Below are positions 1-64,000 of a DNA stretch of 64,000 bases, one piece after another. The number at the start of each line of letters is the position of its first letter. The first letter of the stretch is position 1. Below the pieces are notes generated by a model, which was not told the DNA's origin, did no database searches, and saw nothing but the letters and a program-made list of their open reading frames with translations. Made by a program: the position numbers and the translations under genes. Origin of the DNA: Syntrophomonas sp. (lineage in GTDB: Bacteria; Bacillota; Syntrophomonadia; Syntrophomonadales; Syntrophomonadaceae); the NCBI GenBank assembly GCA_016841245.1, contig JAENZN010000006.1, positions 1 through 64,000 on the forward strand, written 5' to 3'.

Positions 1-42
1 AAGCCCTTTTCGGGCTTCCCAAGGCTTTTTCTTCTATTCAAC
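1..42 (+). terminator. Probable terminator hairpin of an upstream gene
   Basis: AAGCCC and GGGCTT pair around a five-base loop at 1-17. A short T run follows at 27-31. The gene it would serve lies outside the window, so the assignment is tentative. Confidence 0.4.
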
Positions 43-113
43 TGTCAAAAACCCGCGTTGGTTGCAAAGTCAATAAATTAATAGGAACTGGCTTAACCAT
101 CCTATTAGGGATT

Positions 114-144
114 AAAAGGACTTCCTGGAGTCCTTTTAATTTTT
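114..144 (+). terminator. Strong hairpin, probable terminator
   Basis: AAAAGGACT (114-122) and AGTCCTTTT (129-137) form a perfect nine-base stem around a six-base loop, followed by AATTTTTG. The flanking A and T runs would let it stop transcription in either direction. It insulates fur from upstream transcription. The rest of 18-210 shows no gene. Confidence 0.6.
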
Positions 145-216
145 GATCATATTGACCAGCGTGACCATTACTAATACCTGGGATAGAAAGGAAACTCGAG
201 GATAGCAAATATTTTA

Positions 217-245
217 TTGCATTTCATATCCGGCTTCTATATAAT
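217..245 (+). promoter_or_regulatory. Promoter of the fur-feoBA genes
   Basis: TTGCAT (217-222) and a perfect TATAAT (240-245) are separated by 17 bases. The expected transcription start falls inside the Fur box just downstream, so Fur binding would block initiation. Confidence 0.7.
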
Positions 246-248
246 TAT

Positions 249-266
249 GATAATGATTATCATTAT
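249..266. promoter_or_regulatory. Fur box
   Basis: GATAATGATTATCATTAT is almost identical to the classical 19-base Fur box (GATAATGATAATCATTATC). It sits between the -10 element and the ribosome-binding site of fur. Iron-dependent autoregulation of fur, and of feoB-feoA behind it, is inferred from this placement. Confidence 0.85.
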
Positions 267-280
267 ATAGAAAGGATCTT

Positions 281-712
281 ATGGTTGTGGATGTTATCAA
301 TGCAAAACTGCGTGAAAGTAGTTATCGTCTTACTGGGCAGAGGAAAGCCGTTTTAAACGTGATGTTGGAAAATAAAGGACGACATTTATCTGCCGAAGAG
401 GTACTCTGGGAAGCCAGAAAGATATCGCCTAACATTGGTATTGCTACGGTTTATAGAACCCTGGAAAAACTAGCCAGCCTGGAGGTTTTGTACAAATCCA
501 TGTTTGAGGGTAATAAATATCGCTATGAACTGGCCGAAGATGAAAAGCATCATCATCATCATGTGCTGTGTCTGGCTTGTGGGTTGATATCCGAAGTATC
601 AGGTGATTTGTTACATGAATTGGAAAGTGATCTGGATGAACAGGGATATAAAATTATTGATCATGAATTAAAATTTTATGGCTACTGTCCTGCTTGTAAT
701 AAAAAAAAATAA
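281..712 (+). CDS. fur: Ferric uptake regulator, Fur family
   Basis: A 143-residue Fur-family repressor with an N-terminal winged helix (about residues 10-80, including the GIATVYRTLEKL recognition region) and a C-terminal metal-binding dimerisation domain. The His run KHHHHHVLC is followed by two CxxC pairs (CLAC, CPAC) of the structural zinc site. The ATG lies five bases after AAAGGA. The canonical Fur box in its own promoter and the feoB-feoA genes 30 bases downstream favour iron as the signal over zinc (Zur) or peroxide (PerR), though the protein sequence alone does not settle it. Length is normal. Confidence 0.88.
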   Translation: MVVDVINAKLRESSYRLTGQRKAVLNVMLENKGRHLSAEEVLWEARKISPNIGIATVYRTLEKLASLEVLYKSMFEGNKYRYELAEDEKHHHHHVLCLACGLISEVSGDLLHELESDLDEQGYKIIDHELKFYGYCPACNKKK

Positions 713-741
713 TCTATTTTATTTAATTCAGGGGGCGGCTT

Positions 742-2499
742 ATGACAATAGTTATTATAGGAAACCCGAATGTAGGAAAAAGTCTGGTATTGAACCGCCT
801 TACGGGGAGCAATTTTATCGTTTCCAATTATCCCGGCACTTCTCTGGAGATTAGTGAGGCGACACTTAAATTACCTAACCATGAAATAAAAATAATTGAT
901 ACTCCAGGTGTTTATTCGATATTCACCATGGGACAGGATCAGCAGGTAATTAAAGATTTACTACAAAAAGAAAAACCAGAATTGATATTAAATGTGCTGG
1001 ATGCAACCAACCTGGAACGCAATCTGCTTTTGAGCTTTGAGCTTAAAGAACTGGGTATTCCAATGATCGTGCTGGTAAACCAAATTGATCGAGCTAGAAG
1101 GTCAGGAATGCAGATACAGCGAGATAGATTGGAAAATATCCTGGGTGCTCCGGTAGTATTCTTCTCTGCACTCACCGGGGAAGGTTTAATGGAATTAATG
1201 CAGATGTTAGAGAAGAATATTGATGAAACTGCATGGCCCAGCAGTATAGAATCTTTTTTTGAGCAGGGGAAAAAACCGGAATGTGTTTTCCAATGTCGGG
1301 AATGTTCGATTGGATCAGAAAGCTGCTTGAGTTCTGAAGACTTCAGAAGGGCAGAAATGGCTCGGTACACAGCCCAGCTGGTTGAACATAAGCAGAGTGA
1401 AACCCAGCGTTACTGGATAGACAAGGCAGAAAAATTATTAGATCGACCCTTAACCGGAACAATATTACTGTTGGCCCTGGTATTTCTGGGATTTTATATT
1501 CTATTGAAGTTTATTGAATTAAGTGAAGGACCTATAAGTGCTCTCTTAAATCCGCTAAATCTTATAATAGAAAATTTTGTTGCTAATCTATTGCCCCCAG
1601 GTATAGTTAACACTGTACTTTCCAAAGCTATCCCAGAAGGCCTTATTATACCTTTTACCATTATTATGCCAGCTATGTTGATGGTGAGTTTTTTAATGGC
1701 TATTCTGGAGGATAGCGGGTTTCTTCCCCGTTATTCAGTGGCTTTGGAGAGAGTGGGAAGGCTGTTTGGAGTATCCGGGCAGGCGGTAATACCTCTGTCC
1801 TTAGGCTTTGGATGCCGAACCCCGGCAGTTCTCGCCACCCGCTTAATGCCTACTATAGCAGAAAGATTTATTGTAATAACTATTCTCAGTATAGTTATAC
1901 CCTGTGCTGCTACAATAGGAGTTATGGCGGCTGTAATATCTACTTTCCATGCTTCATTGATGGTACTGGTTATTACTATGCTGACGGTATTAATGGTATT
2001 AGGCTTTATCATCAGCCATCTGATGCCCAGGGAAGAAGTATTTGTATATGAACTTCCTCCGTTACGTATTCCCACTAACAAGAATGTTTTGAAGAAGGTC
2101 AGGCTCAGGTTTGCAGGATTTTTTACTGAAGTGCTGCCTTTACTGTTGGTAATGAATATTATCATCAGAGCATTAATGGAATCCGGTTTTTTTAAGCTGT
2201 TTCATTCCATGGAAGGATTTACCCGGGCATTATTTGGTATCCCAGCCGATGCCTTTGTGGCAGTACTGGTTACCATGTTTCAACGCTACCTGGCACCCTT
2301 AGTCTTATTGAATATAAATCTAACCCCCAGAGAGGCCACTATTGCCATTGCCATGATATCACTATCGCTTCCCTGCCTGCCAGTAATGGTGATGACGGTC
2401 AGGGAAATAGGGTTTAAAGGATTAATCAAAATACTGATAATAGGATTTATTACTTCTTTTATAGTTGGTGCAGCACTGAATATAATATTACCTGGGTAG
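742..2499 (+). CDS. feoB: Ferrous iron transport protein B (FeoB)
   Basis: A 585-residue ferrous iron transporter of the inner membrane. The N-terminal G domain shows GNPNVGKS (about 7-14), DTPG (53-56), NQID (113-116) and a SAL G5 motif (142-144). A helical linker follows, then a membrane part from about residue 233 with two Gate-like repeats and the motif LGFGCRTPAVLATR. It ends soon after its last membrane helix, so it is shorter than the E. coli type (about 770 residues). Unusual is a cysteine cluster at residues 181, 185, 188 and 195 in the linker. GGGGG precedes the ATG. It shares a transcription unit with fur and feoA. Confidence 0.93.
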   Translation: MTIVIIGNPNVGKSLVLNRLTGSNFIVSNYPGTSLEISEATLKLPNHEIKIIDTPGVYSIFTMGQDQQVIKDLLQKEKPELILNVLDATNLERNLLLSFELKELGIPMIVLVNQIDRARRSGMQIQRDRLENILGAPVVFFSALTGEGLMELMQMLEKNIDETAWPSSIESFFEQGKKPECVFQCRECSIGSESCLSSEDFRRAEMARYTAQLVEHKQSETQRYWIDKAEKLLDRPLTGTILLLALVFLGFYILLKFIELSEGPISALLNPLNLIIENFVANLLPPGIVNTVLSKAIPEGLIIPFTIIMPAMLMVSFLMAILEDSGFLPRYSVALERVGRLFGVSGQAVIPLSLGFGCRTPAVLATRLMPTIAERFIVITILSIVIPCAATIGVMAAVISTFHASLMVLVITMLTVLMVLGFIISHLMPREEVFVYELPPLRIPTNKNVLKKVRLRFAGFFTEVLPLLLVMNIIIRALMESGFFKLFHSMEGFTRALFGIPADAFVAVLVTMFQRYLAPLVLLNINLTPREATIAIAMISLSLPCLPVMVMTVREIGFKGLIKILIIGFITSFIVGAALNIILPG

Positions 2500-2509
2500 G
2501 AGGGCAATT

Positions 2510-2755
2510 ATGTATTTAAAGGATATGCAAACAGGCCAGAGGGGACTGGTGGTAAGAATTAATAAAGGACATGCTGCTGAAAGGCGTTTATTTGAAATAG
2601 GACTGGTTCCTGGGGCAAGTGTGGAGGTTGTCTCCCGTCATCCCTTTCACGGACCCTTGTTATTGCAGGTTGGTAATACCAGAATAGCGGTAGGGCAGAG
2701 GATTGCAGAAGCTGTGGAAGTGGAAATGAAGAGCAGTACAGGAAATACCCCTTGA
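2510..2755 (+). CDS. feoA: FeoA domain protein
   Basis: An 81-residue SH3-like FeoA protein, the cytosolic partner of FeoB. Residues GQRGLVVRI near the start and the RLFEIGLVPGASVEVV stretch are typical of the family. It begins 10 bases after feoB stops, with AGGAGGG overlapping the feoB stop as its ribosome-binding site, so it is almost certainly cotranscribed and under the same Fur control. The order fur-feoB-feoA is the reverse of the common feoA-feoB order. Confidence 0.9.
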   Translation: MYLKDMQTGQRGLVVRINKGHAAERRLFEIGLVPGASVEVVSRHPFHGPLLLQVGNTRIAVGQRIAEAVEVEMKSSTGNTP

Positions 2756-2907
2756 TGTACGTATACTTGCCGAGACGTATCAGAAAGGGTATTTTGGGTA
2801 AATAATCCATTAGTAGTTGGATGATTGAATTATTAGACGTATAAACTGCAGTTATGATAAAATATATTCGAAATTACGTTTCTTATTAGCAGTGGAGGGC
2901 AGTAAGT

Positions 2908-3654
2908 ATGTTAAAGCTTGAGAACCTATGCATGACAGTCAACGGAGATAACGGACAGGGCAGAGAAATTATACGCGGACTTAACCTGGAATTTGAAAAA
3001 GGCAAAATATATGCTATTACCGGGCCTAACGGCGGAGGTAAAACTTCCATCGCCAAATTGGTGATGGGAATATTCAAACCCAACAGTGGACATATATATC
3101 TGAATGATGAAGAAATAACCAATCTTAGCATTAGCGATCGGGCCCACCGGGGTATAACCTATGCTTTTCAGCAGCCCCCACGCTTTAAAGGCCTGACTAT
3201 TGAAGACCTGATTAAGATTGCCCGGCCAGGCATAGATCAGCTGGCATTACGAGGTGCCATGCGAGATGTGGGGCTTTGCCCTGAAGACTACTTGATGAGG
3301 GATGTAGGCCCAGGTTTAAGCGGGGGAGAAATGAAGCGGGTTGAAATAGCTCAGGTTCTAGCTAGGAATGCAAAAGTGACGATATTTGATGAACCGGAGG
3401 CCGGGGTTGATTTATGGACTATTCAGAAGCTCATAGGAATTCTTTACAACAAATTTAAAGATAATCCGGAATCTATTACTATAATAATTACTCATAATGA
3501 AAATATACTGCGTATATGTGATGAAATTATGGTGATTCAGAATGGTTTGGTGCAGGCACGAGGAACGCGGGAAGAGATATGGCATTTAATCAAAGATGAT
3601 GTGGAATGCAAAATGAAAGAACAGTGTGGAGAGTTGTTAACGTATGAAATTTGA
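2908..3654 (+). CDS. sufC: Fe-S cluster assembly ATPase, SufC type (SmsC)
   Basis: A 248-residue ABC ATPase. Walker A is GPNGGGKTS (about 40-48), the Q-loop is AFQQPP, the signature is LSGGEMKR and Walker B is TIFDEPEAGVD. These match SufC, which powers the SufB scaffold. It overlaps the next gene by 11 bases. No sufS, sufU or sufD follows, which is the arrangement of the minimal SufBC (SMS) systems known from anaerobic bacteria and archaea. GTGGAGGG lies upstream of the ATG. A 150-base gap separates it from feoA, so it may have its own promoter. Confidence 0.88.
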   Translation: MLKLENLCMTVNGDNGQGREIIRGLNLEFEKGKIYAITGPNGGGKTSIAKLVMGIFKPNSGHIYLNDEEITNLSISDRAHRGITYAFQQPPRFKGLTIEDLIKIARPGIDQLALRGAMRDVGLCPEDYLMRDVGPGLSGGEMKRVEIAQVLARNAKVTIFDEPEAGVDLWTIQKLIGILYNKFKDNPESITIIITHNENILRICDEIMVIQNGLVQARGTREEIWHLIKDDVECKMKEQCGELLTYEI

Positions 3655-4567
3655 TAATCTAAGCCTAGAGCTATTGAACACTATTAGTAATCTAACTAAA
3701 ATCCCAAATGGAGCAGCAAATATAAGGGTGGATGGAGAAGCTGTAGTTTGCAGCTCTTCTGCCAACGTTACTATTACTCCCAGAGAAGATGGGCAGGGAT
3801 TTACTCTAGAAGTAAAACCAGGTACCATTGGGGAGACTGTCCATGTACCAGTTCTGCTTACCCAAACGGGTCTGCAGGAGACAGTTGCCAATACTTTTAT
3901 TATTGGAGAGAACTCTGATATTACCATTATCGCTGGCTGCGGCATCCACAACCCCAGTCACAACGATTCCAGGCATGATGGTATTCATGAGTTTATAGTG
4001 AAACCCGGTGCCCGTTTAAAATACGTCGAAAAACATTATGGTCAGGGTCAGGGCCAGGGTAAAAGAATAATGAACCCGACAACCAAAATCAACCTGCAAA
4101 GTGGAGCATCAGCCGAAATGGAGATGACCCAGATCAAAGGGGTAGATGACACCTTTCGTTCTACCATAGCCCGTATTGAAGATAAAGCTAGCTTAAAGAT
4201 AATAGAAAGACTTATGACGGATGGAGATCAGTCAGCTGAATCTGATGTACAAATAAACATTGTAGGAAAAGCCGGAAGCGGTCAGATATTATCCAGATCA
4301 GTGGCCCGGGATAAGTCTATCCAGGTGTTCAAGGCTGCATTGGTGGGCAGGGTGGAATGCACCGGCCATGTTGAATGTGATTCGATAATAATGGATAATG
4401 CACGTATAAGTTCTATTCCTGAGTTGGTTGCAGAGGACTCCGAAGCGGTATTGACCCATGAGGCAGCTATTGGCAAAATTGCAGGTGAGCAACTGATAAA
4501 GCTTATGTCCCTGGGATTGACCGAACAAGAAGCCATAGATGTAATATTAGACGGTTTTCTGCGTTAG
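3644..4567 (+). CDS. sufB: Fe-S cluster scaffold, SufB/SufD family (SmsB)
   Basis: A 307-residue member of the SufB/SufD family, shorter than E. coli SufB (about 495 residues). The beta-helix core and C-terminal part are present: GRVECTGHVECDSIIMDN, SSIPELVAEDSEAVLTHEAAIGKI and a C-terminal helix with LTEQEAIDVILDGFL. This is the size and form of the scaffold in two-gene SufBC systems. It overlaps sufC by 11 bases, implying translational coupling and a fixed complex. Assignment as a B-type rather than D-type subunit rests on its being the only partner present. Confidence 0.85.
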   Translation: MKFDNLSLELLNTISNLTKIPNGAANIRVDGEAVVCSSSANVTITPREDGQGFTLEVKPGTIGETVHVPVLLTQTGLQETVANTFIIGENSDITIIAGCGIHNPSHNDSRHDGIHEFIVKPGARLKYVEKHYGQGQGQGKRIMNPTTKINLQSGASAEMEMTQIKGVDDTFRSTIARIEDKASLKIIERLMTDGDQSAESDVQINIVGKAGSGQILSRSVARDKSIQVFKAALVGRVECTGHVECDSIIMDNARISSIPELVAEDSEAVLTHEAAIGKIAGEQLIKLMSLGLTEQEAIDVILDGFLR

Positions 4568-4623
4568 AATTCTTTAATAAGATATTATTCTGGTTCAGAA
4601 ATTTTGGACGGGTTGGTGGATGT

Positions 4624-5520
4624 ATGAATCTAAACCTATTTAAAACTTATGTAAGGGTGGTAGAAACCCAGAATTTATCCCGTACAGCCAGTGAGTTTGG
4701 CTTATCTCAACCTGCAATAACCAAGCAGATACAGGCTCTGGAAGATATTTACGGAGTTCTGCTTCTGGAGCGATCTGGAAGAAGATTGAAGACTACCGAA
4801 GCTGGAGAAGCCTTATACAATTGTGCCCGAGAAATTATTAAGGCGGTTGAGAAATCGGAAAGCATTATGGAAGATGTTGTGGAAAGTCGTAAGGGTTATA
4901 TTTCCCTGGGAGCCAGTACGATACCGGGAGAATATATACTGCCCATATTAGTAAAAAAATTCAAGGACAGCAATCCCAGTATAAAAATCAGTATGGATAT
5001 AGGTGATACGGAGAGAATATTTAACAAAGTAGCTGAACGAGAACTGGATCTGGGGGTTGTGGGGGCCTGGTATAATAACCGCAAGGTGGATGGATTCCAA
5101 TGGGTTGAAGATGAACTGGTCATCGCAGTGCCTGAAAACCATAGGATGGCGGTCAGGGAGAGTGTAAAAATATCAGAACTGGCATCTGAAAGATGGGTAT
5201 TTCGGCAAAAAGGATCAGGAACTAGAAAAGTAGCCGAGGAAATAATTAATAGCAGTGGCTTGAAGATGGATGATATAAATATATATATGGAGGTAGGCAG
5301 TACAGAAGCAGTACTAGCTACAGTTGAAGCCGGAATGGGAATATCCATGGTATCTGACTGGGCGATTCAGCGACTGGACTCGCATCGGAAGATAGTCAGT
5401 ATACCTATAGCTGATCAGGGAGCCAGGCGCTATTTCTATATAATTTATCCTCACCAGAAGAAGAGGCGCAAGTCGGTAATACAGTTTATGGAATTCCTGC
5501 AAAACATAAAAGGTAAATAG
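4624..5520 (+). CDS. LysR-family transcriptional regulator
   Basis: A 298-residue LysR-type regulator. The N-terminal helix-turn-helix is seen at about residues 15-60 (NLSRTASEFGLSQPAITKQI), followed by a substrate-binding-like effector domain. The domain around GYISLGASTIPGEYILP and the VEAGMGISMVS stretch resemble CysL/CbbR-like regulators, but no effector can be assigned. It lies 57 bases downstream of the sufC-sufB pair on the same strand, so it may be cotranscribed. Its stop codon is embedded in a terminator hairpin. Confidence 0.85.
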   Translation: MNLNLFKTYVRVVETQNLSRTASEFGLSQPAITKQIQALEDIYGVLLLERSGRRLKTTEAGEALYNCAREIIKAVEKSESIMEDVVESRKGYISLGASTIPGEYILPILVKKFKDSNPSIKISMDIGDTERIFNKVAERELDLGVVGAWYNNRKVDGFQWVEDELVIAVPENHRMAVRESVKISELASERWVFRQKGSGTRKVAEEIINSSGLKMDDINIYMEVGSTEAVLATVEAGMGISMVSDWAIQRLDSHRKIVSIPIADQGARRYFYIIYPHQKKRRKSVIQFMEFLQNIKGK

Positions 5521-5547
5521 TTGGGTGCCAGCACCCAACTTATTTTT
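5519..5547 (+). terminator. Terminator of the LysR gene
   Basis: AGTTGGGTGC (5519-5528) pairs with GCACCCAACT (5531-5540), followed by TTATTTTTG. The stem starts within the TAG stop codon of the regulator gene. A closely similar hairpin recurs at 5871-5900. Confidence 0.75.
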
Positions 5548-5870
5548 GCTTGTCGACTTTTGGCGACAAAATATCTACCGATGATAGAAGCTCCCAGGGG
5601 ATTACCCCGTACCGGGGCAGCTGGTGTGGCTTTCATTTCATTGCGGTATCACTATAGGTGCAATTTCTGTTCGCAATGCTCACAGATGATTAAGGTTGCA
5701 ACGTTGGGCTGGTTGTGTTCGAAATAGTAAATAAAGCCTGCAATTGAGGCGTACCTCGGTACGTTGATTGAGCGGGGTTTTTTATAATAATGCAGAGATT
5801 GGTTTCCGAATTAATTGTGAGCCTTAACGAACTTAAAACGATTAGCCTGTTAAGGGCCTCTATCGTTATA
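5548..5870 (+). other. Noncoding stretch with several hairpins, possible structured RNA
   Basis: No convincing gene is present. Visible structure: GGGG-ATTA-CCCC and CCCC-GTACC-GGGG alternatives around 5597-5617; CATTGCG (5639-5645) pairing with CGCAATG (5672-5678); and a small CGTAC-CTCG-GTACG hairpin near 5750-5765 followed by GCGGGGTTTTTT, which looks like the end of a transcript. This could be a stand-alone small RNA or leader. I could not match it to a named RNA family. Confidence 0.4.
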
Positions 5871-5900
5871 AATAAGTTGGGTACCTGGACCCAACTTATT
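5871..5900. repeat. Perfect 12-base inverted repeat
   Basis: AATAAGTTGGGT (5871-5882) and ACCCAACTTATT (5889-5900) flank ACCTGG. The core GTTGGGT...ACCCAAC matches the LysR terminator at 5519-5540. It could end a transcript from the noncoding stretch just upstream. Confidence 0.7.
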
Positions 5901-5939
5901 TATGATAATATTTTTATTTTAAATTCTAGATGGTTTGTA

Positions 5940-5945
5940 TATAAT
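5940..5945 (+). promoter_or_regulatory. Probable -10 element of the polyamine operon
   Basis: TATAAT occurs 37 bases before the start codon, in the context TTGTATATAAT. No good -35 element is seen at the proper distance (TTTTAA at 5917-5922), so the promoter call is moderate. Confidence 0.45.
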
Positions 5946-5981
5946 ATATCTGTTTGGATAATTAAACGGGGAGGATTGGCA

Positions 5982-6440
5982 ATGTTACCGTTACCTAAAA
6001 AATATTTCGTTACCGCTGCGGCTGCAGAAGGTGACACCGAACTTACTGCTTTTGATGGAGCATTATTAAAAGCTCGGGTAGGAAATACTAATCTATTAAA
6101 AGTCAGCAGTATATTACCTCCAGGTTGTGTATATGATCCAGAACTGGTAATCCCTGAAGGTTCCCTGTTACCCATTGCTTATGGGGATATCGTTTGTGAA
6201 GAACCTGGTACAAAAATAGCTGCAGCTGTATCGGTAGGAATTAAAAAAGACAGTTTTGGAGTTATTATGGAGTTTTCTGGCAAGTGCAGCCGGGAAGAAG
6301 CCGAAAAAAAGGTGAGTGATATGGTTAAAGAGGCTTTTAGAATTAGAGGTTTGGAGTTAGAAGAAATTAAGATAGCGTCAGTTGAACACGTAGTCGAGAA
6401 AATCGGATGTGCTTTTGCAGCGGTACCATTGTGGTATTAA
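5982..6440 (+). CDS. pdaD: Pyruvoyl-dependent arginine decarboxylase
   Basis: Converts arginine to agmatine. The 152-residue protein resembles the archaeal/chlamydial pyruvoyl enzyme: the self-cleavage site is in KVSSILPPG (Ser42-Ser43), where the second serine becomes the pyruvoyl group, followed by GSLLPIAYGDI, and a C-terminal part ending GCAFAAVPLWY. The open frame runs back to 5790, but GGGGAGG at 5969-5975 and the match to family length set the start at ATG 5982. It heads an operon with speE and speB, giving arginine to agmatine to putrescine. Confidence 0.88.
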   Translation: MLPLPKKYFVTAAAAEGDTELTAFDGALLKARVGNTNLLKVSSILPPGCVYDPELVIPEGSLLPIAYGDIVCEEPGTKIAAAVSVGIKKDSFGVIMEFSGKCSREEAEKKVSDMVKEAFRIRGLELEEIKIASVEHVVEKIGCAFAAVPLWY

Positions 6441-6486
6441 AAGCTTTTAAAATCTCATTATTAATTGAATAAGGGAGGAACTTTAT

Positions 6487-7317
6487 TTGGAATTGTGGGT
6501 TACAGAGTATCAAACTCCAGCCATAGGATTTAGCTGTAAAAGCACAGAAACCATGAGAGTGGAACAAACTCCATTTCAGCATCTTTCGGTTATAAATACA
6601 GAACAATTTGGTAAGATGCTGCTACTGGACGGTATGGTAATGACCACCGAAAAAGACGAATTTGTATACCATGAGATGATAAGCCTGGTAGCATGTAATT
6701 CTCATCCCCAGCCGGAAAATGTACTAATAATAGGTGGGGGAGATGGCGGTACCCTAAGAGAAGTAGTTCGCCATCCAGCCGTACAACATGGAACCCTGGT
6801 TGAAATAGACGAAAGGGTGGTACAGGCATCTCGTGATTTCTTTCCTTCTTTATCATGTGCATTTGAGGATGCTAAGAGCCAGGTGCTGATAGATGATGGG
6901 ATTAAATATGTCAAAGAACACAAGAATTGCTATGATATAGTTATTGTTGATTCAACAGATCCTGTGGGACCGGCAGTAGAACTTTTTTCAAGGTCTTTCT
7001 ATGAAAACGTATTTGAAGCACTAAAAGATGATGGTATGCTGGTTGTTCAGAGTGATTCTCCCTATTACCATCCCAATGTTGTAAGGATGGCATATGAAGG
7101 CATAGCGGGTATTTTTCCGCTAACCAGGCTATATCTGGCCAATATACCTACTTATCCGAGCGGTCTGTGGAGTTTCACCATAGGATCTAAAAAGTATGAT
7201 CCGGAAAACCTGACGCATGAGTATGATGAGGGATGTCGTTACTATACCCGTGATCTGCATCGGGCGGCTTTTAATCTGCCTGCCTTGGTCCGGAAGATAA
7301 TTGCCAATGGGGAATAG
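6487..7317 (+). CDS. speE: Spermidine synthase
   Basis: Transfers the aminopropyl group from decarboxylated S-adenosylmethionine to putrescine. The 276-residue protein shows the family motifs GGGDGGTLREV (nucleotide-binding loop), VEIDERVV, DDGIKYV and the catalytic VDSTDPVGPA. It starts at TTG 6487, eight bases after GGGAGG; no ATG with a ribosome site is nearer. The decarboxylated donor is made by SpeD, encoded at 17270-17650. Spacing to speB is nine bases, so the two are cotranscribed. Confidence 0.94.
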   Translation: MELWVTEYQTPAIGFSCKSTETMRVEQTPFQHLSVINTEQFGKMLLLDGMVMTTEKDEFVYHEMISLVACNSHPQPENVLIIGGGDGGTLREVVRHPAVQHGTLVEIDERVVQASRDFFPSLSCAFEDAKSQVLIDDGIKYVKEHKNCYDIVIVDSTDPVGPAVELFSRSFYENVFEALKDDGMLVVQSDSPYYHPNVVRMAYEGIAGIFPLTRLYLANIPTYPSGLWSFTIGSKKYDPENLTHEYDEGCRYYTRDLHRAAFNLPALVRKIIANGE

Positions 7318-7326
7318 GTAAGGTAT

Positions 7327-8190
7327 ATGGATAAAGAAATGAATTTAATTGAACAAAAGGCAGTCTTCATGGCTGCCTCTAATAAATTAGAACTGTGTGA
7401 AAAAGTACTCCTGGGAATTCCGTTTGATGCTACTACCAGCTTCAGACCGGGTACACGTCTGGCTCCGTACCGCATCAGGGAAGTATCGGAAGGCATCGAA
7501 GAATACAGCCTGTATCAGGATAAATCGCTGGAAACACTGGATTTCTACGATGCCGGAGACATCGTATTGCCGTTTGGCAATGTTAATGAGTGTTTGCGGC
7601 GCATAGAGGATGTTTGTAAATGGTTTTTGAACAGGGGCAAAAAGGTATTTTCTATAGGGGGAGAGCACCTGGTTTCCTGGCCGCTGATCAAGTCCTATCA
7701 TGAATACTATCCTGATCTGGTAGTGGTGCAGTTGGATGCTCATGCTGATTTAAGGGAAGAATACCTGGGGGAAACTCTGTCACATGCTGCAGTTATGCGC
7801 CGGGTGGTGGAGTTACTAGGCGAAAACAGACTTTTTCAGTTGGGGATTCGTTCCTGTACTCGAGATGAGTTGAGTTATGCAGAGAAAAACACTCAACTAT
7901 ATGTCGATGTGCTGATGAATGTGATTGATGAAGTGAAAAAGAAAATTCAAACTCGTCCGGTTTATTTCACTCTGGATGTTGATGTTATAGATCCAGCCTA
8001 TGCTCCCGGTACCGGGACACCTGAAGCAGGAGGGTTTTCATCCCGCGAAGTACTAAAACTAATGCAGGAAATGAAAAGCCTTAACGTGGTAGGATTTGAT
8101 GTAGTAGAAATATCTCCGCCTTATGATACTGCAGATATAACCGCCATCCTGGGTGCTAAAATAATACGGGAGGCCCTATTAGCTTATTAA
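7327..8190 (+). CDS. speB: Agmatinase (ureohydrolase family)
   Basis: Hydrolyses agmatine to putrescine and urea. The 287-residue protein has the dimanganese site motifs of the arginase/agmatinase family: GGEHLVSWP, QLDAHADLREEY and TLDVDVIDPAYAPGTGTPEAGG. Arginase and formiminoglutamase have the same fold, but the position behind an arginine decarboxylase and spermidine synthase favours agmatinase. It ends the polyamine operon. A 16-base inverted repeat follows its stop. Confidence 0.92.
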   Translation: MDKEMNLIEQKAVFMAASNKLELCEKVLLGIPFDATTSFRPGTRLAPYRIREVSEGIEEYSLYQDKSLETLDFYDAGDIVLPFGNVNECLRRIEDVCKWFLNRGKKVFSIGGEHLVSWPLIKSYHEYYPDLVVVQLDAHADLREEYLGETLSHAAVMRRVVELLGENRLFQLGIRSCTRDELSYAEKNTQLYVDVLMNVIDEVKKKIQTRPVYFTLDVDVIDPAYAPGTGTPEAGGFSSREVLKLMQEMKSLNVVGFDVVEISPPYDTADITAILGAKIIREALLAY

Positions 8191-8205
8191 TTAATGAATC
8201 GAAAT

Positions 8206-8261
8206 GGGTCAGGTTTTTATTGTTGTTTGACCAAAGTTATAGAATAATAAAAACCTGACCC
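8206..8261. repeat. Perfect 16-base inverted repeat with 24-base loop
   Basis: GGGTCAGGTTTTTATT (8206-8221) and AATAAAAACCTGACCC (8246-8261) are exact complements. It lies between speB and the convergent gene on the minus strand. The arms contain T and A runs, but not at the end of the hairpin, so it is more like a dispersed hairpin element than a plain terminator. Confidence 0.7.
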
Positions 8262-8269
8262 CTCGTATA

Positions 8270-8707
8270 CTAGTAAATAGTCAGCCGGTTGGAATATATA
8301 TATATTAGATTGCTGTTGGGTTTTTTATTAAAAGTAAACAAGTCCACCAGGAGGTCGAATATTTTATCCAGTTCTTCTTCAAGATTATTGCATTCTTCAC
8401 TTAATTCAACTTCGAAAACAGATACCGGGCTTTCCAGCCAGTTTAAGAGTCGCAGTTCCTGCATCCCTTCTCCCAGGAACTCCAAATCACTTATGGGCAT
8501 GGAAAAGGGCGCTCGGGGCTTACTTTTTATATGAGTTTCTAGTTTTTCAATAAAAAATTTAAGTTTTTCTTCTTTCTCGGGGTCAATCACATACTGGAAT
8601 AAAACATCATAAAGGTTTTGAACCAGTAGGATTGAAGTGGTATTGGGCAGCATGATATGCTGTTCCTGCTTTAGATATTTTAGCTTAAATTTCCTGGTAT
8701 CCTGCAA
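8270..8707 (-). CDS. Hypothetical protein, 145 residues
   Basis: I do not recognise this gene. It reads from TTG 8707 with TAGGAG eight bases upstream on the minus strand. The product is acidic, lacks membrane segments and Cys clusters, and has a predicted helical C-terminal half rich in Glu and Leu (ELSEECNNLEEELDKIFDLL), which could be a coiled coil. It is convergent with speB and divergent from the small membrane-protein gene at 8864. A role cannot be proposed from context. Confidence 0.55.
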   Translation of the reverse strand: MQDTRKFKLKYLKQEQHIMLPNTTSILLVQNLYDVLFQYVIDPEKEEKLKFFIEKLETHIKSKPRAPFSMPISDLEFLGEGMQELRLLNWLESPVSVFEVELSEECNNLEEELDKIFDLLVDLFTFNKKPNSNLIYIYSNRLTIY

Positions 8708-8863
8708 AATTAATCACTCCTAATACTAGATTTTATTAGATTTTACCTGTTTACGCTATTTTTAACAACTGTGCTGCGTATTACTCCAGCAATTTAGAAA
8801 GCTATACCGGTAGCTTTATTAGGATATAATACTAACATATATCTTAATTAAGGAGTACTCGGG

Positions 8864-9037
8864 ATGCATCACCGTAAAAAGGAAAGTAACATTAATAAAG
8901 AAGAAGAAGCCATGCGTATTGATAAAATGAGGTTAAAATACAATCTGCTTGGAATTATGGTGCTGATTTTAATGGGCGTCCTGGCTTTTGACCTGGGAGG
9001 AGTCAGCACCTGGATAAATCATTATTTTGGGGGCTAA
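8864..9037 (+). CDS. Small single-pass membrane protein, 57 residues
   Basis: A short frame starting at ATG 8864, eight bases after AGGAG, with TATAAT at 8825-8830 as a possible -10. The N-terminal 30 residues are highly charged (HHRKKESNINKEEEAM) and are followed by one hydrophobic segment, LLGIMVLILMGVLAFDLGG, and a short tail. The charge pattern suggests the N-terminus stays in the cytoplasm. No family was recognised. It stands alone, with over 500 bases to the next gene. Confidence 0.5.
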   Translation: MHHRKKESNINKEEEAMRIDKMRLKYNLLGIMVLILMGVLAFDLGGVSTWINHYFGG

Positions 9038-9146
9038 ATATAGTATATAAATATATAGACTTTGGAAAAAGCCTGTTCAAGTCAGTTTTTGTTCTATATG
9101 CCGTCCCAAAATCATGTATACAAGAAATAGCTTGACTACTGGTACT

Positions 9147-9176
9147 TTGTCAGCAGCAAGTATAATTGATTATAAT
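9147..9176 (+). promoter_or_regulatory. Promoter of the opu leader
   Basis: TTGTCA (9147-9152) and TATAAT (9171-9176) are 18 bases apart. Transcription would start about 45 bases before the c-di-AMP riboswitch. A second TATAAT at 9161-9166 lacks a -35 at proper distance. Confidence 0.55.
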
Positions 9177-9227
9177 GATAATGATGAATAACAAAATATA
9201 ATATAGCGGTATTTAGCAATTCTCATA

Positions 9228-9348
9228 CGCCTAATCTCTAGTAGATTGAGTAAAGGAGAGCGGGGGAACCATTAATTGGGGTGAGTTTCCGGTTTGTGCC
9301 GGGATAGGGCGGCCCTTAGCCCGAATCCGTCAGCTAACCTCGCAGGCA
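9228..9348 (+). ncRNA. Cyclic di-AMP riboswitch (ydaO-yuaA type)
   Basis: The conserved blocks of this class occur in order: GCCTAATCT at the 5' side, GAGCGGGGGAACC, TTGGGGTGAGT, a GGGC/GCCC hairpin, then CCGAATCCGTCAGCTAACCT followed by CGCAGGC. GCCT (9229-9232) and AGGC (9344-9347) close the outer helix. The class senses cyclic di-AMP and usually turns genes off when ligand is high. It precedes a compatible-solute transporter, a common target of this class. A terminator follows at 9492-9518. Confidence 0.92.
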
Positions 9349-9491
9349 AAGAGGGGGGAGAATTGGATGTTATGCTCTATTTTTCCGTGTAATTCCCAAT
9401 TTACATTGAAACATTTACTGCCCGCATTCAAATCCCTTATCAGTTTTAAATGCCACCAAATATTAACGAATTTATCGTTTGGGAAAATTAT

Positions 9492-9518
9492 TGTCCATTT
9501 TTGAGTATGGGCATTTTT
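9492..9518 (+). terminator. Riboswitch-controlled intrinsic terminator
   Basis: TGTCCAT (9492-9498) pairs with ATGGGCA (9507-9513) with one G-U pair, followed by TTTTT. It lies between the riboswitch and the opuAA start codon at 9554 and is the likely expression platform. I did not resolve the competing antiterminator. Confidence 0.7.
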
Positions 9519-9553
9519 AACTTGCACATATTAAGTAATAAAGGAATGATGCT

Positions 9554-10747
9554 ATGATCGAAGTAAAAAATCTAACCAAGATTTATGGTAATAATGTTGA
9601 CAAGGCCCTGGATATGGTAAAAAAGGGCATTAGTAACGAGGAAATAAAAAATAAAACCAAGCAGGTAGTAGGAGTCAGGGACGCCAGTTTCACCGTGGAG
9701 GAAGGTGAAACCTTTGTTATTATGGGTCTTTCCGGTAGTGGAAAATCTACCTTACTGCGATGTATTAATCGTTTAATCAAGGCCAGCGCTGGTGAGATAC
9801 TGATTGATGGCAGGGATGTACTTACCATGCCTGCCAAAGAACTGGAAGAACTGCGTAAGCGAAAAATGGCTATGGTTTTTCAGCGCTTCGCCCTTCTTCC
9901 CCACCGGACTATACTCGAAAATGTTGCCTATGGATTGGAGATTCAGGGGCTAGACAAGGAGAAACGCGTGGCCGAAGCTACAGAGGTAATAGATTTGGTT
10001 GGCCTCAAAGGCTGGGAGGAGGCGTATCCTCAGAACCTCAGCGGGGGCATGCAGCAGCGGGTAGGGATAGCACGGGCCCTGGCGACAGATCCGGATATCT
10101 TGCTTATGGACGAGCCGTTTAGCGCTTTAGACCCGCTGATCCGCCAGGATATGCAGGAGGAACTACTGGGTATACAAGAAAAACTGCAGAAAACTATTAT
10201 ATTTATTACTCACGACCTTGATGAAGCTCTTAAAATTGGGGATCATATTGCTTTGATGAAAGATGGGCAGATAGTGCAGATAGGCCAACCGGAAGATATT
10301 CTTCTCTCACCCGCCAGTGATTATGTGGCTCGTTTTGTGGAAAATGTCAACCGTTCACTGGCCTTAACAGCTTCCTCGGTAATGGTCAGGCCTCGCTATG
10401 TGGTTCATCCGAAAGACGGACCCAGGACGGCCCTGAATTTTATGGAAAAACATGGGCTCTCTACCCTGTTCGTCCTGGATCGTATTGGAAAGCTCAAAGG
10501 ATATATCAGAGCCGAAGATGCTTCTGAAATAGCCTCACAGGGAATTAAAGATCTGGGAGGCATCATTCAGACCGATATGCCTACTACCGGACCTGATAGT
10601 CCATTGGCAGGTCTACTGGAAGTGATGGCCTATACTAAAGTGCCTATCGCTGTTGTAGACGAAAACAATAAACTTCAGGGAACACTGGTAAGAGGATCTG
10701 TTATAGCGGGACTTGCTGGTGGAAGGGGGGAAATGAATAATGGATAG
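9554..10747 (+). CDS. opuAA: Glycine betaine/proline ABC transporter, ATP-binding subunit
   Basis: A 397-residue ATPase of the ProV/OpuAA type. The order is an N-terminal extension typical of ProV, Walker A GLSGSGKST (about 59-67), signature LSGGMQQR, Walker B ILLMDEPFSALDP, then a C-terminal CBS pair from about residue 275 to 390 (VMVRPRYVVHP; TKVPIAVVDENNKL). CBS domains of this transporter family sense ionic strength or bind cyclic di-AMP. It is preceded by a c-di-AMP riboswitch and overlaps the permease gene by eight bases. Confidence 0.92.
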   Translation: MIEVKNLTKIYGNNVDKALDMVKKGISNEEIKNKTKQVVGVRDASFTVEEGETFVIMGLSGSGKSTLLRCINRLIKASAGEILIDGRDVLTMPAKELEELRKRKMAMVFQRFALLPHRTILENVAYGLEIQGLDKEKRVAEATEVIDLVGLKGWEEAYPQNLSGGMQQRVGIARALATDPDILLMDEPFSALDPLIRQDMQEELLGIQEKLQKTIIFITHDLDEALKIGDHIALMKDGQIVQIGQPEDILLSPASDYVARFVENVNRSLALTASSVMVRPRYVVHPKDGPRTALNFMEKHGLSTLFVLDRIGKLKGYIRAEDASEIASQGIKDLGGIIQTDMPTTGPDSPLAGLLEVMAYTKVPIAVVDENNKLQGTLVRGSVIAGLAGGRGEMNNG

Positions 10748-11570
10748 CATACCAAGGATCCCGCTGGGCGAGTGGACTGATTCTTTCATTGCCTATTTAC
10801 AGATCCATTTTGGTTCAGGTACTCAAGCATTTTCAGATGGATTGGAAAGCCTAATAAAAGGACTTCAGGGATTTTTAATTTCCCTGCCTCCGGAACTCAT
10901 TATTATAGTTGTGGTAATTCTAGCCTGGTGGCTAGCCGGGAAGAAAATCGCTCTATTTACGGTGCTGGGTTTATTCTTTATATACAATCTGGGCTTGTGG
11001 TCGGTAACCATGGAGACAATTGCCATGGTAATTTCAGCGGTTTTATTTTGCATGATTATCGGGGTACCCCTGGGAATATTAGGAGCTAAAAACAATACTG
11101 CTCATAGAATTATAATGCCGATACTGGATTTTATGCAGACCCTGCCTGCTTTTGTATATTTATTACCTGCTATTCCTTTCTTTGGACTAGGGGTTGTACC
11201 CGGGGTAATTACTACTATTATTTTCGCTATGCCTCCGGTTATAAGGCTGACGGACCTGGGACTCAAGCAGGTACCTGAGGAACTTATTGAATTAGGTAAA
11301 TCTTTTGGTTCGACTTTTTTTCAAATGCTGTTAAAGATTGAGCTGCCCCTGGCTCGCACCACCATACTGGCTGGTATCAACCAGTGCATTATGCTTTCTC
11401 TTTCTATGGTGGTTATTGCATCGATGATCGGGGCTAAAGGTCTAGGGGGCGTGGTTTGGAGAGCTATTCAAACCCTGAAAATGGGAATGGGTTTTGAGGC
11501 CGGGGTAGCGATAGTGATTATCGCCATTATCCTGGACAGAATAACTCAAAATTTGGGTAAATCAAAATAA
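10740..11570 (+). CDS. opuAB: Glycine betaine/proline ABC transporter, permease
   Basis: A 276-residue inner-membrane permease of the ProW/OpuAB type. About seven hydrophobic segments are visible after a short amphipathic N-terminal region. The coupling loop to the ATPase is the EAA-like stretch DLGLKQVPEELIELGKSFG, and the segment ASMIGAKGLGGVVWRAIQ is typical of the family. The start overlaps the stop of opuAA, implying coupled translation. The substrate-binding protein is encoded separately 19 bases downstream, so this is the three-component form. Confidence 0.92.
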   Translation: MDSIPRIPLGEWTDSFIAYLQIHFGSGTQAFSDGLESLIKGLQGFLISLPPELIIIVVVILAWWLAGKKIALFTVLGLFFIYNLGLWSVTMETIAMVISAVLFCMIIGVPLGILGAKNNTAHRIIMPILDFMQTLPAFVYLLPAIPFFGLGVVPGVITTIIFAMPPVIRLTDLGLKQVPEELIELGKSFGSTFFQMLLKIELPLARTTILAGINQCIMLSLSMVVIASMIGAKGLGGVVWRAIQTLKMGMGFEAGVAIVIIAIILDRITQNLGKSK

Positions 11571-11589
11571 TGGAAGGAGTGGATTTAGC

Positions 11590-12516
11590 TTGTTTAAAAA
11601 CAAAAAGCTGATTCTGATGGCAACTTTGCTGGTATTTGCCATGTTTAGTGTGGTTGGATGTGGTGGGGATACAGGTGAGGAGACCGGGGACCAGGCCGCG
11701 CAAAGTGTAAAAGACAAATTTGATGGCAAGATCATAGGAATCGATCCAGGTGCCGGTATAATGAAAGCCACGGATACTACTATTGAAGAATATGGTTTGG
11801 ATTATGAACTGGTAGAAGGCAGCGGAGCAACTATGACTGCCACATTAAAGCAGGCCATCGATAATAATGAATGGGTAGTAGTCACTGGTTGGGCACCTCA
11901 CTGGATGTTTGCCCGCTACGATCTAAAATTTCTGGAAGACCCCAAGGGTACTTATGGAGAAGCCGAAACAATCAATACTATAGTAAGGTTAGGGCTCAAA
12001 GAAGACCTGCCAGAGGTTTATGAAGTATGTGCTAATTTTGCCTGGGATAGTGGGCAAATTGGCTCAGCCATGGGAATAGCAGAAGATGTAGGAGATGACG
12101 TACTTGCAGCCCGGCAGTGGGTAGAGAAAAACACAGATCTGGTTAACAGCTGGCTGCCGGAAGGTTATGATGCAGCGGTTACAGTTGATAGTCCTACTAA
12201 AGAAACCGTCACTCTCCTGTATGTTGAGTGGGCTTGCGCAAGGGCTGAAACCCATGTAATGGCTGATGTGCTGCAGAATATAATGGGTTACCAGGTTGAA
12301 CTGCTTCCTGTTAGTGCCGCTGCTATGTATGAAGGCCTTGCTAACGGAGAAGGGGATGCCATATTTACTGCCTGGCTGCCTTTTACACATGGTGATTATA
12401 TGGAACAGGTGGGAGATAGGGTGGAAGACCTTGGACCCAGTTATGAAGATGCAAAAATCGGTCTGGTTGTACCTGCTTATGTAGAAATTAATTCCATTGA
12501 AGAATTGAACAATTAA
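11590..12516 (+). CDS. opuAC: Glycine betaine/proline-binding lipoprotein
   Basis: A 308-residue substrate-binding protein with a lipoprotein signal peptide: charged start, hydrophobic stretch, then the lipobox SVVGC with Cys at about residue 24. The mature part resembles OpuAC/ProX, including VVTGWAPHWMFARYDLKFLEDP, which in this family supplies aromatic residues for binding quaternary amines. It starts at TTG 11590 after AAGGAG. It is the last gene of the opu operon, followed by a terminator. Ligand choice among betaine, proline betaine or carnitine cannot be read from the sequence. Confidence 0.92.
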   Translation: MFKNKKLILMATLLVFAMFSVVGCGGDTGEETGDQAAQSVKDKFDGKIIGIDPGAGIMKATDTTIEEYGLDYELVEGSGATMTATLKQAIDNNEWVVVTGWAPHWMFARYDLKFLEDPKGTYGEAETINTIVRLGLKEDLPEVYEVCANFAWDSGQIGSAMGIAEDVGDDVLAARQWVEKNTDLVNSWLPEGYDAAVTVDSPTKETVTLLYVEWACARAETHVMADVLQNIMGYQVELLPVSAAAMYEGLANGEGDAIFTAWLPFTHGDYMEQVGDRVEDLGPSYEDAKIGLVVPAYVEINSIEELNN

Positions 12517-12565
12517 CAATCCATCTACTATAGTAATAAAGGTGGTTCGCCAATTAAGAGGTTAC

Positions 12566-12603
12566 ACGGGACAAGGGGAAAGGCTCCTTGTCCCGTTTAT
12601 TTA
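12566..12603 (+). terminator. Terminator of the opu operon
   Basis: ACGGGACAAGG (12566-12576) and CCTTGTCCCGT (12586-12596) form an 11-base stem, followed by TTATTTAA. Confidence 0.8.
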
Positions 12604-12605
12604 AC

Positions 12606-12634
12606 AGTTGACAGGGACCAGGAAACTGTCAACT
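12606..12634. repeat. Inverted repeat downstream of trpS
   Basis: AGTTGACAG (12606-12614) and CTGTCAACT (12626-12634) pair; an overlapping AGGGAC/GTCCCT pair offers an alternative fold. It follows the trpS stop on the minus strand, but has no T run in that direction, so termination is uncertain. Confidence 0.5.
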
Positions 12635-12642
12635 TGTCCCTG

Positions 12643-13656
12643 CTAAATGGGGATTTCGTGATCGAAGTAATTGATGTGCATTGCTTCACGTACATCCACC
12701 ATGGTTTCTCTGGCTGCAGAGTGAGCCTTCCTGGTGCCTTCCATAAGGATTTCTTTAACCAACTCAGGAGCGGTTTCATACTTCCTGCGTCTCTCCCTCA
12801 TTGGATCTAGAAGTTCATTCAGTTTTAGGCTAAGTTTGTTTTTGCAGGCTACACAACCTATGCTTCCATTACGGCAGTCTGCTTCAATTTCTTTTACTTC
12901 TTCCGGGTTAAATACGCCCTGATATTCAAAAACGGTGCAGATTTCCGGATGTCCGGGATCAGTTTTTCTAATCCGAGCCGGGTCAGTAACCGCATTTCTT
13001 ACCTTCAAATTGACATCTTCTGGAGTATCGGAAAGGAATATAGCATTGTTCAGGCTTTTACTCATTTTTGCCTTCCCATCCAGCCCTACCAGGCGGGGAA
13101 CATCGCCTACCAGAACTTCAGGTTCTACCAGAACTGGCCGGTAGAGATCATTAAAACGTCTCACTATCTTCCTGGTCAATTCAATATGCGGTACCTGATC
13201 TTCACCTACCGGCACCAGGTGAGCTTTAAAAATACTGATGTCAGCTGCCTGGCTCACCGGGTAGCCCAGAAAGCCGTAGGTCATATCTTTAAACCCATGT
13301 TGGGAGGCTTCGGTTTTCACGGTAGGATTATGACGCAGAACATTGACCGAAGTGAACATGGAATAGTACATGGTCAATTCATGTATTTCCGGAATCATAC
13401 TCTGAATAAAAAAAGTTGACAGTTCCGGGTTGAGTCCAGCTGCGAGATAATCCAGAGTTATCTGGTATACATCCCGGGTCAGGTTTTCTTCCTTTTCCCA
13501 GTGGGTAGTAAGAGCCTGAACGTCAGCAATGATTATGAAGCTATCGTATTCTTCCTGTAGCTTCACCCGGTTAGCCAGGCTGCCCACGTAGTGCCCCAGA
13601 TGAAGATTGCCGGTTGGTCTGTCACCAGTTAGGATTCTTTTTTTAACTTCCTGCAT
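12643..13656 (-). CDS. trpS: Tryptophanyl-tRNA synthetase
   Basis: Charges tRNA-Trp with tryptophan. The 337-residue class I synthetase shows the HIGH-equivalent in TGDRPTGNLHLGHYVGS (about 10-26), the KMSKS loop as KAKMSKSLNN (about 190-199), and family-typical length. It reads from ATG 13656 on the minus strand behind a tryptophan T-box leader. It is convergent with the opu operon. A CxxC pair (GCVACKNKL) in the C-terminal part is seen in some bacterial TrpS proteins. Confidence 0.95.
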   Translation of the reverse strand: MQEVKKRILTGDRPTGNLHLGHYVGSLANRVKLQEEYDSFIIIADVQALTTHWEKEENLTRDVYQITLDYLAAGLNPELSTFFIQSMIPEIHELTMYYSMFTSVNVLRHNPTVKTEASQHGFKDMTYGFLGYPVSQAADISIFKAHLVPVGEDQVPHIELTRKIVRRFNDLYRPVLVEPEVLVGDVPRLVGLDGKAKMSKSLNNAIFLSDTPEDVNLKVRNAVTDPARIRKTDPGHPEICTVFEYQGVFNPEEVKEIEADCRNGSIGCVACKNKLSLKLNELLDPMRERRRKYETAPELVKEILMEGTRKAHSAARETMVDVREAMHINYFDHEIPI

Positions 13657-13701
13657 AAGATATCTTCCTCCTGATTTTTGGATTTATAAGTATGCATAAA
13701 T

Positions 13702-13925
13702 TAAGCCTCCTATCCACCAAGGGACGGAGGCTATCAGCTATCCGCGGTACCACCCTTATTGACAAAAAAATGTCCGCTTAATCCTTTTAACGGGGGAACC
13801 CGGCTCAACCTGAACTTCCCAATGTATTCCAGGCGGCAACTCAGAAACCCATTCAATGGAATTATAGTACCGGTTTACAGCTGCTCCGGCTCTCTGTGAC
13901 TATAATGCTCCCATCTACTATTTTT
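13702..13925 (-). ncRNA. T-box leader of trpS
   Basis: Reading on the minus strand, the leader has the stem I distal motif AGAGAGCCGG, the conserved T-box AGGGTGGTACCGCG (13756 down to 13743), and a terminator hairpin AGCCTCC/GGAGGCT (13732 down to 13704) followed by TTAATTT. A TGG triplet in CCTGGAATAC (13831-13829) is a fitting specifier codon for tryptophan. Uncharged tRNA-Trp would favour the antiterminator and trpS expression. Confidence 0.93.
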
Positions 13926-13957
13926 CTTCATTGTATTTATAAGTATTTAGTGTTTCT

Positions 13958-13986
13958 AAAATACCATTATGGAATCCTTAATGCAA
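13958..13986 (-). promoter_or_regulatory. Promoter of the trpS T-box transcript
   Basis: On the minus strand TTGCAT (13986-13981) and TATTTT (13963-13958) are 17 bases apart, about 35 bases before the T-box leader. Confidence 0.55.
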
Positions 13987-14133
13987 GTCCAAACTCCAAA
14001 TTATCATTGGCAGTTGAACTTATATTGCAAATAGTAAAATTATATAATATTATGATTAAAGATTATTTATGAGTGAATAATACTTTTTAAGCGTATTTGT
14101 CTTTGTATTTTCAGGTGAAGGAGTATTTTATGG

Positions 14134-14559
14134 ATGAATAGATTAAATGCCTATGTTTGTTTTAATATGCGTGCCGCAATGAAGAAAATTGACCGTTTAT
14201 TTAGTAATAAACTAGAAGATATAGGAATTAGTATACCCCAATCATTTATACTTTTTTGTTTGCAGGAAGAAAATGGATTGACCCTTAAGGAAATAGGCAG
14301 TCGTACTCTTATCGATAGTTCATCCATGACCGTACTGGTCGATAAACTAGAGAAAGATGAACTGGTAAAAAGGCAATTAGATTCCCTGGATAGACGAGCT
14401 ATAAGGGTATTTATTACCGAAGCCGGTATGGAAATGGCTGAAAAGATTTCCAGTGTAATATCGAATTTGAATACGGTACTGTTTGATTTACTTGGTGAGG
14501 GAAATCAAAAAGAATTTATCCATGGATTAAATAATATTGTTAATGGAATAGAAGACTAA
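14134..14559 (+). CDS. MarR-family transcriptional regulator
   Basis: A 141-residue winged-helix regulator. The region LTLKEIGSRTLIDSSSMTVLVDKLEKDELVKR (helix-turn-helix, about residues 50-82) and the wing LDSLDRRAIRVFITEAG match the MarR fold. An ATG four bases upstream (14130) runs into a stop after three codons, so ATG 14134 is the start; GGTGAAGGAG lies about 10 bases before it. It is divergent from trpS and convergent with the large membrane protein gene, so its target is not evident. Confidence 0.82.
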   Translation: MNRLNAYVCFNMRAAMKKIDRLFSNKLEDIGISIPQSFILFCLQEENGLTLKEIGSRTLIDSSSMTVLVDKLEKDELVKRQLDSLDRRAIRVFITEAGMEMAEKISSVISNLNTVLFDLLGEGNQKEFIHGLNNIVNGIED

Positions 14560-14632
14560 CGTAACAAGGGGACGGTTCTATTGTTACACTAAATTCAAAA
14601 AAATGTAACAACAGAACCGTCCCCTTGTTACG
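14560..14632. repeat. Long imperfect palindrome, REP/MITE-like
   Basis: Two 29-base arms (14560-14588 and 14604-14632) are complementary with one mismatch that could be a G-U pair; the core is AACAAGGGGACGGTTCT. The spacer is 15 bases. It lies between convergent genes. This sequence type recurs in genomes of related anaerobes as a dispersed hairpin, often linked to REP-associated transposases; that link is recalled knowledge, not visible here. It may act as a bidirectional terminator. Confidence 0.7.
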
Positions 14633-16913
14633 TTTGGTGCTTCATCATCATGAGCAGAAACGGCATTACCAGGTAAATGCTGGTAGTAGAAGCTGCTACA
14701 ATACCAGAATCATTTACGATTAAAGCCACCAATGCTGCAGTAACTATTCCAACAAAACCCTTAAGAATAATAGGGCGGCGGGTAAAGAGATCTTTCATGG
14801 CCCCTACCGGAAAATAAATAAATGTAGCCAGAACCAATAAAATTACTATAAATACCCGGCTCCAGATGGTGTATCTAATGAGTTTAATATTAACCTGCAG
14901 TTTACGCGTTATTATTGTGAGGGCTTCCTGCCAGCCTCCCCCCATGATCTGACTGGCTGCTCTGCCAATATGAGACTGGAGTTCGGGAGGGCGATTCATA
15001 TCATAATAACTAACACCGAGCACGGTCAGTATGATGATTCCTGCTATGCTCAAGTAACCTATGAAACTCAGTCTTATCTCGCTGAAGAGATATAAACTAA
15101 CCAGGAATGCCAACGGAGCTGTAATTACTCCATCTGATTGAGCTCCCAGGGAAGGCATGCCAATTAGATAACATTGGGCGAAAAAGAAAAGTGCAATACA
15201 CAATAATGTCCATTGATTTTTGCGTTTCTCATATAGAGCTGCTCCAGCGGCAATGGAGGCCCCGATTAATATTCCCATATATTCGTTGCCTATCCCATAA
15301 TAACGAGCTCCTGACATAGGATCATATCCCAAGACTGAACATTGAATCAAATGGGTGCCAGTTAAAACATCCATATCTAAAGCCAGTACGGTGACAATAC
15401 TCAGTACCACAAAAGCCAGAAACCCATTTCCCTTACACAATAAGAGGGATAGAAAAGTTAAGATAATTGTAGCCAGGATGGCTGCCATTATGTATAACCA
15501 GTCATAGGCCAGGTTTAACAGGCCCAGGAATAATAAAACCAGGGGAAAGCACACCATAGCTATGATTAGAGGCTGTAAAATGTACTGCAGCTTTTTGAAC
15601 TTCAGTATTATTATAGATGCAATTAATAATATGATAATCAGTGCTCCCACATAACCTTTTATCAAGGGTGTTCTTAAACGGCTGGTAGTACTGGTATGGT
15701 TGGCTAATTTCTGGGCTTCATTCAGGTTATCAATATTCTCCGCCGGTATACCCTGGATAGGTCGCCCTATCATTGAGTTATCAGTGTTTTTCAAATTGAA
15801 GAAGTTTAGAATGGTTGGAGCTATATCGGTATTGGCTATGATGTATTCACGCTGGGTGGCAGGAGATGTCAAATATCCCTTATTGATTCCAAAACCACTG
15901 GCAATTATAGGAGCGAAATTATTCTTGTTGACGGTCTCGGTCCGGGAACAAGAAGGACTAACTATAAGCAGTAAATCCCGGGAAGAGTCCATTTCATTAT
16001 TTATCCAGCCAGCAAAGGAATCTATTTCACCCAGTATCTGGCTTTTCTCGTTTTGAATCACTTCTTCGAAGGTGGGAGGCGAATTTTCCAGCCGAGCCAA
16101 ATCAGTCAGATCAAGTATTATCAGGTCGGATTTTTCTGTTGAAAGGACCGTCTGTTCTTTAAGGTATTCATAGTTAGTTTTATAACTTAATATGCTATCC
16201 TGAGGACTTAGACGGGTAGATCCCCCTACATCTCCTAAAGCTACTTGACCGCTGGCATCCATGCCCAGGGCTACTGCAGGACGCATTAATTCTATTCCGT
16301 TATCTGCATTTCCCAAAACACAAGTTGTAAATCCGTTATCAGCCAGTATCTGCCCCATAGCACCTGGGATAGTAGTCACACTTTCGCTTTTCATGCCCGT
16401 GAGTATATCCGGTAAATTTACCAGCAGGCAGCTACTATCTCCTGGTTCCCAGGAGGTCATGTTTTGATAAAAAACTGAAGCGATTTGATGCTGTTGAGGA
16501 ACCATTTCATCTTTATTAAATCCCATCAATCCACTTTTGTTGGTACGAGCCAGATTTCCTGACCCAATAGTAAGGTAGGTATTCATAGTATTGTATCCTT
16601 TGAGGGTACGGGTACTGCAAAGACCAACTGCTCCCTTATCTATTATTTCTGTCAGTTGGGGGGTAGTGGCTATATTAATATCATTAATAGAAAGTTTATC
16701 TATCACCAGCAGATACACCTGACCGGTTTTCTGCTGCTCAGGTACCGATGCGTATAAAGGTGATAGGAGAGGAATTATAAATAAAAGTATAACTGCCATG
16801 CTAAGTACAATCTGCCGCCAGCAGCTTTTTATTTTAGTGGAGTTTAATGTTAAATTTATAAAATTGCTATTTTTTGGTCCTGGTCGGAATAGTAAAAAAA
16901 ACATCTTTTCCAT
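14628..16913 (-). CDS. Membrane protein with alkaline-phosphatase-like domain
   Basis: A 761-residue membrane protein of unknown role. After one N-terminal membrane segment, residues of about 60-420 resemble the extracellular alkaline phosphatase/sulfatase fold: VYLLVIDKLSINDI near the start, a TRTLKGYNTMNTY segment, and NTDIAPTILNFF near its end, a typical superfamily motif. The C-terminal half has about ten membrane helices with the conserved-looking ARYYGIGNEYMG and SLGAQSDG. The frame opens at 16952, but ATG 16913 has AGAGGAG six bases upstream. A single gene on the minus strand; substrate unknown, cell-envelope polymer processing is a guess. Confidence 0.65.
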   Translation of the reverse strand: MEKMFFLLFRPGPKNSNFINLTLNSTKIKSCWRQIVLSMAVILLFIIPLLSPLYASVPEQQKTGQVYLLVIDKLSINDINIATTPQLTEIIDKGAVGLCSTRTLKGYNTMNTYLTIGSGNLARTNKSGLMGFNKDEMVPQQHQIASVFYQNMTSWEPGDSSCLLVNLPDILTGMKSESVTTIPGAMGQILADNGFTTCVLGNADNGIELMRPAVALGMDASGQVALGDVGGSTRLSPQDSILSYKTNYEYLKEQTVLSTEKSDLIILDLTDLARLENSPPTFEEVIQNEKSQILGEIDSFAGWINNEMDSSRDLLLIVSPSCSRTETVNKNNFAPIIASGFGINKGYLTSPATQREYIIANTDIAPTILNFFNLKNTDNSMIGRPIQGIPAENIDNLNEAQKLANHTSTTSRLRTPLIKGYVGALIIILLIASIIILKFKKLQYILQPLIIAMVCFPLVLLFLGLLNLAYDWLYIMAAILATIILTFLSLLLCKGNGFLAFVVLSIVTVLALDMDVLTGTHLIQCSVLGYDPMSGARYYGIGNEYMGILIGASIAAGAALYEKRKNQWTLLCIALFFFAQCYLIGMPSLGAQSDGVITAPLAFLVSLYLFSEIRLSFIGYLSIAGIIILTVLGVSYYDMNRPPELQSHIGRAASQIMGGGWQEALTIITRKLQVNIKLIRYTIWSRVFIVILLVLATFIYFPVGAMKDLFTRRPIILKGFVGIVTAALVALIVNDSGIVAASTTSIYLVMPFLLMMMKHQT

Positions 16914-17157
16914 AGAAACTCCTCTGCAGCTGATATTAATAATTTTGCTCACTTCTTATATATTCTAGTATAAAAATACCATATTGGCTAAAAAAATATG
17001 GCGGTTCCTATTTGAATAAGGAATTACATAAAATAATAAAACATTTATAAATCCCGGTATACAAAAAAATGCATACTACAGTAATTAAGAAATATTTGTT
17101 TTAATTATGCTATATCAGGGATATTTAATGGAATTTCAAGAAAAATAGAGTCATTTA
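16914..17157. other. AT-rich divergent intergenic region
   Basis: No gene seen. CCATATT (16979-16985) and AATATGG (16995-17001) form a seven-base inverted repeat close to the start of the minus-strand membrane protein gene and could be an operator. Confidence 0.35.
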
Positions 17158-17185
17158 TTGACATGCAGCAGAAATATGCTAAAAT
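17158..17185 (+). promoter_or_regulatory. Promoter of speD
   Basis: A perfect TTGACA (17158-17163) and TAAAAT (17180-17185) are 16 bases apart, 85 bases before the speD start codon. Confidence 0.65.
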
Positions 17186-17269
17186 TCTACATGTGCAAAT
17201 AACAGAGAAGTTCATAGTGAATGAAAGGGAGGTTTGGGAAATTAAAAAAAACAGAGGGAGGCGGTATTA

Positions 17270-17650
17270 TTGCAGTCTTTAGGGCGTCATGTACTTGCCG
17301 AGGTGTACGGATGTCGGTTTGATGTGTTAAATGATATCCGGCAGGTCGAGGCTATCATGGTTAACGCTGCTTTGGAGGCTGGCGCTGAAGTCAGAGAAGT
17401 CGTATTTCACAAGTTCAGCCCGCAGGGCGTAAGTGGAGTAGTTGTGATTTCAGAGTCCCATCTGGCGATTCATACCTGGCCCGAATTGGGGTATGCAGCT
17501 GTGGATGTCTTCACATGTGGGGATTCAGTTAATCCATGGGATGCATGTAAATATCTCCAGGAAAAATTTGGAGCAGATTACGTGGATGCTTCCGAAGTTA
17601 AACGGGGATTAATTACAAAACAGGAAGAGCGTCTGGCGGTAAATATTTAG
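17270..17650 (+). CDS. speD: S-adenosylmethionine decarboxylase proenzyme
   Basis: Makes decarboxylated S-adenosylmethionine, the aminopropyl donor for SpeE. The 126-residue proenzyme is the short bacterial/archaeal type; the self-cleavage motif is [12 protein letters not shown], where the second serine becomes the pyruvoyl group, followed by the acid/base region VDVFTCGD. It starts at TTG 17270 after AGGGAGGCGG. It stands alone, about 9 kb from the rest of the polyamine genes, with its own promoter and terminator. Confidence 0.94.
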
Positions 17651-17710
17651 GAGGGATACTATTTTAGTAGACCGATGTAGGTTTAGATATAGTTTTAACT
17701 ATCACTAATG

Positions 17711-17752
17711 AGCCTTACTTGAATTTAATGACTGCAAGTAAGGCTTGTTTTT
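17711..17752 (+). terminator. Terminator of speD
   Basis: AGCCTTACTTG (17711-17721) and CAAGTAAGGCT (17735-17745) form an 11-base stem followed by TGTTTTT. The rest of 17753-17990 shows no gene; TATAAT at 17814-17819 may start the next transcript. Confidence 0.85.
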
Positions 17753-17991
17753 ATGGTAGCTTTTTCCCTGATCAGACAATAAAAAATTTTGTAAGAAGAT
17801 AGGAATTTTCCTATATAATATAAATAAGTAAAATGAAAGTTAGGCTGGCTAATGATAATGAATATCAATAGCACCTAGGTTTTACCCAGGAAGAAAATAC
17901 ATGGAGAAGATTTAGGCGGTCAGCTATAAAATAGATATAGAGGGTTAACAGGAGAGGGAAAGAACAATAGGAGGATCTGAGGGGGATATTT

Positions 17992-18738
17992 ATGGTTTTT
18001 CAATTTACTAGGGATTTGAGTTCTGAATTACTAGATATGGATGAGGTGTTTAAAGCAAGTATACTGCCCTGGTGGCAGGAAATACAGACCTACCTGGAAT
18101 TAATAAGATTAGATCATACATGGAGAACACTCCCGGCAGTTGTGTTCAGTATATACCGGAGCACAGGATTAAATCGAGAATTTTGTATATCAATGGCTAA
18201 TATTTTTAAAATTCTTTATTTATCGGTTTTTATTCATGAATTAATTAAGGATGATAATGAAGGACAAGAATATAATCAGGATATGCAGTTTTCAATATTG
18301 ATAGGCGATTATATGTTTGGCCGTATCTTAGCGTTGCTTATTGAGGCAGAAGCGGACATGTTATTACCTATATTTGCGGATATGATATGTGAAATTAATG
18401 AAGGAATGGTGAACAGGTATAAACTTGGTGGGAGCCAGGAGAAGTTTGTAGAGAGTACCAGAGCCTCATTATATAAAAATGCATTTTTAACTGCAGCCAA
18501 TTGTGCAGGGAAAAATGTTGAAGAACAAGAATTTTACAGACAGGCGGGTTATAAGCTGGGGATGGCCATAGAATTCTTCAAAGAAGAAGTATTGCGAGAA
18601 GAAGCTTTATCCTGTCTGGAAGCGAGTGAAAAATTATTGAACCCTGGCCAGGGAGGTAGAATTCGTACATTAATGGAACCTATTTATGAGGAAATGCGGA
18701 GCCTTCTTTCTGCTGGCAGCAAACTGGCTGCAGTATAG
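17992..18738 (+). CDS. Degenerate polyprenyl synthase homologue
   Basis: A 248-residue protein that aligns by eye with the polyprenyl diphosphate synthase at 21844: FIHELIKDDNEG corresponds to LVHDDVIDNSNL, LIGDYMFGRILAL to NAGNYILARALAL, and GYKLGMAIEFFKEEVLREE to GYYLGMAFQVTDDILDFVADE. Both Asp-rich metal-binding motifs are lost, so it is unlikely to catalyse chain elongation. It precedes the menaquinone genes ubiD-ubiA-ubiX. A non-catalytic subunit comparable to the small subunit of heterodimeric heptaprenyl synthases is a reasonable guess. GGGGG precedes the ATG. Confidence 0.6.
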   Translation: MVFQFTRDLSSELLDMDEVFKASILPWWQEIQTYLELIRLDHTWRTLPAVVFSIYRSTGLNREFCISMANIFKILYLSVFIHELIKDDNEGQEYNQDMQFSILIGDYMFGRILALLIEAEADMLLPIFADMICEINEGMVNRYKLGGSQEKFVESTRASLYKNAFLTAANCAGKNVEEQEFYRQAGYKLGMAIEFFKEEVLREEALSCLEASEKLLNPGQGGRIRTLMEPIYEEMRSLLSAGSKLAAV

Positions 18739-18795
18739 AATAATAAATATGCAGTTGGTGACCGAAATTTATTGTAGATTAATCCTTTTATGAAT

Positions 18796-18825
18796 GGCAG
18801 GCTTGGAACAAGCATGCCGTTTATT
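18796..18825 (+). terminator. Hairpin between prenyl synthase homologue and ubiD
   Basis: GGCAGGCTTG (18796-18805) pairs with CAAGCATGCC (18809-18818) with one mismatch and a GAA loop, followed by GTTTATT. Probably a weak terminator. Confidence 0.5.
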
Positions 18826-18855
18826 ATGCAAACAGATTAGTATGGGGGGATAACT

Positions 18856-20304
18856 GTGGCGTATAAGGACTTGCAGGAATTTATCCAAGTATTGGAGAAT
18901 AATGAAGAATTAATACGCATTAGTACTGAGGTTGATCCGGAGTTAGAAATTACGGAAATTACCGATCGAGTCAGTAAAATATTGGGACCGGCCTTGCTGT
19001 TTGAAAATGTAAAAGGATCTGATATGCCGGTATTAATAAACGCATATGGCAGCAGAACCCGTATGGCCTTAAGCCTGGGTGTTCAGAACCTGGATGATAT
19101 AGCTGCCGAAATTTTGGAATTCATACAAATTGCAGATAATGTACCTGCTTCAATGCTTGATAAGGTTAAAATACTCCCCCGCCTGGCTCAGATATCCTCT
19201 TATATGCCCAAAATGGTCAAAAACGGGTCCTGCCAGGAAGTAGTGGATCATAATCCTTCCCTGGATAATTTGCCGGTTTTAAAATGCTGGCCGGAAGATG
19301 CCGGACGATTTATTACTCTGCCTCAGGTTTACACTAAAAATCCTGAAAACGGCAAGAGAAATTGCGGCATGTACCGCCTGCAGGTATTTGATGCCAGGAC
19401 TACCGGTATGCACTGGCATATCCATCATGATGGAGCAGATAATTATCGGAAGAATTGTGAATTGGGTAAGCCTACCGAGGTTGCTGTAGCCCTGGGTGGT
19501 GATCCGGCCATAGCTTATGCTGCTACTGCTCCTCTGCCCAAGGATATCGACGAATTAATATTCGCCGGATTTTTAAGGAAAAAACCGGTAGAATTGGTTA
19601 AGTGCAAAACTGTTGATCTGGAAGTGCCGGCAGATGCGGAGATAGTAATCGAAGGACACGTTGATCCGAGCGAGCGAAGAATTGAAGGGCCATTTGGCGA
19701 CCATACCGGGTACTACTCACTGGCAGGTGAGTATCCGGTTTTTCATATTAACTGCATTACTCACAAGAAAAATGCAGTTTATCCCACCACCATTGTAGGT
19801 AAGCCTCCCCAGGAGGATTGTTATATGGCCTTGGCTACTGAACGCATATTTCTGCCATTGTTGAAGTTCCAGCTTCCTGAAGTTATCGATATGCACTTAC
19901 CTATGGAAGGAGTTTTTCACAACTGTGTGCTGCTTTCTATTAAAAAGAGTTTCCCCGGGCATGCCAGGAAAATAATGAGTTCTCTCTGGGGGATGGGACA
20001 GATGATGTTTGCTAAATTTATCATAGTGGTTGATGAAGACGTTAATGTTCAAAATGTTTCTGAAGTGATGTGGAAAGTATTTAATAATGTCGATCCGCGG
20101 CGAGATACGATGATAGTTGACGGTCCGCTGGAAGTTTTGGACCATTCCGCTCCGCTGCCATTACTTGGTTCCAAAATGGGTATCGATGCCACCAGGAAAT
20201 TCCCAGAAGAGGGACATAATCGGGAGTGGCCCAAGGATATAGCTATGAGCGAGAATATCATTGAAATGGTGAATAAAAAATGGAGCGAATATGGGATTGA
20301 CTAA
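18856..20304 (+). CDS. ubiD: UbiD-family decarboxylase (menaquinone synthesis)
   Basis: A 482-residue prenylated-FMN-dependent decarboxylase. Family landmarks include MYRLQVFDARTTGMHWHIHHDG (flavin and metal site region), the ERRIEGPFGDHTGYYS motif with the catalytic Glu-Arg-Glu type residues, and PPQEDCYMALATERIF. Its cofactor maker UbiX is encoded in the same run. With UbiA between them this is the set used for late menaquinone steps, either as MqnL/MqnP/MqnM of the futalosine route or the older assignment; the early genes are not in the window. It starts at GTG 18856 and overlaps ubiA by 14 bases. Confidence 0.88.
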   Translation: MAYKDLQEFIQVLENNEELIRISTEVDPELEITEITDRVSKILGPALLFENVKGSDMPVLINAYGSRTRMALSLGVQNLDDIAAEILEFIQIADNVPASMLDKVKILPRLAQISSYMPKMVKNGSCQEVVDHNPSLDNLPVLKCWPEDAGRFITLPQVYTKNPENGKRNCGMYRLQVFDARTTGMHWHIHHDGADNYRKNCELGKPTEVAVALGGDPAIAYAATAPLPKDIDELIFAGFLRKKPVELVKCKTVDLEVPADAEIVIEGHVDPSERRIEGPFGDHTGYYSLAGEYPVFHINCITHKKNAVYPTTIVGKPPQEDCYMALATERIFLPLLKFQLPEVIDMHLPMEGVFHNCVLLSIKKSFPGHARKIMSSLWGMGQMMFAKFIIVVDEDVNVQNVSEVMWKVFNNVDPRRDTMIVDGPLEVLDHSAPLPLLGSKMGIDATRKFPEEGHNREWPKDIAMSENIIEMVNKKWSEYGID

Positions 20305-21145
20305 AATAGGCAATTTTTTTAAATTAATAGACTTCAACCATACTCTTTTTGGATTGCCATTTGCATATTTAGGTGCTTTTTTGGCCGTTGGAGGTATACC
20401 GACTTTTTACCAGTTATTATGGATTACGGTAGCTATGATAGCCGCCCGTACTGCTGCCCTTTGTTTAAATCGTCTGATTGACAGGCACATCGATAAAGCC
20501 AATCCCCGTACTTCGGGATGGATCTTGCCATCTGGGCAGCTATCCATACCCTTAATCTGGCTAATGGTTTTCTTCTTCCTGTTCTGGCTGTTTTTTGCAG
20601 CAGCCAAACTCAATTTGTTATGTTTGAAACTTGCTCCCCTGGCTGTGATAGTCCTGTGGGGCTATTCTTATACCAAACGTTTTACCTGGTGGTGTCATCT
20701 GATATTAGGTATGGCTATAGGAACGGGTACAGTCGGAGCCTGGATTGCTGTTTCGGGTACCTTTGAGTGGTATCCTATAGTACTGGGCATGGCAGTTGCT
20801 TGCTGGATAGCTGGCTTCGATACCATGTACGCTTGTCAGGATATTGAGTTTGACAGAAACAAGCATCTTTATTCTATCCCGGCTCGCTTTGGCGAAATAG
20901 GTGCCTTAAGGTTTTCGGCTATATTTCATTTTTTTACCCTGTTGTTTTTGTTTGTCAATGGAATAATTATGGATCTGGGTGTCTATTATTACCTGGGGGT
21001 AGTTTTTACTGCAGTGATACTCACCTATGAACATATAATCGTTAAACCGGGAAATTTGAGTCGGGTTAACTTTGCGTCTTTCAAGATAAATCATTATGTC
21101 GGACTTATAATATTTGCAACTACGTTAATGGACATACTAATATAA
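20291..21145 (+). CDS. ubiA: UbiA-family prenyltransferase (menaquinone synthesis)
   Basis: A 284-residue membrane prenyltransferase with about eight hydrophobic segments. The two Asp-rich motifs of the family are present as NRLIDRHIDKANPRT (about 56-70) and DTMYACQDIEFDRNKHLYSIP (about 175-195). It would attach the polyprenyl tail to the aromatic precursor (MqnP-like when paired with the futalosine pathway). The start overlaps ubiD by 14 bases, so the two are translationally linked. Confidence 0.88.
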   Translation: MGLTKIGNFFKLIDFNHTLFGLPFAYLGAFLAVGGIPTFYQLLWITVAMIAARTAALCLNRLIDRHIDKANPRTSGWILPSGQLSIPLIWLMVFFFLFWLFFAAAKLNLLCLKLAPLAVIVLWGYSYTKRFTWWCHLILGMAIGTGTVGAWIAVSGTFEWYPIVLGMAVACWIAGFDTMYACQDIEFDRNKHLYSIPARFGEIGALRFSAIFHFFTLLFLFVNGIIMDLGVYYYLGVVFTAVILTYEHIIVKPGNLSRVNFASFKINHYVGLIIFATTLMDILI

Positions 21146-21177
21146 ACTTTTATTGAGAGTGAACATGGGGGATAAAA

Positions 21178-21759
21178 TTGGGGAAGTATATTGTAGCTAT
21201 AAGCGGTGCCAGCGGGGCAGCTTACGCTATCAAATTGCTGAGGGAATTACTGGTGCGGGATAATGAATTACATGTACTGGTGAGTGAGCCGGCCTGGCTG
21301 GTGATTAAACATGAGTTAGGCTGGGATTTAAATGATTCGGTTGAAAAGACCTTTAGAAATTATCTGCCAGAGGGAAATATGTATTTTTATGATAATAATG
21401 ATATTGCGGCTCCATTAGCCAGCGGTTCATTTATTACAGATGCTATGATGATAATTCCTTGCAGTATGGCTTGTGTTTCAGGAATAGCGGCAGGAAGTGC
21501 CAGAAATTTAATGGAAAGAACAGCAGATGTAATGTTAAAAGAAAAGCGGCCATTAATATTGGTGCCCCGGGAAACTCCATTAAATTCAATTCACCTGCGT
21601 AATATGTTAAGTTTATCTGATCTGGGGGTGCACATTATTCCTGCTATGCCTGCTTTTTATCATAAGCCTGAGACTGTAGAGGATATGGTAAATTTTGTAG
21701 TAGGTAAGGTAATGGATTCACTAAATATATCCCATAATATTTTTAACAGATATGAGTAA
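21178..21759 (+). CDS. ubiX: Flavin prenyltransferase UbiX
   Basis: A 193-residue flavin prenyltransferase that makes prenylated FMN for the UbiD decarboxylase. The N-terminal AISGASGAAYAIKLL nucleotide-binding loop, the IIPCSMACVSGIAAGSARNLMERTADVMLKE stretch (conserved serines and Arg) and LVPRETPLNSIHLRNM are diagnostic. It starts at TTG 21178 with GGGGG six bases upstream, 32 bases after ubiA. Confidence 0.92.
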   Translation: MGKYIVAISGASGAAYAIKLLRELLVRDNELHVLVSEPAWLVIKHELGWDLNDSVEKTFRNYLPEGNMYFYDNNDIAAPLASGSFITDAMMIIPCSMACVSGIAAGSARNLMERTADVMLKEKRPLILVPRETPLNSIHLRNMLSLSDLGVHIIPAMPAFYHKPETVEDMVNFVVGKVMDSLNISHNIFNRYE

Positions 21760-21784
21760 AACAAACAGGTAAAACAAGAATTGA

Positions 21785-21813
21785 TTGGAATCTGTTAGAA
21801 TTAGCTATATAAT
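21785..21813 (+). promoter_or_regulatory. Promoter before the polyprenyl synthase gene
   Basis: TTGGAA (21785-21790) and a perfect TATAAT (21808-21813) are 17 bases apart, 30 bases before ATG 21844. It suggests independent transcription from the ubi genes. Confidence 0.5.
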
Positions 21814-21843
21814 ATATGTTAATTCGCATTGGAGAGGGAAACC

Positions 21844-22812
21844 ATGCAGCATAAACAAATGTTCAACCCTATTGCCAGGGAACTGGAAATGGTGGAAAAC
21901 AATTTAAGTCAAAATATAAATTCTGATGTTGATGTTTTAAACCAGGCTTCTATGCATTTAGTTAAAGCGGGCGGGAAACGAATAAGGCCGGCCTTCGTAT
22001 TGCTGGCAGCCAGATGTTTCGTGAATAACCTGGAGAGTGTCATTACTCTGGCTACTGCCCTGGAACTGATCCATTTGGCTTCACTGGTTCATGATGATGT
22101 GATAGACAATTCTAATCTGCGCAGGGGCACTTATACTGTAAAACATGAGTGGGGAAATCGTGTTTCTATCAATGCAGGAAATTATATTTTAGCTCGTGCC
22201 CTGGCATTAAGTTCTTCCTATGATAGAAAAGATATTCTTGAGGTGCTGGCTGATGCTAGTATGAGAATTTGTGAAGGCGAAATATATCAGATGGTGAGTT
22301 CTTATAACGTAGATGTAGGGCTTAAGAACTATTTGCGCAGAATAGAACGCAAAACGGCCTTATTAATATCTGTAAGCTGCAAGCTTGGTGCCATGATTGG
22401 CAATGCCTCACCAGAACAGGTCAGAGCCCTGGAGCGTTATGGATATTATCTGGGGATGGCATTTCAGGTAACCGATGATATCCTGGATTTTGTGGCAGAT
22501 GAAGATGTATTAGGCAAACCTACCGGCAGTGATGTCAGGCAGGGAGTTATTACCCTGCCGGCCATATATGCTTTGCATCACAGCCCTCATAAGCAGGAAT
22601 TAAAAAGATTATTAGCTTCTCCTGCCAGGTGTGCTGCAAATTATGAGCAGATATTGGAGATTATTATAGATTCGGATGGAATTGACTATGCTTATTTTGT
22701 TACCGAACATTTTGCTCGTAAAGCCAGAAAACAGTTAAATTATCTGCCCGATAAGCCGGTAAAAGAGACCTTATTTGAAATAGCAGATTTTATGCCGGCC
22801 CGTGAGTATTAG
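21844..22812 (+). CDS. hepT: Polyprenyl diphosphate synthase
   Basis: A 322-residue trans-prenyl synthase that would build the menaquinone side chain. First Asp-rich motif: LVHDDVIDN; second: TDDILDFVADED; the GGKRIRPAFVLLAA motif lies near the N-terminus. The frame opens with a TTG at 21829, but ATG 21844 has GAGAGGG at good spacing and fits the family start. Chain length cannot be read with certainty; hepta- or octaprenyl is typical. The degenerate homologue at 17992 may be its partner, in which case hepT/hepS is the right pair of names. Confidence 0.85.
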   Translation: MQHKQMFNPIARELEMVENNLSQNINSDVDVLNQASMHLVKAGGKRIRPAFVLLAARCFVNNLESVITLATALELIHLASLVHDDVIDNSNLRRGTYTVKHEWGNRVSINAGNYILARALALSSSYDRKDILEVLADASMRICEGEIYQMVSSYNVDVGLKNYLRRIERKTALLISVSCKLGAMIGNASPEQVRALERYGYYLGMAFQVTDDILDFVADEDVLGKPTGSDVRQGVITLPAIYALHHSPHKQELKRLLASPARCAANYEQILEIIIDSDGIDYAYFVTEHFARKARKQLNYLPDKPVKETLFEIADFMPAREY

Positions 22813-22861
22813 CTCAAGAATAATAAGCAGCCTGTAATCAGGTTATATTGGGGGGAAATTT

Positions 22862-23656
22862 GTGGCATTCAGAGATTTATCACCAGAAGACAAACAGACT
22901 ATTCTACAGCATTTGGAAGATCTTCGCAAAGCGTTAATAATTAGTATAATAGCAATAATTGTTGCGGCGGTTGCTTCGTTTTCCTTCAATGAGCAGATCC
23001 TGGCTATAATTACCTCGCCTTTAACCAGCCTGGACGAGAATCTTGTGGTCACCGGGGTTACAGAAGCATTTTTTGTTAAGTTAAAGCTGGCTTTCCTTTC
23101 TGGTTTTATCATAGCTTCCCCTATTGTTTTATGGTCCTTCTGGAGTTTTTTCAAACCGGCCTTGTATCCTTCGGAAAGAAAGTATATATATGTATTGCTG
23201 CCCGTAAGTATGCTTCTTTTTGCGGGAGGGGTTCTGTTTTCGTATTTTGGCATATTGCATCTGGTTTTGAAGTTCTTTATCTATATTGCCGGGGATACCC
23301 TGGAGACCATGTTTAAAGTAGACCAGTACGTTGCCTTTGTGCTGGCATTTACCATCCCCTTTGGGATGGTTTTTGAACTGCCGGTAGTAGTCTACTTCCT
23401 GACCATAATAGGTGTAATAAAATATGAAATGTTGGCCAGCAACCGTAAATATGCTTTGTTGGTTATAGTAATTCTGGCTGCTGCACTGACTCCTGGTCCA
23501 GACCCGGTATCTCAGATGATGATGGCTGGGCCGGTATACCTCTTATTTGAGATTAGTATATGGATATCGAAATGGGCAGGCAGAAAAAAACGGGCCGCCA
23601 GAGAAGCTGAGGAAAACAATGGAGAAAATAATGGTAAAAGTGATGATTTAAAATAA
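22862..23656 (+). CDS. tatC: Sec-independent protein translocase TatC
   Basis: A 264-residue integral membrane protein with six helices, the receptor of the twin-arginine export system. The N-terminal LEDLRKALIIS segment corresponds to the conserved HLxELRxR region, and FEFE-like elements and FKPALYPSERKY are family features. It starts at GTG 22862 after GGGGGG. The C-terminal tail is charged (KKRAAREAEENNGENNGK). A TatA gene follows 170 bases downstream; no TatB is seen, which is normal for Firmicutes. Confidence 0.92.
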   Translation: MAFRDLSPEDKQTILQHLEDLRKALIISIIAIIVAAVASFSFNEQILAIITSPLTSLDENLVVTGVTEAFFVKLKLAFLSGFIIASPIVLWSFWSFFKPALYPSERKYIYVLLPVSMLLFAGGVLFSYFGILHLVLKFFIYIAGDTLETMFKVDQYVAFVLAFTIPFGMVFELPVVVYFLTIIGVIKYEMLASNRKYALLVIVILAAALTPGPDPVSQMMMAGPVYLLFEISIWISKWAGRKKRAAREAEENNGENNGKSDDLK

Positions 23657-23825
23657 TTATTGCTGCTGGATGGTAAGTTAGGGATCGGGTCTTAATTCTT
23701 TACAAAAGAAGGCCTTTTTGTCATAATAGCAATATATATGGGGAAGGTATTTAAATAAAAAACCAAGCATATCAGTCATATAACATATAGATGCCGAAAC
23801 ATTCGAAGTAAAGGAGGGGAATGCC

Positions 23826-24008
23826 TTGTTTGGCTTAATTGGAAATTTTGGCCCCTGGGAACTGGCCCTCATTTTGGTTATTGTTTTGATCGTTGTGGGC
23901 CCGGGAAAACTGCCGCAGGTTGGTCAATCCGTAGGAAAAGCCCTGCAAAACTTCAGAAAAGCAAAAGACGAAGATCTGGAAGAACTAGAAGAGAAGAAGG
24001 ATGAATAA
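23826..24008 (+). CDS. tatA: Twin-arginine translocase TatA
   Basis: A 60-residue TatA: an N-terminal membrane helix (FGPWELALILVIVLIVVGPGKLP), the hinge, and an amphipathic helix VGQSVGKALQNFRKAK with an acidic tail. It starts at TTG 23826, six bases after AAGGAGGGG; the nearby ATG 23821 stops after five codons. Forms the pore with TatC for folded, often cofactor-bearing proteins. A terminator follows directly. Confidence 0.9.
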   Translation: MFGLIGNFGPWELALILVIVLIVVGPGKLPQVGQSVGKALQNFRKAKDEDLEELEEKKDE

Positions 24009-24017
24009 TTGATTGAT

Positions 24018-24041
24018 AGGTCTGGTTGCAGGCCTTTTTTT
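24018..24041 (+). terminator. Terminator of tatA
   Basis: AGGTCTG (24018-24024) pairs with CAGGCCT (24029-24035) with one G-U pair and a GTTG loop, followed by seven T. It lies inside the long frame of the next gene and shows that sirC begins downstream of it. Confidence 0.8.
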
Positions 24042-24060
24042 CATAAGTTCGGGGGCAGTG

Positions 24061-24702
24061 ATGGCGAATTTATATCCTGTTTACATTGATTTGAATAATA
24101 AAAAATGTCTGGTAATCGGGGGAGGAAAGGTTGCTGAACGGAAAATTGACAACCTTCTTTATTATGGATGTTTGATAAGGGTGGTAAGCCCACAGGTAGA
24201 AGAGAATATCGAGAGATGGGCTGATAAAGAGCTTATAGAATTGCACAAAAGAGATTTTGAGCCGCAGGATTTGGAAGACAGTTTCATGGTCTTTGTGGCC
24301 ACCGATGATAATAAGATAAACGAGCAGGTAAGTGCGATGTGCCGTGAACGCGGCGTTATGGTTAATGCAGTCGATGATCCTCCAAACTGTGACTTTTATG
24401 TTCCTTCTATAGTGCGGCGTAATTCACTGGTTTTAGCTATCTCAACCGGGGGGAAGAGTCCGGCTTTTGCACGCAGGATACGCAGTGAAATAGAAGAAAT
24501 AATCACACCGGAGTATGGCGAATTTGTGGATATTCTGGGTGAACAAAGGGAATTAATTAAAAACCATATTAAAGATATTGAAATGCGGAAAAAAATTTTT
24601 GAGGACTTGGTGTATTCAGATATACTTGACTTGCTTAAGGCGGGGGAAAAAGAAAGGGCTAGGGAGAAGGTTGAAAAATGTATGTCCTACTGGTTGGATT
24701 AA
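24061..24702 (+). CDS. sirC: Precorrin-2 dehydrogenase / sirohydrochlorin ferrochelatase
   Basis: A 213-residue protein of the CysG N-terminal type: NAD-binding GGGKVAERKIDNLL (about 21-34) and STGGKSPAFARRIRSEIE. It oxidises precorrin-2 to sirohydrochlorin and, in bifunctional members, inserts iron to give siroheme. The frame opens at 24013, but a terminator lies there, and ATG 24061 with GGGGG upstream starts the family-typical YPVYIDLNNKKCLVIGGG. It overlaps hemA by 25 bases and leads the tetrapyrrole operon. Confidence 0.87.
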   Translation: MANLYPVYIDLNNKKCLVIGGGKVAERKIDNLLYYGCLIRVVSPQVEENIERWADKELIELHKRDFEPQDLEDSFMVFVATDDNKINEQVSAMCRERGVMVNAVDDPPNCDFYVPSIVRRNSLVLAISTGGKSPAFARRIRSEIEEIITPEYGEFVDILGEQRELIKNHIKDIEMRKKIFEDLVYSDILDLLKAGEKERAREKVEKCMSYWLD

Positions 24703-25988
24703 ACCACAGGACGGCTCCAGTTGAGATTCGTGAGAAATTGGCGATAAATGGAGCCGTTATGGATAGTGCTTATAAATATTTAAAGCACATGGAAGATATT
24801 GAAGGTGCTGTAATACTCGCAACCTGCAATCGCACCGAGGTTTATGCGACTGCCCGGGATATTGAGAAAGGGATGGAAGCATTAAATAAATTCGTCCTTA
24901 AATTTTCAAATTTTGATCCTGAAGAGCTGGGTAAATACCTATATAGACCTAACTGTTATGATGCCATTATGCATCTTTTCAGAGTAGCATCTGGACTTGA
25001 TTCTATGATATTGGGAGAATCCCAGATTATAGCTCAGGTTAAGGAGGCATATAAAGAAGCCATTGCAGCAGGTGCATCGGATGGCGTTTTAAATGCCTTG
25101 TTTCAAGAAGCTATAAGTGTAGGTAAGAGGGTTAGAACTGAAACGGACATTGATAAGCATCCAATCTCAGTAAGCTCGGCGGCAGTTGAGCTGGCGCGCA
25201 GCCAGCTAGGTAATCTCAAGGACAGAAGTGTTGTTGTAGTCGGTGCTGGAGAGATGAGTGAACTTACTACTCGCTATCTTATGCAGTACGGATTAAGCTC
25301 AGTAATTGTATCTAACCGGTCTTATGAAAAGGCGGCAGCTATGGCGGAACTTTTTTCGGGACGGGCGGTTGGTTTTGATATGCTGACTGCCGAATTGAAC
25401 AGAGCTGATATCGTAATCAGCTGTACTTCTGCCAGTCATTATGTGCTGAGTACGGAAAACTGTGGTAACATTTTAAAATCCCGACATGGACAGAGAATAA
25501 TAATGATAGATATTGCGGTTCCACGTGATATAGACCCTGCTTTAAAAACTATAGAAGGCGTACAAATATATGATATTGATGATTTGCAGAATGTTATTGA
25601 TGAGAATTATCTTGAACGAAAAAAGGCTTCTCGTCAGGCAGAGAATATTATTGCGGAAGAGTTAGAAAAATTTAATGAATGGCTGGCTAGTTTGTATGTT
25701 GTACCGGTCATTTCTGCATTGAAAATAAAAGGCGAAACTATAAAAAACCGTGAATTAACAAAAGTATTTAACCGCTTGGATGCAAGTGACTACGAAAGAA
25801 AAGTAATATCTTCCATGGCCAACCATATTATCAACCAGCTCCTGCATGATCCGATAGTAAATTTAAAAGAAATGGCCTGCAGCAATCAGGGACACTTGTA
25901 TGCTGAGGTGAGCAAAAAGTTGTTTGATTTGCAGTTAGAGATGGGAGAAAGTGATATTGGAGACGTTAAGACTAGGCACCAGGGGTAG
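24678..25988 (+). CDS. hemA: Glutamyl-tRNA reductase
   Basis: First committed step of tetrapyrrole synthesis: glutamyl-tRNA to glutamate-1-semialdehyde. The 436-residue protein has the conserved GLNHRTAPVEIREKLA start, the catalytic Cys in LATCNRTEVY (about residue 50), SMILGESQIIAQVKEAY and an NADPH-binding VVGAGEMSELTTRYL. The ATG lies within the end of sirC and its stop lies 38 bases inside hemC, so the genes are tightly packed. HemL, which completes ALA formation, is the last enzyme of the same run. Confidence 0.95.
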   Translation: MYVLLVGLNHRTAPVEIREKLAINGAVMDSAYKYLKHMEDIEGAVILATCNRTEVYATARDIEKGMEALNKFVLKFSNFDPEELGKYLYRPNCYDAIMHLFRVASGLDSMILGESQIIAQVKEAYKEAIAAGASDGVLNALFQEAISVGKRVRTETDIDKHPISVSSAAVELARSQLGNLKDRSVVVVGAGEMSELTTRYLMQYGLSSVIVSNRSYEKAAAMAELFSGRAVGFDMLTAELNRADIVISCTSASHYVLSTENCGNILKSRHGQRIIMIDIAVPRDIDPALKTIEGVQIYDIDDLQNVIDENYLERKKASRQAENIIAEELEKFNEWLASLYVVPVISALKIKGETIKNRELTKVFNRLDASDYERKVISSMANHIINQLLHDPIVNLKEMACSNQGHLYAEVSKKLFDLQLEMGESDIGDVKTRHQG

Positions 25989-26892
25989 TAAGCTGGCCCT
26001 GTGGCAGGCTGAGCATGTAAAGAGCGCTTTAGCGGCAGCTATTCCCAATCTTCATGTAGAAATTCATGTAATAAAAACCACCGGGGATAAAATTTTAGAT
26101 GTAGCCCTGTCTAAAATAGGCGATAAAGGGCTGTTTACCAGGGAAATTGAAAAAGCGCTTCTGGAAGGAACTATCGATGTAGCGGTTCACAGTATGAAAG
26201 ACCTGCCATCCCAGATCGAGGATGGACTTTGTATCGGGGCAGTCTTACCCAGGGAAAATCCGCAGGATGTTTTAATATCAGATATCAAAGGCCGGCTTAT
26301 TGATATGCCGAATGGCGCTGTTTTAGGTACCTCCAGCCTGCGGAGGAAAGCTCAGATAAAGCATATACGCCCAGATATTCAAGTAGCAGACCTGCGGGGC
26401 AATGTGGAAACTCGCATCAGGAAAATGAGAGAAGAGGGCATGGACGGTATTATACTGGCCTATGCAGGTGTAAAAAGGCTGGGTTATGAAAGCCTGATAA
26501 GCGAATATTTAAGCTATGACCTGTTAATGCCGGCTGTCGGGCAGGGGGCCATAGCTATTGAAATGCGGGCTGTAGATCCGGAAGTATTGAATATTATCCA
26601 AATGATCAATGATGATCAGACCCAAATACAAGTGCAAGCAGAAAGAAGTTTCCTGGCTGAACTGGAAGGGGGATGCCAGGTGCCCATAGCAGCTGTAGCG
26701 GTTATCAAAGGCAACTCTCTGGTAATCAAAGGGCTGGTAGCCTCCCTGGATGGCCAGGATATTTTGTGTTCAGAAATGGTGGGAAGCAAGGATCAGCCAG
26801 CTCAGCTGGGACGAAATCTGGGTCGGCGCTTGCTTGATTCTGGAGCAGGGAGAATACTGGATAGCATAAAACAAATGGGAGCAAGTGAATGA
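25951..26892 (+). CDS. hemC: Porphobilinogen deaminase (hydroxymethylbilane synthase)
   Basis: Joins four porphobilinogens into hydroxymethylbilane. The 313-residue protein shows LGTRGSKLALWQ at the start, KDLPSQ, LGTSSLRRKAQ and the dipyrromethane cofactor Cys in LEGGCQVPIAAVA (about residue 243). The start appears to be GTG 25951, inside the end of hemA with GGGAGA upstream. It overlaps the next gene by four bases (ATGA). Confidence 0.95.
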   Translation: MILETLRLGTRGSKLALWQAEHVKSALAAAIPNLHVEIHVIKTTGDKILDVALSKIGDKGLFTREIEKALLEGTIDVAVHSMKDLPSQIEDGLCIGAVLPRENPQDVLISDIKGRLIDMPNGAVLGTSSLRRKAQIKHIRPDIQVADLRGNVETRIRKMREEGMDGIILAYAGVKRLGYESLISEYLSYDLLMPAVGQGAIAIEMRAVDPEVLNIIQMINDDQTQIQVQAERSFLAELEGGCQVPIAAVAVIKGNSLVIKGLVASLDGQDILCSEMVGSKDQPAQLGRNLGRRLLDSGAGRILDSIKQMGASE

Positions 26893-28430
26893 GCAAAGGA
26901 ATCGTTTATCTAATTGGAGCAGGACCGGGTGATCCGGGATTATTTACTCTTAAAGGGAAATTGCTGCTGGAACAGGCTGATGTAGTAATATTTGATCGTC
27001 TGGTAGGAGATGAAATATTATCCTACGCCCCCCGGGAAGCGGAATTTATATATGTAGGTAAAGAGTCAGGCCGACACGCCTTATCCCAGGATGAAATTAA
27101 TGCCTTGCTGGTAGAAAAAGCACGGGAAGGTAAGCGGGTGGTGCGTCTTAAGGGAGGAGATCCCTTTCTGTATGGGAGAGGTGGGGAAGAAGCGGTCTAT
27201 ATTAGAGAACAGGGTTTTGAGTATGAAGTAGTCCCTGGAATCACCTCTGCGATAGCTGTTCCCGCTTATGCCGGCATACCGGTGACCCATCGTGATGCTA
27301 CATCTAGTTTTGCAGTAATAACGGGTCATGAAAAACCAGGTAAAACAGATAGCTCCATTAAATGGGATAAGATTGCAACCGGAATTGGAACCCTGGTATT
27401 CTTAATGGGGGTAGAAAATCTTGATTATATTTGCTCCCGATTGATGGAAAATGGAAGGGAATCAGCTACGCCAGTAGCTTTGATTCGTTGGGGTACGCTT
27501 CCAGAACAGGAAGTTCTAACTGGTACTCTGGGAAACATAGTGCAGCGAGTACAAGATGCTGATTTTCAACCTCCGGCTGTAATAGTGGTAGGTGAGGTAG
27601 TCGAAATACGGAATAAATTGAGCTGGATGGAGAATAAACCACTGTGGGGGAAAAAGATAGTTGTTACCAGGTCAAGAGAACAGGCCAGTGTCTTAGTTAG
27701 AAAAATAAGGGAATTGGGAGGTGCCCCGCTGGAGTTTCCTACTATAGAAATTGTAGCAGAACCTGATTTGAGTCAATTGGCAAACGCATTCAGGCAAATA
27801 CAGGATTATCATTGGATAATTTTTACCAGTGTAAATGCAGTAGAAATATTTTTCGAACAGATGAAATTAAATGAGGTTGATATTCGCGATTTATACGGAG
27901 TAAAGCTGTGTGCAATAGGTCCGGCTACCCGTAAACGAATGGAAGATTGGGGAATGAAGGTTCTAGTTATGCCTGACGAATATCGGGCAGAAGGTGTTTT
28001 AGAAGCATTGGAGGGGATGATTTCCCAAGGAGAGAGGGTTTTAATGCCCCGCGCCCGGGGAGCCCGGGAAATATTACCTGGAAACCTGCGCAAACGGGGG
28101 CTGCAGGTTGATGAAATAAACATATATAGTGCGGCCCTGGCAGTTGGTAATAATGCTAATATACCTGATGATATAATCAATGGTAAGGTGGATTATCTGA
28201 CTTTTACCAGTTCTTCTACCGTGACTAATTTTGTTAAAATAATGGGTGTGGAGAATATCGCCAGACTCAGAAACCAAATTAGAATCGCATGTATAGGTCC
28301 AATAACAGCTAATAAAGCCAGGGAACTTGGTTTTGAAGTAAAAATAGTTGCTGAAAAATATACCATCGATGGACTGGTCCAGGCTATTCTTAATGATGCT
28401 GAGGACCATCAGGGGGGAGCGAACAATTAA
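26889..28430 (+). CDS. cobA-hemD: Uroporphyrinogen-III methyltransferase / synthase fusion
   Basis: A 513-residue fusion. Residues 1-250 are the SAM-dependent methyltransferase (GAGPGDPGLFTLKG, VVRLKGGDPFLYGRGGEE), making precorrin-2; residues about 255-510 are uroporphyrinogen-III synthase (VVTRSREQASVLVRKI, IIFTSVNAVEIFFE, LTFTSSSTVTNFV). The fusion is common in Firmicutes and channels uroporphyrinogen-III to siroheme. This fits the absence of uroporphyrinogen decarboxylase (hemE) in the cluster. It overlaps ahbC by one base (TAATG). Confidence 0.93.
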   Translation: MSKGIVYLIGAGPGDPGLFTLKGKLLLEQADVVIFDRLVGDEILSYAPREAEFIYVGKESGRHALSQDEINALLVEKAREGKRVVRLKGGDPFLYGRGGEEAVYIREQGFEYEVVPGITSAIAVPAYAGIPVTHRDATSSFAVITGHEKPGKTDSSIKWDKIATGIGTLVFLMGVENLDYICSRLMENGRESATPVALIRWGTLPEQEVLTGTLGNIVQRVQDADFQPPAVIVVGEVVEIRNKLSWMENKPLWGKKIVVTRSREQASVLVRKIRELGGAPLEFPTIEIVAEPDLSQLANAFRQIQDYHWIIFTSVNAVEIFFEQMKLNEVDIRDLYGVKLCAIGPATRKRMEDWGMKVLVMPDEYRAEGVLEALEGMISQGERVLMPRARGAREILPGNLRKRGLQVDEINIYSAALAVGNNANIPDDIINGKVDYLTFTSSSTVTNFVKIMGVENIARLRNQIRIACIGPITANKARELGFEVKIVAEKYTIDGLVQAILNDAEDHQGGANN

Positions 28431-29608
28431 TGATAGGATGTACTAAACTGCTTTGCGGAACTGCTACTGTATCGGAGGTAATTAAATACAGCGGGGAAGG
28501 TAATATACCGCCGCAATTGCTGCAGTTTTCTGATGTCAACCGGCCTCTGGTAGTATGGAATATGACTAACCGCTGCAATCTTAGATGCAAACACTGTTAT
28601 ATAGAAGCAGAAGATCGCAGCTATCAAAATGAGCTGAGCACTGAAGAGGCCCGGAAATTTATTTATGATCTGGGCCAAATGAAAGCACCGGTCTTGCTAT
28701 TTTCAGGCGGAGAACCACTTATCCGCAAAGACCTGTTTGAACTGGGAGCCCTGGCAGTGGAACAGGGATTAAGGCCTGTTATCTCCAGCAATGGCACTTT
28801 AATTGATGATGAAGCAGCCAGAAAAATTAGAGACGCCGGTTTTCAGTATGTAGGAATTAGTATTGATGGCGGGCGGAAGACGCATGATGAGTTCCGCAAC
28901 CTGGATGGGGCATTTGATATGGCTTTGCGGGGCGTAAGGGCCTGTAAAGACAATGGAGTCAAAACGGGTATAAGGTTTACTGTCAATAAGTATAACCAAG
29001 ATGATCTTCCGGAAGTTTTGGATATTCTGGAAAAAGAAAATATACCACGTTTTTGTATGTATCATCTGGTTTATGCGGGCAGAGGTGCAGAAATGGCAGC
29101 AATGGATACTACTACCCGGGAAAAACGTGAAATTCTGGATTATGTGGGCAGGAAAACCCTGGAATTACATCAAAAGGGTATTGAAGTGGAAATATTGACT
29201 ACCGATAACCATGCCGATGGTATTTATCTGTTGAATTATATAAAGAAACACGACCCTCAGAGGGCTGAAGAAGTAATTAACCTTTTGAAAATGCATGGTG
29301 GTTGTTCCGCTGGCACTAAATTTGCCAATGTAGACCCGCGTGGCAATGTTCATCCCTGCCAATTCTGGCAGGACTATACCATAGGTAACATCAGGGAGAA
29401 ACCATTTAGCGTAATATGGACATCTGATGATGAGCTAATGGTTAAACTCAGGGAGAAGGAAAAACATGTAACCGGTAAATGTGGAGCATGCAATTATAAG
29501 TCTTTGTGCAGCGGCTGTAGGATCAGGGCCCGAGCAGTATACGGGGACATCTGGGCCGAAGACCCGGCCTGTTATTTAAGCGAAGCGGAATTAAGTGCTG
29601 AGATATAG
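28430..29608 (+). CDS. ahbC: Radical SAM heme-pathway enzyme, AhbC/NirJ1 type
   Basis: A 392-residue radical SAM protein. The iron-sulfur site is CNLRCKHCYIE (about residues 46-56), followed by the GGEP motif in LFSGGEPLIRKD, and a C-terminal cysteine cluster CGACNYKSLCSGC for auxiliary clusters. The N-terminal extension (IGCTKLLCGTATVSEV) and position favour AhbC/NirJ1, which removes acetate side chains from didecarboxysiroheme to give iron-coproporphyrin. The AhbC/AhbD split between this protein and that at 30751 rests on remembered N-terminal features. Strong GGGGGGAG ribosome site. Confidence 0.8.
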   Translation: MIGCTKLLCGTATVSEVIKYSGEGNIPPQLLQFSDVNRPLVVWNMTNRCNLRCKHCYIEAEDRSYQNELSTEEARKFIYDLGQMKAPVLLFSGGEPLIRKDLFELGALAVEQGLRPVISSNGTLIDDEAARKIRDAGFQYVGISIDGGRKTHDEFRNLDGAFDMALRGVRACKDNGVKTGIRFTVNKYNQDDLPEVLDILEKENIPRFCMYHLVYAGRGAEMAAMDTTTREKREILDYVGRKTLELHQKGIEVEILTTDNHADGIYLLNYIKKHDPQRAEEVINLLKMHGGCSAGTKFANVDPRGNVHPCQFWQDYTIGNIREKPFSVIWTSDDELMVKLREKEKHVTGKCGACNYKSLCSGCRIRARAVYGDIWAEDPACYLSEAELSAEI

Positions 29609-29623
29609 AAAACGGGTGCCTCC

Positions 29624-29646
29624 TGCTTCCGAATTAGCAGGAAGCA
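29624..29646. repeat. Hairpin between ahbC and hemB
   Basis: TGCTTCC (29624-29630) pairs with GGAAGCA (29640-29646). No T run follows, so it may be an mRNA-processing or stability element inside the operon. Confidence 0.4.
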
Positions 29647-29692
29647 TAGATAACAATGTTGTTTGGTTTAAATTCAAACGAGGTGTTTATGG

Positions 29693-30676
29693 ATGGGATT
29701 TCCTGATAACAGAATGCGGCGACTGAGAAGCAGTGAGACTATACGAAGGATGGTAAGGGAGACTGCGATTTCGGCAAATGATTTTATTTATCCATTATTT
29801 GTCATTCATGGGCAGGACAAGCAAAATCCCATAAAATCTATGCCAGGAGTTTTCCAGTTTTCCGTTGATGATAAACTGAAGAGGGAAATTAAAGAAATTG
29901 AATCCCTGGGTATTCCGGGAGTAATTTTATTTGGCATTCCGGAAGTAAAAGACAGCTGTGGCAGCAGTGGCTATCAAGATGATGGTGTAGTACAGCAAGC
30001 TATCCGTTTGATAAAAGACACTTCCCCAGAAATCGTGGTTATTACCGATGTATGCCTGTGCGAGTATACCGATCATGGTCACTGTGGATTAGTTGATAAG
30101 GACGGTACGATCAATAATGATGCTACCCTGGAACTGCTGGCGAAAGAAGCCTTGTCCCATGTCCGGGCGGGCTGTGATATGGTGGCTCCTTCAGATATGA
30201 TGGATGGTCGGATTGGGTATATTAGAAAATGCCTGGACGAAAATACTTATGATAATATACCGATAATGTCCTATGCGGCTAAATATGCCTCAGGATTTTA
30301 CGGTCCTTTTCGGGATGCTGCTGATTCAACTCCGCAATTTGGAGATAGAAGAACCCATCAGATGGACCCGGCTAATATAAGAGAAGCCTTAAGAGAAGTT
30401 GCTCTGGATATTGAAGAAGGTGCAGATATAGTTATGGTTAAGCCGGCTTTGGCTTATCTTGATGTTATTAAGGCCATAAAAGACCGCTTTGATCTGCCGG
30501 TTTCAGCTTATAATGTCAGTGGGGAATATTCTATGGTTAAAGCGGCCGCTGAAAATGGCTGGCTGGATGGAGATCGGGTAATGATGGAGATTCTTGTGTC
30601 CATAAAAAGAGCAGGTGCGGATATGATTCTAACTTATGCCGCCAAAGAAGCCGCCCGGATGTTGAATGATATTTAA
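29693..30676 (+). CDS. hemB: Porphobilinogen synthase (ALA dehydratase)
   Basis: Condenses two 5-aminolevulinates to porphobilinogen. The 327-residue protein has the zinc-type cysteines in [14 protein letters not shown] (about 120-133), the first Schiff-base Lys in [18 protein letters not shown] and the active-site Lys in [13 protein letters not shown] (about 247-259). An ATG four bases upstream stops after five codons, so ATG 29693 is the start, with GAGGTG seven bases before it. It sits between the two radical SAM genes. Confidence 0.95.
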
Positions 30677-30712
30677 TAGGCAAAACCACAAACAAGAGCA
30701 AGTTTTTGGGGT

Positions 30713-30753
30713 GGAGGTGAATCTTGATAGTATGATACTATCAAATGATTATG
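30713..30753 (+). promoter_or_regulatory. Hairpin between Shine-Dalgarno and start codon of ahbD
   Basis: GGAGGTGA (30713-30720) is followed by a perfect hairpin, TTGATAGTA (30724-30732), loop TGA, TACTATCAA (30736-30744), and then by ATGATTATG. The linear distance from the Shine-Dalgarno to ATG 30751 is 30 bases, but with the hairpin formed it shrinks to nine. A hairpin bridging the two is known for phage T4 gene 25; the same function here is inferred. Confidence 0.6.
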
Positions 30754-31755
30754 TTAATTTCATGGAATAGTACTAATCAATGTAATTTATACTGTGAGCA
30801 TTGCTACCGGGATGCCGGAGCCAGACTGGATCAGGAATTGTCAACAGCGGAAGCACAAAAAATGATCCGGGAGATTAAGCAGGCCGGCTTCCAAATCATG
30901 ATTTTCAGCGGTGGCGAGCCAGTAATGCGGCCGGATATTTGTGAGCTGATATCTTATGCCGGAGCACAAGGCTTGAGAGCAGTTATGGGGACCAATGCCA
31001 CCCTCATAACCCCGAAAGTCGCCGGAAGGCTGAAAGAGGCGGGTATCATGGCGGCTGCAGTCAGTCTGGACAGTTTGGACGCCGAGAAACATGATAAATT
31101 CCGCGGAATGCCCAATGCTTTTAACCTGACTCTGGCAGGAATAACTAATCTGCAGCAGGCCGGGATACCCGTTCAGATAAACACCACCGTAATGGATTGG
31201 AATGTAGAAGAAATTGAATCTGTTTGCGATTACGCTGTACAGCTGGGTGCCGTTGCCTACCATGTCTTCTTTTTGGTTCCAACCGGAAGGGCTATTGATA
31301 TTGAGGAAGAAGCATTACGAGTAAGCACCTATGAAAAAACCATAGCCCGGTTGATGAAAAAGCAGCAGGAAGTTGATATCGAAATTAAACCCACTTGTGC
31401 TCCACAGTTTTTGAGAATAGCTGAAATGATGGGAATGAACCTTCGCTTTAGCCGGGGTTGTCTGGCAGGAATAAGCTATTGTATTATCAGTCCTCGCGGA
31501 GATGTACAGCCCTGTGCCTACCTGGATATACCCCTGGGGAATGTTCGGGAAAAACCATTTGATGAGATTTGGAAGGAAAATGATTTATTAAAAAATCTCA
31601 GGACTATGGATTATGCAGGGAAATGTGGAGTATGCGAATACAAATTAAAGTGCGGAGGTTGCAGAGCTCGGGCCTACTATTACAGTAAAGGAGACTACAT
31701 GGCTGAAGATGAATGGTGTCTTTATAAACCTAAAGGGGTCAGGGATAATGGATAA
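30751..31755 (+). CDS. ahbD: Radical SAM heme synthase, AhbD/NirJ2 type
   Basis: A 334-residue radical SAM protein with CNLYCEHCYRDAG near the N-terminus (about 11-23), IFSGGEPVMRPD, and a C-terminal SPASM-like cluster with CGVCEYKLKCGGC. The short start MLISWNSTNQCN matches the NirJ2/AhbD type, which decarboxylates the two propionates of iron-coproporphyrin to the vinyls of heme. ATG 30745 is an alternative start two codons earlier. It overlaps ahbA by eight bases. Confidence 0.8.
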   Translation: MLISWNSTNQCNLYCEHCYRDAGARLDQELSTAEAQKMIREIKQAGFQIMIFSGGEPVMRPDICELISYAGAQGLRAVMGTNATLITPKVAGRLKEAGIMAAAVSLDSLDAEKHDKFRGMPNAFNLTLAGITNLQQAGIPVQINTTVMDWNVEEIESVCDYAVQLGAVAYHVFFLVPTGRAIDIEEEALRVSTYEKTIARLMKKQQEVDIEIKPTCAPQFLRIAEMMGMNLRFSRGCLAGISYCIISPRGDVQPCAYLDIPLGNVREKPFDEIWKENDLLKNLRTMDYAGKCGVCEYKLKCGGCRARAYYYSKGDYMAEDEWCLYKPKGVRDNG

Positions 31756-32203
31756 GCTGGAGGATATAGATAAAAAACTGCTGGATATTTTGCAGAACCA
31801 ATTTCCTATTACAGTCAATCCTTTTCAGGTCATAGCTGATGAACTGGATATCAGTTTTTCTGATGTTGCAGGGAGGATAAATAGTCTTAAAGAAAAGGGA
31901 ATTATCAGACGAATTGGAGCAGTTATTAATGCCAACAGTGTTGGCTACAAATCTACCTTGTGTGCCTGCAAGATGCCGGAGCATAAGATAGGTGAATTTG
32001 CAGAAGTGGTTAATAATATTCCCTATATTACTCATAATTATGTTCGTGACCATGAATTTAATATCTGGTTCACCCTCACCACACCTTCAACTGAGGATCG
32101 AGGAAGAATTATCAAGGAGCTTGAGGAAGCATTTCATATTATAATTAGCTGTATGCCGACCCAAAAGGTGTATAAGATCAAAGTATCCTTTGAAATGGAG
32201 TAA
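31748..32203 (+). CDS. ahbA: Siroheme decarboxylase subunit AhbA
   Basis: A 151-residue protein with an Lrp/AsnC-like fold: N-terminal helix-turn-helix-like part (LLDILQNQFPITVNPFQVIADEL) and RRIGAVINANSVGYKSTLCACKMPE, then THNYVRDHEFNIWFTL. In this family the fold is an enzyme subunit, not a DNA-binding regulator: AhbA with AhbB removes two carboxyls from siroheme. The frame opens at 31709, but ATG 31748 follows GGGGTCAGGG and overlaps ahbD by eight bases. Confidence 0.85.
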   Translation: MDKLEDIDKKLLDILQNQFPITVNPFQVIADELDISFSDVAGRINSLKEKGIIRRIGAVINANSVGYKSTLCACKMPEHKIGEFAEVVNNIPYITHNYVRDHEFNIWFTLTTPSTEDRGRIIKELEEAFHIIISCMPTQKVYKIKVSFEME

Positions 32204-32207
32204 GCTT

Positions 32208-32681
32208 ATGAATTTCGATAAGGTTGATAAAGACATAATTAAAATTATTCAAAGAGATGTTCCTGTATCCGAACGACCCTATAAAGCCTTATCAGACTCT
32301 ATTAATATTTCTGAGCAGGAAATATTAAAGCGTATTAAAATAATGCAGGAAAAAGGTATAATTAGAAGGATGGGTGCTATTTTACGCCATCAAAAAGCCG
32401 GATACCTGGCTAATGCGTTGGTAGCCTGGAAAACTGACTCTGATTTCGCGGATCAGGCTGGAAGGATAATGGCCGAGTATAAAGAAGTTAGTCACTGTTA
32501 TTTCAGGGAAGTACCGGAATCATTTCCCTACCCGTTATTCACGATGATTCATGCCAAAACTGAGGAGCAGCTAGCAAGCTTAATTGATAATATTGCAAAA
32601 ACAACAGGACTTCATGATTTTTCAGTTATAAAAAGCAAACAGGAATTAAAGAAAACCAGCATGGAATATTTTAATGATTAG
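32208..32681 (+). CDS. ahbB: Siroheme decarboxylase subunit AhbB
   Basis: A 157-residue paralogue of the gene just upstream. RRMGAILRHQKAGYLANALVAWK and the VSHCYFREVPESFPYPLFTMIHA stretch are typical of AhbB, with His and Tyr residues that contact siroheme. It begins four bases after the ahbA stop, using GGAG within the ahbA end. The frame could open at 32190, but the start at 32208 matches the partner's length. It forms the AhbAB heterodimer. Confidence 0.85.
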   Translation: MNFDKVDKDIIKIIQRDVPVSERPYKALSDSINISEQEILKRIKIMQEKGIIRRMGAILRHQKAGYLANALVAWKTDSDFADQAGRIMAEYKEVSHCYFREVPESFPYPLFTMIHAKTEEQLASLIDNIAKTTGLHDFSVIKSKQELKKTSMEYFND

Positions 32682-32719
32682 AATGTATATATCAGAATAT
32701 ATTGATATGGAGGTGCAGC

Positions 32720-34018
32720 ATGAACGATCCGATAAAGTCCCGTGAGAGGTTTGCCAGAGCTCAGGAACTAATTCCTGGTGGCGTGAACAGTCCTGTGAGA
32801 GCCTTTAAAGCGGTCGGGCTTGATCCTCTTTTTATTGACCAAGCCAAGGGGTCAAAAATATATGATATTGATGATAATGAATATATAGATTATGTATGTT
32901 CCTGGGGACCGCTGATTCTTGGACATGCACATCCGGATATAGTTAAAGCTATTTGCCGTGCTGCAGAACTTGGAACCAGCTATGGTGCTCCCTGTGAAAA
33001 AGAAATAGAATTAGCCCAACTGATATGTGAAGCTATACCATCTATAGATAAAGTCCGTATGGTTAGTTCCGGTACCGAGGCTACCATGAGCGCTGCCAGG
33101 TTGGCCCGAGCTTATACTGGCAGGGAAAAAATATTGAAATTCGAAGGCTGTTACCATGGACATGCAGATTCATTTTTGATTAAAGCAGGTTCCGGATTGT
33201 TAACTGCTGGGGTGCCAACCAGTCCCGGGATTCCGATTGAATATGCCGGGGGTACACTGGTTTCAAGCTATAACGATATTGAGTCCTTGGAAGATATTTT
33301 TAAGATATCGGGCAGGGATATTGCAGCTGTAATTGTGGAACCAATTGCGGGCAATATGGGACTTATTATACCTGAAAATGAATTTCTGGTGGAACTGCGT
33401 AGAATTACAGAACAATATGGAAGTTTGCTGATATTTGATGAAGTAATAAGCGGATTCAGAACCTGCTATGGAGGTTACCAAAATTTAATTGAAATAAAGC
33501 CGGATATTACTACTCTGGGAAAGATAATCGGAGGAGGTTTGCCGGTTGGTGCATATGGTGGCCGTCAGGACATTATGGATTGGGTAGCTCCGGAAGGAGA
33601 TGTTTATCAGGCTGGAACCCTATCAGGAAATCCGGTGGCTATGGCAGCCGGATCGGCAACCTTGAGACTATTAAAAAAACATGAATATTACACTTATATT
33701 AATGATCTCGGCCAATATATGGTTAATGGGATTAAAAAGCTTCTGACTTCCTGTGGGCTTGAATATCAGATAAACCATATGGGCTCAATGTTCTCATTGT
33801 TTTTTACTGAACGTCAGGTAAAAGATTACAGCACTGCGGTTATCTCTGATACCAAAAGATTTGCAAAATTTTATAAAACTTTGTTGAGTGAAGGAATTTA
33901 CTTTCCGCCCTCACAGTTTGAAGTCTGTTTTATATCTGCTGCCCATACCCTGCCAGATATAGACAGAACATTGTCTGCGATAGAAAAAGGGTTATATTGG
34001 AGTATGCAGGAGGGGTAA
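32720..34018 (+). CDS. hemL: Glutamate-1-semialdehyde 2,1-aminomutase
   Basis: A 432-residue PLP enzyme that makes 5-aminolevulinate from glutamate-1-semialdehyde, the second step of the pathway. Motifs: PGGVNSPVRAFKAVG at the start, MVSSGTEATMSAARLARA, FEGCYHGHADSFL, the PLP Lys in TTLGKIIGGGLPVGAYGG (about residue 266) and YQAGTLSGNPVAMAAG. The frame opens at 32702, but GGAGGTG sits eight bases before ATG 32720. It closes the tetrapyrrole run. Confidence 0.95.
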   Translation: MNDPIKSRERFARAQELIPGGVNSPVRAFKAVGLDPLFIDQAKGSKIYDIDDNEYIDYVCSWGPLILGHAHPDIVKAICRAAELGTSYGAPCEKEIELAQLICEAIPSIDKVRMVSSGTEATMSAARLARAYTGREKILKFEGCYHGHADSFLIKAGSGLLTAGVPTSPGIPIEYAGGTLVSSYNDIESLEDIFKISGRDIAAVIVEPIAGNMGLIIPENEFLVELRRITEQYGSLLIFDEVISGFRTCYGGYQNLIEIKPDITTLGKIIGGGLPVGAYGGRQDIMDWVAPEGDVYQAGTLSGNPVAMAAGSATLRLLKKHEYYTYINDLGQYMVNGIKKLLTSCGLEYQINHMGSMFSLFFTERQVKDYSTAVISDTKRFAKFYKTLLSEGIYFPPSQFEVCFISAAHTLPDIDRTLSAIEKGLYWSMQEG

Positions 34019-34023
34019 ATTAT

Positions 34024-34803
34024 ATGCCGGCAGTGAAAACATGGGAATGGTTCGTAACTAATTTTGAACAAATAAGTAAAATTGACCTTACTTTTTACAA
34101 AAGGCCACAAATGGAGAGACGTATAAGCAGTTTTATGCGTTCTCTGGAAATAAATGATTACGAAGAATTTATTCTTGTTTTGAGGAAAGACAAAGATGTC
34201 CTGGAGCGATTTGTACTTCATATAACTATTAATGTATCTGAATTTTTCAGAAATAATAATCACTGGCAGAAACTTTCGGGTGATATAATATCTGATTTGC
34301 TTAAACAGCGTAATAAAATAAAAATTTGGAGCGCAGGATGTTCTACCGGAGAAGAAGCTTACTCGCTGGCGATGCTGGCGCTGGCAGACAATCTACCCCT
34401 GGATGGTAAGATACTTGCTACGGATATTGACCGAGGAGTATTAGAAAAGGCTGACATAGGGCTCTATAGCAAGAAAGCGGTAGAAAATGTCCCGGCCAGC
34501 TATCTAAAAAAATATTTTACCCAGCAGGGCGATTTCTATCGTATCAATGATGAAATAAAAAGCATGGTCACTTTTAAGCGGCAGGACTTGCTAAAAGACA
34601 GATTTGATGATGGATTTGACCTTATTTTATGCAGGAATGTAGTAATTTATTTTACCGAAGATAGTAAGAATCTTTTGTATAAGAAGTTTTCGGGTGCGAT
34701 GAGAGCCAAGGGAGTATTATTTATTGGCAGTACGGAACAGATATTTCAGGCCCAAGAACTTGGTTTATCATCGGTAGCCACATTCTTTTATCAAAAACAA
34801 TGA
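34024..34803 (+). CDS. cheR: CheR-type protein-glutamate methyltransferase
   Basis: A 259-residue chemoreceptor methyltransferase. N-terminal CheR helical domain (KRPQMERRISSFMRS), then the SAM-binding NVSEFFRN, IWSAGCSTGEEAYSLAM and LILCRNVVIYF. It uses methyl groups from SAM to modify glutamates of chemoreceptors. It begins five bases after hemL, with AGGAGGGG at its end, so it is cotranscribed with heme genes, which is an unexpected place. No other chemotaxis gene is in the window. Confidence 0.9.
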   Translation: MPAVKTWEWFVTNFEQISKIDLTFYKRPQMERRISSFMRSLEINDYEEFILVLRKDKDVLERFVLHITINVSEFFRNNNHWQKLSGDIISDLLKQRNKIKIWSAGCSTGEEAYSLAMLALADNLPLDGKILATDIDRGVLEKADIGLYSKKAVENVPASYLKKYFTQQGDFYRINDEIKSMVTFKRQDLLKDRFDDGFDLILCRNVVIYFTEDSKNLLYKKFSGAMRAKGVLFIGSTEQIFQAQELGLSSVATFFYQKQ

Positions 34804-35053
34804 TGGAAAATAATAATACGATTTTCAATAAAAATATCTTGAAAATGGTGCAAAAGTAAAAAAAAAATCGAAATGTAGAGATAAGCAGGAAAAGCTGTAT
34901 GGGCATAGAAATAATAAATTGGATATTCGTTTATTTTTCTGTTGGCGGTAAACTGCCGTAGGCAATAATAATATATACAATTTTTCGTGGGGGTGATGGA
35001 TACTATCACAGCACTCTGGAGTTAAAAAATCAATTATTAGATGAAAAGGAGGA

Positions 35054-35809
35054 ATGGACTTGAAGGTTCTAGTTTGTGTAAAGCAGACATTCGACACCGA
35101 AGCCAAAATCGAATTAAAGGATGGCAAAATAGCAGATGCAGGGATTAATTTAATCATTAACCCGTATGATGAAGTCGCGGTAGAAGGTGGTATCCAGTTA
35201 AAGGAAAAGAAAGTTGTAGATGAAGTAGTTGTACTATCTGCAGGATCTGACAAGGCTATGGATGCTATTCGTACAGCTCTGGCAATGGGCGCAGACCGGG
35301 GAATTCTGGTGAAACAGGACACTAGCGCTGATGAATATGCAAGAGCAGTTGCTCTTGCTGCTGCCATAAAAGAAGAAAATCCTGACATTATATTAGCAGG
35401 CCATGTTGCTGCTGATGATGGTTCATCACAGGTTCCAACCCGTATTGCTGAAATTTTGGGATTACCGCACATTAATGTTATTACCGAAATAGAAGTTGCT
35501 GGCGGAAAAGCAACCTGTACCTGTGAAGCTGATGGTGGTACCCTGGTAGCAGAAGTTGCACTGCCAGCAGTTATTTCTTCTCAGGTAAGCTGGAATGAAC
35601 CGCGTTATCCTTCGATGAAGGGTATCATGCAGGCTAAGAAAAAACCCGTCACCACCGCTGATGCTGCAGCAGCTGACAACAAGGTTACCATCATAGAATA
35701 TGCAATGCCTCCTGCAAAACAGGCTGGTATCAAGATGGAAGATGAGCCCGAAGTATGTGCTACTAAGCTGGCTGAATGGATGAAGAACACCGTTAAAGTT
35801 GAAGTTTAA
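35054..35809 (+). CDS. etfB: Electron transfer flavoprotein beta subunit
   Basis: A 251-residue EtfB: VLVCVKQTFDTEAKIEL at the start, INPYDEVAVEGG, DRGILVKQD, ILAGHVAADDGSSQVPTRIAEILG and the C-terminal arm. With EtfA it accepts electrons from acyl-CoA dehydrogenases. It heads etfB-etfA-oxidoreductase, the arrangement described for Syntrophomonas wolfei, where it links butyryl-CoA oxidation to the membrane. AAAAGGAGG precedes the ATG. A TTGGCG element with a TAATAA about 18 bases on (34942-34971) is a weak promoter candidate. Confidence 0.95.
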   Translation: MDLKVLVCVKQTFDTEAKIELKDGKIADAGINLIINPYDEVAVEGGIQLKEKKVVDEVVVLSAGSDKAMDAIRTALAMGADRGILVKQDTSADEYARAVALAAAIKEENPDIILAGHVAADDGSSQVPTRIAEILGLPHINVITEIEVAGGKATCTCEADGGTLVAEVALPAVISSQVSWNEPRYPSMKGIMQAKKKPVTTADAAAADNKVTIIEYAMPPAKQAGIKMEDEPEVCATKLAEWMKNTVKVEV

Positions 35810-35854
35810 TAGTTATGATATAACGATTACTTATTAATAAAAGGAGGGTAATTG

Positions 35855-36808
35855 ATGGCAGGAACATGGGTAATTGTAGAACAGAGAGACGGTAATATTC
35901 GTAAGGTTACTTACGAGATGCTGTCAGAAGCCAAAAAGCTTGGCGATGAAGTTAGTGCGGTCGTTTTTGGCAAAAGCGTGGAGGGATTAGCTTCTGAATT
36001 TGCTAAATATGGTGCAGATAAAGTTTACGCTGTAGAAGGCGATTTGTTTGCAGAATATAACACCGGTGCTTATGTTGCACAATTAGCTGCTATGATAGCA
36101 GAATACAGCCCCAATGCGGTATTGTTTGCTCACACATTTAATGGCAGGGATTTTGCTTCCCGGCTGGCTCAGAAACTTGAAGCAGGGTTAGCAACCGACG
36201 CTATAGCTGTTGAACTGTCTGCAGGCAAAGGCGTATTTACCAGAGCCATTTATGCTGGTAAAGCTTTAGCTAAAGTAGAAGTCGCTACCAATCCGGTTAT
36301 GGCTACCATCCGTGCTGGGGTCATGGAAGTAGTAGAATCCGCAGGTGCCGGAGCAGTTGTAAAACCAGCGGTAGCTGCCACTGCCACAGATGTTTATCAG
36401 AATATTAAGTCCTTCGTCCCCACTGTATCAGCCAGACCAGATCTGACTGAAGCAGAAACTGTTATATCCGGTGGACGTGGATGTAAAGGCCCGGACGGAA
36501 TTAAGCTGGTTGAAGATCTGGCAGACTTGCTGGGAGCAGCTGTTGGTGGTTCACGTGCATCAATCGACTCAGGATGGTTAGGACATGAACTGCAGGTTGG
36601 TCAGACCGGAAAAGTTGTCTGCCCGAATCTGTATATCGCAGCTGGTATTTCCGGTGCTATCCAGCATCTGGCGGGTATGTCCTCCTCCAAGTTTATTGCG
36701 GCTATTAATACTGACCCTGAAGCTCCCATATTTAATGTGTCGGATTTCGGTGTAGTAGCAGACTTATTTAAAGTAATACCCACACTTGTTACAGAACTGA
36801 AAAAATAG
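35855..36808 (+). CDS. etfA: Electron transfer flavoprotein alpha subunit
   Basis: A 317-residue EtfA with the FAD-binding C-terminal domain: SGGRGCKGPDGIKLVEDLA, VGGSRASIDSGW, GQTGKVVCPNLYIAAGISGAIQHLAGM and the INTDPEAPIFNVSDFGVV tail. No N-terminal ferredoxin domain is present, which argues against the bifurcating EtfA type with extra clusters. The open frame includes a TTG one codon earlier, but ATG 35855 after AAGGAGGG is preferred. It forms the heterodimer with EtfB, 45 bases upstream. Confidence 0.95.
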   Translation: MAGTWVIVEQRDGNIRKVTYEMLSEAKKLGDEVSAVVFGKSVEGLASEFAKYGADKVYAVEGDLFAEYNTGAYVAQLAAMIAEYSPNAVLFAHTFNGRDFASRLAQKLEAGLATDAIAVELSAGKGVFTRAIYAGKALAKVEVATNPVMATIRAGVMEVVESAGAGAVVKPAVAATATDVYQNIKSFVPTVSARPDLTEAETVISGGRGCKGPDGIKLVEDLADLLGAAVGGSRASIDSGWLGHELQVGQTGKVVCPNLYIAAGISGAIQHLAGMSSSKFIAAINTDPEAPIFNVSDFGVVADLFKVIPTLVTELKK

Positions 36809-36836
36809 TCATTCTTGCAGGGGTGAGGAAAGGGCG

Positions 36837-36869
36837 TTTACTGGATATACCACTGGTATATCCAGTAAA
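36837..36869. repeat. Perfect 15-base hairpin between etfA and the oxidoreductase
   Basis: TTTACTGGATATACC (36837-36851) and GGTATATCCAGTAAA (36855-36869) are exact complements with a three-base loop. No T run follows. A role as partial terminator, processing site or 3' mRNA protector that sets the Etf to oxidoreductase ratio is inferred. Confidence 0.6.
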
Positions 36870-36899
36870 GCCAGCTGTATTTAAGGAGGGAATTGTACA

Positions 36900-39029
36900 A
36901 TGATTTTTGGATTTCATCCAATAGAAGGTGGCTATAATGTCCCCATGCGTATGGTGGGGGCTAACGTTCCCTACGAATGGCTGATTTATATTTTCATGTT
37001 TATACCTATTGGTATTTTTCTTTATGGATTTTATAAAAGGTTCCAGGTTTGGACGCTGGCAAAAGGCGAACTGCATCGCAATGATAGAATCGGTGAAAGA
37101 ATAGTCTCATTATTACTATATAGCTTTGCTCAGGCTAAAGTTATCAAAAAGCCGCTGGCAGGGTGGATGCACTTCTTCTTGTTCTGGGGATTCTTACTAT
37201 TATTCATAGCAGCAGGTGTTGATGCAATGCATAATGCCATTCATTGGCCGCATCTGGAAGGTTCAACTTATATAGGGATGTCATTCATCGTTGATGTATT
37301 CGGCTTTTTAGCTTTAATTGGTGTTGCTGTGCTTGCTGTTGTCAGGTACGTACAGAAGCCAGATCGTTTAAATGATACTAAGACCGCAGATGGATGGGTT
37401 ATATTACTCATATTTGCCATATTATTAACTGGTTTCTTTATTGAAGGTTTGAGAATAGCCGCACAGATTATCCAGTCAACTACTTTGGCCCAGATTGCAT
37501 ATGAACAGCAGGCATCTCCCATAGGCTGGATTTTTGCCCAGTGGTTTGTAAACGGACAACTGGAATCACTGCTTATGTGGCATCGGATTCTCTGGTGGTT
37601 CCATATGGTGATTGCATTCATGTTTATTGCGCTGGTTCCATTCACCAAACTGTGGCATATTTTTGCCAGCATGCTCAACTATACTTTCCGGGATTTGGAA
37701 CCTTCAGCATGCCGGATGGTGGATAATATAGAGGAAGCTGAATCTTTTGGGGTAGAGAATATCGAAGAGTTCGGTTGGAAAGATTTATTGGATTTGGATG
37801 CTTGTATTCGCTGTGGAAGATGCCAGGAAAATTGCCCGGCATATAACACCGGTAAAGCCTTGAATCCCAAACTTACTCTAATACAGGCCATGAAAGAACA
37901 TCTGGATGCCAAGGTTCCTTATTTGATTGCTGCCAAGGATTCTCCAGAAGAAGCTGAAATGATGGCTATGACTGAAGAAGCTGAAGAAGCGGTAAATCCG
38001 ATGGAACAGAGCCTGCTTTATGACGTGGTAACCACCGAGGTAATCTGGGATTGCACCAATTGCCGTGCATGTATGGAACACTGCCCGATGTTTATCGAGC
38101 ACATTCCCAAGATTGTCGAGATGCGCAGAAACCTGGTTATGTGGCAGGGTGATATGCTGGGTGAGGCACAGGCGGCATTTACCAACATGGAGCGTAACTA
38201 CAATCCATGGGGTGTTGGCTGGGCTAGCCGTGCGGAATGGTTAAACGAAAGAGGAGTCAGAGACATCGTTAACCTGCTCCCAGAAGACGGTAAGGAATTT
38301 GAATATCTCCTTTATGCAGGCTGTGCGGTATCCTTTGATGATCGCTATAAGAGAGTTGGAGAAGCACTGGTCAAGTTGTTGAATGAAGCCGGAATATCTT
38401 TTGGTTACCTGGGAACAGAAGAGTTCTGTTGTGGAGACTCTGCCAGAAGATTGGGTAATGAATATCTATACCAAACTCTGGTACAGCAGAATCTCGAATC
38501 ATTTAACAACTATGGAGTTAAGAAAATTATCGTAGTTTGCCCGCATGGTTATAATGCATTGAAGAACGAATATCCCCAGATGGGCGGCAAGTATGAAGTA
38601 TATCATTATGCGGAATTTCTTGCTAAACTTATTGCCGAAGGCAAGCTGAAACCAGGAAACGTTGGTGCCAAGGTAACTTATCATGATTCCTGCTTCCTGG
38701 GCAGACATAATAACATCTATGATGAGCCCAGAAAGGTACTGGCAACAGCAGGTTTGAATATCGTTGAAATCGAAAAGTCCAAAAACTTTGGATTCTGCTG
38801 TGGAGCCGGCGGTGGTCGGATGTGGCTGGAAGAAGATGCTGTAGAAGGTTACAAACGCATTAATGATACCAGAACCGATCAGCTTCTAGAGCCTACTCCA
38901 GAAATGATTATTACCAACTGCCCGTTCTGCTTAACTATGATTTCAGATGGTGTAAAAGCTGCTGAAGCTGAAGAACAGACCAAGGTATTCGATCTTGCTG
39001 AGGTAGTATGGCAATCACTAAATAAATAA
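36900..39029 (+). CDS. Membrane Fe-S/heme oxidoreductase, ETF:menaquinone oxidoreductase type
   Basis: A 709-residue fusion. The N-terminal 270 residues have about six membrane helices with histidines suited to heme b (NarI-like). Then come two 4Fe-4S motifs, CIRCGRCQENCPAYNTGK and CTNCRACMEHCPMFIEH (about 305-395), and a C-terminal HdrD-like half with two CCG-type domains (EEFCCGDSARR; GFCCGAGGGRMW). This architecture (formerly DUF224) takes electrons from EtfAB and passes them to menaquinone. Downstream of etfBA, it is the probable membrane anchor of fatty-acid oxidation. Needs heme and quinone, both made by genes nearby. Confidence 0.9.
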   Translation: MIFGFHPIEGGYNVPMRMVGANVPYEWLIYIFMFIPIGIFLYGFYKRFQVWTLAKGELHRNDRIGERIVSLLLYSFAQAKVIKKPLAGWMHFFLFWGFLLLFIAAGVDAMHNAIHWPHLEGSTYIGMSFIVDVFGFLALIGVAVLAVVRYVQKPDRLNDTKTADGWVILLIFAILLTGFFIEGLRIAAQIIQSTTLAQIAYEQQASPIGWIFAQWFVNGQLESLLMWHRILWWFHMVIAFMFIALVPFTKLWHIFASMLNYTFRDLEPSACRMVDNIEEAESFGVENIEEFGWKDLLDLDACIRCGRCQENCPAYNTGKALNPKLTLIQAMKEHLDAKVPYLIAAKDSPEEAEMMAMTEEAEEAVNPMEQSLLYDVVTTEVIWDCTNCRACMEHCPMFIEHIPKIVEMRRNLVMWQGDMLGEAQAAFTNMERNYNPWGVGWASRAEWLNERGVRDIVNLLPEDGKEFEYLLYAGCAVSFDDRYKRVGEALVKLLNEAGISFGYLGTEEFCCGDSARRLGNEYLYQTLVQQNLESFNNYGVKKIIVVCPHGYNALKNEYPQMGGKYEVYHYAEFLAKLIAEGKLKPGNVGAKVTYHDSCFLGRHNNIYDEPRKVLATAGLNIVEIEKSKNFGFCCGAGGGRMWLEEDAVEGYKRINDTRTDQLLEPTPEMIITNCPFCLTMISDGVKAAEAEEQTKVFDLAEVVWQSLNK

Positions 39030-39078
39030 ATAAATTTATCTTAGCCAGATCGGGAAGACCTCTTCTCAAAAAAAAGGC

Positions 39079-39107
39079 GGGGCTGTCCAGTAGGGCAGCC
39101 CTTTTTT
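39079..39107 (+). terminator. Terminator of the etf operon
   Basis: GGGCTGTCC (39080-39088) and GGGCAGCCC (39093-39101) pair around AGTA, followed by six T. Confidence 0.9.
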
Positions 39108-39257
39108 AAACAAATAATTGCTCATGTAATAGGTGGAGGTTTAGTCTGTAAATGCTACTTACCTTACTATATGAATAAGTTGCATTAGTAACATTACATC
39201 CAGGAATCTATAAATTACTATCATTACAAAAAAAGTAAAAGGACTTATTAATTGAAT

Positions 39258-39282
39258 TTTATGAACCTTTATGATTCATAAA
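39258..39282. promoter_or_regulatory. Inverted repeat upstream of hydA, possible operator
   Basis: TTTATGAA (39258-39265) and TTCATAAA (39275-39282) are an exact eight-base inverted repeat with nine-base spacing, 37 bases before the hydA start. It does not match a Rex site. Which regulator binds is unknown. Confidence 0.4.
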
Positions 39283-39318
39283 TACCCATAAAATGAAATT
39301 AGGGGAAGGTGAATATTT

Positions 39319-41010
39319 ATGATGGATTTACAAGTTAACGGTATTGGCGTAACTGTTCCGGAAGGTACGACAGTCATGCAGGCCTGTGCTCAGGCAGGAT
39401 TTATAATTCCTTCCTTATGTAGTCATCCGGATCTCAAGGTAAAAGATAACTGCAAAGTATGTGTGGTTGATATCAATGGAGAGATTAAAACTTCCTGTGC
39501 CACAGAGGCTGCCCATGGTATGGTGGTTAAAACATTTACACCAGAAGTTGTAAAAGCTAAGAAAGAAAATCTTCAAAAAATACTGGAGGTTCACCCACAA
39601 GATTGTCTGAACTGTGCCCGCAACCAGAACTGTGAATTACAAACCTTATCAGAAACCCTGATTATGCGCGATGTAGTTAATAAGCCTCAGCAGCTTCCTA
39701 TTGATGTGTCTACTTTTGCCATAGTACGTGAACCATCCAAATGTACTCTTTGTTTAAGATGTGTAGAAATGTGTAATGATATCCAGACCGTAGGTGCTTT
39801 AGAAGTCGTGGATGGAATACCCCAGACAGTAGATGGCAAGCTTTTAAGTGAGACAACTTGTGTAACTTGCGGCCAGTGTGCCCTGGTTTGTCCAGTTGGT
39901 GCTATTACTGAATATGAGCAGATGGAAGAATTCCTGGCTGCAGTAGCAGACCCGGATAAGATTGTGATAACTCAGATTGCTCCTGCAGTTCGGGTCGCAA
40001 TTGCTGAAGAATTAGGAATGGCTACCGGTTCACTGGATATGTTGAAATTTGCAGCCGGGCTAAGGCAGTTGGGATTTGATTATGTATTCCATACCAACTT
40101 TACCGCTGACCTGACTATTCTGGAAGAAGGAAATGAATTATTGAAACGCCTTAAAGAAGGTGGTACTCTGCCCATGCTGACTTCATGCAGTCCCGGGTGG
40201 ATAAACTTTATTGAGACCTTCTATCCTGAACAGCTCGATCATGTATCCAGCTGTAAATCACCGCAACAGATGTTTGGAGCTCTGGCCAAAACCTATTGGG
40301 CAGAAAAATCTGGGGTAGATCCTGCTAAGATTTATTCGGTATCAATTATGCCATGTACTGCCAAGAAATTTGAAGCAGCCCGCCCGGAAATGAATTCCTC
40401 CGGATATCAAGATGTAGATCTGGTTTTAACTACCCGGGAAATAGGCAAGTTATTCCGTATTGGCGGACCCCATTGGGATAAGCTGGAACCAACTCCATTT
40501 GATTCCCTGCTGGGTGCCTATACTGGTGCAGCTGTAATATTTGGTGCCTCAGGTGGTGTTATGGAAGCAGCCCTGAGAACTGTTTATGAAGTAGTTACCG
40601 GTAAAACTTTAGAAGATGTTAATTTCACCGGAGTACGTGGTTTTGAAGGCATGAAAGAGGCTGAAGTTGACCTGGATGGAACCAAGATCAAAGTAGCCGT
40701 TGCCAACTCTCTGGGATGTGCTCGTAAAATCATGGATGAAATCAAAGCAGGTACTTCACCCTATACCTTTATTGAAGTCATGTGCTGTCCGGGTGGTTGT
40801 ATCGGCGGTGGTGGTCAGCCTATTCCTTCCACTGTAGCCAAGAAGTGTGAGAGAATTGAAGCCATATATGTTGAAGATGCAGCCTGTGAGCTCAGAAAGT
40901 CTCATGATAATCCGGAAGTTAAAAAATTATATGAAGACTTTTTGCATGAGCCGCTGGGACACAAATCTCATGAACTGCTGCACACGCATTATACACCAAG
41001 AAATAAATAA
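39319..41010 (+). CDS. hydA: [FeFe]-hydrogenase catalytic subunit
   Basis: A 563-residue iron-only hydrogenase. Domain order: N-terminal 2Fe-2S ferredoxin (about 1-80), a His-containing 4Fe-4S site around HPQDCLNCARNQNCELQ (about 95-111), two 4Fe-4S motifs (CTLCLRCVEMC; CVTCGQCALVC), then the H-cluster domain with TSCSPGW, MPCTAKKFEA and EVMCCPGGCIGGGGQP. This is the monomer layout of clostridial hydrogenase I; no hydB or hydC follows. It would produce hydrogen in the cytoplasm from reduced carriers. It starts at ATG 39319 or 39322 after GGGGAAGG, with its own upstream region. Confidence 0.94.
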   Translation: MMDLQVNGIGVTVPEGTTVMQACAQAGFIIPSLCSHPDLKVKDNCKVCVVDINGEIKTSCATEAAHGMVVKTFTPEVVKAKKENLQKILEVHPQDCLNCARNQNCELQTLSETLIMRDVVNKPQQLPIDVSTFAIVREPSKCTLCLRCVEMCNDIQTVGALEVVDGIPQTVDGKLLSETTCVTCGQCALVCPVGAITEYEQMEEFLAAVADPDKIVITQIAPAVRVAIAEELGMATGSLDMLKFAAGLRQLGFDYVFHTNFTADLTILEEGNELLKRLKEGGTLPMLTSCSPGWINFIETFYPEQLDHVSSCKSPQQMFGALAKTYWAEKSGVDPAKIYSVSIMPCTAKKFEAARPEMNSSGYQDVDLVLTTREIGKLFRIGGPHWDKLEPTPFDSLLGAYTGAAVIFGASGGVMEAALRTVYEVVTGKTLEDVNFTGVRGFEGMKEAEVDLDGTKIKVAVANSLGCARKIMDEIKAGTSPYTFIEVMCCPGGCIGGGGQPIPSTVAKKCERIEAIYVEDAACELRKSHDNPEVKKLYEDFLHEPLGHKSHELLHTHYTPRNK

Positions 41011-41439
41011 GTTATTTAGTAAGGGCTTCTCCAGGAGAGCAGCCCCCAGACCGTTCGAAAAGGCCAATAGCTGCGTTAATACAGAAGGTGCCGCTCAATC
41101 GACGTACTCTGTATGGGGACATTCCTTACCCTAAGGGGAGGTGTGTCCCCATTCATTGTTCCGCCTCATTAAGGGGCCTTCTTATTGCCGTGCTCTTGAC
41201 CTTTTTTGCTCGTTCTGGCAGAGTGTCGACTTATACGACATCCTAGGGCTGCTCGATAGCAGCCTTTCTATTATAAGGTTGATTATTGTGTTATCCGATA
41301 AAGATATGGAAAGGATAAAGACATAAAAAGAATCAGTGTTATGGTATGCCATTTATACTTAAATTTTGTTATATTAATTATGAAAAGATTTCTTTATATA
41401 AGGTGTTACATATAAGAATACAGGAGCGGGAAGGATAAA
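41011..41439. other. Intergenic region with several hairpins
   Basis: No convincing gene is present. GGGCT near 41023 can pair with AGCCC near 41041, just past hydA. GGGGACA (41115-41121) and TGTCCCC (41144-41150) form another stem. CCGCTCAATC followed by GACGTACT (41091-41108) is nearly the complement of 5758-5775. A terminator-like hairpin follows at 41245. Confidence 0.4.
41245..41268 (+). terminator. Terminator-like hairpin before rluB
   Basis: AGGGCTGCT (41245-41253) pairs with AGCAGCCTT (41258-41266) around CGAT, followed by TCTATTATA. Probably ends a transcript coming from hydA. Confidence 0.5.
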
Positions 41440-42159
41440 GTGAGATTATCAAAGTATCTGGCGGATGCAGGTATTGCATCGCGTCGTAAATCAGAAACAT
41501 TAATTGCAGAGGGCAGAATTAAGATTAACGGGGTTGTTGTTCAGGAACAAGGTGCAACTATAAATATAGAAGATATTGTAGAGTTTGATGGTATTCGTGT
41601 TGGTGTTCAGGAAAAGATATATATATTGCTAAATAAGCCGGCTGGATATATATGCAGTGTCTACGATCCATATGACCGACCAACCGTAATTGAATTAGTG
41701 AAAGACATCAAAAGTAGATTGTATCCGGTTGGGCGCCTGGATCTGGATACTGAAGGACTCCTTATTTTAAGCAACGATGGAGAATTTACCAACCTGATGA
41801 TTCACCCTCGTTATCATATTAATAAAAAATATCAAGCATGGATTAAGGGACATATAACAACAGCAGCGTTAAAAAACCTCACTCAGGGGGTAGAACTTGA
41901 AGATGGGCTTACTGCACCAGCCACGGTAACTGTTCTTGAACAGGACCAGCATTCGACCCTGATAGAGCTAGAAATACATGAAGGTCGTAAAAGACAGGTG
42001 AAAAGAATGTGCGCGGTAGTTGGATTTCCTGTTATCAGCCTCAAGAGAACTGCTTTTGCTTTTTTAACGCTAGATAATTTAGAAACAGGGCATTACCGAC
42101 ATCTGAATCCGCAAGAGATCGAACATCTATATAAGATGGGCAGTGCTACTACCAAATAG
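41440..42159 (+). CDS. rluB: rRNA pseudouridine synthase, RluB/RsuA family
   Basis: A 239-residue enzyme with an N-terminal S4 RNA-binding domain (MRLSKYLADAGIASRRKSE) and the catalytic motif GRLDLDTEGLLILSNDGEF, in which the first Asp is the nucleophile. RKRQVKRM is a further family feature. It isomerises a uridine in rRNA, most likely of 23S rRNA. It starts at GTG 41440 after GGGAAGG. In many Firmicutes it precedes cmk; here it is 7.6 kb away. Confidence 0.92.
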   Translation: MRLSKYLADAGIASRRKSETLIAEGRIKINGVVVQEQGATINIEDIVEFDGIRVGVQEKIYILLNKPAGYICSVYDPYDRPTVIELVKDIKSRLYPVGRLDLDTEGLLILSNDGEFTNLMIHPRYHINKKYQAWIKGHITTAALKNLTQGVELEDGLTAPATVTVLEQDQHSTLIELEIHEGRKRQVKRMCAVVGFPVISLKRTAFAFLTLDNLETGHYRHLNPQEIEHLYKMGSATTK

Positions 42160-42401
42160 ATAGTTCCTGCCTTAATGGCAAGATCGATAATTGATCTTCG
42201 GATATCGATCTAGAGCGGTATATAAATAAAATTACTATTGTTTAAAAATCGAGAATAAAAAAGGTCCCTTTAAGGATGAATACATAAGTGAAATTAAGAC
42301 CCAAGTCGGGTATAATTATACAAAAAGCTGCTTGCAGATAATAAGATATAATAAATTAAAGTTTATGTACTGTAGCATATTCCACAAAAGGAGGTAAACT
42401 A

Positions 42402-42836
42402 GTGGGCAAACTTAAATTTAAGGTGCGTTTCGATTTTGCTGCAGAAAGTAAACCAGGAAAGCTGTTCTTTGGTAACAAGAGCACTGTGGAACAGGCCGAA
42501 GAGTTACGCCAGCAAAGAGTCACTCTCTTGAGGAATATACCGATGCAGGGTATAAGTATTGAGGATATCGATATGGGACATGAGATATATTCTATAATAG
42601 ATGATTATAGCAATAAAGTAACCTACTATGCACCGGTATCAATATTTATTACGGCTGATTCGCTGGAGAATGCCGTTAAATTTACCATGAAGGAAGAATT
42701 CAGGACTATCGAAATTATTGATCCTGAGGAGATAAGATTATCGCAGAAGGAAACTGTAAGGCTTATCCAAAACGTGAACGAGGAGATGTTGAATTTTAAG
42801 CAAATTCTAGAGAGAAGAATGGATAACTGGAAGTAG
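42402..42836 (+). CDS. Hypothetical protein paired with HDOD gene
   Basis: I do not recognise a family. The 144-residue soluble protein is highly charged, with a beta-rich middle (YSIIDDYSNKVTYYAPVSIFITADS) and a helical C-terminus ending in ERRMDNWK. It starts at GTG 42402 with AAAGGAGG upstream, and TATAAT at 42311-42316 may be its -10. It is separated from the HDOD protein by 16 bases, so the two probably act together, perhaps in signalling. The 240 bases before it contain only short hairpins. Confidence 0.7.
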   Translation: MGKLKFKVRFDFAAESKPGKLFFGNKSTVEQAEELRQQRVTLLRNIPMQGISIEDIDMGHEIYSIIDDYSNKVTYYAPVSIFITADSLENAVKFTMKEEFRTIEIIDPEEIRLSQKETVRLIQNVNEEMLNFKQILERRMDNWK

Positions 42837-42852
42837 CGGGGAGGATTTTAGA

Positions 42853-43701
42853 ATGGGCCAATTAGCTATAGAATCAGTAGTGCAATCGGTGAATGAACTG
42901 CCATCATTACCTCAAGTGGCACTGGAAGTTATGAGACTTACCAGAGATCCTGACACCACAGCCCGGGAGCTTAATGATGTAATATGCCAGGATCAGGCAA
43001 TAACTGCTAACATGCTGAGACTGGCTAATTCTGCATATTATGGATTTCCACGTCTAATAGGTACGGTGGGTGAAGCTGTGGTATTATTAGGCTTTCAAAC
43101 CTTACGCAGTATAGTGCTTACTGCTGCTCTTGGCGATACTCTTAACAAGGAGGTCAAATCATATTCTCTCGAAAAGGGGGAGCTGTGGAAACATTCCATA
43201 GGCGTAGCCACAGCTGGCAGAATGATTGCGATAAGGGCGGGCTATAAGTATCTGGATTTGGCCTACACGGCTGGATTGCTTCACGATGTGGGAAAGATAG
43301 TATTAGCAGATTATCTTGAAGAATACTGTAGTGAGGTACTGGAAAAGATAAACACTGAGGAAGTGTCTTTTTCGGATGCTGAATTTGAAATATTAGGCAT
43401 TGATCATGCCCAGACCGGCGGGGAGGTAGCTAAAAAATGGAACTTCCCAGCGGAGATAGTGGAAGCAATCACGCTGCATCATAACCCTGATATAGCGGTT
43501 CAAGATCCCAAACTTACTGCTATTACCCATATAGCGGATATCATGTGTACCGTAATCGGAGTTGGAATTGGAGTGGATGGCCTGTTGTATCAGGCATCCG
43601 CACATGCTGTGGAGCTTCTGGGACTGAATGAGATAGTTCTGGAAGAGATAATAGGGGACCTGATAGATGTATTCACAACCGAGGAAAATAGCGATGAATA
43701 A
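42853..43701 (+). CDS. HDOD domain signalling protein
   Basis: A 282-residue protein with an HDOD domain, a relative of HD-type hydrolases. NELPSLPQVALEVMRL and LANSAYYGFPRLIGTVGEAVVLLGF mark the start of the domain; the central AGLLHDVGKIVLADY keeps an HD pair, and AQTGGEVAKKWNFPAEIVEAI and HHNP are also seen. Several metal ligands thus seem present, so some enzymatic activity cannot be excluded, but HDOD proteins usually act as protein scaffolds in signalling and motility. GGGGAGG precedes the ATG. Confidence 0.85.
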   Translation: MGQLAIESVVQSVNELPSLPQVALEVMRLTRDPDTTARELNDVICQDQAITANMLRLANSAYYGFPRLIGTVGEAVVLLGFQTLRSIVLTAALGDTLNKEVKSYSLEKGELWKHSIGVATAGRMIAIRAGYKYLDLAYTAGLLHDVGKIVLADYLEEYCSEVLEKINTEEVSFSDAEFEILGIDHAQTGGEVAKKWNFPAEIVEAITLHHNPDIAVQDPKLTAITHIADIMCTVIGVGIGVDGLLYQASAHAVELLGLNEIVLEEIIGDLIDVFTTEENSDE

Positions 43702-44055
43702 ATATTAATTAACCAATATCTGTCCAGAAGACCGCTTGTGCAAGTCGGAAATTATTGAAGATTGTATGAGCGTTTTTTATTGGGGATAAATAGATTAAAG
43801 TAATTTATATATATAATGGGTTTACAGGTATACTTTTATGCCTATCGTCTTTGTCCAAGCGACATACCTGGTAAGAAAAACCATACTCTTTCTTAGTAGC
43901 TGGGCCAGAGCTATATTAGTTAAACATAGGTGAGTGTTAAGCGTAAGTTACCTGTTACATCCCAAAATAGAAAATCTATCTGAATAAGAATTTTATGGAT
44001 ATTCTTATGCTTCCGGGCATAATATAGAGAGAAATAGCTGCCCGGGGGGATGATT
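43702..44055. other. Intergenic region with weak hairpins
   Basis: No gene seen. TAAGAAA (43872-43878) can pair with TTTCTTA about ten bases on, and AGGTAT near 43827 with ATACCT near 43865. No known riboswitch class was recognised. Confidence 0.3.
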
Positions 44056-44544
44056 TTGAAAAAGTTCATCGAAAAGGTTGAAAAACATCTTATTCGTACC
44101 ATTGCTTTGGCGTTTATAGCCTTGATCATCGTTCAGGGCTTAATGACCCATGACAATATGCGTCTTTATTTAAGCTGGGGAGAGAGATTAGAAGGTCAAG
44201 CTATCGACTATCCGGTAAATTCAGAAGAATCGGATAATGGGATAGAGGAGATGGAAGAAATTAATTCACCCTATGCCATACTGGTCCTATCAGTAGAAAA
44301 TTTTTCGTCACTACCCAGAGCAGTAATCTTGGTTAATGGGAAAGAACAAGCTTCTTTTGCCAATGATGAAGTACAACTTAAGCTTATGGCCGGGGACGTA
44401 GTAGAAATAGATGCTTCAGCATACAATTTTCCAGTGGTATTCAATGTGGAGAAGGTATCCGATAACCTTGCTTTTCCAGTTGCAGATGAAAGCTATGTAT
44501 GCAATCACGATATAGTAATGATAGGTAAAATTGTAGTAAAATAG
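44056..44544 (+). CDS. Hypothetical single-pass membrane protein
   Basis: A 162-residue protein of unknown function. A basic N-terminus and one hydrophobic helix (TIALAFIALIIVQGLM, about 15-30) anchor it, followed by an acidic linker and an outward domain of about 90 residues rich in beta strands (YAILVLSVENFS, AVILVNGKEQ, DEVQLKLMAGDVVEIDAS). TTG 44056 has GGGGGGA upstream at good spacing; ATG 44050 is the alternative but overlaps the G run. It precedes the hutP-like gene by 47 bases and may share its transcript. Confidence 0.65.
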   Translation: MKKFIEKVEKHLIRTIALAFIALIIVQGLMTHDNMRLYLSWGERLEGQAIDYPVNSEESDNGIEEMEEINSPYAILVLSVENFSSLPRAVILVNGKEQASFANDEVQLKLMAGDVVEIDASAYNFPVVFNVEKVSDNLAFPVADESYVCNHDIVMIGKIVVK

Positions 44545-44591
44545 ACACATACATGTTAAGCAGGTATGACATATAAGCTGGGAGGCTAGAA

Positions 44592-45008
44592 ATGATAATT
44601 GGCAGTAAGGTAGTAGCAAGTGCAGCTATCAAAATGGCGGTTACTCTTTCCCGTGATGAAGAAAACATGCTGAAAAAAAACCTTGTGAAAGAATTTGAAG
44701 TTAAGTCAGTAGCAGTAGACTATGGAGGAGAATTTATAAGCTCGGTAGGTAAAATAGTAGAACGGGCTGTAGTTGCTGCCAAGAGAGAAGGTGTCATAAG
44801 AGACACCCACGCAGAAGAAGGGGCAGTAGCCGGAGCTACCCGGGAAGCAATTAGTCAGATCATGCCCAAGGCATTGGGGTTGAATGTGGGCGGAAAGATT
44901 GGTATTGCCAGGCATCATGATCACGTGAGTGTAGCCATTTTCCTGGGTATAGGTTTGTTGCATCTGGACGAAGTCAGTATTGGATTAGGGCATAGAGCGG
45001 TATCCTAA
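44592..45008 (+). CDS. HutP-family RNA-binding regulator
   Basis: A 138-residue protein resembling HutP, which in Bacillus subtilis binds leader RNA in the presence of histidine and divalent metal and causes antitermination. The similar parts are SRDEENMLKKNL, the RDTHAEEGAVAGATREAI stretch, RHHDHVSVAIFLGIGLLHLDE and the terminal GLGHRAVS, with His residues that could hold the metal. No hut genes are near; instead aroH follows 28 bases later. Control of aromatic genes is inferred from context, and its ligand is unknown. Confidence 0.8.
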   Translation: MIIGSKVVASAAIKMAVTLSRDEENMLKKNLVKEFEVKSVAVDYGGEFISSVGKIVERAVVAAKREGVIRDTHAEEGAVAGATREAISQIMPKALGLNVGGKIGIARHHDHVSVAIFLGIGLLHLDEVSIGLGHRAVS

Positions 45009-45036
45009 CTCTAAATGAAAGAGGTAGATATAAGTT

Positions 45037-45402
45037 ATGTTAGTCAGGGGAATACGGGGTGCAACCACCGTAGAAGAAGACCAGGTAAATGAGATACTGG
45101 CAGCAACCAGCGAATTGCTGCAAATAATGAAGGAAGAAAACCAGATAGATATGGAAGATATAGGTAGTATTTTATTTACTACCACTTCTGATTTAAGGGC
45201 AGCTTTTCCCGCCCTTGCAGCACGTAAGATTGGTTGGGACAAAGTACCTTTGTTATGTTTTCAGGAAATAGAAGTTCCTGATGCTTTACCCAGATGTATA
45301 AGGGTACTAATGCATGTAAATACCGACAAAAAGCAGGATGAAATCAAACATATATATCTTAAGGAAGCTCGGCAGTTAAGACAGGATATATCCGGGGAAT
45401 GA
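45037..45402 (+). CDS. aroH: Chorismate mutase, AroH type
   Basis: A 121-residue chorismate mutase of the Bacillus AroH trimeric type, turning chorismate into prephenate. The start VRGIRGATTVEED, the central TTTSDLRAAFPALAAR and MHVNTDKKQDEIKHIYLKEARQLR match the family, with active-site Arg residues retained. It lies behind the HutP-like gene and about 1.9 kb before DAHP synthase, separated from the latter by two minus-strand genes. Length is normal. Confidence 0.93.
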   Translation: MLVRGIRGATTVEEDQVNEILAATSELLQIMKEENQIDMEDIGSILFTTTSDLRAAFPALAARKIGWDKVPLLCFQEIEVPDALPRCIRVLMHVNTDKKQDEIKHIYLKEARQLRQDISGE

Positions 45403-45610
45403 GCCTGATTGTTTGCCCATTATATTGCTCACCAGCCTCTTTCTGAGTTTTTGGCCCATGATATATTAATGAGTTAAAATTATTTTGGGGGTCAGGTGAT
45501 TTCAGTTTTATATCTCCTAATTGTCAAGGAATTATCAAGTTTTCTGATTACTATCCAGGATGCCATTTCAACAGCTCAAAAAAGGCTTTTTACTCATAAA
45601 CGGGTAGCTG

Positions 45611-45655
45611 AAGGGGCTGTACTTAAACTTAAGTTTTAGGTACAGCCCCTTTTTA
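45611..45655. terminator. Bidirectional terminator between aroH and yjbQ
   Basis: AAGGGGCTGTAC (45611-45622) and GTACAGCCCCTT (45640-45651) form a 12-base stem, with an inner AAACTTAAGTTT palindrome and a T run at 45650-45654. It lies between convergent genes. Confidence 0.85.
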
Positions 45656-45697
45656 AGGGAGTTTCTAATCTGGGGTTCTTCGATGCTCCTGCCCTGA

Positions 45698-46111
45698 TTA
45701 TTCTCCCATTACCTTTATTATTACTCTTTTTCTCCGTTTCCCATCGAATTCGGCATAAAATATCTGCTGCCACGGTCCCAGATCCAGTTCTCTATTAGTA
45801 ACCGGAACCACTACTTGATGATGAACCAATATGCTTTTCAGGTGCGCATCGCCATTGTCTTCCCCGGTACGATGATGGTTATAATCAGGTCCAAAAGGAG
45901 CCATGGATTCCAGCATGTTATCAATATCCATTATTATTCCGGGTTCATTGTCATTTACATAAATACCGGCACTGATGTGCATAGCACTTACTAATATCAT
46001 GCCCTCTGATATGCCGCTGTTTATAAGGGCATTTCTAACCTTATCAGTTATTCTTATGTATTCTCTGCGCTTGGATGTGTTAAACCACAAATACTCAGTA
46101 TGAAATTTCAC
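45698..46111 (-). CDS. yjbQ: YjbQ family protein (UPF0047)
   Basis: A 137-residue member of the YjbQ/UPF0047 family, some of which show thiamine-phosphate synthase activity in vitro. The conserved blocks are [33 protein letters not shown] and the terminal region with FDGKRRKR, including His residues that form a metal site. It follows the nitrilase gene by 28 bases on the minus strand, so they are probably cotranscribed. The real cellular role of the family is not settled. Confidence 0.88.
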
Positions 46112-46139
46112 CCCATCCTCCTCCTCTCTGGTTCATATA

Positions 46140-46991
46140 TTACTTCTCTATGCTGCTGACTGGATTATATTTTACATTATATAAGTCGGTACGGCGGTGT
46201 TTTAATACCGGAACTTCCTGACGTACCTGCCGGTTGAGGGAAAAATCGAGTTCAGCAAAAACAATTTGTTCCCGGTCATCTGCTATGGCCATTATTCTTC
46301 CCCAGGGATCAACTACCATTGAGTGCCCCCAAGCCTGGTAACAAGCTTCTCTATTGGTGGCCGGGGCGGCAGCTGCTACGAAGACCTGCTGGTCCACAGC
46401 TCGACTGCGCATCATTAGTTCCCAGAACAGAGGTCCGGAAGTAAGATTAAAAGCGGCCGGGATTATTAGTAAGTCTGCTCCTTCCAGAGCCAGAGCCCTT
46501 GAAAGTTCGGGAAAACGTATATCGTAACAAATTAGAAGTCCGAAAGTAATATCTTTGAATTTTATGAGGGTAATATTGTTACCGGGGCTTAAAGTATCAG
46601 ATTCTCTAAAAGTAATCCGTCCGGGCATATCTACGTCAAATAGATGTATTTTACGATGTCTTCCAATCAAGTTTCCGTTTTCATCAAAGACAAAGCTGCT
46701 GTTGTAAAGTTTGCCCGGGGCTGATTGTTCGATAATTGAACCGCCAACAATACCAACTCCTTTTTCGCGTGCCATCATAGATAAAAAGTCGGTGGTAGGA
46801 CCCGGATATGTTTCAGCATACAAAGGGAATAAGTCAGCTTGATAAGGACAGTTAAAGACCTCAGGAAGCACTACCATATCTACATTTCTTTGACAGGCCT
46901 GGTTTATCATTTTCCCGGCTCGAGCCAGGTTTTCTGCTTTGCTGGGACCGGTGACCATCTGACACATAGCGATTGACAGCTGGTTATTCAA
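46140..46991 (-). CDS. Nitrilase-family carbon-nitrogen hydrolase
   Basis: A 283-residue amidohydrolase of the nitrilase superfamily. The catalytic triad is visible: Glu in VLPEVFNCPYQ, Lys in GRHRKIHLFDVD and Cys in GLLICYDIRFPELSRALA. It resembles omega-amidase/Nit2-like enzymes, which act on alpha-ketoglutaramate, and deaminated-glutathione amidases; which substrate is used here is not clear. It is the first gene of a two-gene minus-strand unit with yjbQ, inserted between aroH and aroF. Confidence 0.88.
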   Translation of the reverse strand: MNNQLSIAMCQMVTGPSKAENLARAGKMINQACQRNVDMVVLPEVFNCPYQADLFPLYAETYPGPTTDFLSMMAREKGVGIVGGSIIEQSAPGKLYNSSFVFDENGNLIGRHRKIHLFDVDMPGRITFRESDTLSPGNNITLIKFKDITFGLLICYDIRFPELSRALALEGADLLIIPAAFNLTSGPLFWELMMRSRAVDQQVFVAAAAPATNREACYQAWGHSMVVDPWGRIMAIADDREQIVFAELDFSLNRQVRQEVPVLKHRRTDLYNVKYNPVSSIEK

Positions 46992-47316
46992 AGTATATCC
47001 TCCTCGCGTTAACCAGGTTAATTATATAATATTTTAACCTCATTCTTTAATCATTTCTATAGAAGTGTAAATAGTAATGGTAATAATAGCTTAGCATATA
47101 AATATATTTTTCAAGCATTAAAGGATTTATGTATTGAATTTTGTGAAAATATAACCGTTGCTTAGTGTTATACTGATAATAAGTGAAAAAACAGATATTA
47201 TTATAGTGCCAGTAATGCAGATTGTATGTATAAAAAAAACAAAAGATAAATGACACGTAGATATGAGACTAAAGATTAATGTTTTTTGATATAGAAATAG
47301 TGGGGGAATGATGGGT
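46992..47316. other. AT-rich divergent promoter region
   Basis: The stretch between the nitrilase gene (minus) and DAHP synthase (plus) is AT-rich with no gene seen and no leader structure recognised. Both promoters should lie here, but I could not fix either with confidence. Confidence 0.35.
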
Positions 47317-48150
47317 ATGAGGTCTTTTGCGCTCGCTTCCCGTGAATATAAGGCGCAGGATACAATAGTTGAAATTAGTACTTCCCGTAAAACGGTTTTT
47401 ATTGGTGAAGGTTACTGTACCATTATTGCTGGACCGTGTGCGATTGAAGGAAAAGAAGATTATCTTACGATTGCACGCATTCTAGAAGCTTCTGGAGCTC
47501 ACATCCTGAGAGGCGGAGTCTTTAAACCGCGTACTTCTCCCTACTCCTTTAAGGGGTTGGGCAGTGAGGGGGTAAAAATAATTACAGAAGTCAGAGAGAT
47601 AACCGGATTACCTGTAATAACTGAGATTATGGATGTCAGGGATTTGGACTTGCTGTATGAAAATGTAGATATTTTACAGATAGGCAGCAGGAATATGCAG
47701 AACTTCACCTTGTTGGAGGAAATGGGAAAATTAGACAAACCGGTTATGCTGAAACGAGGTCTTTCTGCTACTATTGAGGAATGGCTGCTGGCCGCCGAGT
47801 ATATTTTAAGCGGTGGTAATGAAAAGGTAATCCTATGTGAACGAGGGATACGAACCTTCGAGCCTTATACCCGTAATACGGTAGATATAGGTGCGGTTGC
47901 TCTCCTCAAACACTTATCTCATCTCCCGATTATTGTCGATCCCAGTCATGCTACGGGAAGATGGCAAATGGTTATACCGGTAGCTCGTGCAGCCATAGCC
48001 GCAGGAGCAGATGGCATTATGGTAGAGGTACACCAGAATCCGGATATGGCTTTATCAGATGGGAAGCAATCTTTAACTCCAGATAACTTCAACAAAATGT
48101 TTGATCAGATTGTACAGCTGGCTGTACTGGATGGCAAAATAAAACCCTGA
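47317..48150 (+). CDS. aroF: 3-deoxy-7-phosphoheptulonate (DAHP) synthase
   Basis: First step of the shikimate pathway, joining phosphoenolpyruvate and erythrose-4-phosphate. The 277-residue protein is the short beta type: IIAGPCAIEGKEDY, RGGVFKPRTSPYSFKGLG, VMLKRGLSATIEEW, IVDPSHATGRW and GIMVEVHQNP. No regulatory domain is fused at either end. Three ATG codons occur at 47308, 47311 and 47317; GGGGGA at 47302-47307 gives best spacing to 47317. It probably works with AroH downstream of chorismate. Confidence 0.93.
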   Translation: MRSFALASREYKAQDTIVEISTSRKTVFIGEGYCTIIAGPCAIEGKEDYLTIARILEASGAHILRGGVFKPRTSPYSFKGLGSEGVKIITEVREITGLPVITEIMDVRDLDLLYENVDILQIGSRNMQNFTLLEEMGKLDKPVMLKRGLSATIEEWLLAAEYILSGGNEKVILCERGIRTFEPYTRNTVDIGAVALLKHLSHLPIIVDPSHATGRWQMVIPVARAAIAAGADGIMVEVHQNPDMALSDGKQSLTPDNFNKMFDQIVQLAVLDGKIKP

Positions 48151-48184
48151 GATAATAAGATATTGCAAATTTATCTTTAACCAT

Positions 48185-48212
48185 GAATGCCCGGGACATC
48201 CCGGGCATTCTA
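48185..48212 (+). terminator. Hairpin after aroF
   Basis: GAATGCCCGGGA (48185-48196) and TCCCGGGCATTC (48199-48210) are exact complements around CA, followed by TATACC. Probably a terminator despite the poor T run. Confidence 0.6.
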
Positions 48213-48302
48213 TACCAAAATGGTGCATAAAATATGTGATGGATATGCGAATGTCTGTGATATAGCAGAGGTATTTGAATATTTATGGTGGTGATATAGC
48301 GA

Positions 48303-49490
48303 TTGGGCAGTGTAAACCGAAACACCTGGATAATGTTCTTCTCCATACTGATGGTGGGGATGGGATTTAGTATTATTATGCCAGTGCTGCCGTTTTATGT
48401 TACATCTATGGGGGCCAGTGCCTTTCAACTGGGTATGTTAATTACCGTATATGCTTTGTGCCAGTTTATTTTTGCACCGATCTGGGGTAATTTTTCCGAC
48501 CGGGTTGGCAGGCGACCGGTTTTAATTGTAGGTGTGATAGGATTTGCCATCACTTTCATAATGATGGGCTTATCTACCCAGTTATGGATGCTCTTTGCTG
48601 CTCGTATTGCCGGAGGGATTTTTTCCTGCGCGGCCCTCCCGACTGCTATGGCTTATGTGGGTGATACCACCAGTTATGAAAAACGGGGCTCCAGTATGGG
48701 GCTGGTAGGGGCGTCTATGGGGATGGGAATGATATTCGGTCCTGCTATTGGCGGACTCCTATCCGGGTATTATATTGCACTGCCTTTTTTCTGTGCTGGG
48801 GGTCTGGCAGCAGTAAATTCGCTAATGGTCATTTTGTGGGTGAAAGAATCATTGCCACCTGAAAAGAGAAGCGAACAGCGGGAAGTAAATATCATTCCGC
48901 CTTTTATGGATGGAATCAGAAGTTCTTTAGCGGTGTTTTTCATAGTCATTTTCCTGGTCAGTACCGGAGAAGCGATGCACCAAGGTACTTTTGCTTTATT
49001 CACAAACGGATTATTGGGATTTGGTTCCCGGGAAGTAGGCTGGGCTTTTATGGCAGCAGGAACTGGATCGGTGCTGGTGCAGGGGATGCTGGTAGGACGG
49101 ATAATGAAACGGGTAGGTGAGGAACGAACCACACAAATGGGTATAATCATTATTGTGCTGAGCTTTACCTTATTTCTAAATGCATTTAACCTGTGGAGCA
49201 CTATTCTTTTCATGGCCATATATGCTGCAGGTATCGGCCTGATCAGGCCCTCCATAACCACCGCAGTATCCCGGAGATCCGATATGCAGCAGGGTAAATC
49301 GATGGGTATATTACAGGGATTTGACAGTCTGGGTCGGGTAATCGGTCCTTCTCTGGGAGGCCTTTTATTAGATATTCACTTGAATTTAGCCTATTTAGGA
49401 GCGATCAGTGTCTTGACAGCAGCCCTGATAGTGCTCGTGCTATTCTCGCGGCGCAGCCGGGAAGAGAAGATAGTTGATTTTCACAAATAA
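48303..49490 (+). CDS. MFS transporter, drug-efflux type
   Basis: A 395-residue 12-helix transporter of the major facilitator family. The loop 2-3 motif GNFSDRVGRRPVLIVG and the motif C-like GASMGMGMIFGPAIGGLLSG place it with proton-driven drug exporters (Bcr/TetA-like). It starts at TTG 48303 after GGTGGTG. Its substrate cannot be inferred. It stands alone after aroF, and a rubredoxin-domain remnant follows its stop. Confidence 0.85.
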   Translation: MGSVNRNTWIMFFSILMVGMGFSIIMPVLPFYVTSMGASAFQLGMLITVYALCQFIFAPIWGNFSDRVGRRPVLIVGVIGFAITFIMMGLSTQLWMLFAARIAGGIFSCAALPTAMAYVGDTTSYEKRGSSMGLVGASMGMGMIFGPAIGGLLSGYYIALPFFCAGGLAAVNSLMVILWVKESLPPEKRSEQREVNIIPPFMDGIRSSLAVFFIVIFLVSTGEAMHQGTFALFTNGLLGFGSREVGWAFMAAGTGSVLVQGMLVGRIMKRVGEERTTQMGIIIIVLSFTLFLNAFNLWSTILFMAIYAAGIGLIRPSITTAVSRRSDMQQGKSMGILQGFDSLGRVIGPSLGGLLLDIHLNLAYLGAISVLTAALIVLVLFSRRSREEKIVDFHK

Positions 49491-49492
49491 TT

Positions 49493-49567
49493 CATGAAGG
49501 GCCGGAACCCCTTGATATATGTCCGGTTTGTGGAGCGCCTAAAGAAATGTTTGATCCGCTGGCATAA
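49493..49567 (+). pseudogene. C-terminal rubredoxin-domain remnant
   Basis: Just after the MFS stop, one frame encodes HEGPEPLDICPVCGAPKEMF followed by DPLA and a TAA at 49565-49567. This is the second half of a rubredoxin or rubrerythrin C-terminal domain (second CxxC metal-binding half). The first CxxC half is absent and that frame is closed by a TGA at 49475-49477, inside the MFS gene. No start codon precedes the domain in frame, so this looks like the 3' end of a deleted gene. Confidence 0.6.
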
Positions 49568-49586
49568 CAGAATAATGTTTAATAAT

Positions 49587-49620
49587 CTGAGGTCCCCAGG
49601 CAAATGCCTGGGGACCTCAG
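49587..49620. repeat. Perfect 16-base inverted repeat
   Basis: CTGAGGTCCCCAGGCA (49587-49602) and TGCCTGGGGACCTCAG (49605-49620) are exact complements with a two-base loop. It follows the rubredoxin remnant and has no T run. It may end transcripts from the MFS gene. Confidence 0.65.
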
Positions 49621-49768
49621 ACCTTCGACAAAAAATCATGGTTTAATTCTAGTGTGAAATGATAAATCATCTTTTTAAAAGAATATTTGTGTAATCTAAG
49701 CGAATCAGTTTTAACCATCTGTAAAGATATGATAAAATTATAGGGGAAACTTACAGGTGGGTTGATAG

Positions 49769-50425
49769 ATGAAGATTGCGATTGACGGACCAGCGGGAGC
49801 TGGTAAGAGTACGGTGGCCAGGCAGTTAGCAGCTGATCTGGGGTTTGTATATATTGATACGGGTGCGATGTACAGGGCTTTGACCTGGAAAGCTATTCAG
49901 GAGTCTCTGGACCTGGATAATGAAGAATCTCTTTATGAGCTAGCCAAAAATACTGAAATCCACTTCGAATACAACTCCCATGAACAAAAAGTAATATGTA
50001 ATAATCAAGACGTAAGTGATTATTTACGCTCACCGCGTATCAATGCGGAAGTATCGAAAGTAGCGTCTAAAACACTCTTGCGCACGGTTATGGTTGCCCA
50101 GCAAAGGAAAATGGGGGAAGTCAAATCTGTAGTTATGGATGGACGTGATATAGGAGAATATGTACTCCCCGATGCTGAATACAAGTTTTTCCTGACTGCC
50201 CGAATTGAAAAAAGGGTTATGAGAAGGGCAGAAGAATTAAGGGCCAGCGGCTATGATGTTGATACTGATACTATTGAAAAAGAAATAGTAGAACGTGACC
50301 GGACTGATTCCAACAGGGAAATGGGAGCACTGAAAGTGCTGGAGGATTCAATAGTTATCGATACGAGTGAATTGAGCGTTCATGAAGTGATAGCTATAAT
50401 AAAATCCTACCTCAAGGAGGACTGA
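49769..50425 (+). CDS. cmk: Cytidylate kinase
   Basis: Phosphorylates CMP and dCMP. The 218-residue kinase has the P-loop in IDGPAGAGKSTVARQLA (about 4-20), DTGAMYRALTWKAI, the DGRDIGEYVLPDA substrate motif and RDRTDSNREMGALK. It starts the conserved cmk-plsC-ispH/rpsA run of Clostridia, with one base between its stop and plsC. Confidence 0.95.
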   Translation: MKIAIDGPAGAGKSTVARQLAADLGFVYIDTGAMYRALTWKAIQESLDLDNEESLYELAKNTEIHFEYNSHEQKVICNNQDVSDYLRSPRINAEVSKVASKTLLRTVMVAQQRKMGEVKSVVMDGRDIGEYVLPDAEYKFFLTARIEKRVMRRAEELRASGYDVDTDTIEKEIVERDRTDSNREMGALKVLEDSIVIDTSELSVHEVIAIIKSYLKED

Positions 50426-50426
50426 A

Positions 50427-51023
50427 ATGTTCTATTATTTTATAAGAGGTCTGGTCAAATTTGCCTTATTATTTCTTGGTTTGAAATATGAAGGAATACA
50501 TAACCTACCAAAAAAGGGGTCGGCAATTATTGTTGCTAACCATGTCAGTTCCTGGGATCCGTTTCTAGTTGCAACTGTCTTGCCAAGACCGGTTTATTTT
50601 ATGGCCAAGGCCGAGCTTTATAACAATAGGTTACTGGCAGCTATTTTGGGGGGCTTACATGCTTTCCCAGTTAAAAGAGGCAGTGCTGACCGAGGAGCCA
50701 TACGCAGGGCTCTTGATATATTGAATGAGGAGAAATTTCTTGGTATATTCCCGGAGGGGACCAGGAAAAAAGATACTGCGCCCCAGGCAGTTCAGACTGG
50801 TGCTGCTATGCTGGCCATAAAATCAGGTGCACAAATTATTCCTGTGGCCTGCATCGGAACTGCCGGCAGAATTCCCTGGGGCTGGGGCAGAAATAGACTG
50901 CTGGTGCGAGTTGGCAGACCGTTAGATATGGCTGAATACCGGGAGCAAAAAGCTAACTCAGCTATCCTGGAAAAATTGAGTTTAGAAATTATGAAGGAAA
51001 TAAATCTGCTTTTATCTGAATAA
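50427..51023 (+). CDS. plsC: 1-acylglycerol-3-phosphate O-acyltransferase
   Basis: Makes phosphatidate from lysophosphatidate. The 198-residue membrane-associated enzyme shows the acyltransferase motif NHVSSWDPF (HX4D, about 37-45), the second block around KRGSADRGAIRRAL, and the FPEGTRKKD motif. One N-terminal hydrophobic segment. AAGGAGG upstream overlaps the end of cmk. It goes with plsY and gpsA later in the window, giving much of the phosphatidate pathway. Confidence 0.92.
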   Translation: MFYYFIRGLVKFALLFLGLKYEGIHNLPKKGSAIIVANHVSSWDPFLVATVLPRPVYFMAKAELYNNRLLAAILGGLHAFPVKRGSADRGAIRRALDILNEEKFLGIFPEGTRKKDTAPQAVQTGAAMLAIKSGAQIIPVACIGTAGRIPWGWGRNRLLVRVGRPLDMAEYREQKANSAILEKLSLEIMKEINLLLSE

Positions 51024-51079
51024 AAGCAGGAATTAAGGGTTATTACACGAAAATATATAAATACTTGTGAGGTTAGTTT

Positions 51080-53119
51080 ATGCATACACTTATAGCCAGC
51101 CAGGCAGGTTTTTGTGCTGGTGTTAAGAGGGCTTTTAAAATAGCAGAAGAGACTGCATATGATCAGGGAAAATGGTACACTTTAGGTCCACTGGTGCATA
51201 ACGAATCAGTAGTCTCCTATTTCAGGCAAAGGGGAATAAATCCGGTTGAAAATCTAAATGAAATCCCAGAATCAGCCGGGATTATTATCAGGTCCCATGG
51301 AGTTGCGCCGGATATAATTCGTGAAGCGGAAAAAAGAGGATTGAATATAAAGGATGCAACTTGTCCGCGGGTTAGTCGGGTACATGAAATTGTACAGACT
51401 CTGGTAGCAGAAGGATATGATATAGTAATTTTTGGTGACCCCGAGCACCCGGAAGTTAAGGGTATATTAGGTTGGTGCGGCGGACAGGCCTCAGTTATTT
51501 CGAATGTAAATGAAATAATAAACCTGAAGATTTCAGATCGGCTGGGAATAGTATCCCAAACTACCAGAGATGAAAAAGAGTTTTTTCAGATAGTAAACGG
51601 TATGGCAGGTTTAGCCCATGAAATAAAGGTTTTTAATACTATATGTTCTGCTACCCAGAGAAGGCAGAATTCAGCACTAGAATTGTGCAGCAAAGTAGAT
51701 TTAATGATTGTGGTAGGGGGGGAATACAGTTCCAATACTACTACTCTTTTTAAAGAGTGTTTAAATACCGGAGTAAGAACTTACCTGGTTCAGGATGCAG
51801 CAGATATTAGCCCCCAATGGTTTAAGGGGGTATCAACAGCAGGTATTACTGCTGGTGCTTCAACTCCGGATTGGATTATTAAGGAGGTATTGTGTAGGAT
51901 GACAGAGTATGAGGAAAAGGATATTCAGAGCCAGGCTCAGGAGCAGGAGGTTAAGGCTCAAGAGCAGGAAAGTAACACCAGTGAACAGTCCAGTGAAGAA
52001 GCCAATAATGAATTATTTGCCCGCATGGAGGCAGAAATGGCTGAATATGAAACCCCTGGCAGAGGGGATGTTATAAAGGGGACCATTATACAGGTACTTG
52101 ATGATGAAGTAATGGTAGATGTAGGTGGGAAATCAGAGGGAATTGTACCCCTGAGAGAGCTTTCTTTAGCCCCAGTTGAGTCTGCTAAAGATTTTGTGCA
52201 GGTTGGCGATGAAATTGAAGTAATGATCTTAAAATGGGATGATGATGGTACTATCTTGCTTTCCAAGAAACGGGTGGATTCCAAGAAAGTGCTGGATGAA
52301 TTAGAAGACGTCTTTGAAAAGGGTGAAACTATTCAAGGCACGGTTAAGGACATAGTAAAAGGTGGGTTAATTGTAGACGTAGGTGTAGTAGGATTCCTGC
52401 CTGCATCTCATGTTGAAGATGGTTATGTCAAAAACCTGGATGAGTATAAAGACAAAACCTTCGATTTTAAGATTATTGAGTTTAATCGTAATAAAAGGCG
52501 TGGATCACAGGTTGTTTTATCCCGTCGGGAATTGGTTCTGGCCGAAAAACAACAGCAAAAACAGGAATTTTGGAGCAATATCGAAGAAGGGCAGACCCGA
52601 CCCGGCAAGGTGAAACGGATAGTTGATTACGGTGCCTTTATTGATCTGGGGGGATATGAAGGATTACTGCATGTATCTGAACTGGATCATAAGCGGGTTG
52701 AACATCCAGCCGATGTATTGCAGGAAGGCGAAGAACTCGAAGTTTATGTACTGGGTGTTGACCGAGAAAAAGAGCGGGTATCTTTAAGCCGCAAAAAATT
52801 GTTAAAGAGTCCCTGGGAGATAGCAGTGGAAACCTATTCGGAGGGTGATATCGTAGATGGAACCATAGTCAGGATCGCTCCCTTCGGTGCCTTTGTTGAG
52901 CTGGACCCGGGGGTAGACGGCCTGGTTCATATTTCCCAACTGGCTGATTACCGGGTTGAAAAACCTGAGGACGTGGTGTCAGTAAACCAGCAGGTCAAAG
53001 TTAAGATATTGAGCGTTGATGCCAATGAAAAGAGAATCGGTTTATCGATTCGAGAAGCGCAAAGGGATGAGGAACAGCAAGAAGTAGAAGAATATATGGA
53101 ACAACAGGAACAGGAATAA
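51080..53119 (+). CDS. ispH-rpsA: IspH reductase fused to ribosomal protein S1
   Basis: A 679-residue fusion. Residues 1-275 are 4-hydroxy-3-methylbut-2-enyl diphosphate reductase (IspH), an Fe-S enzyme with cysteines in GFCAGVKRA, DATCPRVSRVHE and NTICSATQRRQ, making IPP and DMAPP. A Glu/Gln-rich linker of about 45 residues follows, then four S1 RNA-binding domains (about 330-660) and an acidic tail. The fusion is known in Clostridia. Within the junction, AAGGAGGT (51881-51888) precedes an in-frame ATG (51899), so free S1 could also be produced. Isoprenoid role fits the downstream fni gene. Confidence 0.93.
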   Translation: MHTLIASQAGFCAGVKRAFKIAEETAYDQGKWYTLGPLVHNESVVSYFRQRGINPVENLNEIPESAGIIIRSHGVAPDIIREAEKRGLNIKDATCPRVSRVHEIVQTLVAEGYDIVIFGDPEHPEVKGILGWCGGQASVISNVNEIINLKISDRLGIVSQTTRDEKEFFQIVNGMAGLAHEIKVFNTICSATQRRQNSALELCSKVDLMIVVGGEYSSNTTTLFKECLNTGVRTYLVQDAADISPQWFKGVSTAGITAGASTPDWIIKEVLCRMTEYEEKDIQSQAQEQEVKAQEQESNTSEQSSEEANNELFARMEAEMAEYETPGRGDVIKGTIIQVLDDEVMVDVGGKSEGIVPLRELSLAPVESAKDFVQVGDEIEVMILKWDDDGTILLSKKRVDSKKVLDELEDVFEKGETIQGTVKDIVKGGLIVDVGVVGFLPASHVEDGYVKNLDEYKDKTFDFKIIEFNRNKRRGSQVVLSRRELVLAEKQQQKQEFWSNIEEGQTRPGKVKRIVDYGAFIDLGGYEGLLHVSELDHKRVEHPADVLQEGEELEVYVLGVDREKERVSLSRKKLLKSPWEIAVETYSEGDIVDGTIVRIAPFGAFVELDPGVDGLVHISQLADYRVEKPEDVVSVNQQVKVKILSVDANEKRIGLSIREAQRDEEQQEVEEYMEQQEQE

Positions 53120-53138
53120 TTATATGAGGTGACACGTA

Positions 53139-53339
53139 ATGCCGATATTTGAATATAAATGCAGGGATTGCGGAAATAAATTTGATCTTTTAATATCTAA
53201 TTCAGATAAAAAAAATGTCCGATGTCCGGAGTGTTCTTCTACCAAGGTAGAGCAGCAGCTGTCTTTGTTTAACACAGGTGGAAAGCCAATTTCACCTGCA
53301 CCGTTTAACTGTGACACCTGCAGCATCAGTGGTGGGTGA
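53139..53339 (+). CDS. FmdB-family zinc ribbon protein
   Basis: A 66-residue small protein with the FmdB zinc ribbon: FEYKCRDCGNKFDLLI, then VRCPECSSTKVEQQ, four cysteines in two CxxC pairs, and a short tail with another CDTC. Its role is unknown; such proteins are often called putative regulators. It begins 19 bases after rpsA and ends with its own terminator. Confidence 0.85.
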   Translation: MPIFEYKCRDCGNKFDLLISNSDKKNVRCPECSSTKVEQQLSLFNTGGKPISPAPFNCDTCSISGG

Positions 53340-53352
53340 AAAGTCAATTATT

Positions 53353-53378
53353 AAGCTGCCTGGGGCAGCTTTTTTTTA
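53353..53378 (+). terminator. Terminator after the FmdB gene
   Basis: AAGCTGCC (53353-53360) pairs with GGCAGCTT (53364-53371) around TGG, followed by a run of T. It closes the cmk to fmdB transcript. Confidence 0.9.
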
Positions 53379-53418
53379 CAATTACCAAAAGCACCACCGG
53401 AGCACAGGAGGGGGATTT

Positions 53419-54021
53419 ATGCAAGCCAGTGGAGTTATACTTTCGGGGGGAAGAAGTTCACGCATGACCTTCAATAAAGCTTTTGCAGATATCTGTGGCA
53501 GATCAGTACTGGAAATAATCATAAAAAAGTTTGAAAAGTATTTTGACGAGTTGATGATAATAACCAATGAACCTGAACTATACCATGGATTGGTGTCTGC
53601 CGTGTATATCGACGTTTATCCCCGTATGGGACCCATGGCCGGGATACATTCAGGTTTATATCATTCCAGGTATGAGACTATATTCTTGTTGGGTTGTGAC
53701 ATGCCATTTATTAATATGGAATTAGCAGCCTATATGCTGGAGAATTGCGCTGGATATGATTGTGTGGTGCCGGTAATCGATAATAAGCCGCAGCCATTAT
53801 TTGCCGTATATAATACCAGTTGCCTGTCGGCTTTAGTCGATTGCCTGGAAAATAATAAATTGAAATTGACCATGTTTGTAGAAAGCCTTAACACCAGATA
53901 TATGTATGAAAACGAAATGGAATATTTCGGTGACATTTCAACCATGTTTTTTAATGTTAATGATTTGGCCGCCTTAAAAAGAGCCAGAGAAATGTCAGGA
54001 GGTTTGCAAGATAAGAGGTAA
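53419..54021 (+). CDS. mobA: Molybdenum cofactor guanylyltransferase
   Basis: Attaches GMP to molybdopterin to make the dinucleotide cofactor used by formate dehydrogenases and related enzymes. The 200-residue protein has GVILSGGRSSRMTFNKAF (nucleotide-binding, about 5-22), DVYPRMGPMAGIHSGL, LLGCDMPFIN and PVIDNKPQPLFAVY. The frame opens at 53278, but the terminator before 53378 and AGGAGGGGG before ATG 53419 fix the start. Its end overlaps the start region of fni by 11 bases. Confidence 0.9.
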   Translation: MQASGVILSGGRSSRMTFNKAFADICGRSVLEIIIKKFEKYFDELMIITNEPELYHGLVSAVYIDVYPRMGPMAGIHSGLYHSRYETIFLLGCDMPFINMELAAYMLENCAGYDCVVPVIDNKPQPLFAVYNTSCLSALVDCLENNKLKLTMFVESLNTRYMYENEMEYFGDISTMFFNVNDLAALKRAREMSGGLQDKR

Positions 54022-55057
54022 ACGCAAGAATGAGCATATTCTTCTGGCTCAGCAAATACCAGACGGACCATGTTCAAGTGGTCTTGATAATATATATCTT
54101 ATTAACAATTCGGTACCCGAATTGGATATGGAGGATATTAATCTGGGAGTTGATTTCCTGGGTAAAAGATTAAGACTGCCTATGGTAATCAATGCCATTA
54201 CCGGAGGGACTGATCAGGCAGGCCGCATTAACCAGATATTGTCATCAATAGCTGCCCGGTATGAAATAGCCATGGCGGTAGGGTCCCAGGCTATAGCTAT
54301 AGAAGATCCGGGTTTGAGATATACTTTTTCTATTGTCAGGGAAGTTAATCCAGATGGGCTAATATTTGCGAATATCTCGGCTGGAAGTGGAATATCAGAA
54401 GCACTGGAAGCAATCGATATGATAAATGCTGATGCCCTGCAGATTCATTTTAATATTCCCCAGGAACTGGCTATGCCCGAAGGAGAACGATCCTTTCAAG
54501 GCATCCTGCCCCGGATACAGAAAATAACCGAGAATTGTCCGGTGCCGGTTATTGCCAAAGAAGTGGGATTTGGTTTCTCCCGGGAAAGTATCTGCAGGCT
54601 TTATGAAGCTGGGGTTAGTATATATGATATTGGCGGCAAAGGAGGCACCAATTTCGTATCCATTGAAGACCAGCGCAGTGGAAAGTTTATCGGTGAATTG
54701 GATCAATGGGGTATTCCAACCGCTGTGAGCCTGATAGAAGCTGTTAGTATGGATATGCCCATCCAGATTATAGCATCGGGAGGGATAAGAACTGCTCCTG
54801 ATGCTGCCAAAGCTTATGCTCTGGGAGCAGATATGGTAGGGATGGCCGCTCCGTTTCTAAGAACATTATTGAATCACGGGTCAGAGGAATTGGAAAGAAA
54901 AATAGAGGAAATGATTTACCGATTAAAAGCCGTTTTTTTAATGACCGGTTCTCGTAACCTGGAACAGATTAAAAAGCAGCCCTTGATAATACTGAATGAA
55001 ACCGCCCAATGGATTGAAGCTCGGGGCATTAATAAGCTCAGGTGGTCGAAGAGATAA
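54011..55057 (+). CDS. fni: Isopentenyl-diphosphate isomerase, type 2, with apparent AUA start
   Basis: An FMN-dependent IPP-DMAPP isomerase of about 348 residues. Core motifs: NAITGGTDQAGRIN, AVGSQAIAI, AKEVGFGFSRE, DIGGKGGTNF and IIASGGIRTAPDAAKAYALGAD. The first standard start codon in frame is TTG 54122, which would delete the conserved RKNEHILLA region needed in this family. That region is encoded upstream in the same frame. No ATG, GTG or TTG exists before it; ATA 54011 lies seven bases after a perfect AGGAGGT and gives normal family length. Start at AUA is inferred. Confidence 0.82.
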   Translation: MRGKRKNEHILLAQQIPDGPCSSGLDNIYLINNSVPELDMEDINLGVDFLGKRLRLPMVINAITGGTDQAGRINQILSSIAARYEIAMAVGSQAIAIEDPGLRYTFSIVREVNPDGLIFANISAGSGISEALEAIDMINADALQIHFNIPQELAMPEGERSFQGILPRIQKITENCPVPVIAKEVGFGFSRESICRLYEAGVSIYDIGGKGGTNFVSIEDQRSGKFIGELDQWGIPTAVSLIEAVSMDMPIQIIASGGIRTAPDAAKAYALGADMVGMAAPFLRTLLNHGSEELERKIEEMIYRLKAVFLMTGSRNLEQIKKQPLIILNETAQWIEARGINKLRWSKR

Positions 55058-55096
55058 AGTGAGAAATAGATTATAAAATTAAACATGCAATATCTG

Positions 55097-55128
55097 TAAG
55101 AAGCCGCCCATCGGGGCGGCTTCTTAGA
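55097..55128 (+). terminator. Hairpin after fni
   Basis: TAAGAAGCCGCCC (55097-55109) and GGGCGGCTTCTTA (55114-55126) form a perfect 13-base stem. The T run is short, but stem strength and position support a terminator. Confidence 0.7.
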
Positions 55129-55236
55129 TTATCGACAAAGTCGGTAAGATGACAGGACCAATGCTTAAATACTACATAAAAAGGTGCGGTAAGGGAAACA
55201 TACTCACATAAATATAAGTGAAAGGATGAGTGAATA

Positions 55237-56016
55237 ATGGCTAATTTTCCCTTGGGGCTTATCTCGCTGGTAGTTGTCTCGATACTTATTTATTTTGGGG
55301 TAGCTCATCGGGTATTGGACCGAATGAGGTTAAGTGATAAAGCCGCGCTGGCAGTTATATTTGCCATAATTGTAGGAAGTTTTGTTGATATACCCATAAG
55401 CTCACGTATTACAGTCAATCTAGGAGGGGTGGTAGCAGTAGGCCTGGCGGTATATATACTGGCAGGAGCGGGGACGGCTCATGAAAAAATACGAGCAATA
55501 GCAGCTGCCGTGGTTACCGCCTTAGCCTTATTTATAGCAGCCAGATATCTGGGTGCTGAACCTGAAACCATGTTTATTGATCCAATTTATATTTATCCTC
55601 TGGTAGCCGGTATAGTAGGTTACCTGGCCGGCAGATCCCGTAGAGGTGCATTCTTCGCAGCAGTTATAGCGGTACTGGCTCTGGATGTTGCTCAATATTT
55701 CTACCTGGTAAACAGCGGGGTAAGGGGAGTTGTACACATCGGTGGGGCAGGGGCTTTCGATTCATTGATATTAGCAGGTATTCTAGCCGTACTTCTGGCA
55801 GAACTGGTTGGGGAGACCCTGGAACGAATACAGGGAGGACCAAAAACCGAAGGCAGGCCGAAAGAATTGATTCAAAACCTCAGGGAACCCGAACCTGCTC
55901 GCAAACCATTGGAGGATGGGAATAAAGGGGATGAACCCCCCACTGAACAGTACCACCAGCAAGATGATAAAAAAGAAGGGGATGACTCAGGGGAACGGGG
56001 TGATATTCATGCCTAG
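55237..56016 (+). CDS. DUF1614-like membrane protein
   Basis: A 259-residue membrane protein with about seven hydrophobic segments and a charged C-terminal tail of about 60 residues (RPKELIQNLREPEPARKP, then Glu/Asp-rich). The conserved-looking features are SFVDIPI and AGAGTAHEK. It resembles DUF1614 proteins of spore-forming Clostridia; no function is known. It overlaps spoIIP by eight bases, so a sporulation-linked role is likely. Confidence 0.7.
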   Translation: MANFPLGLISLVVVSILIYFGVAHRVLDRMRLSDKAALAVIFAIIVGSFVDIPISSRITVNLGGVVAVGLAVYILAGAGTAHEKIRAIAAAVVTALALFIAARYLGAEPETMFIDPIYIYPLVAGIVGYLAGRSRRGAFFAAVIAVLALDVAQYFYLVNSGVRGVVHIGGAGAFDSLILAGILAVLLAELVGETLERIQGGPKTEGRPKELIQNLREPEPARKPLEDGNKGDEPPTEQYHQQDDKKEGDDSGERGDIHA

Positions 56017-57067
56017 AAAAAAACTTCTGGTTCTAGCTTTAGCCCTGGGTTTGTTATGGACTATGCTTGCTGTCTCCATGTGTACTGCCAACGAAGAAAT
56101 GCCCTCTGGTGAATATTTTACCCTGGTTGATGAAAATAACAACATGATTCATAAAACAGGAATAAAAGTCAATGTAGGGGATGAATATATCAGCGCAGAT
56201 AATGCTCGCTATAAAGTGATGGAAATCAAGGGTGACATTGCTATCTGCTCCTATCAGGGTGAAGAAAGGATGCCGGTAGTTGGGTACGATACTAAAACTC
56301 AGGCCTGGGTTTTTAAAGGACAGGATGTGCCGGTAAGTTCTGGAGATAAGAAGCCTACTATAGCAGTCTACCATACCCATAGTGATGAATCATACGTACC
56401 TTCAGACGGCAAAGAGAGTATAGAGGGTAACGGAGGTATTTACGATGTAGGTCAGGCTTTTGTTGATGAGCTTAAAAATCAGGGTTTCAATGTTAAATAC
56501 AATGAAAATAACCATAATCCCCATGATATAAATGCATACAGCCGATCAAGGAAAACGGCAGTCACTTTATTAAAACAAGAAAACCCGGATGTGATTGTAG
56601 ATGTGCACAGAGATGCAGTACCGGCAGATGTTTATCAAGCTGAAGTTGAAGGGCAAGAGGTGACTAAAATTAAGCTGGTGATAGGCAAACAGAATCCCAA
56701 CATGAAAACCAACCTGGAATTTGCTAAAAAAATCAAAGCGGTGATGGATAAACAAGAACCAGGTCTCTCCAATGGTATTTATTTAGGCAAAGGGGATTAT
56801 AATCAAGATTTAAGTCCCCAGGCCATATTGATTGAAGTTGGGGCTCATACTAACAAAAAAGAAGATGCTGAAGAAGGAGTAAAATTATTCGCTGACGCAA
56901 TGCAGAGTGCACTGGGTGTTTCTGACACCAGCAGCAGCAGTCCTGCATCCAAGCCTTTGACGCAGGACAACCAGGGCTCTCTTACCACCATCATCATTTT
57001 AATAGTAGTGGTCGCCGCAGCAGGCGGAGGTTTTTATCTTTTGAACAAAGGTTCCAGCAGCAAGTAA
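56009..57067 (+). CDS. spoIIP: Stage II sporulation protein P
   Basis: A 352-residue peptidoglycan amidase/endopeptidase of engulfment. A signal-anchor lies at residues about 5-25, then a beta-rich domain, then the zinc amidase domain with AVYHTHSDESYVP, DVGQAFVDEL, VDVHRDAVPA and ILIEVGAHTN. Unusually it ends in a serine-rich linker and a second membrane helix (TIIILIVVVAAAGGGFYLL). The frame opens at 55916, but ATG 56009 begins a typical signal sequence and follows GGGGTGA. It shares a transcript with the DUF1614-like gene. Confidence 0.88.
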   Translation: MPRKKLLVLALALGLLWTMLAVSMCTANEEMPSGEYFTLVDENNNMIHKTGIKVNVGDEYISADNARYKVMEIKGDIAICSYQGEERMPVVGYDTKTQAWVFKGQDVPVSSGDKKPTIAVYHTHSDESYVPSDGKESIEGNGGIYDVGQAFVDELKNQGFNVKYNENNHNPHDINAYSRSRKTAVTLLKQENPDVIVDVHRDAVPADVYQAEVEGQEVTKIKLVIGKQNPNMKTNLEFAKKIKAVMDKQEPGLSNGIYLGKGDYNQDLSPQAILIEVGAHTNKKEDAEEGVKLFADAMQSALGVSDTSSSSPASKPLTQDNQGSLTTIIILIVVVAAAGGGFYLLNKGSSSK

Positions 57068-57068
57068 T

Positions 57069-57959
57069 ATGGAAAACTATGGTGCAGTAATAGCTGTGGG
57101 GATAGCTGCCGGGTTGATAAATAGATGGCTGCTGCTGCGCAGCGATTACCGCCACTACCCTACTTACCCCCATGGGCAGCTGGTCCATCTGGCCCTGGGT
57201 TTTATTGCCGCCAGCCTGGGAGCGGTGGCAGTACCAGCCATAGCCAAACCCGATTTTGTAGCAGTAACGTTTTTGGTTCTGGCCGCCCAGCAGTTTCGTG
57301 AGGTAAGGAATATGGAGCGGGAAACGCTCATGAAACTTGAAGAGAGCAAGCTGGTCAGCCGGGGTACGGACTATATAGAAGGAATAGCCAGAGTTTTTGA
57401 AGCACGCAATTACCTGGTGATCATGACGGCACTGCTGACCAGTGGGGCAGCACAGTTGTGGGGGGTAAAAGCTGCCTTCATAATCAGCCCGGTGAGTATA
57501 ATGCTGACCCTCAGACTTATGAGCGGCTCGTTCATAGGAGATATTGCCGAAGTAAAAAAGGGGCTGGTACATTTTGAAGGTTCCCTGCTGATGGTAGATG
57601 ATGTGGTAATTATGAATGTGGGTCTTCCACAAACCCGGAAAAAAATAATGGATGAAGGTCTGGGGGTTATTATTAAACCTGTAGATGATAATGCTCGATT
57701 AAACCTGGATGCCCCCGGGCAGCGAAAAGCTATTATTCATGATGTGGTATCCATTCTGGGCAGCAAGGTGGATATAAATGAAACAGAGTTGATGCCCCTG
57801 GCTAGAAAGCAGGTTGATAAAGGTTATCTGGCCTTCTTTATAGTAGCTAATGAACCGGATCTGGAAATGCTCATAGAAATCGTAAAAAGGGTACCAGTGC
57901 TGGAGTCGACCCGGGGTACGACCCTTTTGAGCTACTACGGTCGAAAGGCGGCAGATTAA
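57069..57959 (+). CDS. YIEGIA-domain membrane protein
   Basis: A 296-residue protein of spore-forming Firmicutes named for its motif, here as GTDYIEGIARVFEARNYL (about 100-117). The N-terminal half has four or more membrane helices; the C-terminal half is soluble, with VKKGLVHFEGSLLMVDDVVI. No function is established. It starts two bases after spoIIP and its stop abuts the next small gene, giving a tight sporulation-linked group. Confidence 0.8.
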   Translation: MENYGAVIAVGIAAGLINRWLLLRSDYRHYPTYPHGQLVHLALGFIAASLGAVAVPAIAKPDFVAVTFLVLAAQQFREVRNMERETLMKLEESKLVSRGTDYIEGIARVFEARNYLVIMTALLTSGAAQLWGVKAAFIISPVSIMLTLRLMSGSFIGDIAEVKKGLVHFEGSLLMVDDVVIMNVGLPQTRKKIMDEGLGVIIKPVDDNARLNLDAPGQRKAIIHDVVSILGSKVDINETELMPLARKQVDKGYLAFFIVANEPDLEMLIEIVKRVPVLESTRGTTLLSYYGRKAAD

Positions 57960-58154
57960 ATGAATACGGCTTTAAGCGAATATATCCTGGCCATAATAAC
58001 CTGCGAAACGGATAAGGTTAAGGGCGGCGGCTGTCCGGTATTTTTGGCATCTGACCAGGAAGAGATGGAGAAAATCAGTCTGCTCCTGGCCCGCATCCTG
58101 GGAGGGATAGTGCATGATCTGGAAAATGGCATCTACCTGGTATGCAAACATTAA
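57960..58154 (+). CDS. Small partner protein of YIEGIA
   Basis: A 64-residue soluble protein: EYILAIITCETDKVKGGGCPVF, then EEMEKISLLLARILGGIVHDLENGIYLV. It resembles the small proteins annotated as capping complex subunit for YIEGIA, which always follow that gene. It starts on the base after the YIEGIA stop, implying coupled translation and a complex. Function unknown. Confidence 0.75.
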   Translation: MNTALSEYILAIITCETDKVKGGGCPVFLASDQEEMEKISLLLARILGGIVHDLENGIYLVCKH

Positions 58155-58228
58155 TATGAATTAGGTGTAAATAGAAATTTTGCTGGTGGATAAGATGAGT
58201 ATTAGGGCAGCGAGGGTGAGGTGGCTTT

Positions 58229-58693
58229 ATGAAAGTAATTTATCATTGTTATGGTGGAGCCCATTCATCGGTTATTGCAGCTGCCCTGCATCTTAAAATA
58301 ATAGGAAAAGAGCGGCTGCCGACGATAAACGAAATGATGGCTATACCATATTATGATAAAACGGTTAACGGAGATTTTGGTTCTATTCGTTTTATGGGTA
58401 TAGATGACAGCGGCAATGAAGTGTACGTACTGGGCAAAAAAAGCATGGGAGACAAATACACCAAAATTCTGATGGGAGTGGCGGAAATTATGGGAGCCGG
58501 GGATCAAATAATAGCCATAGATTGTCTAAACCGGGTTAACCTCAGTATGAAAATGGGCGGTTTTCTTTCGCGGCGGATAGGTCTGGTATTCCCTGGACGT
58601 CCGGTATTATTTAGAGGGACCCGGAAGGCTTTTATGACTCTGGTCAACCTGGTGGAAACAGTACGCTTAAAGAGTATTAATAAGTGCAGGTGA
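58229..58693 (+). CDS. DUF3189 family protein, first copy
   Basis: A 154-residue protein of the DUF3189 family: IYHCYGGAHSSVIAAALHL at the start, YYDKTVNGDFGSIRFMGID and VYVLGKKSMGD. The GGAHSS loop resembles a phosphate-binding turn. Known only from spore formers, function unknown. GAGGTGG precedes the ATG. The second copy follows four bases later. Confidence 0.8.
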   Translation: MKVIYHCYGGAHSSVIAAALHLKIIGKERLPTINEMMAIPYYDKTVNGDFGSIRFMGIDDSGNEVYVLGKKSMGDKYTKILMGVAEIMGAGDQIIAIDCLNRVNLSMKMGGFLSRRIGLVFPGRPVLFRGTRKAFMTLVNLVETVRLKSINKCR

Positions 58694-58697
58694 GGGT

Positions 58698-59126
58698 ATG
58701 AAAATCATTTTTCTTGGGCATACTTCGGTTCATGCTGCACTTATTGCAGCTAATATATACTTGGGGAAAATATCGGATGGTAAATTGTGTATGATTGAAG
58801 GGTTTACAGATATGTCCAAAGATGTATTTCAACCTTTATATATAGGCACAGATGCCAAGGGGACTGAGGTTTATACTCTGGGTGGAGGCAAGGACTTGTG
58901 GATGGTCAAAAAGAGTATTGAAGACCTTAGAGATATTCTGGGATTTAAACCGGATGACTTGATTATAGAAACTATATCAAGCAGATGGGATTGGATTCTG
59001 GCCATGTTAATAAAAATACCACCTTTTATGGGTGGAAGTCACCTGAATTATTTGGCCTCGAAAATCCTGTTGGGTACCCAGGTAAACGAGTTAAATCAGT
59101 CAGTAGCAAAATTAAAATCAGCCTGA
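58698..59126 (+). CDS. DUF3189 family protein, second copy
   Basis: A 142-residue paralogue of the gene just upstream, with IIFLGHTSVHAALIAANIYLG in place of IYHCYGGAHSSVIAAALHL and VYTLGGGKDLWMVKKSIEDL later. The two copies are clearly diverged, so they may form a heterodimer. It ends the sporulation-linked group. Confidence 0.78.
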   Translation: MKIIFLGHTSVHAALIAANIYLGKISDGKLCMIEGFTDMSKDVFQPLYIGTDAKGTEVYTLGGGKDLWMVKKSIEDLRDILGFKPDDLIIETISSRWDWILAMLIKIPPFMGGSHLNYLASKILLGTQVNELNQSVAKLKSA

Positions 59127-59169
59127 AAAGGTTTCGGTTCTGCATATTGGGTTTATTAGGAGTACACTA

Positions 59170-59316
59170 ATGGGGACTAGAGCCATAATCAACGCACAAT
59201 TCCCAGCTGTCGTTAAACTTACTCCTAAAGTAATTCCGATTTGCGGGTACCCCTTTATTGGGGAAGGTATGCCCAAAAACTGCCGGTTTTATACTGGGAA
59301 AATTATAAAGATGTAA
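59170..59316 (+). CDS. Possible small protein, 48 residues
   Basis: A short frame from ATG 59170 with AGGAG seven bases upstream, encoding MGTRAIINAQFPAVVKLTPK and ending in FYTGKIIKM. It is basic with two Cys. I recognise no family. The ribosome site is good, but the frame is short and may be chance. Confidence 0.3.
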   Translation: MGTRAIINAQFPAVVKLTPKVIPICGYPFIGEGMPKNCRFYTGKIIKM

Positions 59317-59638
59317 AGAAGCATCCATTTTCATGTATCAAATGGGGGATTAAATAGATTGAAAACCCATTGCTGATCCTTGACGCGAATTCATTCTTCC
59401 GGGGCAATCAATAATTTTACGCAGGTTATTATAAAGGTTCAACTATCGCCTAAAACGATAGTTGAGTCCTATTTGCGCCCAATACTTTCGATTGACTCCT
59501 TCAAGAACCGTATCTATTCCATTGACAACAAATGGAACCGCTACCATTGACAACGGTCTACGGTACTGTCTTTTCTTCCTTGCGGATATAATATTTTTAG
59601 TGGATAATTGTTTAATAGCAAAGACCGGAGGAAAGTAT
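59317..59638. other. Intergenic region with hairpin and direct repeats
   Basis: TCAACTATCG (59439-59448) pairs with CGATAGTTGA (59456-59465). CCATTGACAAC occurs twice (around 59520 and 59545). TATAAT at 59587-59592 is the likely -10 for the next gene. The minus strand of 59443-59640 has a protein-like open frame (GVNRKYWAQIGLNYR) that may be a remnant of a mobile-element gene; this is unproven. Confidence 0.35.
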
Positions 59639-60940
59639 ATGCCAGCAGTGGTTATTGATATAGAAGAAAACAGTATTGCCGATGAAATTGGCATAGCAGC
59701 AGGAGACACCCTGTTATCTATAGATGGGAAGGAAATCAGTGATATACTGGACTACCAGTTTTTAATCCGGGAAGAGGAGCTGCTGGTAGATATTCAAAAG
59801 GCTGACGGTAAGATATGGTCCATAGAGATAGAAAAAGATTATCATGAAGATCTGGGCCTGATATTTGACGATATACTATTTGACCGGTTGAAGGTGTGCA
59901 AAAACCGTTGTGTCTTCTGCTTTATCGACCAGCTGCCGGGTCAGATGCGTAAAACATTGTACATAAAGGATGATGACTATCGTCATTCCTTTTTGTTTGG
60001 TAACTTTATAACCCTGACCAACCTCAGTGAGCACGACTGGGACAAGATCCTCACCATGAGACTCAGTCCCCTTTACATATCTGTACATGCCCTGCAGCCC
60101 GAGGTAAGATCTATGATGCTGGGGAGCCGACAGGCCGCAAGCATAAGAGAAGATCTGCTCCGTTTAAGTCAGGCAGGAATTGAGTGTCATACTCAGATCG
60201 TTGTTTGTCCAGGAATAAATGACGGTCAGATATTAGAAGATACTATAGAAGGACTGGCAGAACTTTATCCTTCAGTAGCTTCTATAGGTATTGTGCCGGT
60301 AGGCCTTACCGGGTATCGGAAAAAGCTGCCGGAATTAAGAACTATCAGCTCCGCAGAAGCTAAATTATTAATAGCCACAATCCATAGATACCAGCTGGAA
60401 TTTCGACGCGACCTGGGCTATGGTCTGGTATATCTGGCGGATGAGATTTACCTTAAAGCCGGTCAACCTATACCGGAGACAGATTACTATGACGATTTCC
60501 CCCAGATAGAAAATGGGATTGGCATATGCAGGATACTGATGGATGAATTTGCTGAAGAGGAAAGTCATCTGCCGGATAAGATTGAGGAAAGGGAAGTTTT
60601 CCTGCTCACCGGTGAATCAGCACTTAGCATAATGGAAAAAATCTGTAGACGGATGAACCGTATTGAAGGCCTTAATCTGAAGATAATACCGGTAAAGAAT
60701 TATTTTTTTGGAGGACAGGTTACGGTAACTGGATTGTTGACTGGCCTTGATATCATCGCTGCTTTGGGGAAAAACTATGCAGGTAAAGAAGTCATAGTTC
60801 CCGAAATAATATTAAAAGAAGGACAGGACATATTATTGGATGATACTAAATTAGAGGATATTAAAATGGCCAGTGGGGCTGATATTAAAGTTATCCAGGG
60901 CACCGCCGGCTCACTGATAGAAGCGGTATTAGGAGAATAA
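59639..60940 (+). CDS. DUF512 protein with PDZ and radical-SAM-like parts
   Basis: A 433-residue conserved protein. An N-terminal PDZ-like domain (about 1-70, ENSIADEIGIAAGDTLLSIDG) precedes a radical-SAM-like part whose cysteines are CKNRCVFCFIDQLPGQMR (about 86-103), then the DUF512 domain (HRYQLEFRRDLGYGLVYLADEIY; the C-terminal GGQVTVTGLLTG). The spacing of the cysteines (CX3CX2C) fits a 4Fe-4S site. It almost always neighbours der in Clostridia. ATG 59639 follows GGAGG; the open frame upstream is noncoding. Function unknown. Confidence 0.85.
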   Translation: MPAVVIDIEENSIADEIGIAAGDTLLSIDGKEISDILDYQFLIREEELLVDIQKADGKIWSIEIEKDYHEDLGLIFDDILFDRLKVCKNRCVFCFIDQLPGQMRKTLYIKDDDYRHSFLFGNFITLTNLSEHDWDKILTMRLSPLYISVHALQPEVRSMMLGSRQAASIREDLLRLSQAGIECHTQIVVCPGINDGQILEDTIEGLAELYPSVASIGIVPVGLTGYRKKLPELRTISSAEAKLLIATIHRYQLEFRRDLGYGLVYLADEIYLKAGQPIPETDYYDDFPQIENGIGICRILMDEFAEEESHLPDKIEEREVFLLTGESALSIMEKICRRMNRIEGLNLKIIPVKNYFFGGQVTVTGLLTGLDIIAALGKNYAGKEVIVPEIILKEGQDILLDDTKLEDIKMASGADIKVIQGTAGSLIEAVLGE

Positions 60941-60996
60941 ATTCATTCATTGTACAGGCAACGAATTTACACTTGAGGCAGATGGAGGTTAGTAGC

Positions 60997-62328
60997 ATGG
61001 CAAAACCGGTAGTAGCCATAGTAGGCAGACCTAATGTAGGTAAATCGACACTCTTTAACCGCCTGGCAGGCAGCCGGAAAGCAATAGTAGAGGATATTCC
61101 TGGGGTAACTCGAGATAGAATTTACGATAATTCAGAATGGTCCGGCCGGGAGTTTATTATCATTGATACCGGCGGTATTCGTTTCGGTAAAGAAGAAGAT
61201 GTTTTTACTCGGGAAGTTAAGATGCAGGCTGAGCTGGCCATAGATGAAGCAGATGTTATACTTTTTGTAGTAGACACTAAAGATGGTATTACGCATGAGG
61301 ACGAACAGGTGGCAGAATTATTAAGGAGAGCCGATAAACCTGTTATAGTAGCTGCCAATAAAGTTGAGAATTTTGATAAACAGCTGGAATATTTTGAATT
61401 TTACAGTCTGGGACTGGGAGAGCCGATACCGGTATCAGCCATGCACGGGCTTAATACCAATGACCTTTTAGATGCTGTCATTAGCAAATTCAAGCCCGAA
61501 AGTGAATATAAAGAAGATGAAGATGCCATAAAAATTGCTATCGTAGGCAGACCTAATGTAGGGAAATCTTCTCTGGTGAATTCCTTCCTGGGCGAACAGC
61601 GGGTAATTGTGAGTGAAGTCCCCGGAACTACCAGGGATTCCATCGATACGCCCTTTCAATATGAAGGCAAAAAGTATATATTGATCGATACCGCTGGTAT
61701 TCGCAAGAAATCACGTATCACCGAAACCACTGAAAGGTACAGTGTTATTCGTTCTTTAAAGGCTATTGAGAGGGCAGACGTTGTTCTGATCATGTTGGAT
61801 GCCACCACTGGAGTGATAGAGCAGGATAAGAGGGTAGCAGGCTATGTTCATGAGCAGGCTAAAGCCAATATCATAGTAGTAAATAAGTGGGACTTGATTG
61901 AAAAAGATGGACATACCATGAATGAGTTTGACAAAGACATTCGCAGTGAATTGAAGTTTCTGGCTTATTCACCCCTTATGTATGTATCCGCCTTAACAAA
62001 ACGCCGGATATTTAAAATATTGGAACTGGTAGATTTTGTGTCTGATCAAAACCACCGACGGATAACAACTTCTGAGTTGAACCGGGTTATTGGTGAAGCC
62101 ATCATGTTAAATCCACTTCCGGGAGCCGGGAGCAAGAAACCAAAAATATTTTATTCAACCCAGGTTCGCACAGCACCTCCAACTTTTGTCCTCTTTTCCA
62201 ACCATCCGGAGCTGATTCATTTTTCATATGTCAGGTATTTAGACAATGTGCTGCGAAAAACCTTTGGTTTTGAAGGCACGCCTATTCGGCTTTTGGTGAG
62301 GCAGAATACTTCTAAAGAATTTGCTTAG
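60997..62328 (+). CDS. der: Ribosome-associated GTPase Der (EngA)
   Basis: A 443-residue GTPase with two tandem G domains and a KH-like C-terminal domain, needed for 50S ribosome assembly. G1 motifs are both GRPNVGKS (about 11-18 and 186-193); DTGG/DTAG switch motifs and NKVE/NKWD specificity motifs are seen. The frame opens at 60973, but GGAGGT before ATG 60997 and the family start MAKPVVAIVGRPNVGKS set the start. Confidence 0.96.
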   Translation: MAKPVVAIVGRPNVGKSTLFNRLAGSRKAIVEDIPGVTRDRIYDNSEWSGREFIIIDTGGIRFGKEEDVFTREVKMQAELAIDEADVILFVVDTKDGITHEDEQVAELLRRADKPVIVAANKVENFDKQLEYFEFYSLGLGEPIPVSAMHGLNTNDLLDAVISKFKPESEYKEDEDAIKIAIVGRPNVGKSSLVNSFLGEQRVIVSEVPGTTRDSIDTPFQYEGKKYILIDTAGIRKKSRITETTERYSVIRSLKAIERADVVLIMLDATTGVIEQDKRVAGYVHEQAKANIIVVNKWDLIEKDGHTMNEFDKDIRSELKFLAYSPLMYVSALTKRRIFKILELVDFVSDQNHRRITTSELNRVIGEAIMLNPLPGAGSKKPKIFYSTQVRTAPPTFVLFSNHPELIHFSYVRYLDNVLRKTFGFEGTPIRLLVRQNTSKEFA

Positions 62329-62452
62329 ATAATTAAATATTGAAGCTCCATTATTTATAGATATAATAATAATATTGGAATAAAAGTTGCTTCTTGAAGA
62401 ATATCATTTCAATTGTTAAAGAATTGCAAACAAGAGGAGGGAGAGGAGTTCT

Positions 62453-63046
62453 GTGATTAAAGCGTTGCTTCTTATCATTATGTGTTATCTTATCGGTTCA
62501 ATACCGTTTTCGCTTATATTTGGGATGGCCCTGGGTAAAGTAGACATCCGGACCCGAGGCAGTGGAAATATAGGTGCCACTAATGTACTGCGTACTTCCG
62601 GTATAGCAGTAGCTATGCTGGCTTTAGGGGCAGATCTATGTAAAGGCCTGGCAGCGGCCTGGATAGGTACAGCTGCTGGCGGACCGGCACTGGCTGCCTT
62701 ATGTGCGGCAGCGGTTATCACCGGGCACTGTTATTCTGTTTTTCTAAATTTTAAAGGTGGCAAAGGAGTAGCAGCTGCAGCCGGGATAATGGTTTTTCTC
62801 ATGCCTAATGTGTTGGTGGTGGTACTTATTATATTTATCTTGACGATTACTATAACCCGGTATGTATCACTGGGCTCAATAATTGGAGCGGTTGCCTTTC
62901 TTGTGCTTACTGCATTTATATTTCCCCAGCCACTTCCTTATATTATCATGAGCATATATATGGTAGTTCTGGTTTTATACCGCCATAAAGACAATTTTAA
63001 AAGGCTTATTGAAGGAAATGAATCTAAAATAACTGACAGGCTGTAA
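62453..63046 (+). CDS. plsY: Acyl-phosphate glycerol-3-phosphate acyltransferase
   Basis: A 197-residue membrane enzyme with five or six hydrophobic segments that makes lysophosphatidate from acyl-phosphate. Motifs: GSIPFSLIFG, TRGSGNIGATNVLRTSG, FLNFKGGKGVAAAAG and YRHKDNFKRLIEG. It starts at GTG 62453 after GAGGAGGGAGAGG. It lies between der and gpsA, the usual clostridial order, and gpsA supplies its glycerol-3-phosphate. Confidence 0.94.
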   Translation: MIKALLLIIMCYLIGSIPFSLIFGMALGKVDIRTRGSGNIGATNVLRTSGIAVAMLALGADLCKGLAAAWIGTAAGGPALAALCAAAVITGHCYSVFLNFKGGKGVAAAAGIMVFLMPNVLVVVLIIFILTITITRYVSLGSIIGAVAFLVLTAFIFPQPLPYIIMSIYMVVLVLYRHKDNFKRLIEGNESKITDRL

Positions 63047-63113
63047 TAATTGATGCTGTACTGGATAGCAGTCAATGATTTGGATATGGCTGTTCAGGAT
63101 CCGGAGGTTTAAT

Positions 63114-64000
63114 ATGAATAAACTGTGTATACTGGGAGCTGGAAGCTGGGGCACGGCCCAATCTATACTGCTTACAAAAAATGGATATAAGGTCGTTGTG
63201 TGGGCAGGGCCCGAAGACGATATAGATGGCATGAAAGTAAACCGAGAGAACGAACGATACCTGCCTGGTGTGAAAATACCGGAAGGTGTAATAATAACCA
63301 GGGATATGGAGGAAGCAGTGGGTGGATCATCAGCTGTGGTCCTGGCGGTACCATCCCAGGTGGTTAGAAAAGTATGTATTCAACTCCAAGATTACATTAA
63401 ACCCGAAATGCTGTTGATTAATACCGCCAAGGGGCTGGAAATAACCAGCGGGATGCGTTTGAGCCAAGTGGCAGAAGATGTATTGGGACATAATATCAGC
63501 CAGCGTTTTGCGGTATTGTCAGGCCCCAGTCATGCCGAAGAAGTGGCCCGGGAGATGCCTACTGTAGTTACAGCTGCTGCGTATACTAAAGAAGCGGCTT
63601 TTATGGTTCAGGATATATTCATGTCCCCGGTATTCCGAGTTTATACCAATCCTGATGTACCCGGGGTGGAACTGGGTGGAGCGCTTAAGAATGTAGTAGC
63701 TCTGGCAACTGGTATCGTGCATGGATTAGAATATGGTGACAATATAACCGCCGCCCTAATGACCAGAGGGCTGGCAGAGATGACCAGAATGGGAAGTGCT
63801 ATGGGAGGAGATCGTCGCACCTTCAACGGTTTGAGCGGCATGGGAGATCTGGTTGTTACCTGCTGCAGCAGGCATTCCAGGAACCGAAGAGCAGGTGAAT
63901 TGATCGGGAAAGGGTACAGCCTGGAAGATTGCCTTACCACCATAGGTATGGTGGTAGAGGGAGCCCATACTGCCAGGGTCCTGTACCATTTAGCCAGGAA
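63114..64000 (+). CDS. gpsA: Glycerol-3-phosphate dehydrogenase [NAD(P)+], partial
   Basis: Reduces dihydroxyacetone phosphate to glycerol-3-phosphate for lipid synthesis. The reading frame runs off the window after about 295 codons. It shows the NAD-binding CILGAGSWGTAQSILL, AVPSQVVRKV, NTAKGLE, VLSGPSHAEEVA, the catalytic Lys in GGALKNVVALATGIVHGL, and RRTFNGLSGMGDLVVTC. ATG 63114 follows CCGGAGG. The missing end should be some 40 residues. Confidence 0.94.
   Translation, partial: MNKLCILGAGSWGTAQSILLTKNGYKVVVWAGPEDDIDGMKVNRENERYLPGVKIPEGVIITRDMEEAVGGSSAVVLAVPSQVVRKVCIQLQDYIKPEMLLINTAKGLEITSGMRLSQVAEDVLGHNISQRFAVLSGPSHAEEVAREMPTVVTAAAYTKEAAFMVQDIFMSPVFRVYTNPDVPGVELGGALKNVVALATGIVHGLEYGDNITAALMTRGLAEMTRMGSAMGGDRRTFNGLSGMGDLVVTCCSRHSRNRRAGELIGKGYSLEDCLTTIGMVVEGAHTARVLYHLAR

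Follow-up and report, generated by a model that had tools for sequence, protein, structure and literature searches.

The type 2 isopentenyl-diphosphate delta-isomerase gene (fni) of this Syntrophomonas genome very probably begins at a genuine, selectively retained AUA codon at position 54011 of the 64,000-nucleotide stretch analyzed here (the window), a start that would be read through the 30S/fMet-tRNA route, would throttle fni expression, and would be sensitive to IF3. The parts of this reading borne directly by sequence comparison are the start site, its Shine-Dalgarno (SD) element, the order-wide non-AUG codon, and the lack of alternatives. What appears to be new is that a weak fni start extends across the order Syntrophomonadales, is never ATG, and recurs in other lineages. 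The open-access literature that we searched yielded no report of a non-canonical fni start, which does not prove that none exists. Throughout, AUH denotes AUA, AUU, or AUC, and canonical starts are ATG, GTG, and TTG.

The fni frame and its initiation site

By direct reading, the fni frame is bounded by the stops TAA 53975-53977 and TAA 55055-55057. After the first stop it continues AAA GAG CCA GAG AAA TGT CAG GAG GTT TGC AAG and then, from 54011, ATA AGA GGT AAA CGC AAG AAT GAG CAT. The layout described in an earlier reading of the letters alone (the sequence-only reading) is borne out in each respect: no ATG, GTG, or TTG stands in this frame between the stop at 53975-53977 and TTG 54122, a perfect AGGAGGT at 53997-54003 lies seven bases ahead of ATA 54011, and the upstream mobA-like gene runs 11 bases into fni, up to its stop TAA 54019-54021. 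The features concerned are as follows.

51080..53119, + strand: ispH-rpsA fusion (HMBPP reductase plus S1 domains), two genes upstream of fni; NF000907, E 5.1e-249
53419..54021, + strand: mobA-like NTP transferase gene, directly upstream of fni; start ATG 53419, stop TAA 54019-54021; PF12804, E 2.9e-32
53997..54003, + strand: putative Shine-Dalgarno element AGGAGGT of fni, 7 nt before the AUA and within the mobA reading frame
54011..54013, + strand: proposed AUA initiation codon of fni; ATA, ATT, or ATC in 56/57 loci of the order, no canonical in-frame start upstream
54011..55057, + strand: fni, type 2 isopentenyl-diphosphate delta-isomerase, 348 residues, stop TAA 55055-55057; matches to TIGR02151 and 1p0k
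54122..54124, + strand: TTG, first canonical in-frame codon, rejected as the start because the constrained RKxxH N-terminus would be lost

Two of the neighboring genes have features of their own. The mobA-like product scores 88.9 bits against the MobA equivalog model TIGR02665, under the cut-off of 151.85. The gene at 51080-53119 joins IspH (LytB) to ribosomal protein S1 domains, a type of fusion that has its own NCBI family (NF000907).

Counted from ATA, the fni product has 348 residues, in line with the normal length (about 348) that had been claimed for it, and its matches identify it as a full-length type 2 IPP isomerase. The frame matches TIGR02151, the model of this family, with an E value of 9.5e-112 over profile positions 1-336 of 338, and its score of 373.3 bits against a cut-off of 281.3 places it in the family at full length. 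With ATA as codon 1, the match begins at product residue 4. Likewise, B. subtilis IDI-2 (1p0k) matches Fni with an E value of 2.5e-83, with IDI-2 residue 3 aligned with Fni residue 2. The pattern of substitution indicates coding constraint on this N-terminus: within codons 2-37, differences at the first, second, and third codon positions number 2/0/10 between loci L001 and L004, and 9/0/19 between L001 and L006.

Codon 1 across Syntrophomonadales and beyond

Comparison of fni was made across 57 loci from three families of Syntrophomonadales, and the class-level search covered the same 63 genomes as the order-level search. Many of these loci are related and the counts are thus not independent, with codon 1 being ATA in 32, ATT in 13, ATC in 11, GTG in one, and ATG in none. 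The sequence-only reading had proposed an alignment of this junction in related genomes as a check on its claim that AUA is the real fni start, and the absence of ATG at codon 1 from all 57 loci, together with AUH at 56 of them and AUA throughout the five genus genomes, favors that claim. The four other genomes of the genus, whose Fni proteins are 72-93% identical to this one, read ATAAGAGG at the start site, as does the genome studied here. Across the order, no canonical start separates the in-frame stop from codon 1 in 50/57 loci. The best SD-like hexamer matches AGGAGG at five or more of six positions in 54/57 and ends 7-9 nt upstream of codon 1 in 55/57, with an AGGAGG-to-codon-1 spacing of 8 nt in 44/57 loci and 7 nt in 9/57. 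As in conserved AUH-start genes, fni combines a constrained N-terminus that lacks an upstream canonical start with an AUH codon at a fixed distance from the SD. Start use at the AUH codon of fni is strongly supported by these comparisons, and its recurrence throughout the order rules out a chance arrangement.

A few loci depart from the common arrangement. Three (L030, L059, and L061) have an ATG that precedes AUH by one or two codons and a fourth (L029) has GTG as codon 1, so that the weak codon is not strictly indispensable. Conversely, in-frame stops two to three codons upstream of AUH leave no room for an upstream start in L054 (TGA ACC ATT), L067 (TAA ACC ATC), and L014 (TAG CAA ATT ATA). 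The codon preceding AUH differs freely among relatives, and RNA folding from -40 to +40 of seven fni loci gave no evident shared structure.

Since all three AUH codons encode Ile, the lack of ATG alone does not distinguish a start from an internal isoleucine. However, in outgroup genes that start upstream, the residue at the codon-1 place is S, K, N, G, Q, R, T, or E, and this free variation means that Ile as such is not conserved. Some outgroup fni genes start at exactly this place with ATG, GTG, or TTG. We rejected a conserved internal Ile on the basis of the varied outgroup residues and the near in-frame stops. An altered genetic code in which AUA specifies Met was also rejected, since AUC and AUU serve in the same role in fni loci.

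Is the weakness of the codon itself under selection? On a tree of the Fni protein built without codon 1, at least 14 state changes are counted for this codon, between ATA, ATT, and ATC and in one case to GTG, and never to ATG. Among conserved four-fold columns of fni, only 1/46 lacks a third-position G (mean G fraction 0.22). This avoidance of ATG is suggestive of selection for a weak start rather than decisive.

The main competitor to a selectively retained start is that AUA does initiate fni but that its weakness is of no regulatory significance, an inherited accident tolerated thanks to the strong SD and to ribosomes delivered by mobA. Strong SD elements at nearly all fni loci, a mobA stop that overlaps or nearly touches the fni start in most of them, and further AUH-type starts elsewhere in the genome, which suggest a general tolerance, are all compatible with such an accident. 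The 14 or more changes at codon 1, none of them to ATG though a single substitution turns any AUH codon into ATG, speak against it, as do similar fni starts in other orders, and we consider it possible but rather unlikely.

Outside the order, 8/82 fni loci lack a canonical start, and all eight carry a purine-rich SD-like run before ATA, ATT, or ATC. They comprise L089, L104, and L162 (family f40), L093, L136, L144, and L146 (order of G431), and L094 (G267). For example, L136 reads TAA CGG GAG GCG TTA ATA ATC TCC AGG and L094 reads TGA ACT ATA TCC AGG. At three further outside-order loci (L073, L130, and L134) the AUH codon has the better SD spacing. This distribution suggests that weak fni starts were adopted repeatedly in several lineages.

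Other readings of the mobA-fni junction

Initiation at a different codon is very improbable. TTG 54122 is the sole canonical start that a gene caller can list, but a protein starting there would be missing the RKxxH N-terminus, which falls within the constrained codons 2-37 and aligns with solved IDI-2 enzymes. Another non-standard codon, for example the AAG before ATA, fares no better, since the codon at that place is variable among relatives.

Slightly more improbable still is a prfB-like MobA-Fni fusion, in which ribosomes would shift frame at AGG TAA close to an SD-like element; the sequence-only reading had itself named such a product as evidence against an AUA start. In the window, the 11-base overlap and an AGGAGGT 12 bases ahead of the last mobA sense codon, AGG, speak for such a mechanism. 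Across relatives, however, the position of the mobA stop with respect to AUH is -7, +8, +1, -2, +31, +34, +28, -4, -5, or +2, which covers two distinct out-of-frame registers, and in L014 the stop is in frame. A conserved relative frame of the two genes, as in prfB-like cases, is therefore not seen, the mobA stop falling in all three frames across species. Furthermore, the in-frame stop of L014 parts the two genes, and L054 and L067 have in-frame stops two codons upstream of AUH. The variable stop frames and the in-frame stops thus contradict the fusion.

A sequencing or assembly error (ATG read as ATA), whose correction would restore ATG or GTG and which had likewise been named in advance as evidence against the AUA start, is negligibly probable and is ruled out by the relatives: the source is a draft genome of 56 contigs and no support for an error was found, but all five genus genomes read ATAAGAGG and the codon is AUH at 56/57 loci of the order.

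Parallels, proposed mechanism, and wider meaning

A genuine AUA start would place fni in a known class of genes with non-canonical starts that includes infC, ccpN, cvfC1, pncA, and sigR. The closest parallel in layout is infC, the established AUH gene, which also has a conserved AUH behind a strong SD; within the order, infC shows the same arrangement (GGAGGT, then ATC, ATT, or ATA at SD distance) in 30/30 loci. The two genes differ in that IF3 reads the start of its own gene in infC, in a closed feedback loop, whereas the metabolic gene fni would be a target outside any such loop. Three Staphylococcus aureus genes, ccpN (AUA), cvfC1 (AUU), and citZ (AUA), resemble fni in having AUH starts with a strong extended SD in a Firmicute (PMC13009471). 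In contrast to fni, they are other genes in another order, and their starts were mapped by ribosome profiling, that of fni by comparison only. In one (poor) medium, these AUA and AUU starts gave about 10% of the AUG level (PMC13009471). Streptomyces sigR keeps a non-standard start genus-wide, with a AGGAGGTG SD, and its output is held low by IF3, which represses its GTC start (PMC5472188); unlike fni, its start is GTC rather than AUH and its IF3 effect was measured, where that on fni is inferred. Borrelia burgdorferi pncA (bbe22) is, like fni, a metabolic enzyme gene with an AUH start, in its case AUU, and it differs from fni in that its start was confirmed by genetics and a crystal structure (PMC13398362). 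High IF3 also lowers re-initiation without an SD in E. coli (PMC2268962).

The IspH product is the last enzyme of the MEP pathway and yields both IPP and DMAPP, so that Fni is not strictly needed. Low Fni output is plausible because IspH already supplies both compounds. We propose that fni is translated from AUA 54011 via the ordinary 30S/fMet-tRNA route. The near-perfect SD would hold the ribosome over AUA, which pairs with the initiator anticodon at two positions only, and would thereby offset the weakness of this codon. An AUH start would in turn set a low basal level of Fni and expose initiation to IF3, which rejects such complexes, and Fni output would be expected to fall at high IF3 and rise at low IF3, parallel to infC. 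Selection would keep the start weak, probably as little Fni is needed when IspH gives IPP and DMAPP. Ribosomes finishing mobA at the overlapping stop may be an additional local source for fni; mobA-fni coupling is not the conserved element, since the position of the mobA stop varies. Throttling of fni by its codon is what published measurements on other AUH genes would predict (PMC13009471), and it is from the type of codon that we infer IF3 control.

Candidate AUH starts are not confined to fni and infC. We scanned 576 kb of the 3.9 Mb genome, containing 478 gene-like ORFs, for an SD before a codon with no canonical start upstream, and obtained six AUH hits. No other codon gave more than two, and some of those hits were shadows of AUH sites. 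Besides fni, three genes in the scan have AUH starts that appear credible from their sequences. A lysine 2,3-aminomutase-like gene (L198:8626-9888, - strand; G000 contig C34:112626-113888) has CGGAGG, 9 nt, and then ATC, which stands right behind an in-frame TGA and is followed by 52 codons without a canonical start. Its copy in G003 (L237) likewise has ATC, and those in G034 and G044 (L238, L239) have ATT at SD distance. The gene of a 193-residue genus-specific protein (L213:5345-5923, + strand; G000 contig C10:25345-25923) has AGGAGG, 8 nt, and ATA, and ATA with an SD recurs in 5/5 genus genomes (L266-L270). Finally, a MATE-type transporter gene (L231:8672-10096, + strand; G000 contig C7:8672-10096) has a G-rich SD before ATC in 5/5 genus genomes (L271-L275); candidate alternative ATG or TTG codons lie in frame 10-11 codons later and lack an SD.

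One tentative possibility, which we hold to be doubtful, is that the AUH genes of Syntrophomonadales (fni, infC, and the lysine 2,3-aminomutase-like, MATE-type, and 193-residue protein genes) are under common IF3-level control, with fni as the most widely conserved metabolic target.

To our knowledge, very few bacterial genes depend on AUA, AUU, or AUC starts. An enzyme gene with AUH at 56/57 loci of an order, and never ATG, is a broad case that makes the retention of weak starts testable in a metabolic gene. Gene callers restricted to ATG, GTG, and TTG cannot place an AUH start, and Fni would accordingly be expected to be truncated or missing in annotations order-wide. In B. burgdorferi, ignoring the AUU start of pncA led to a truncated database entry for the enzyme (PMC13398362). 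The finding is thus of interest both for genome annotation and for the study of translation initiation, where an fni reporter may allow IF3 action to be followed beyond the infC feedback loop.
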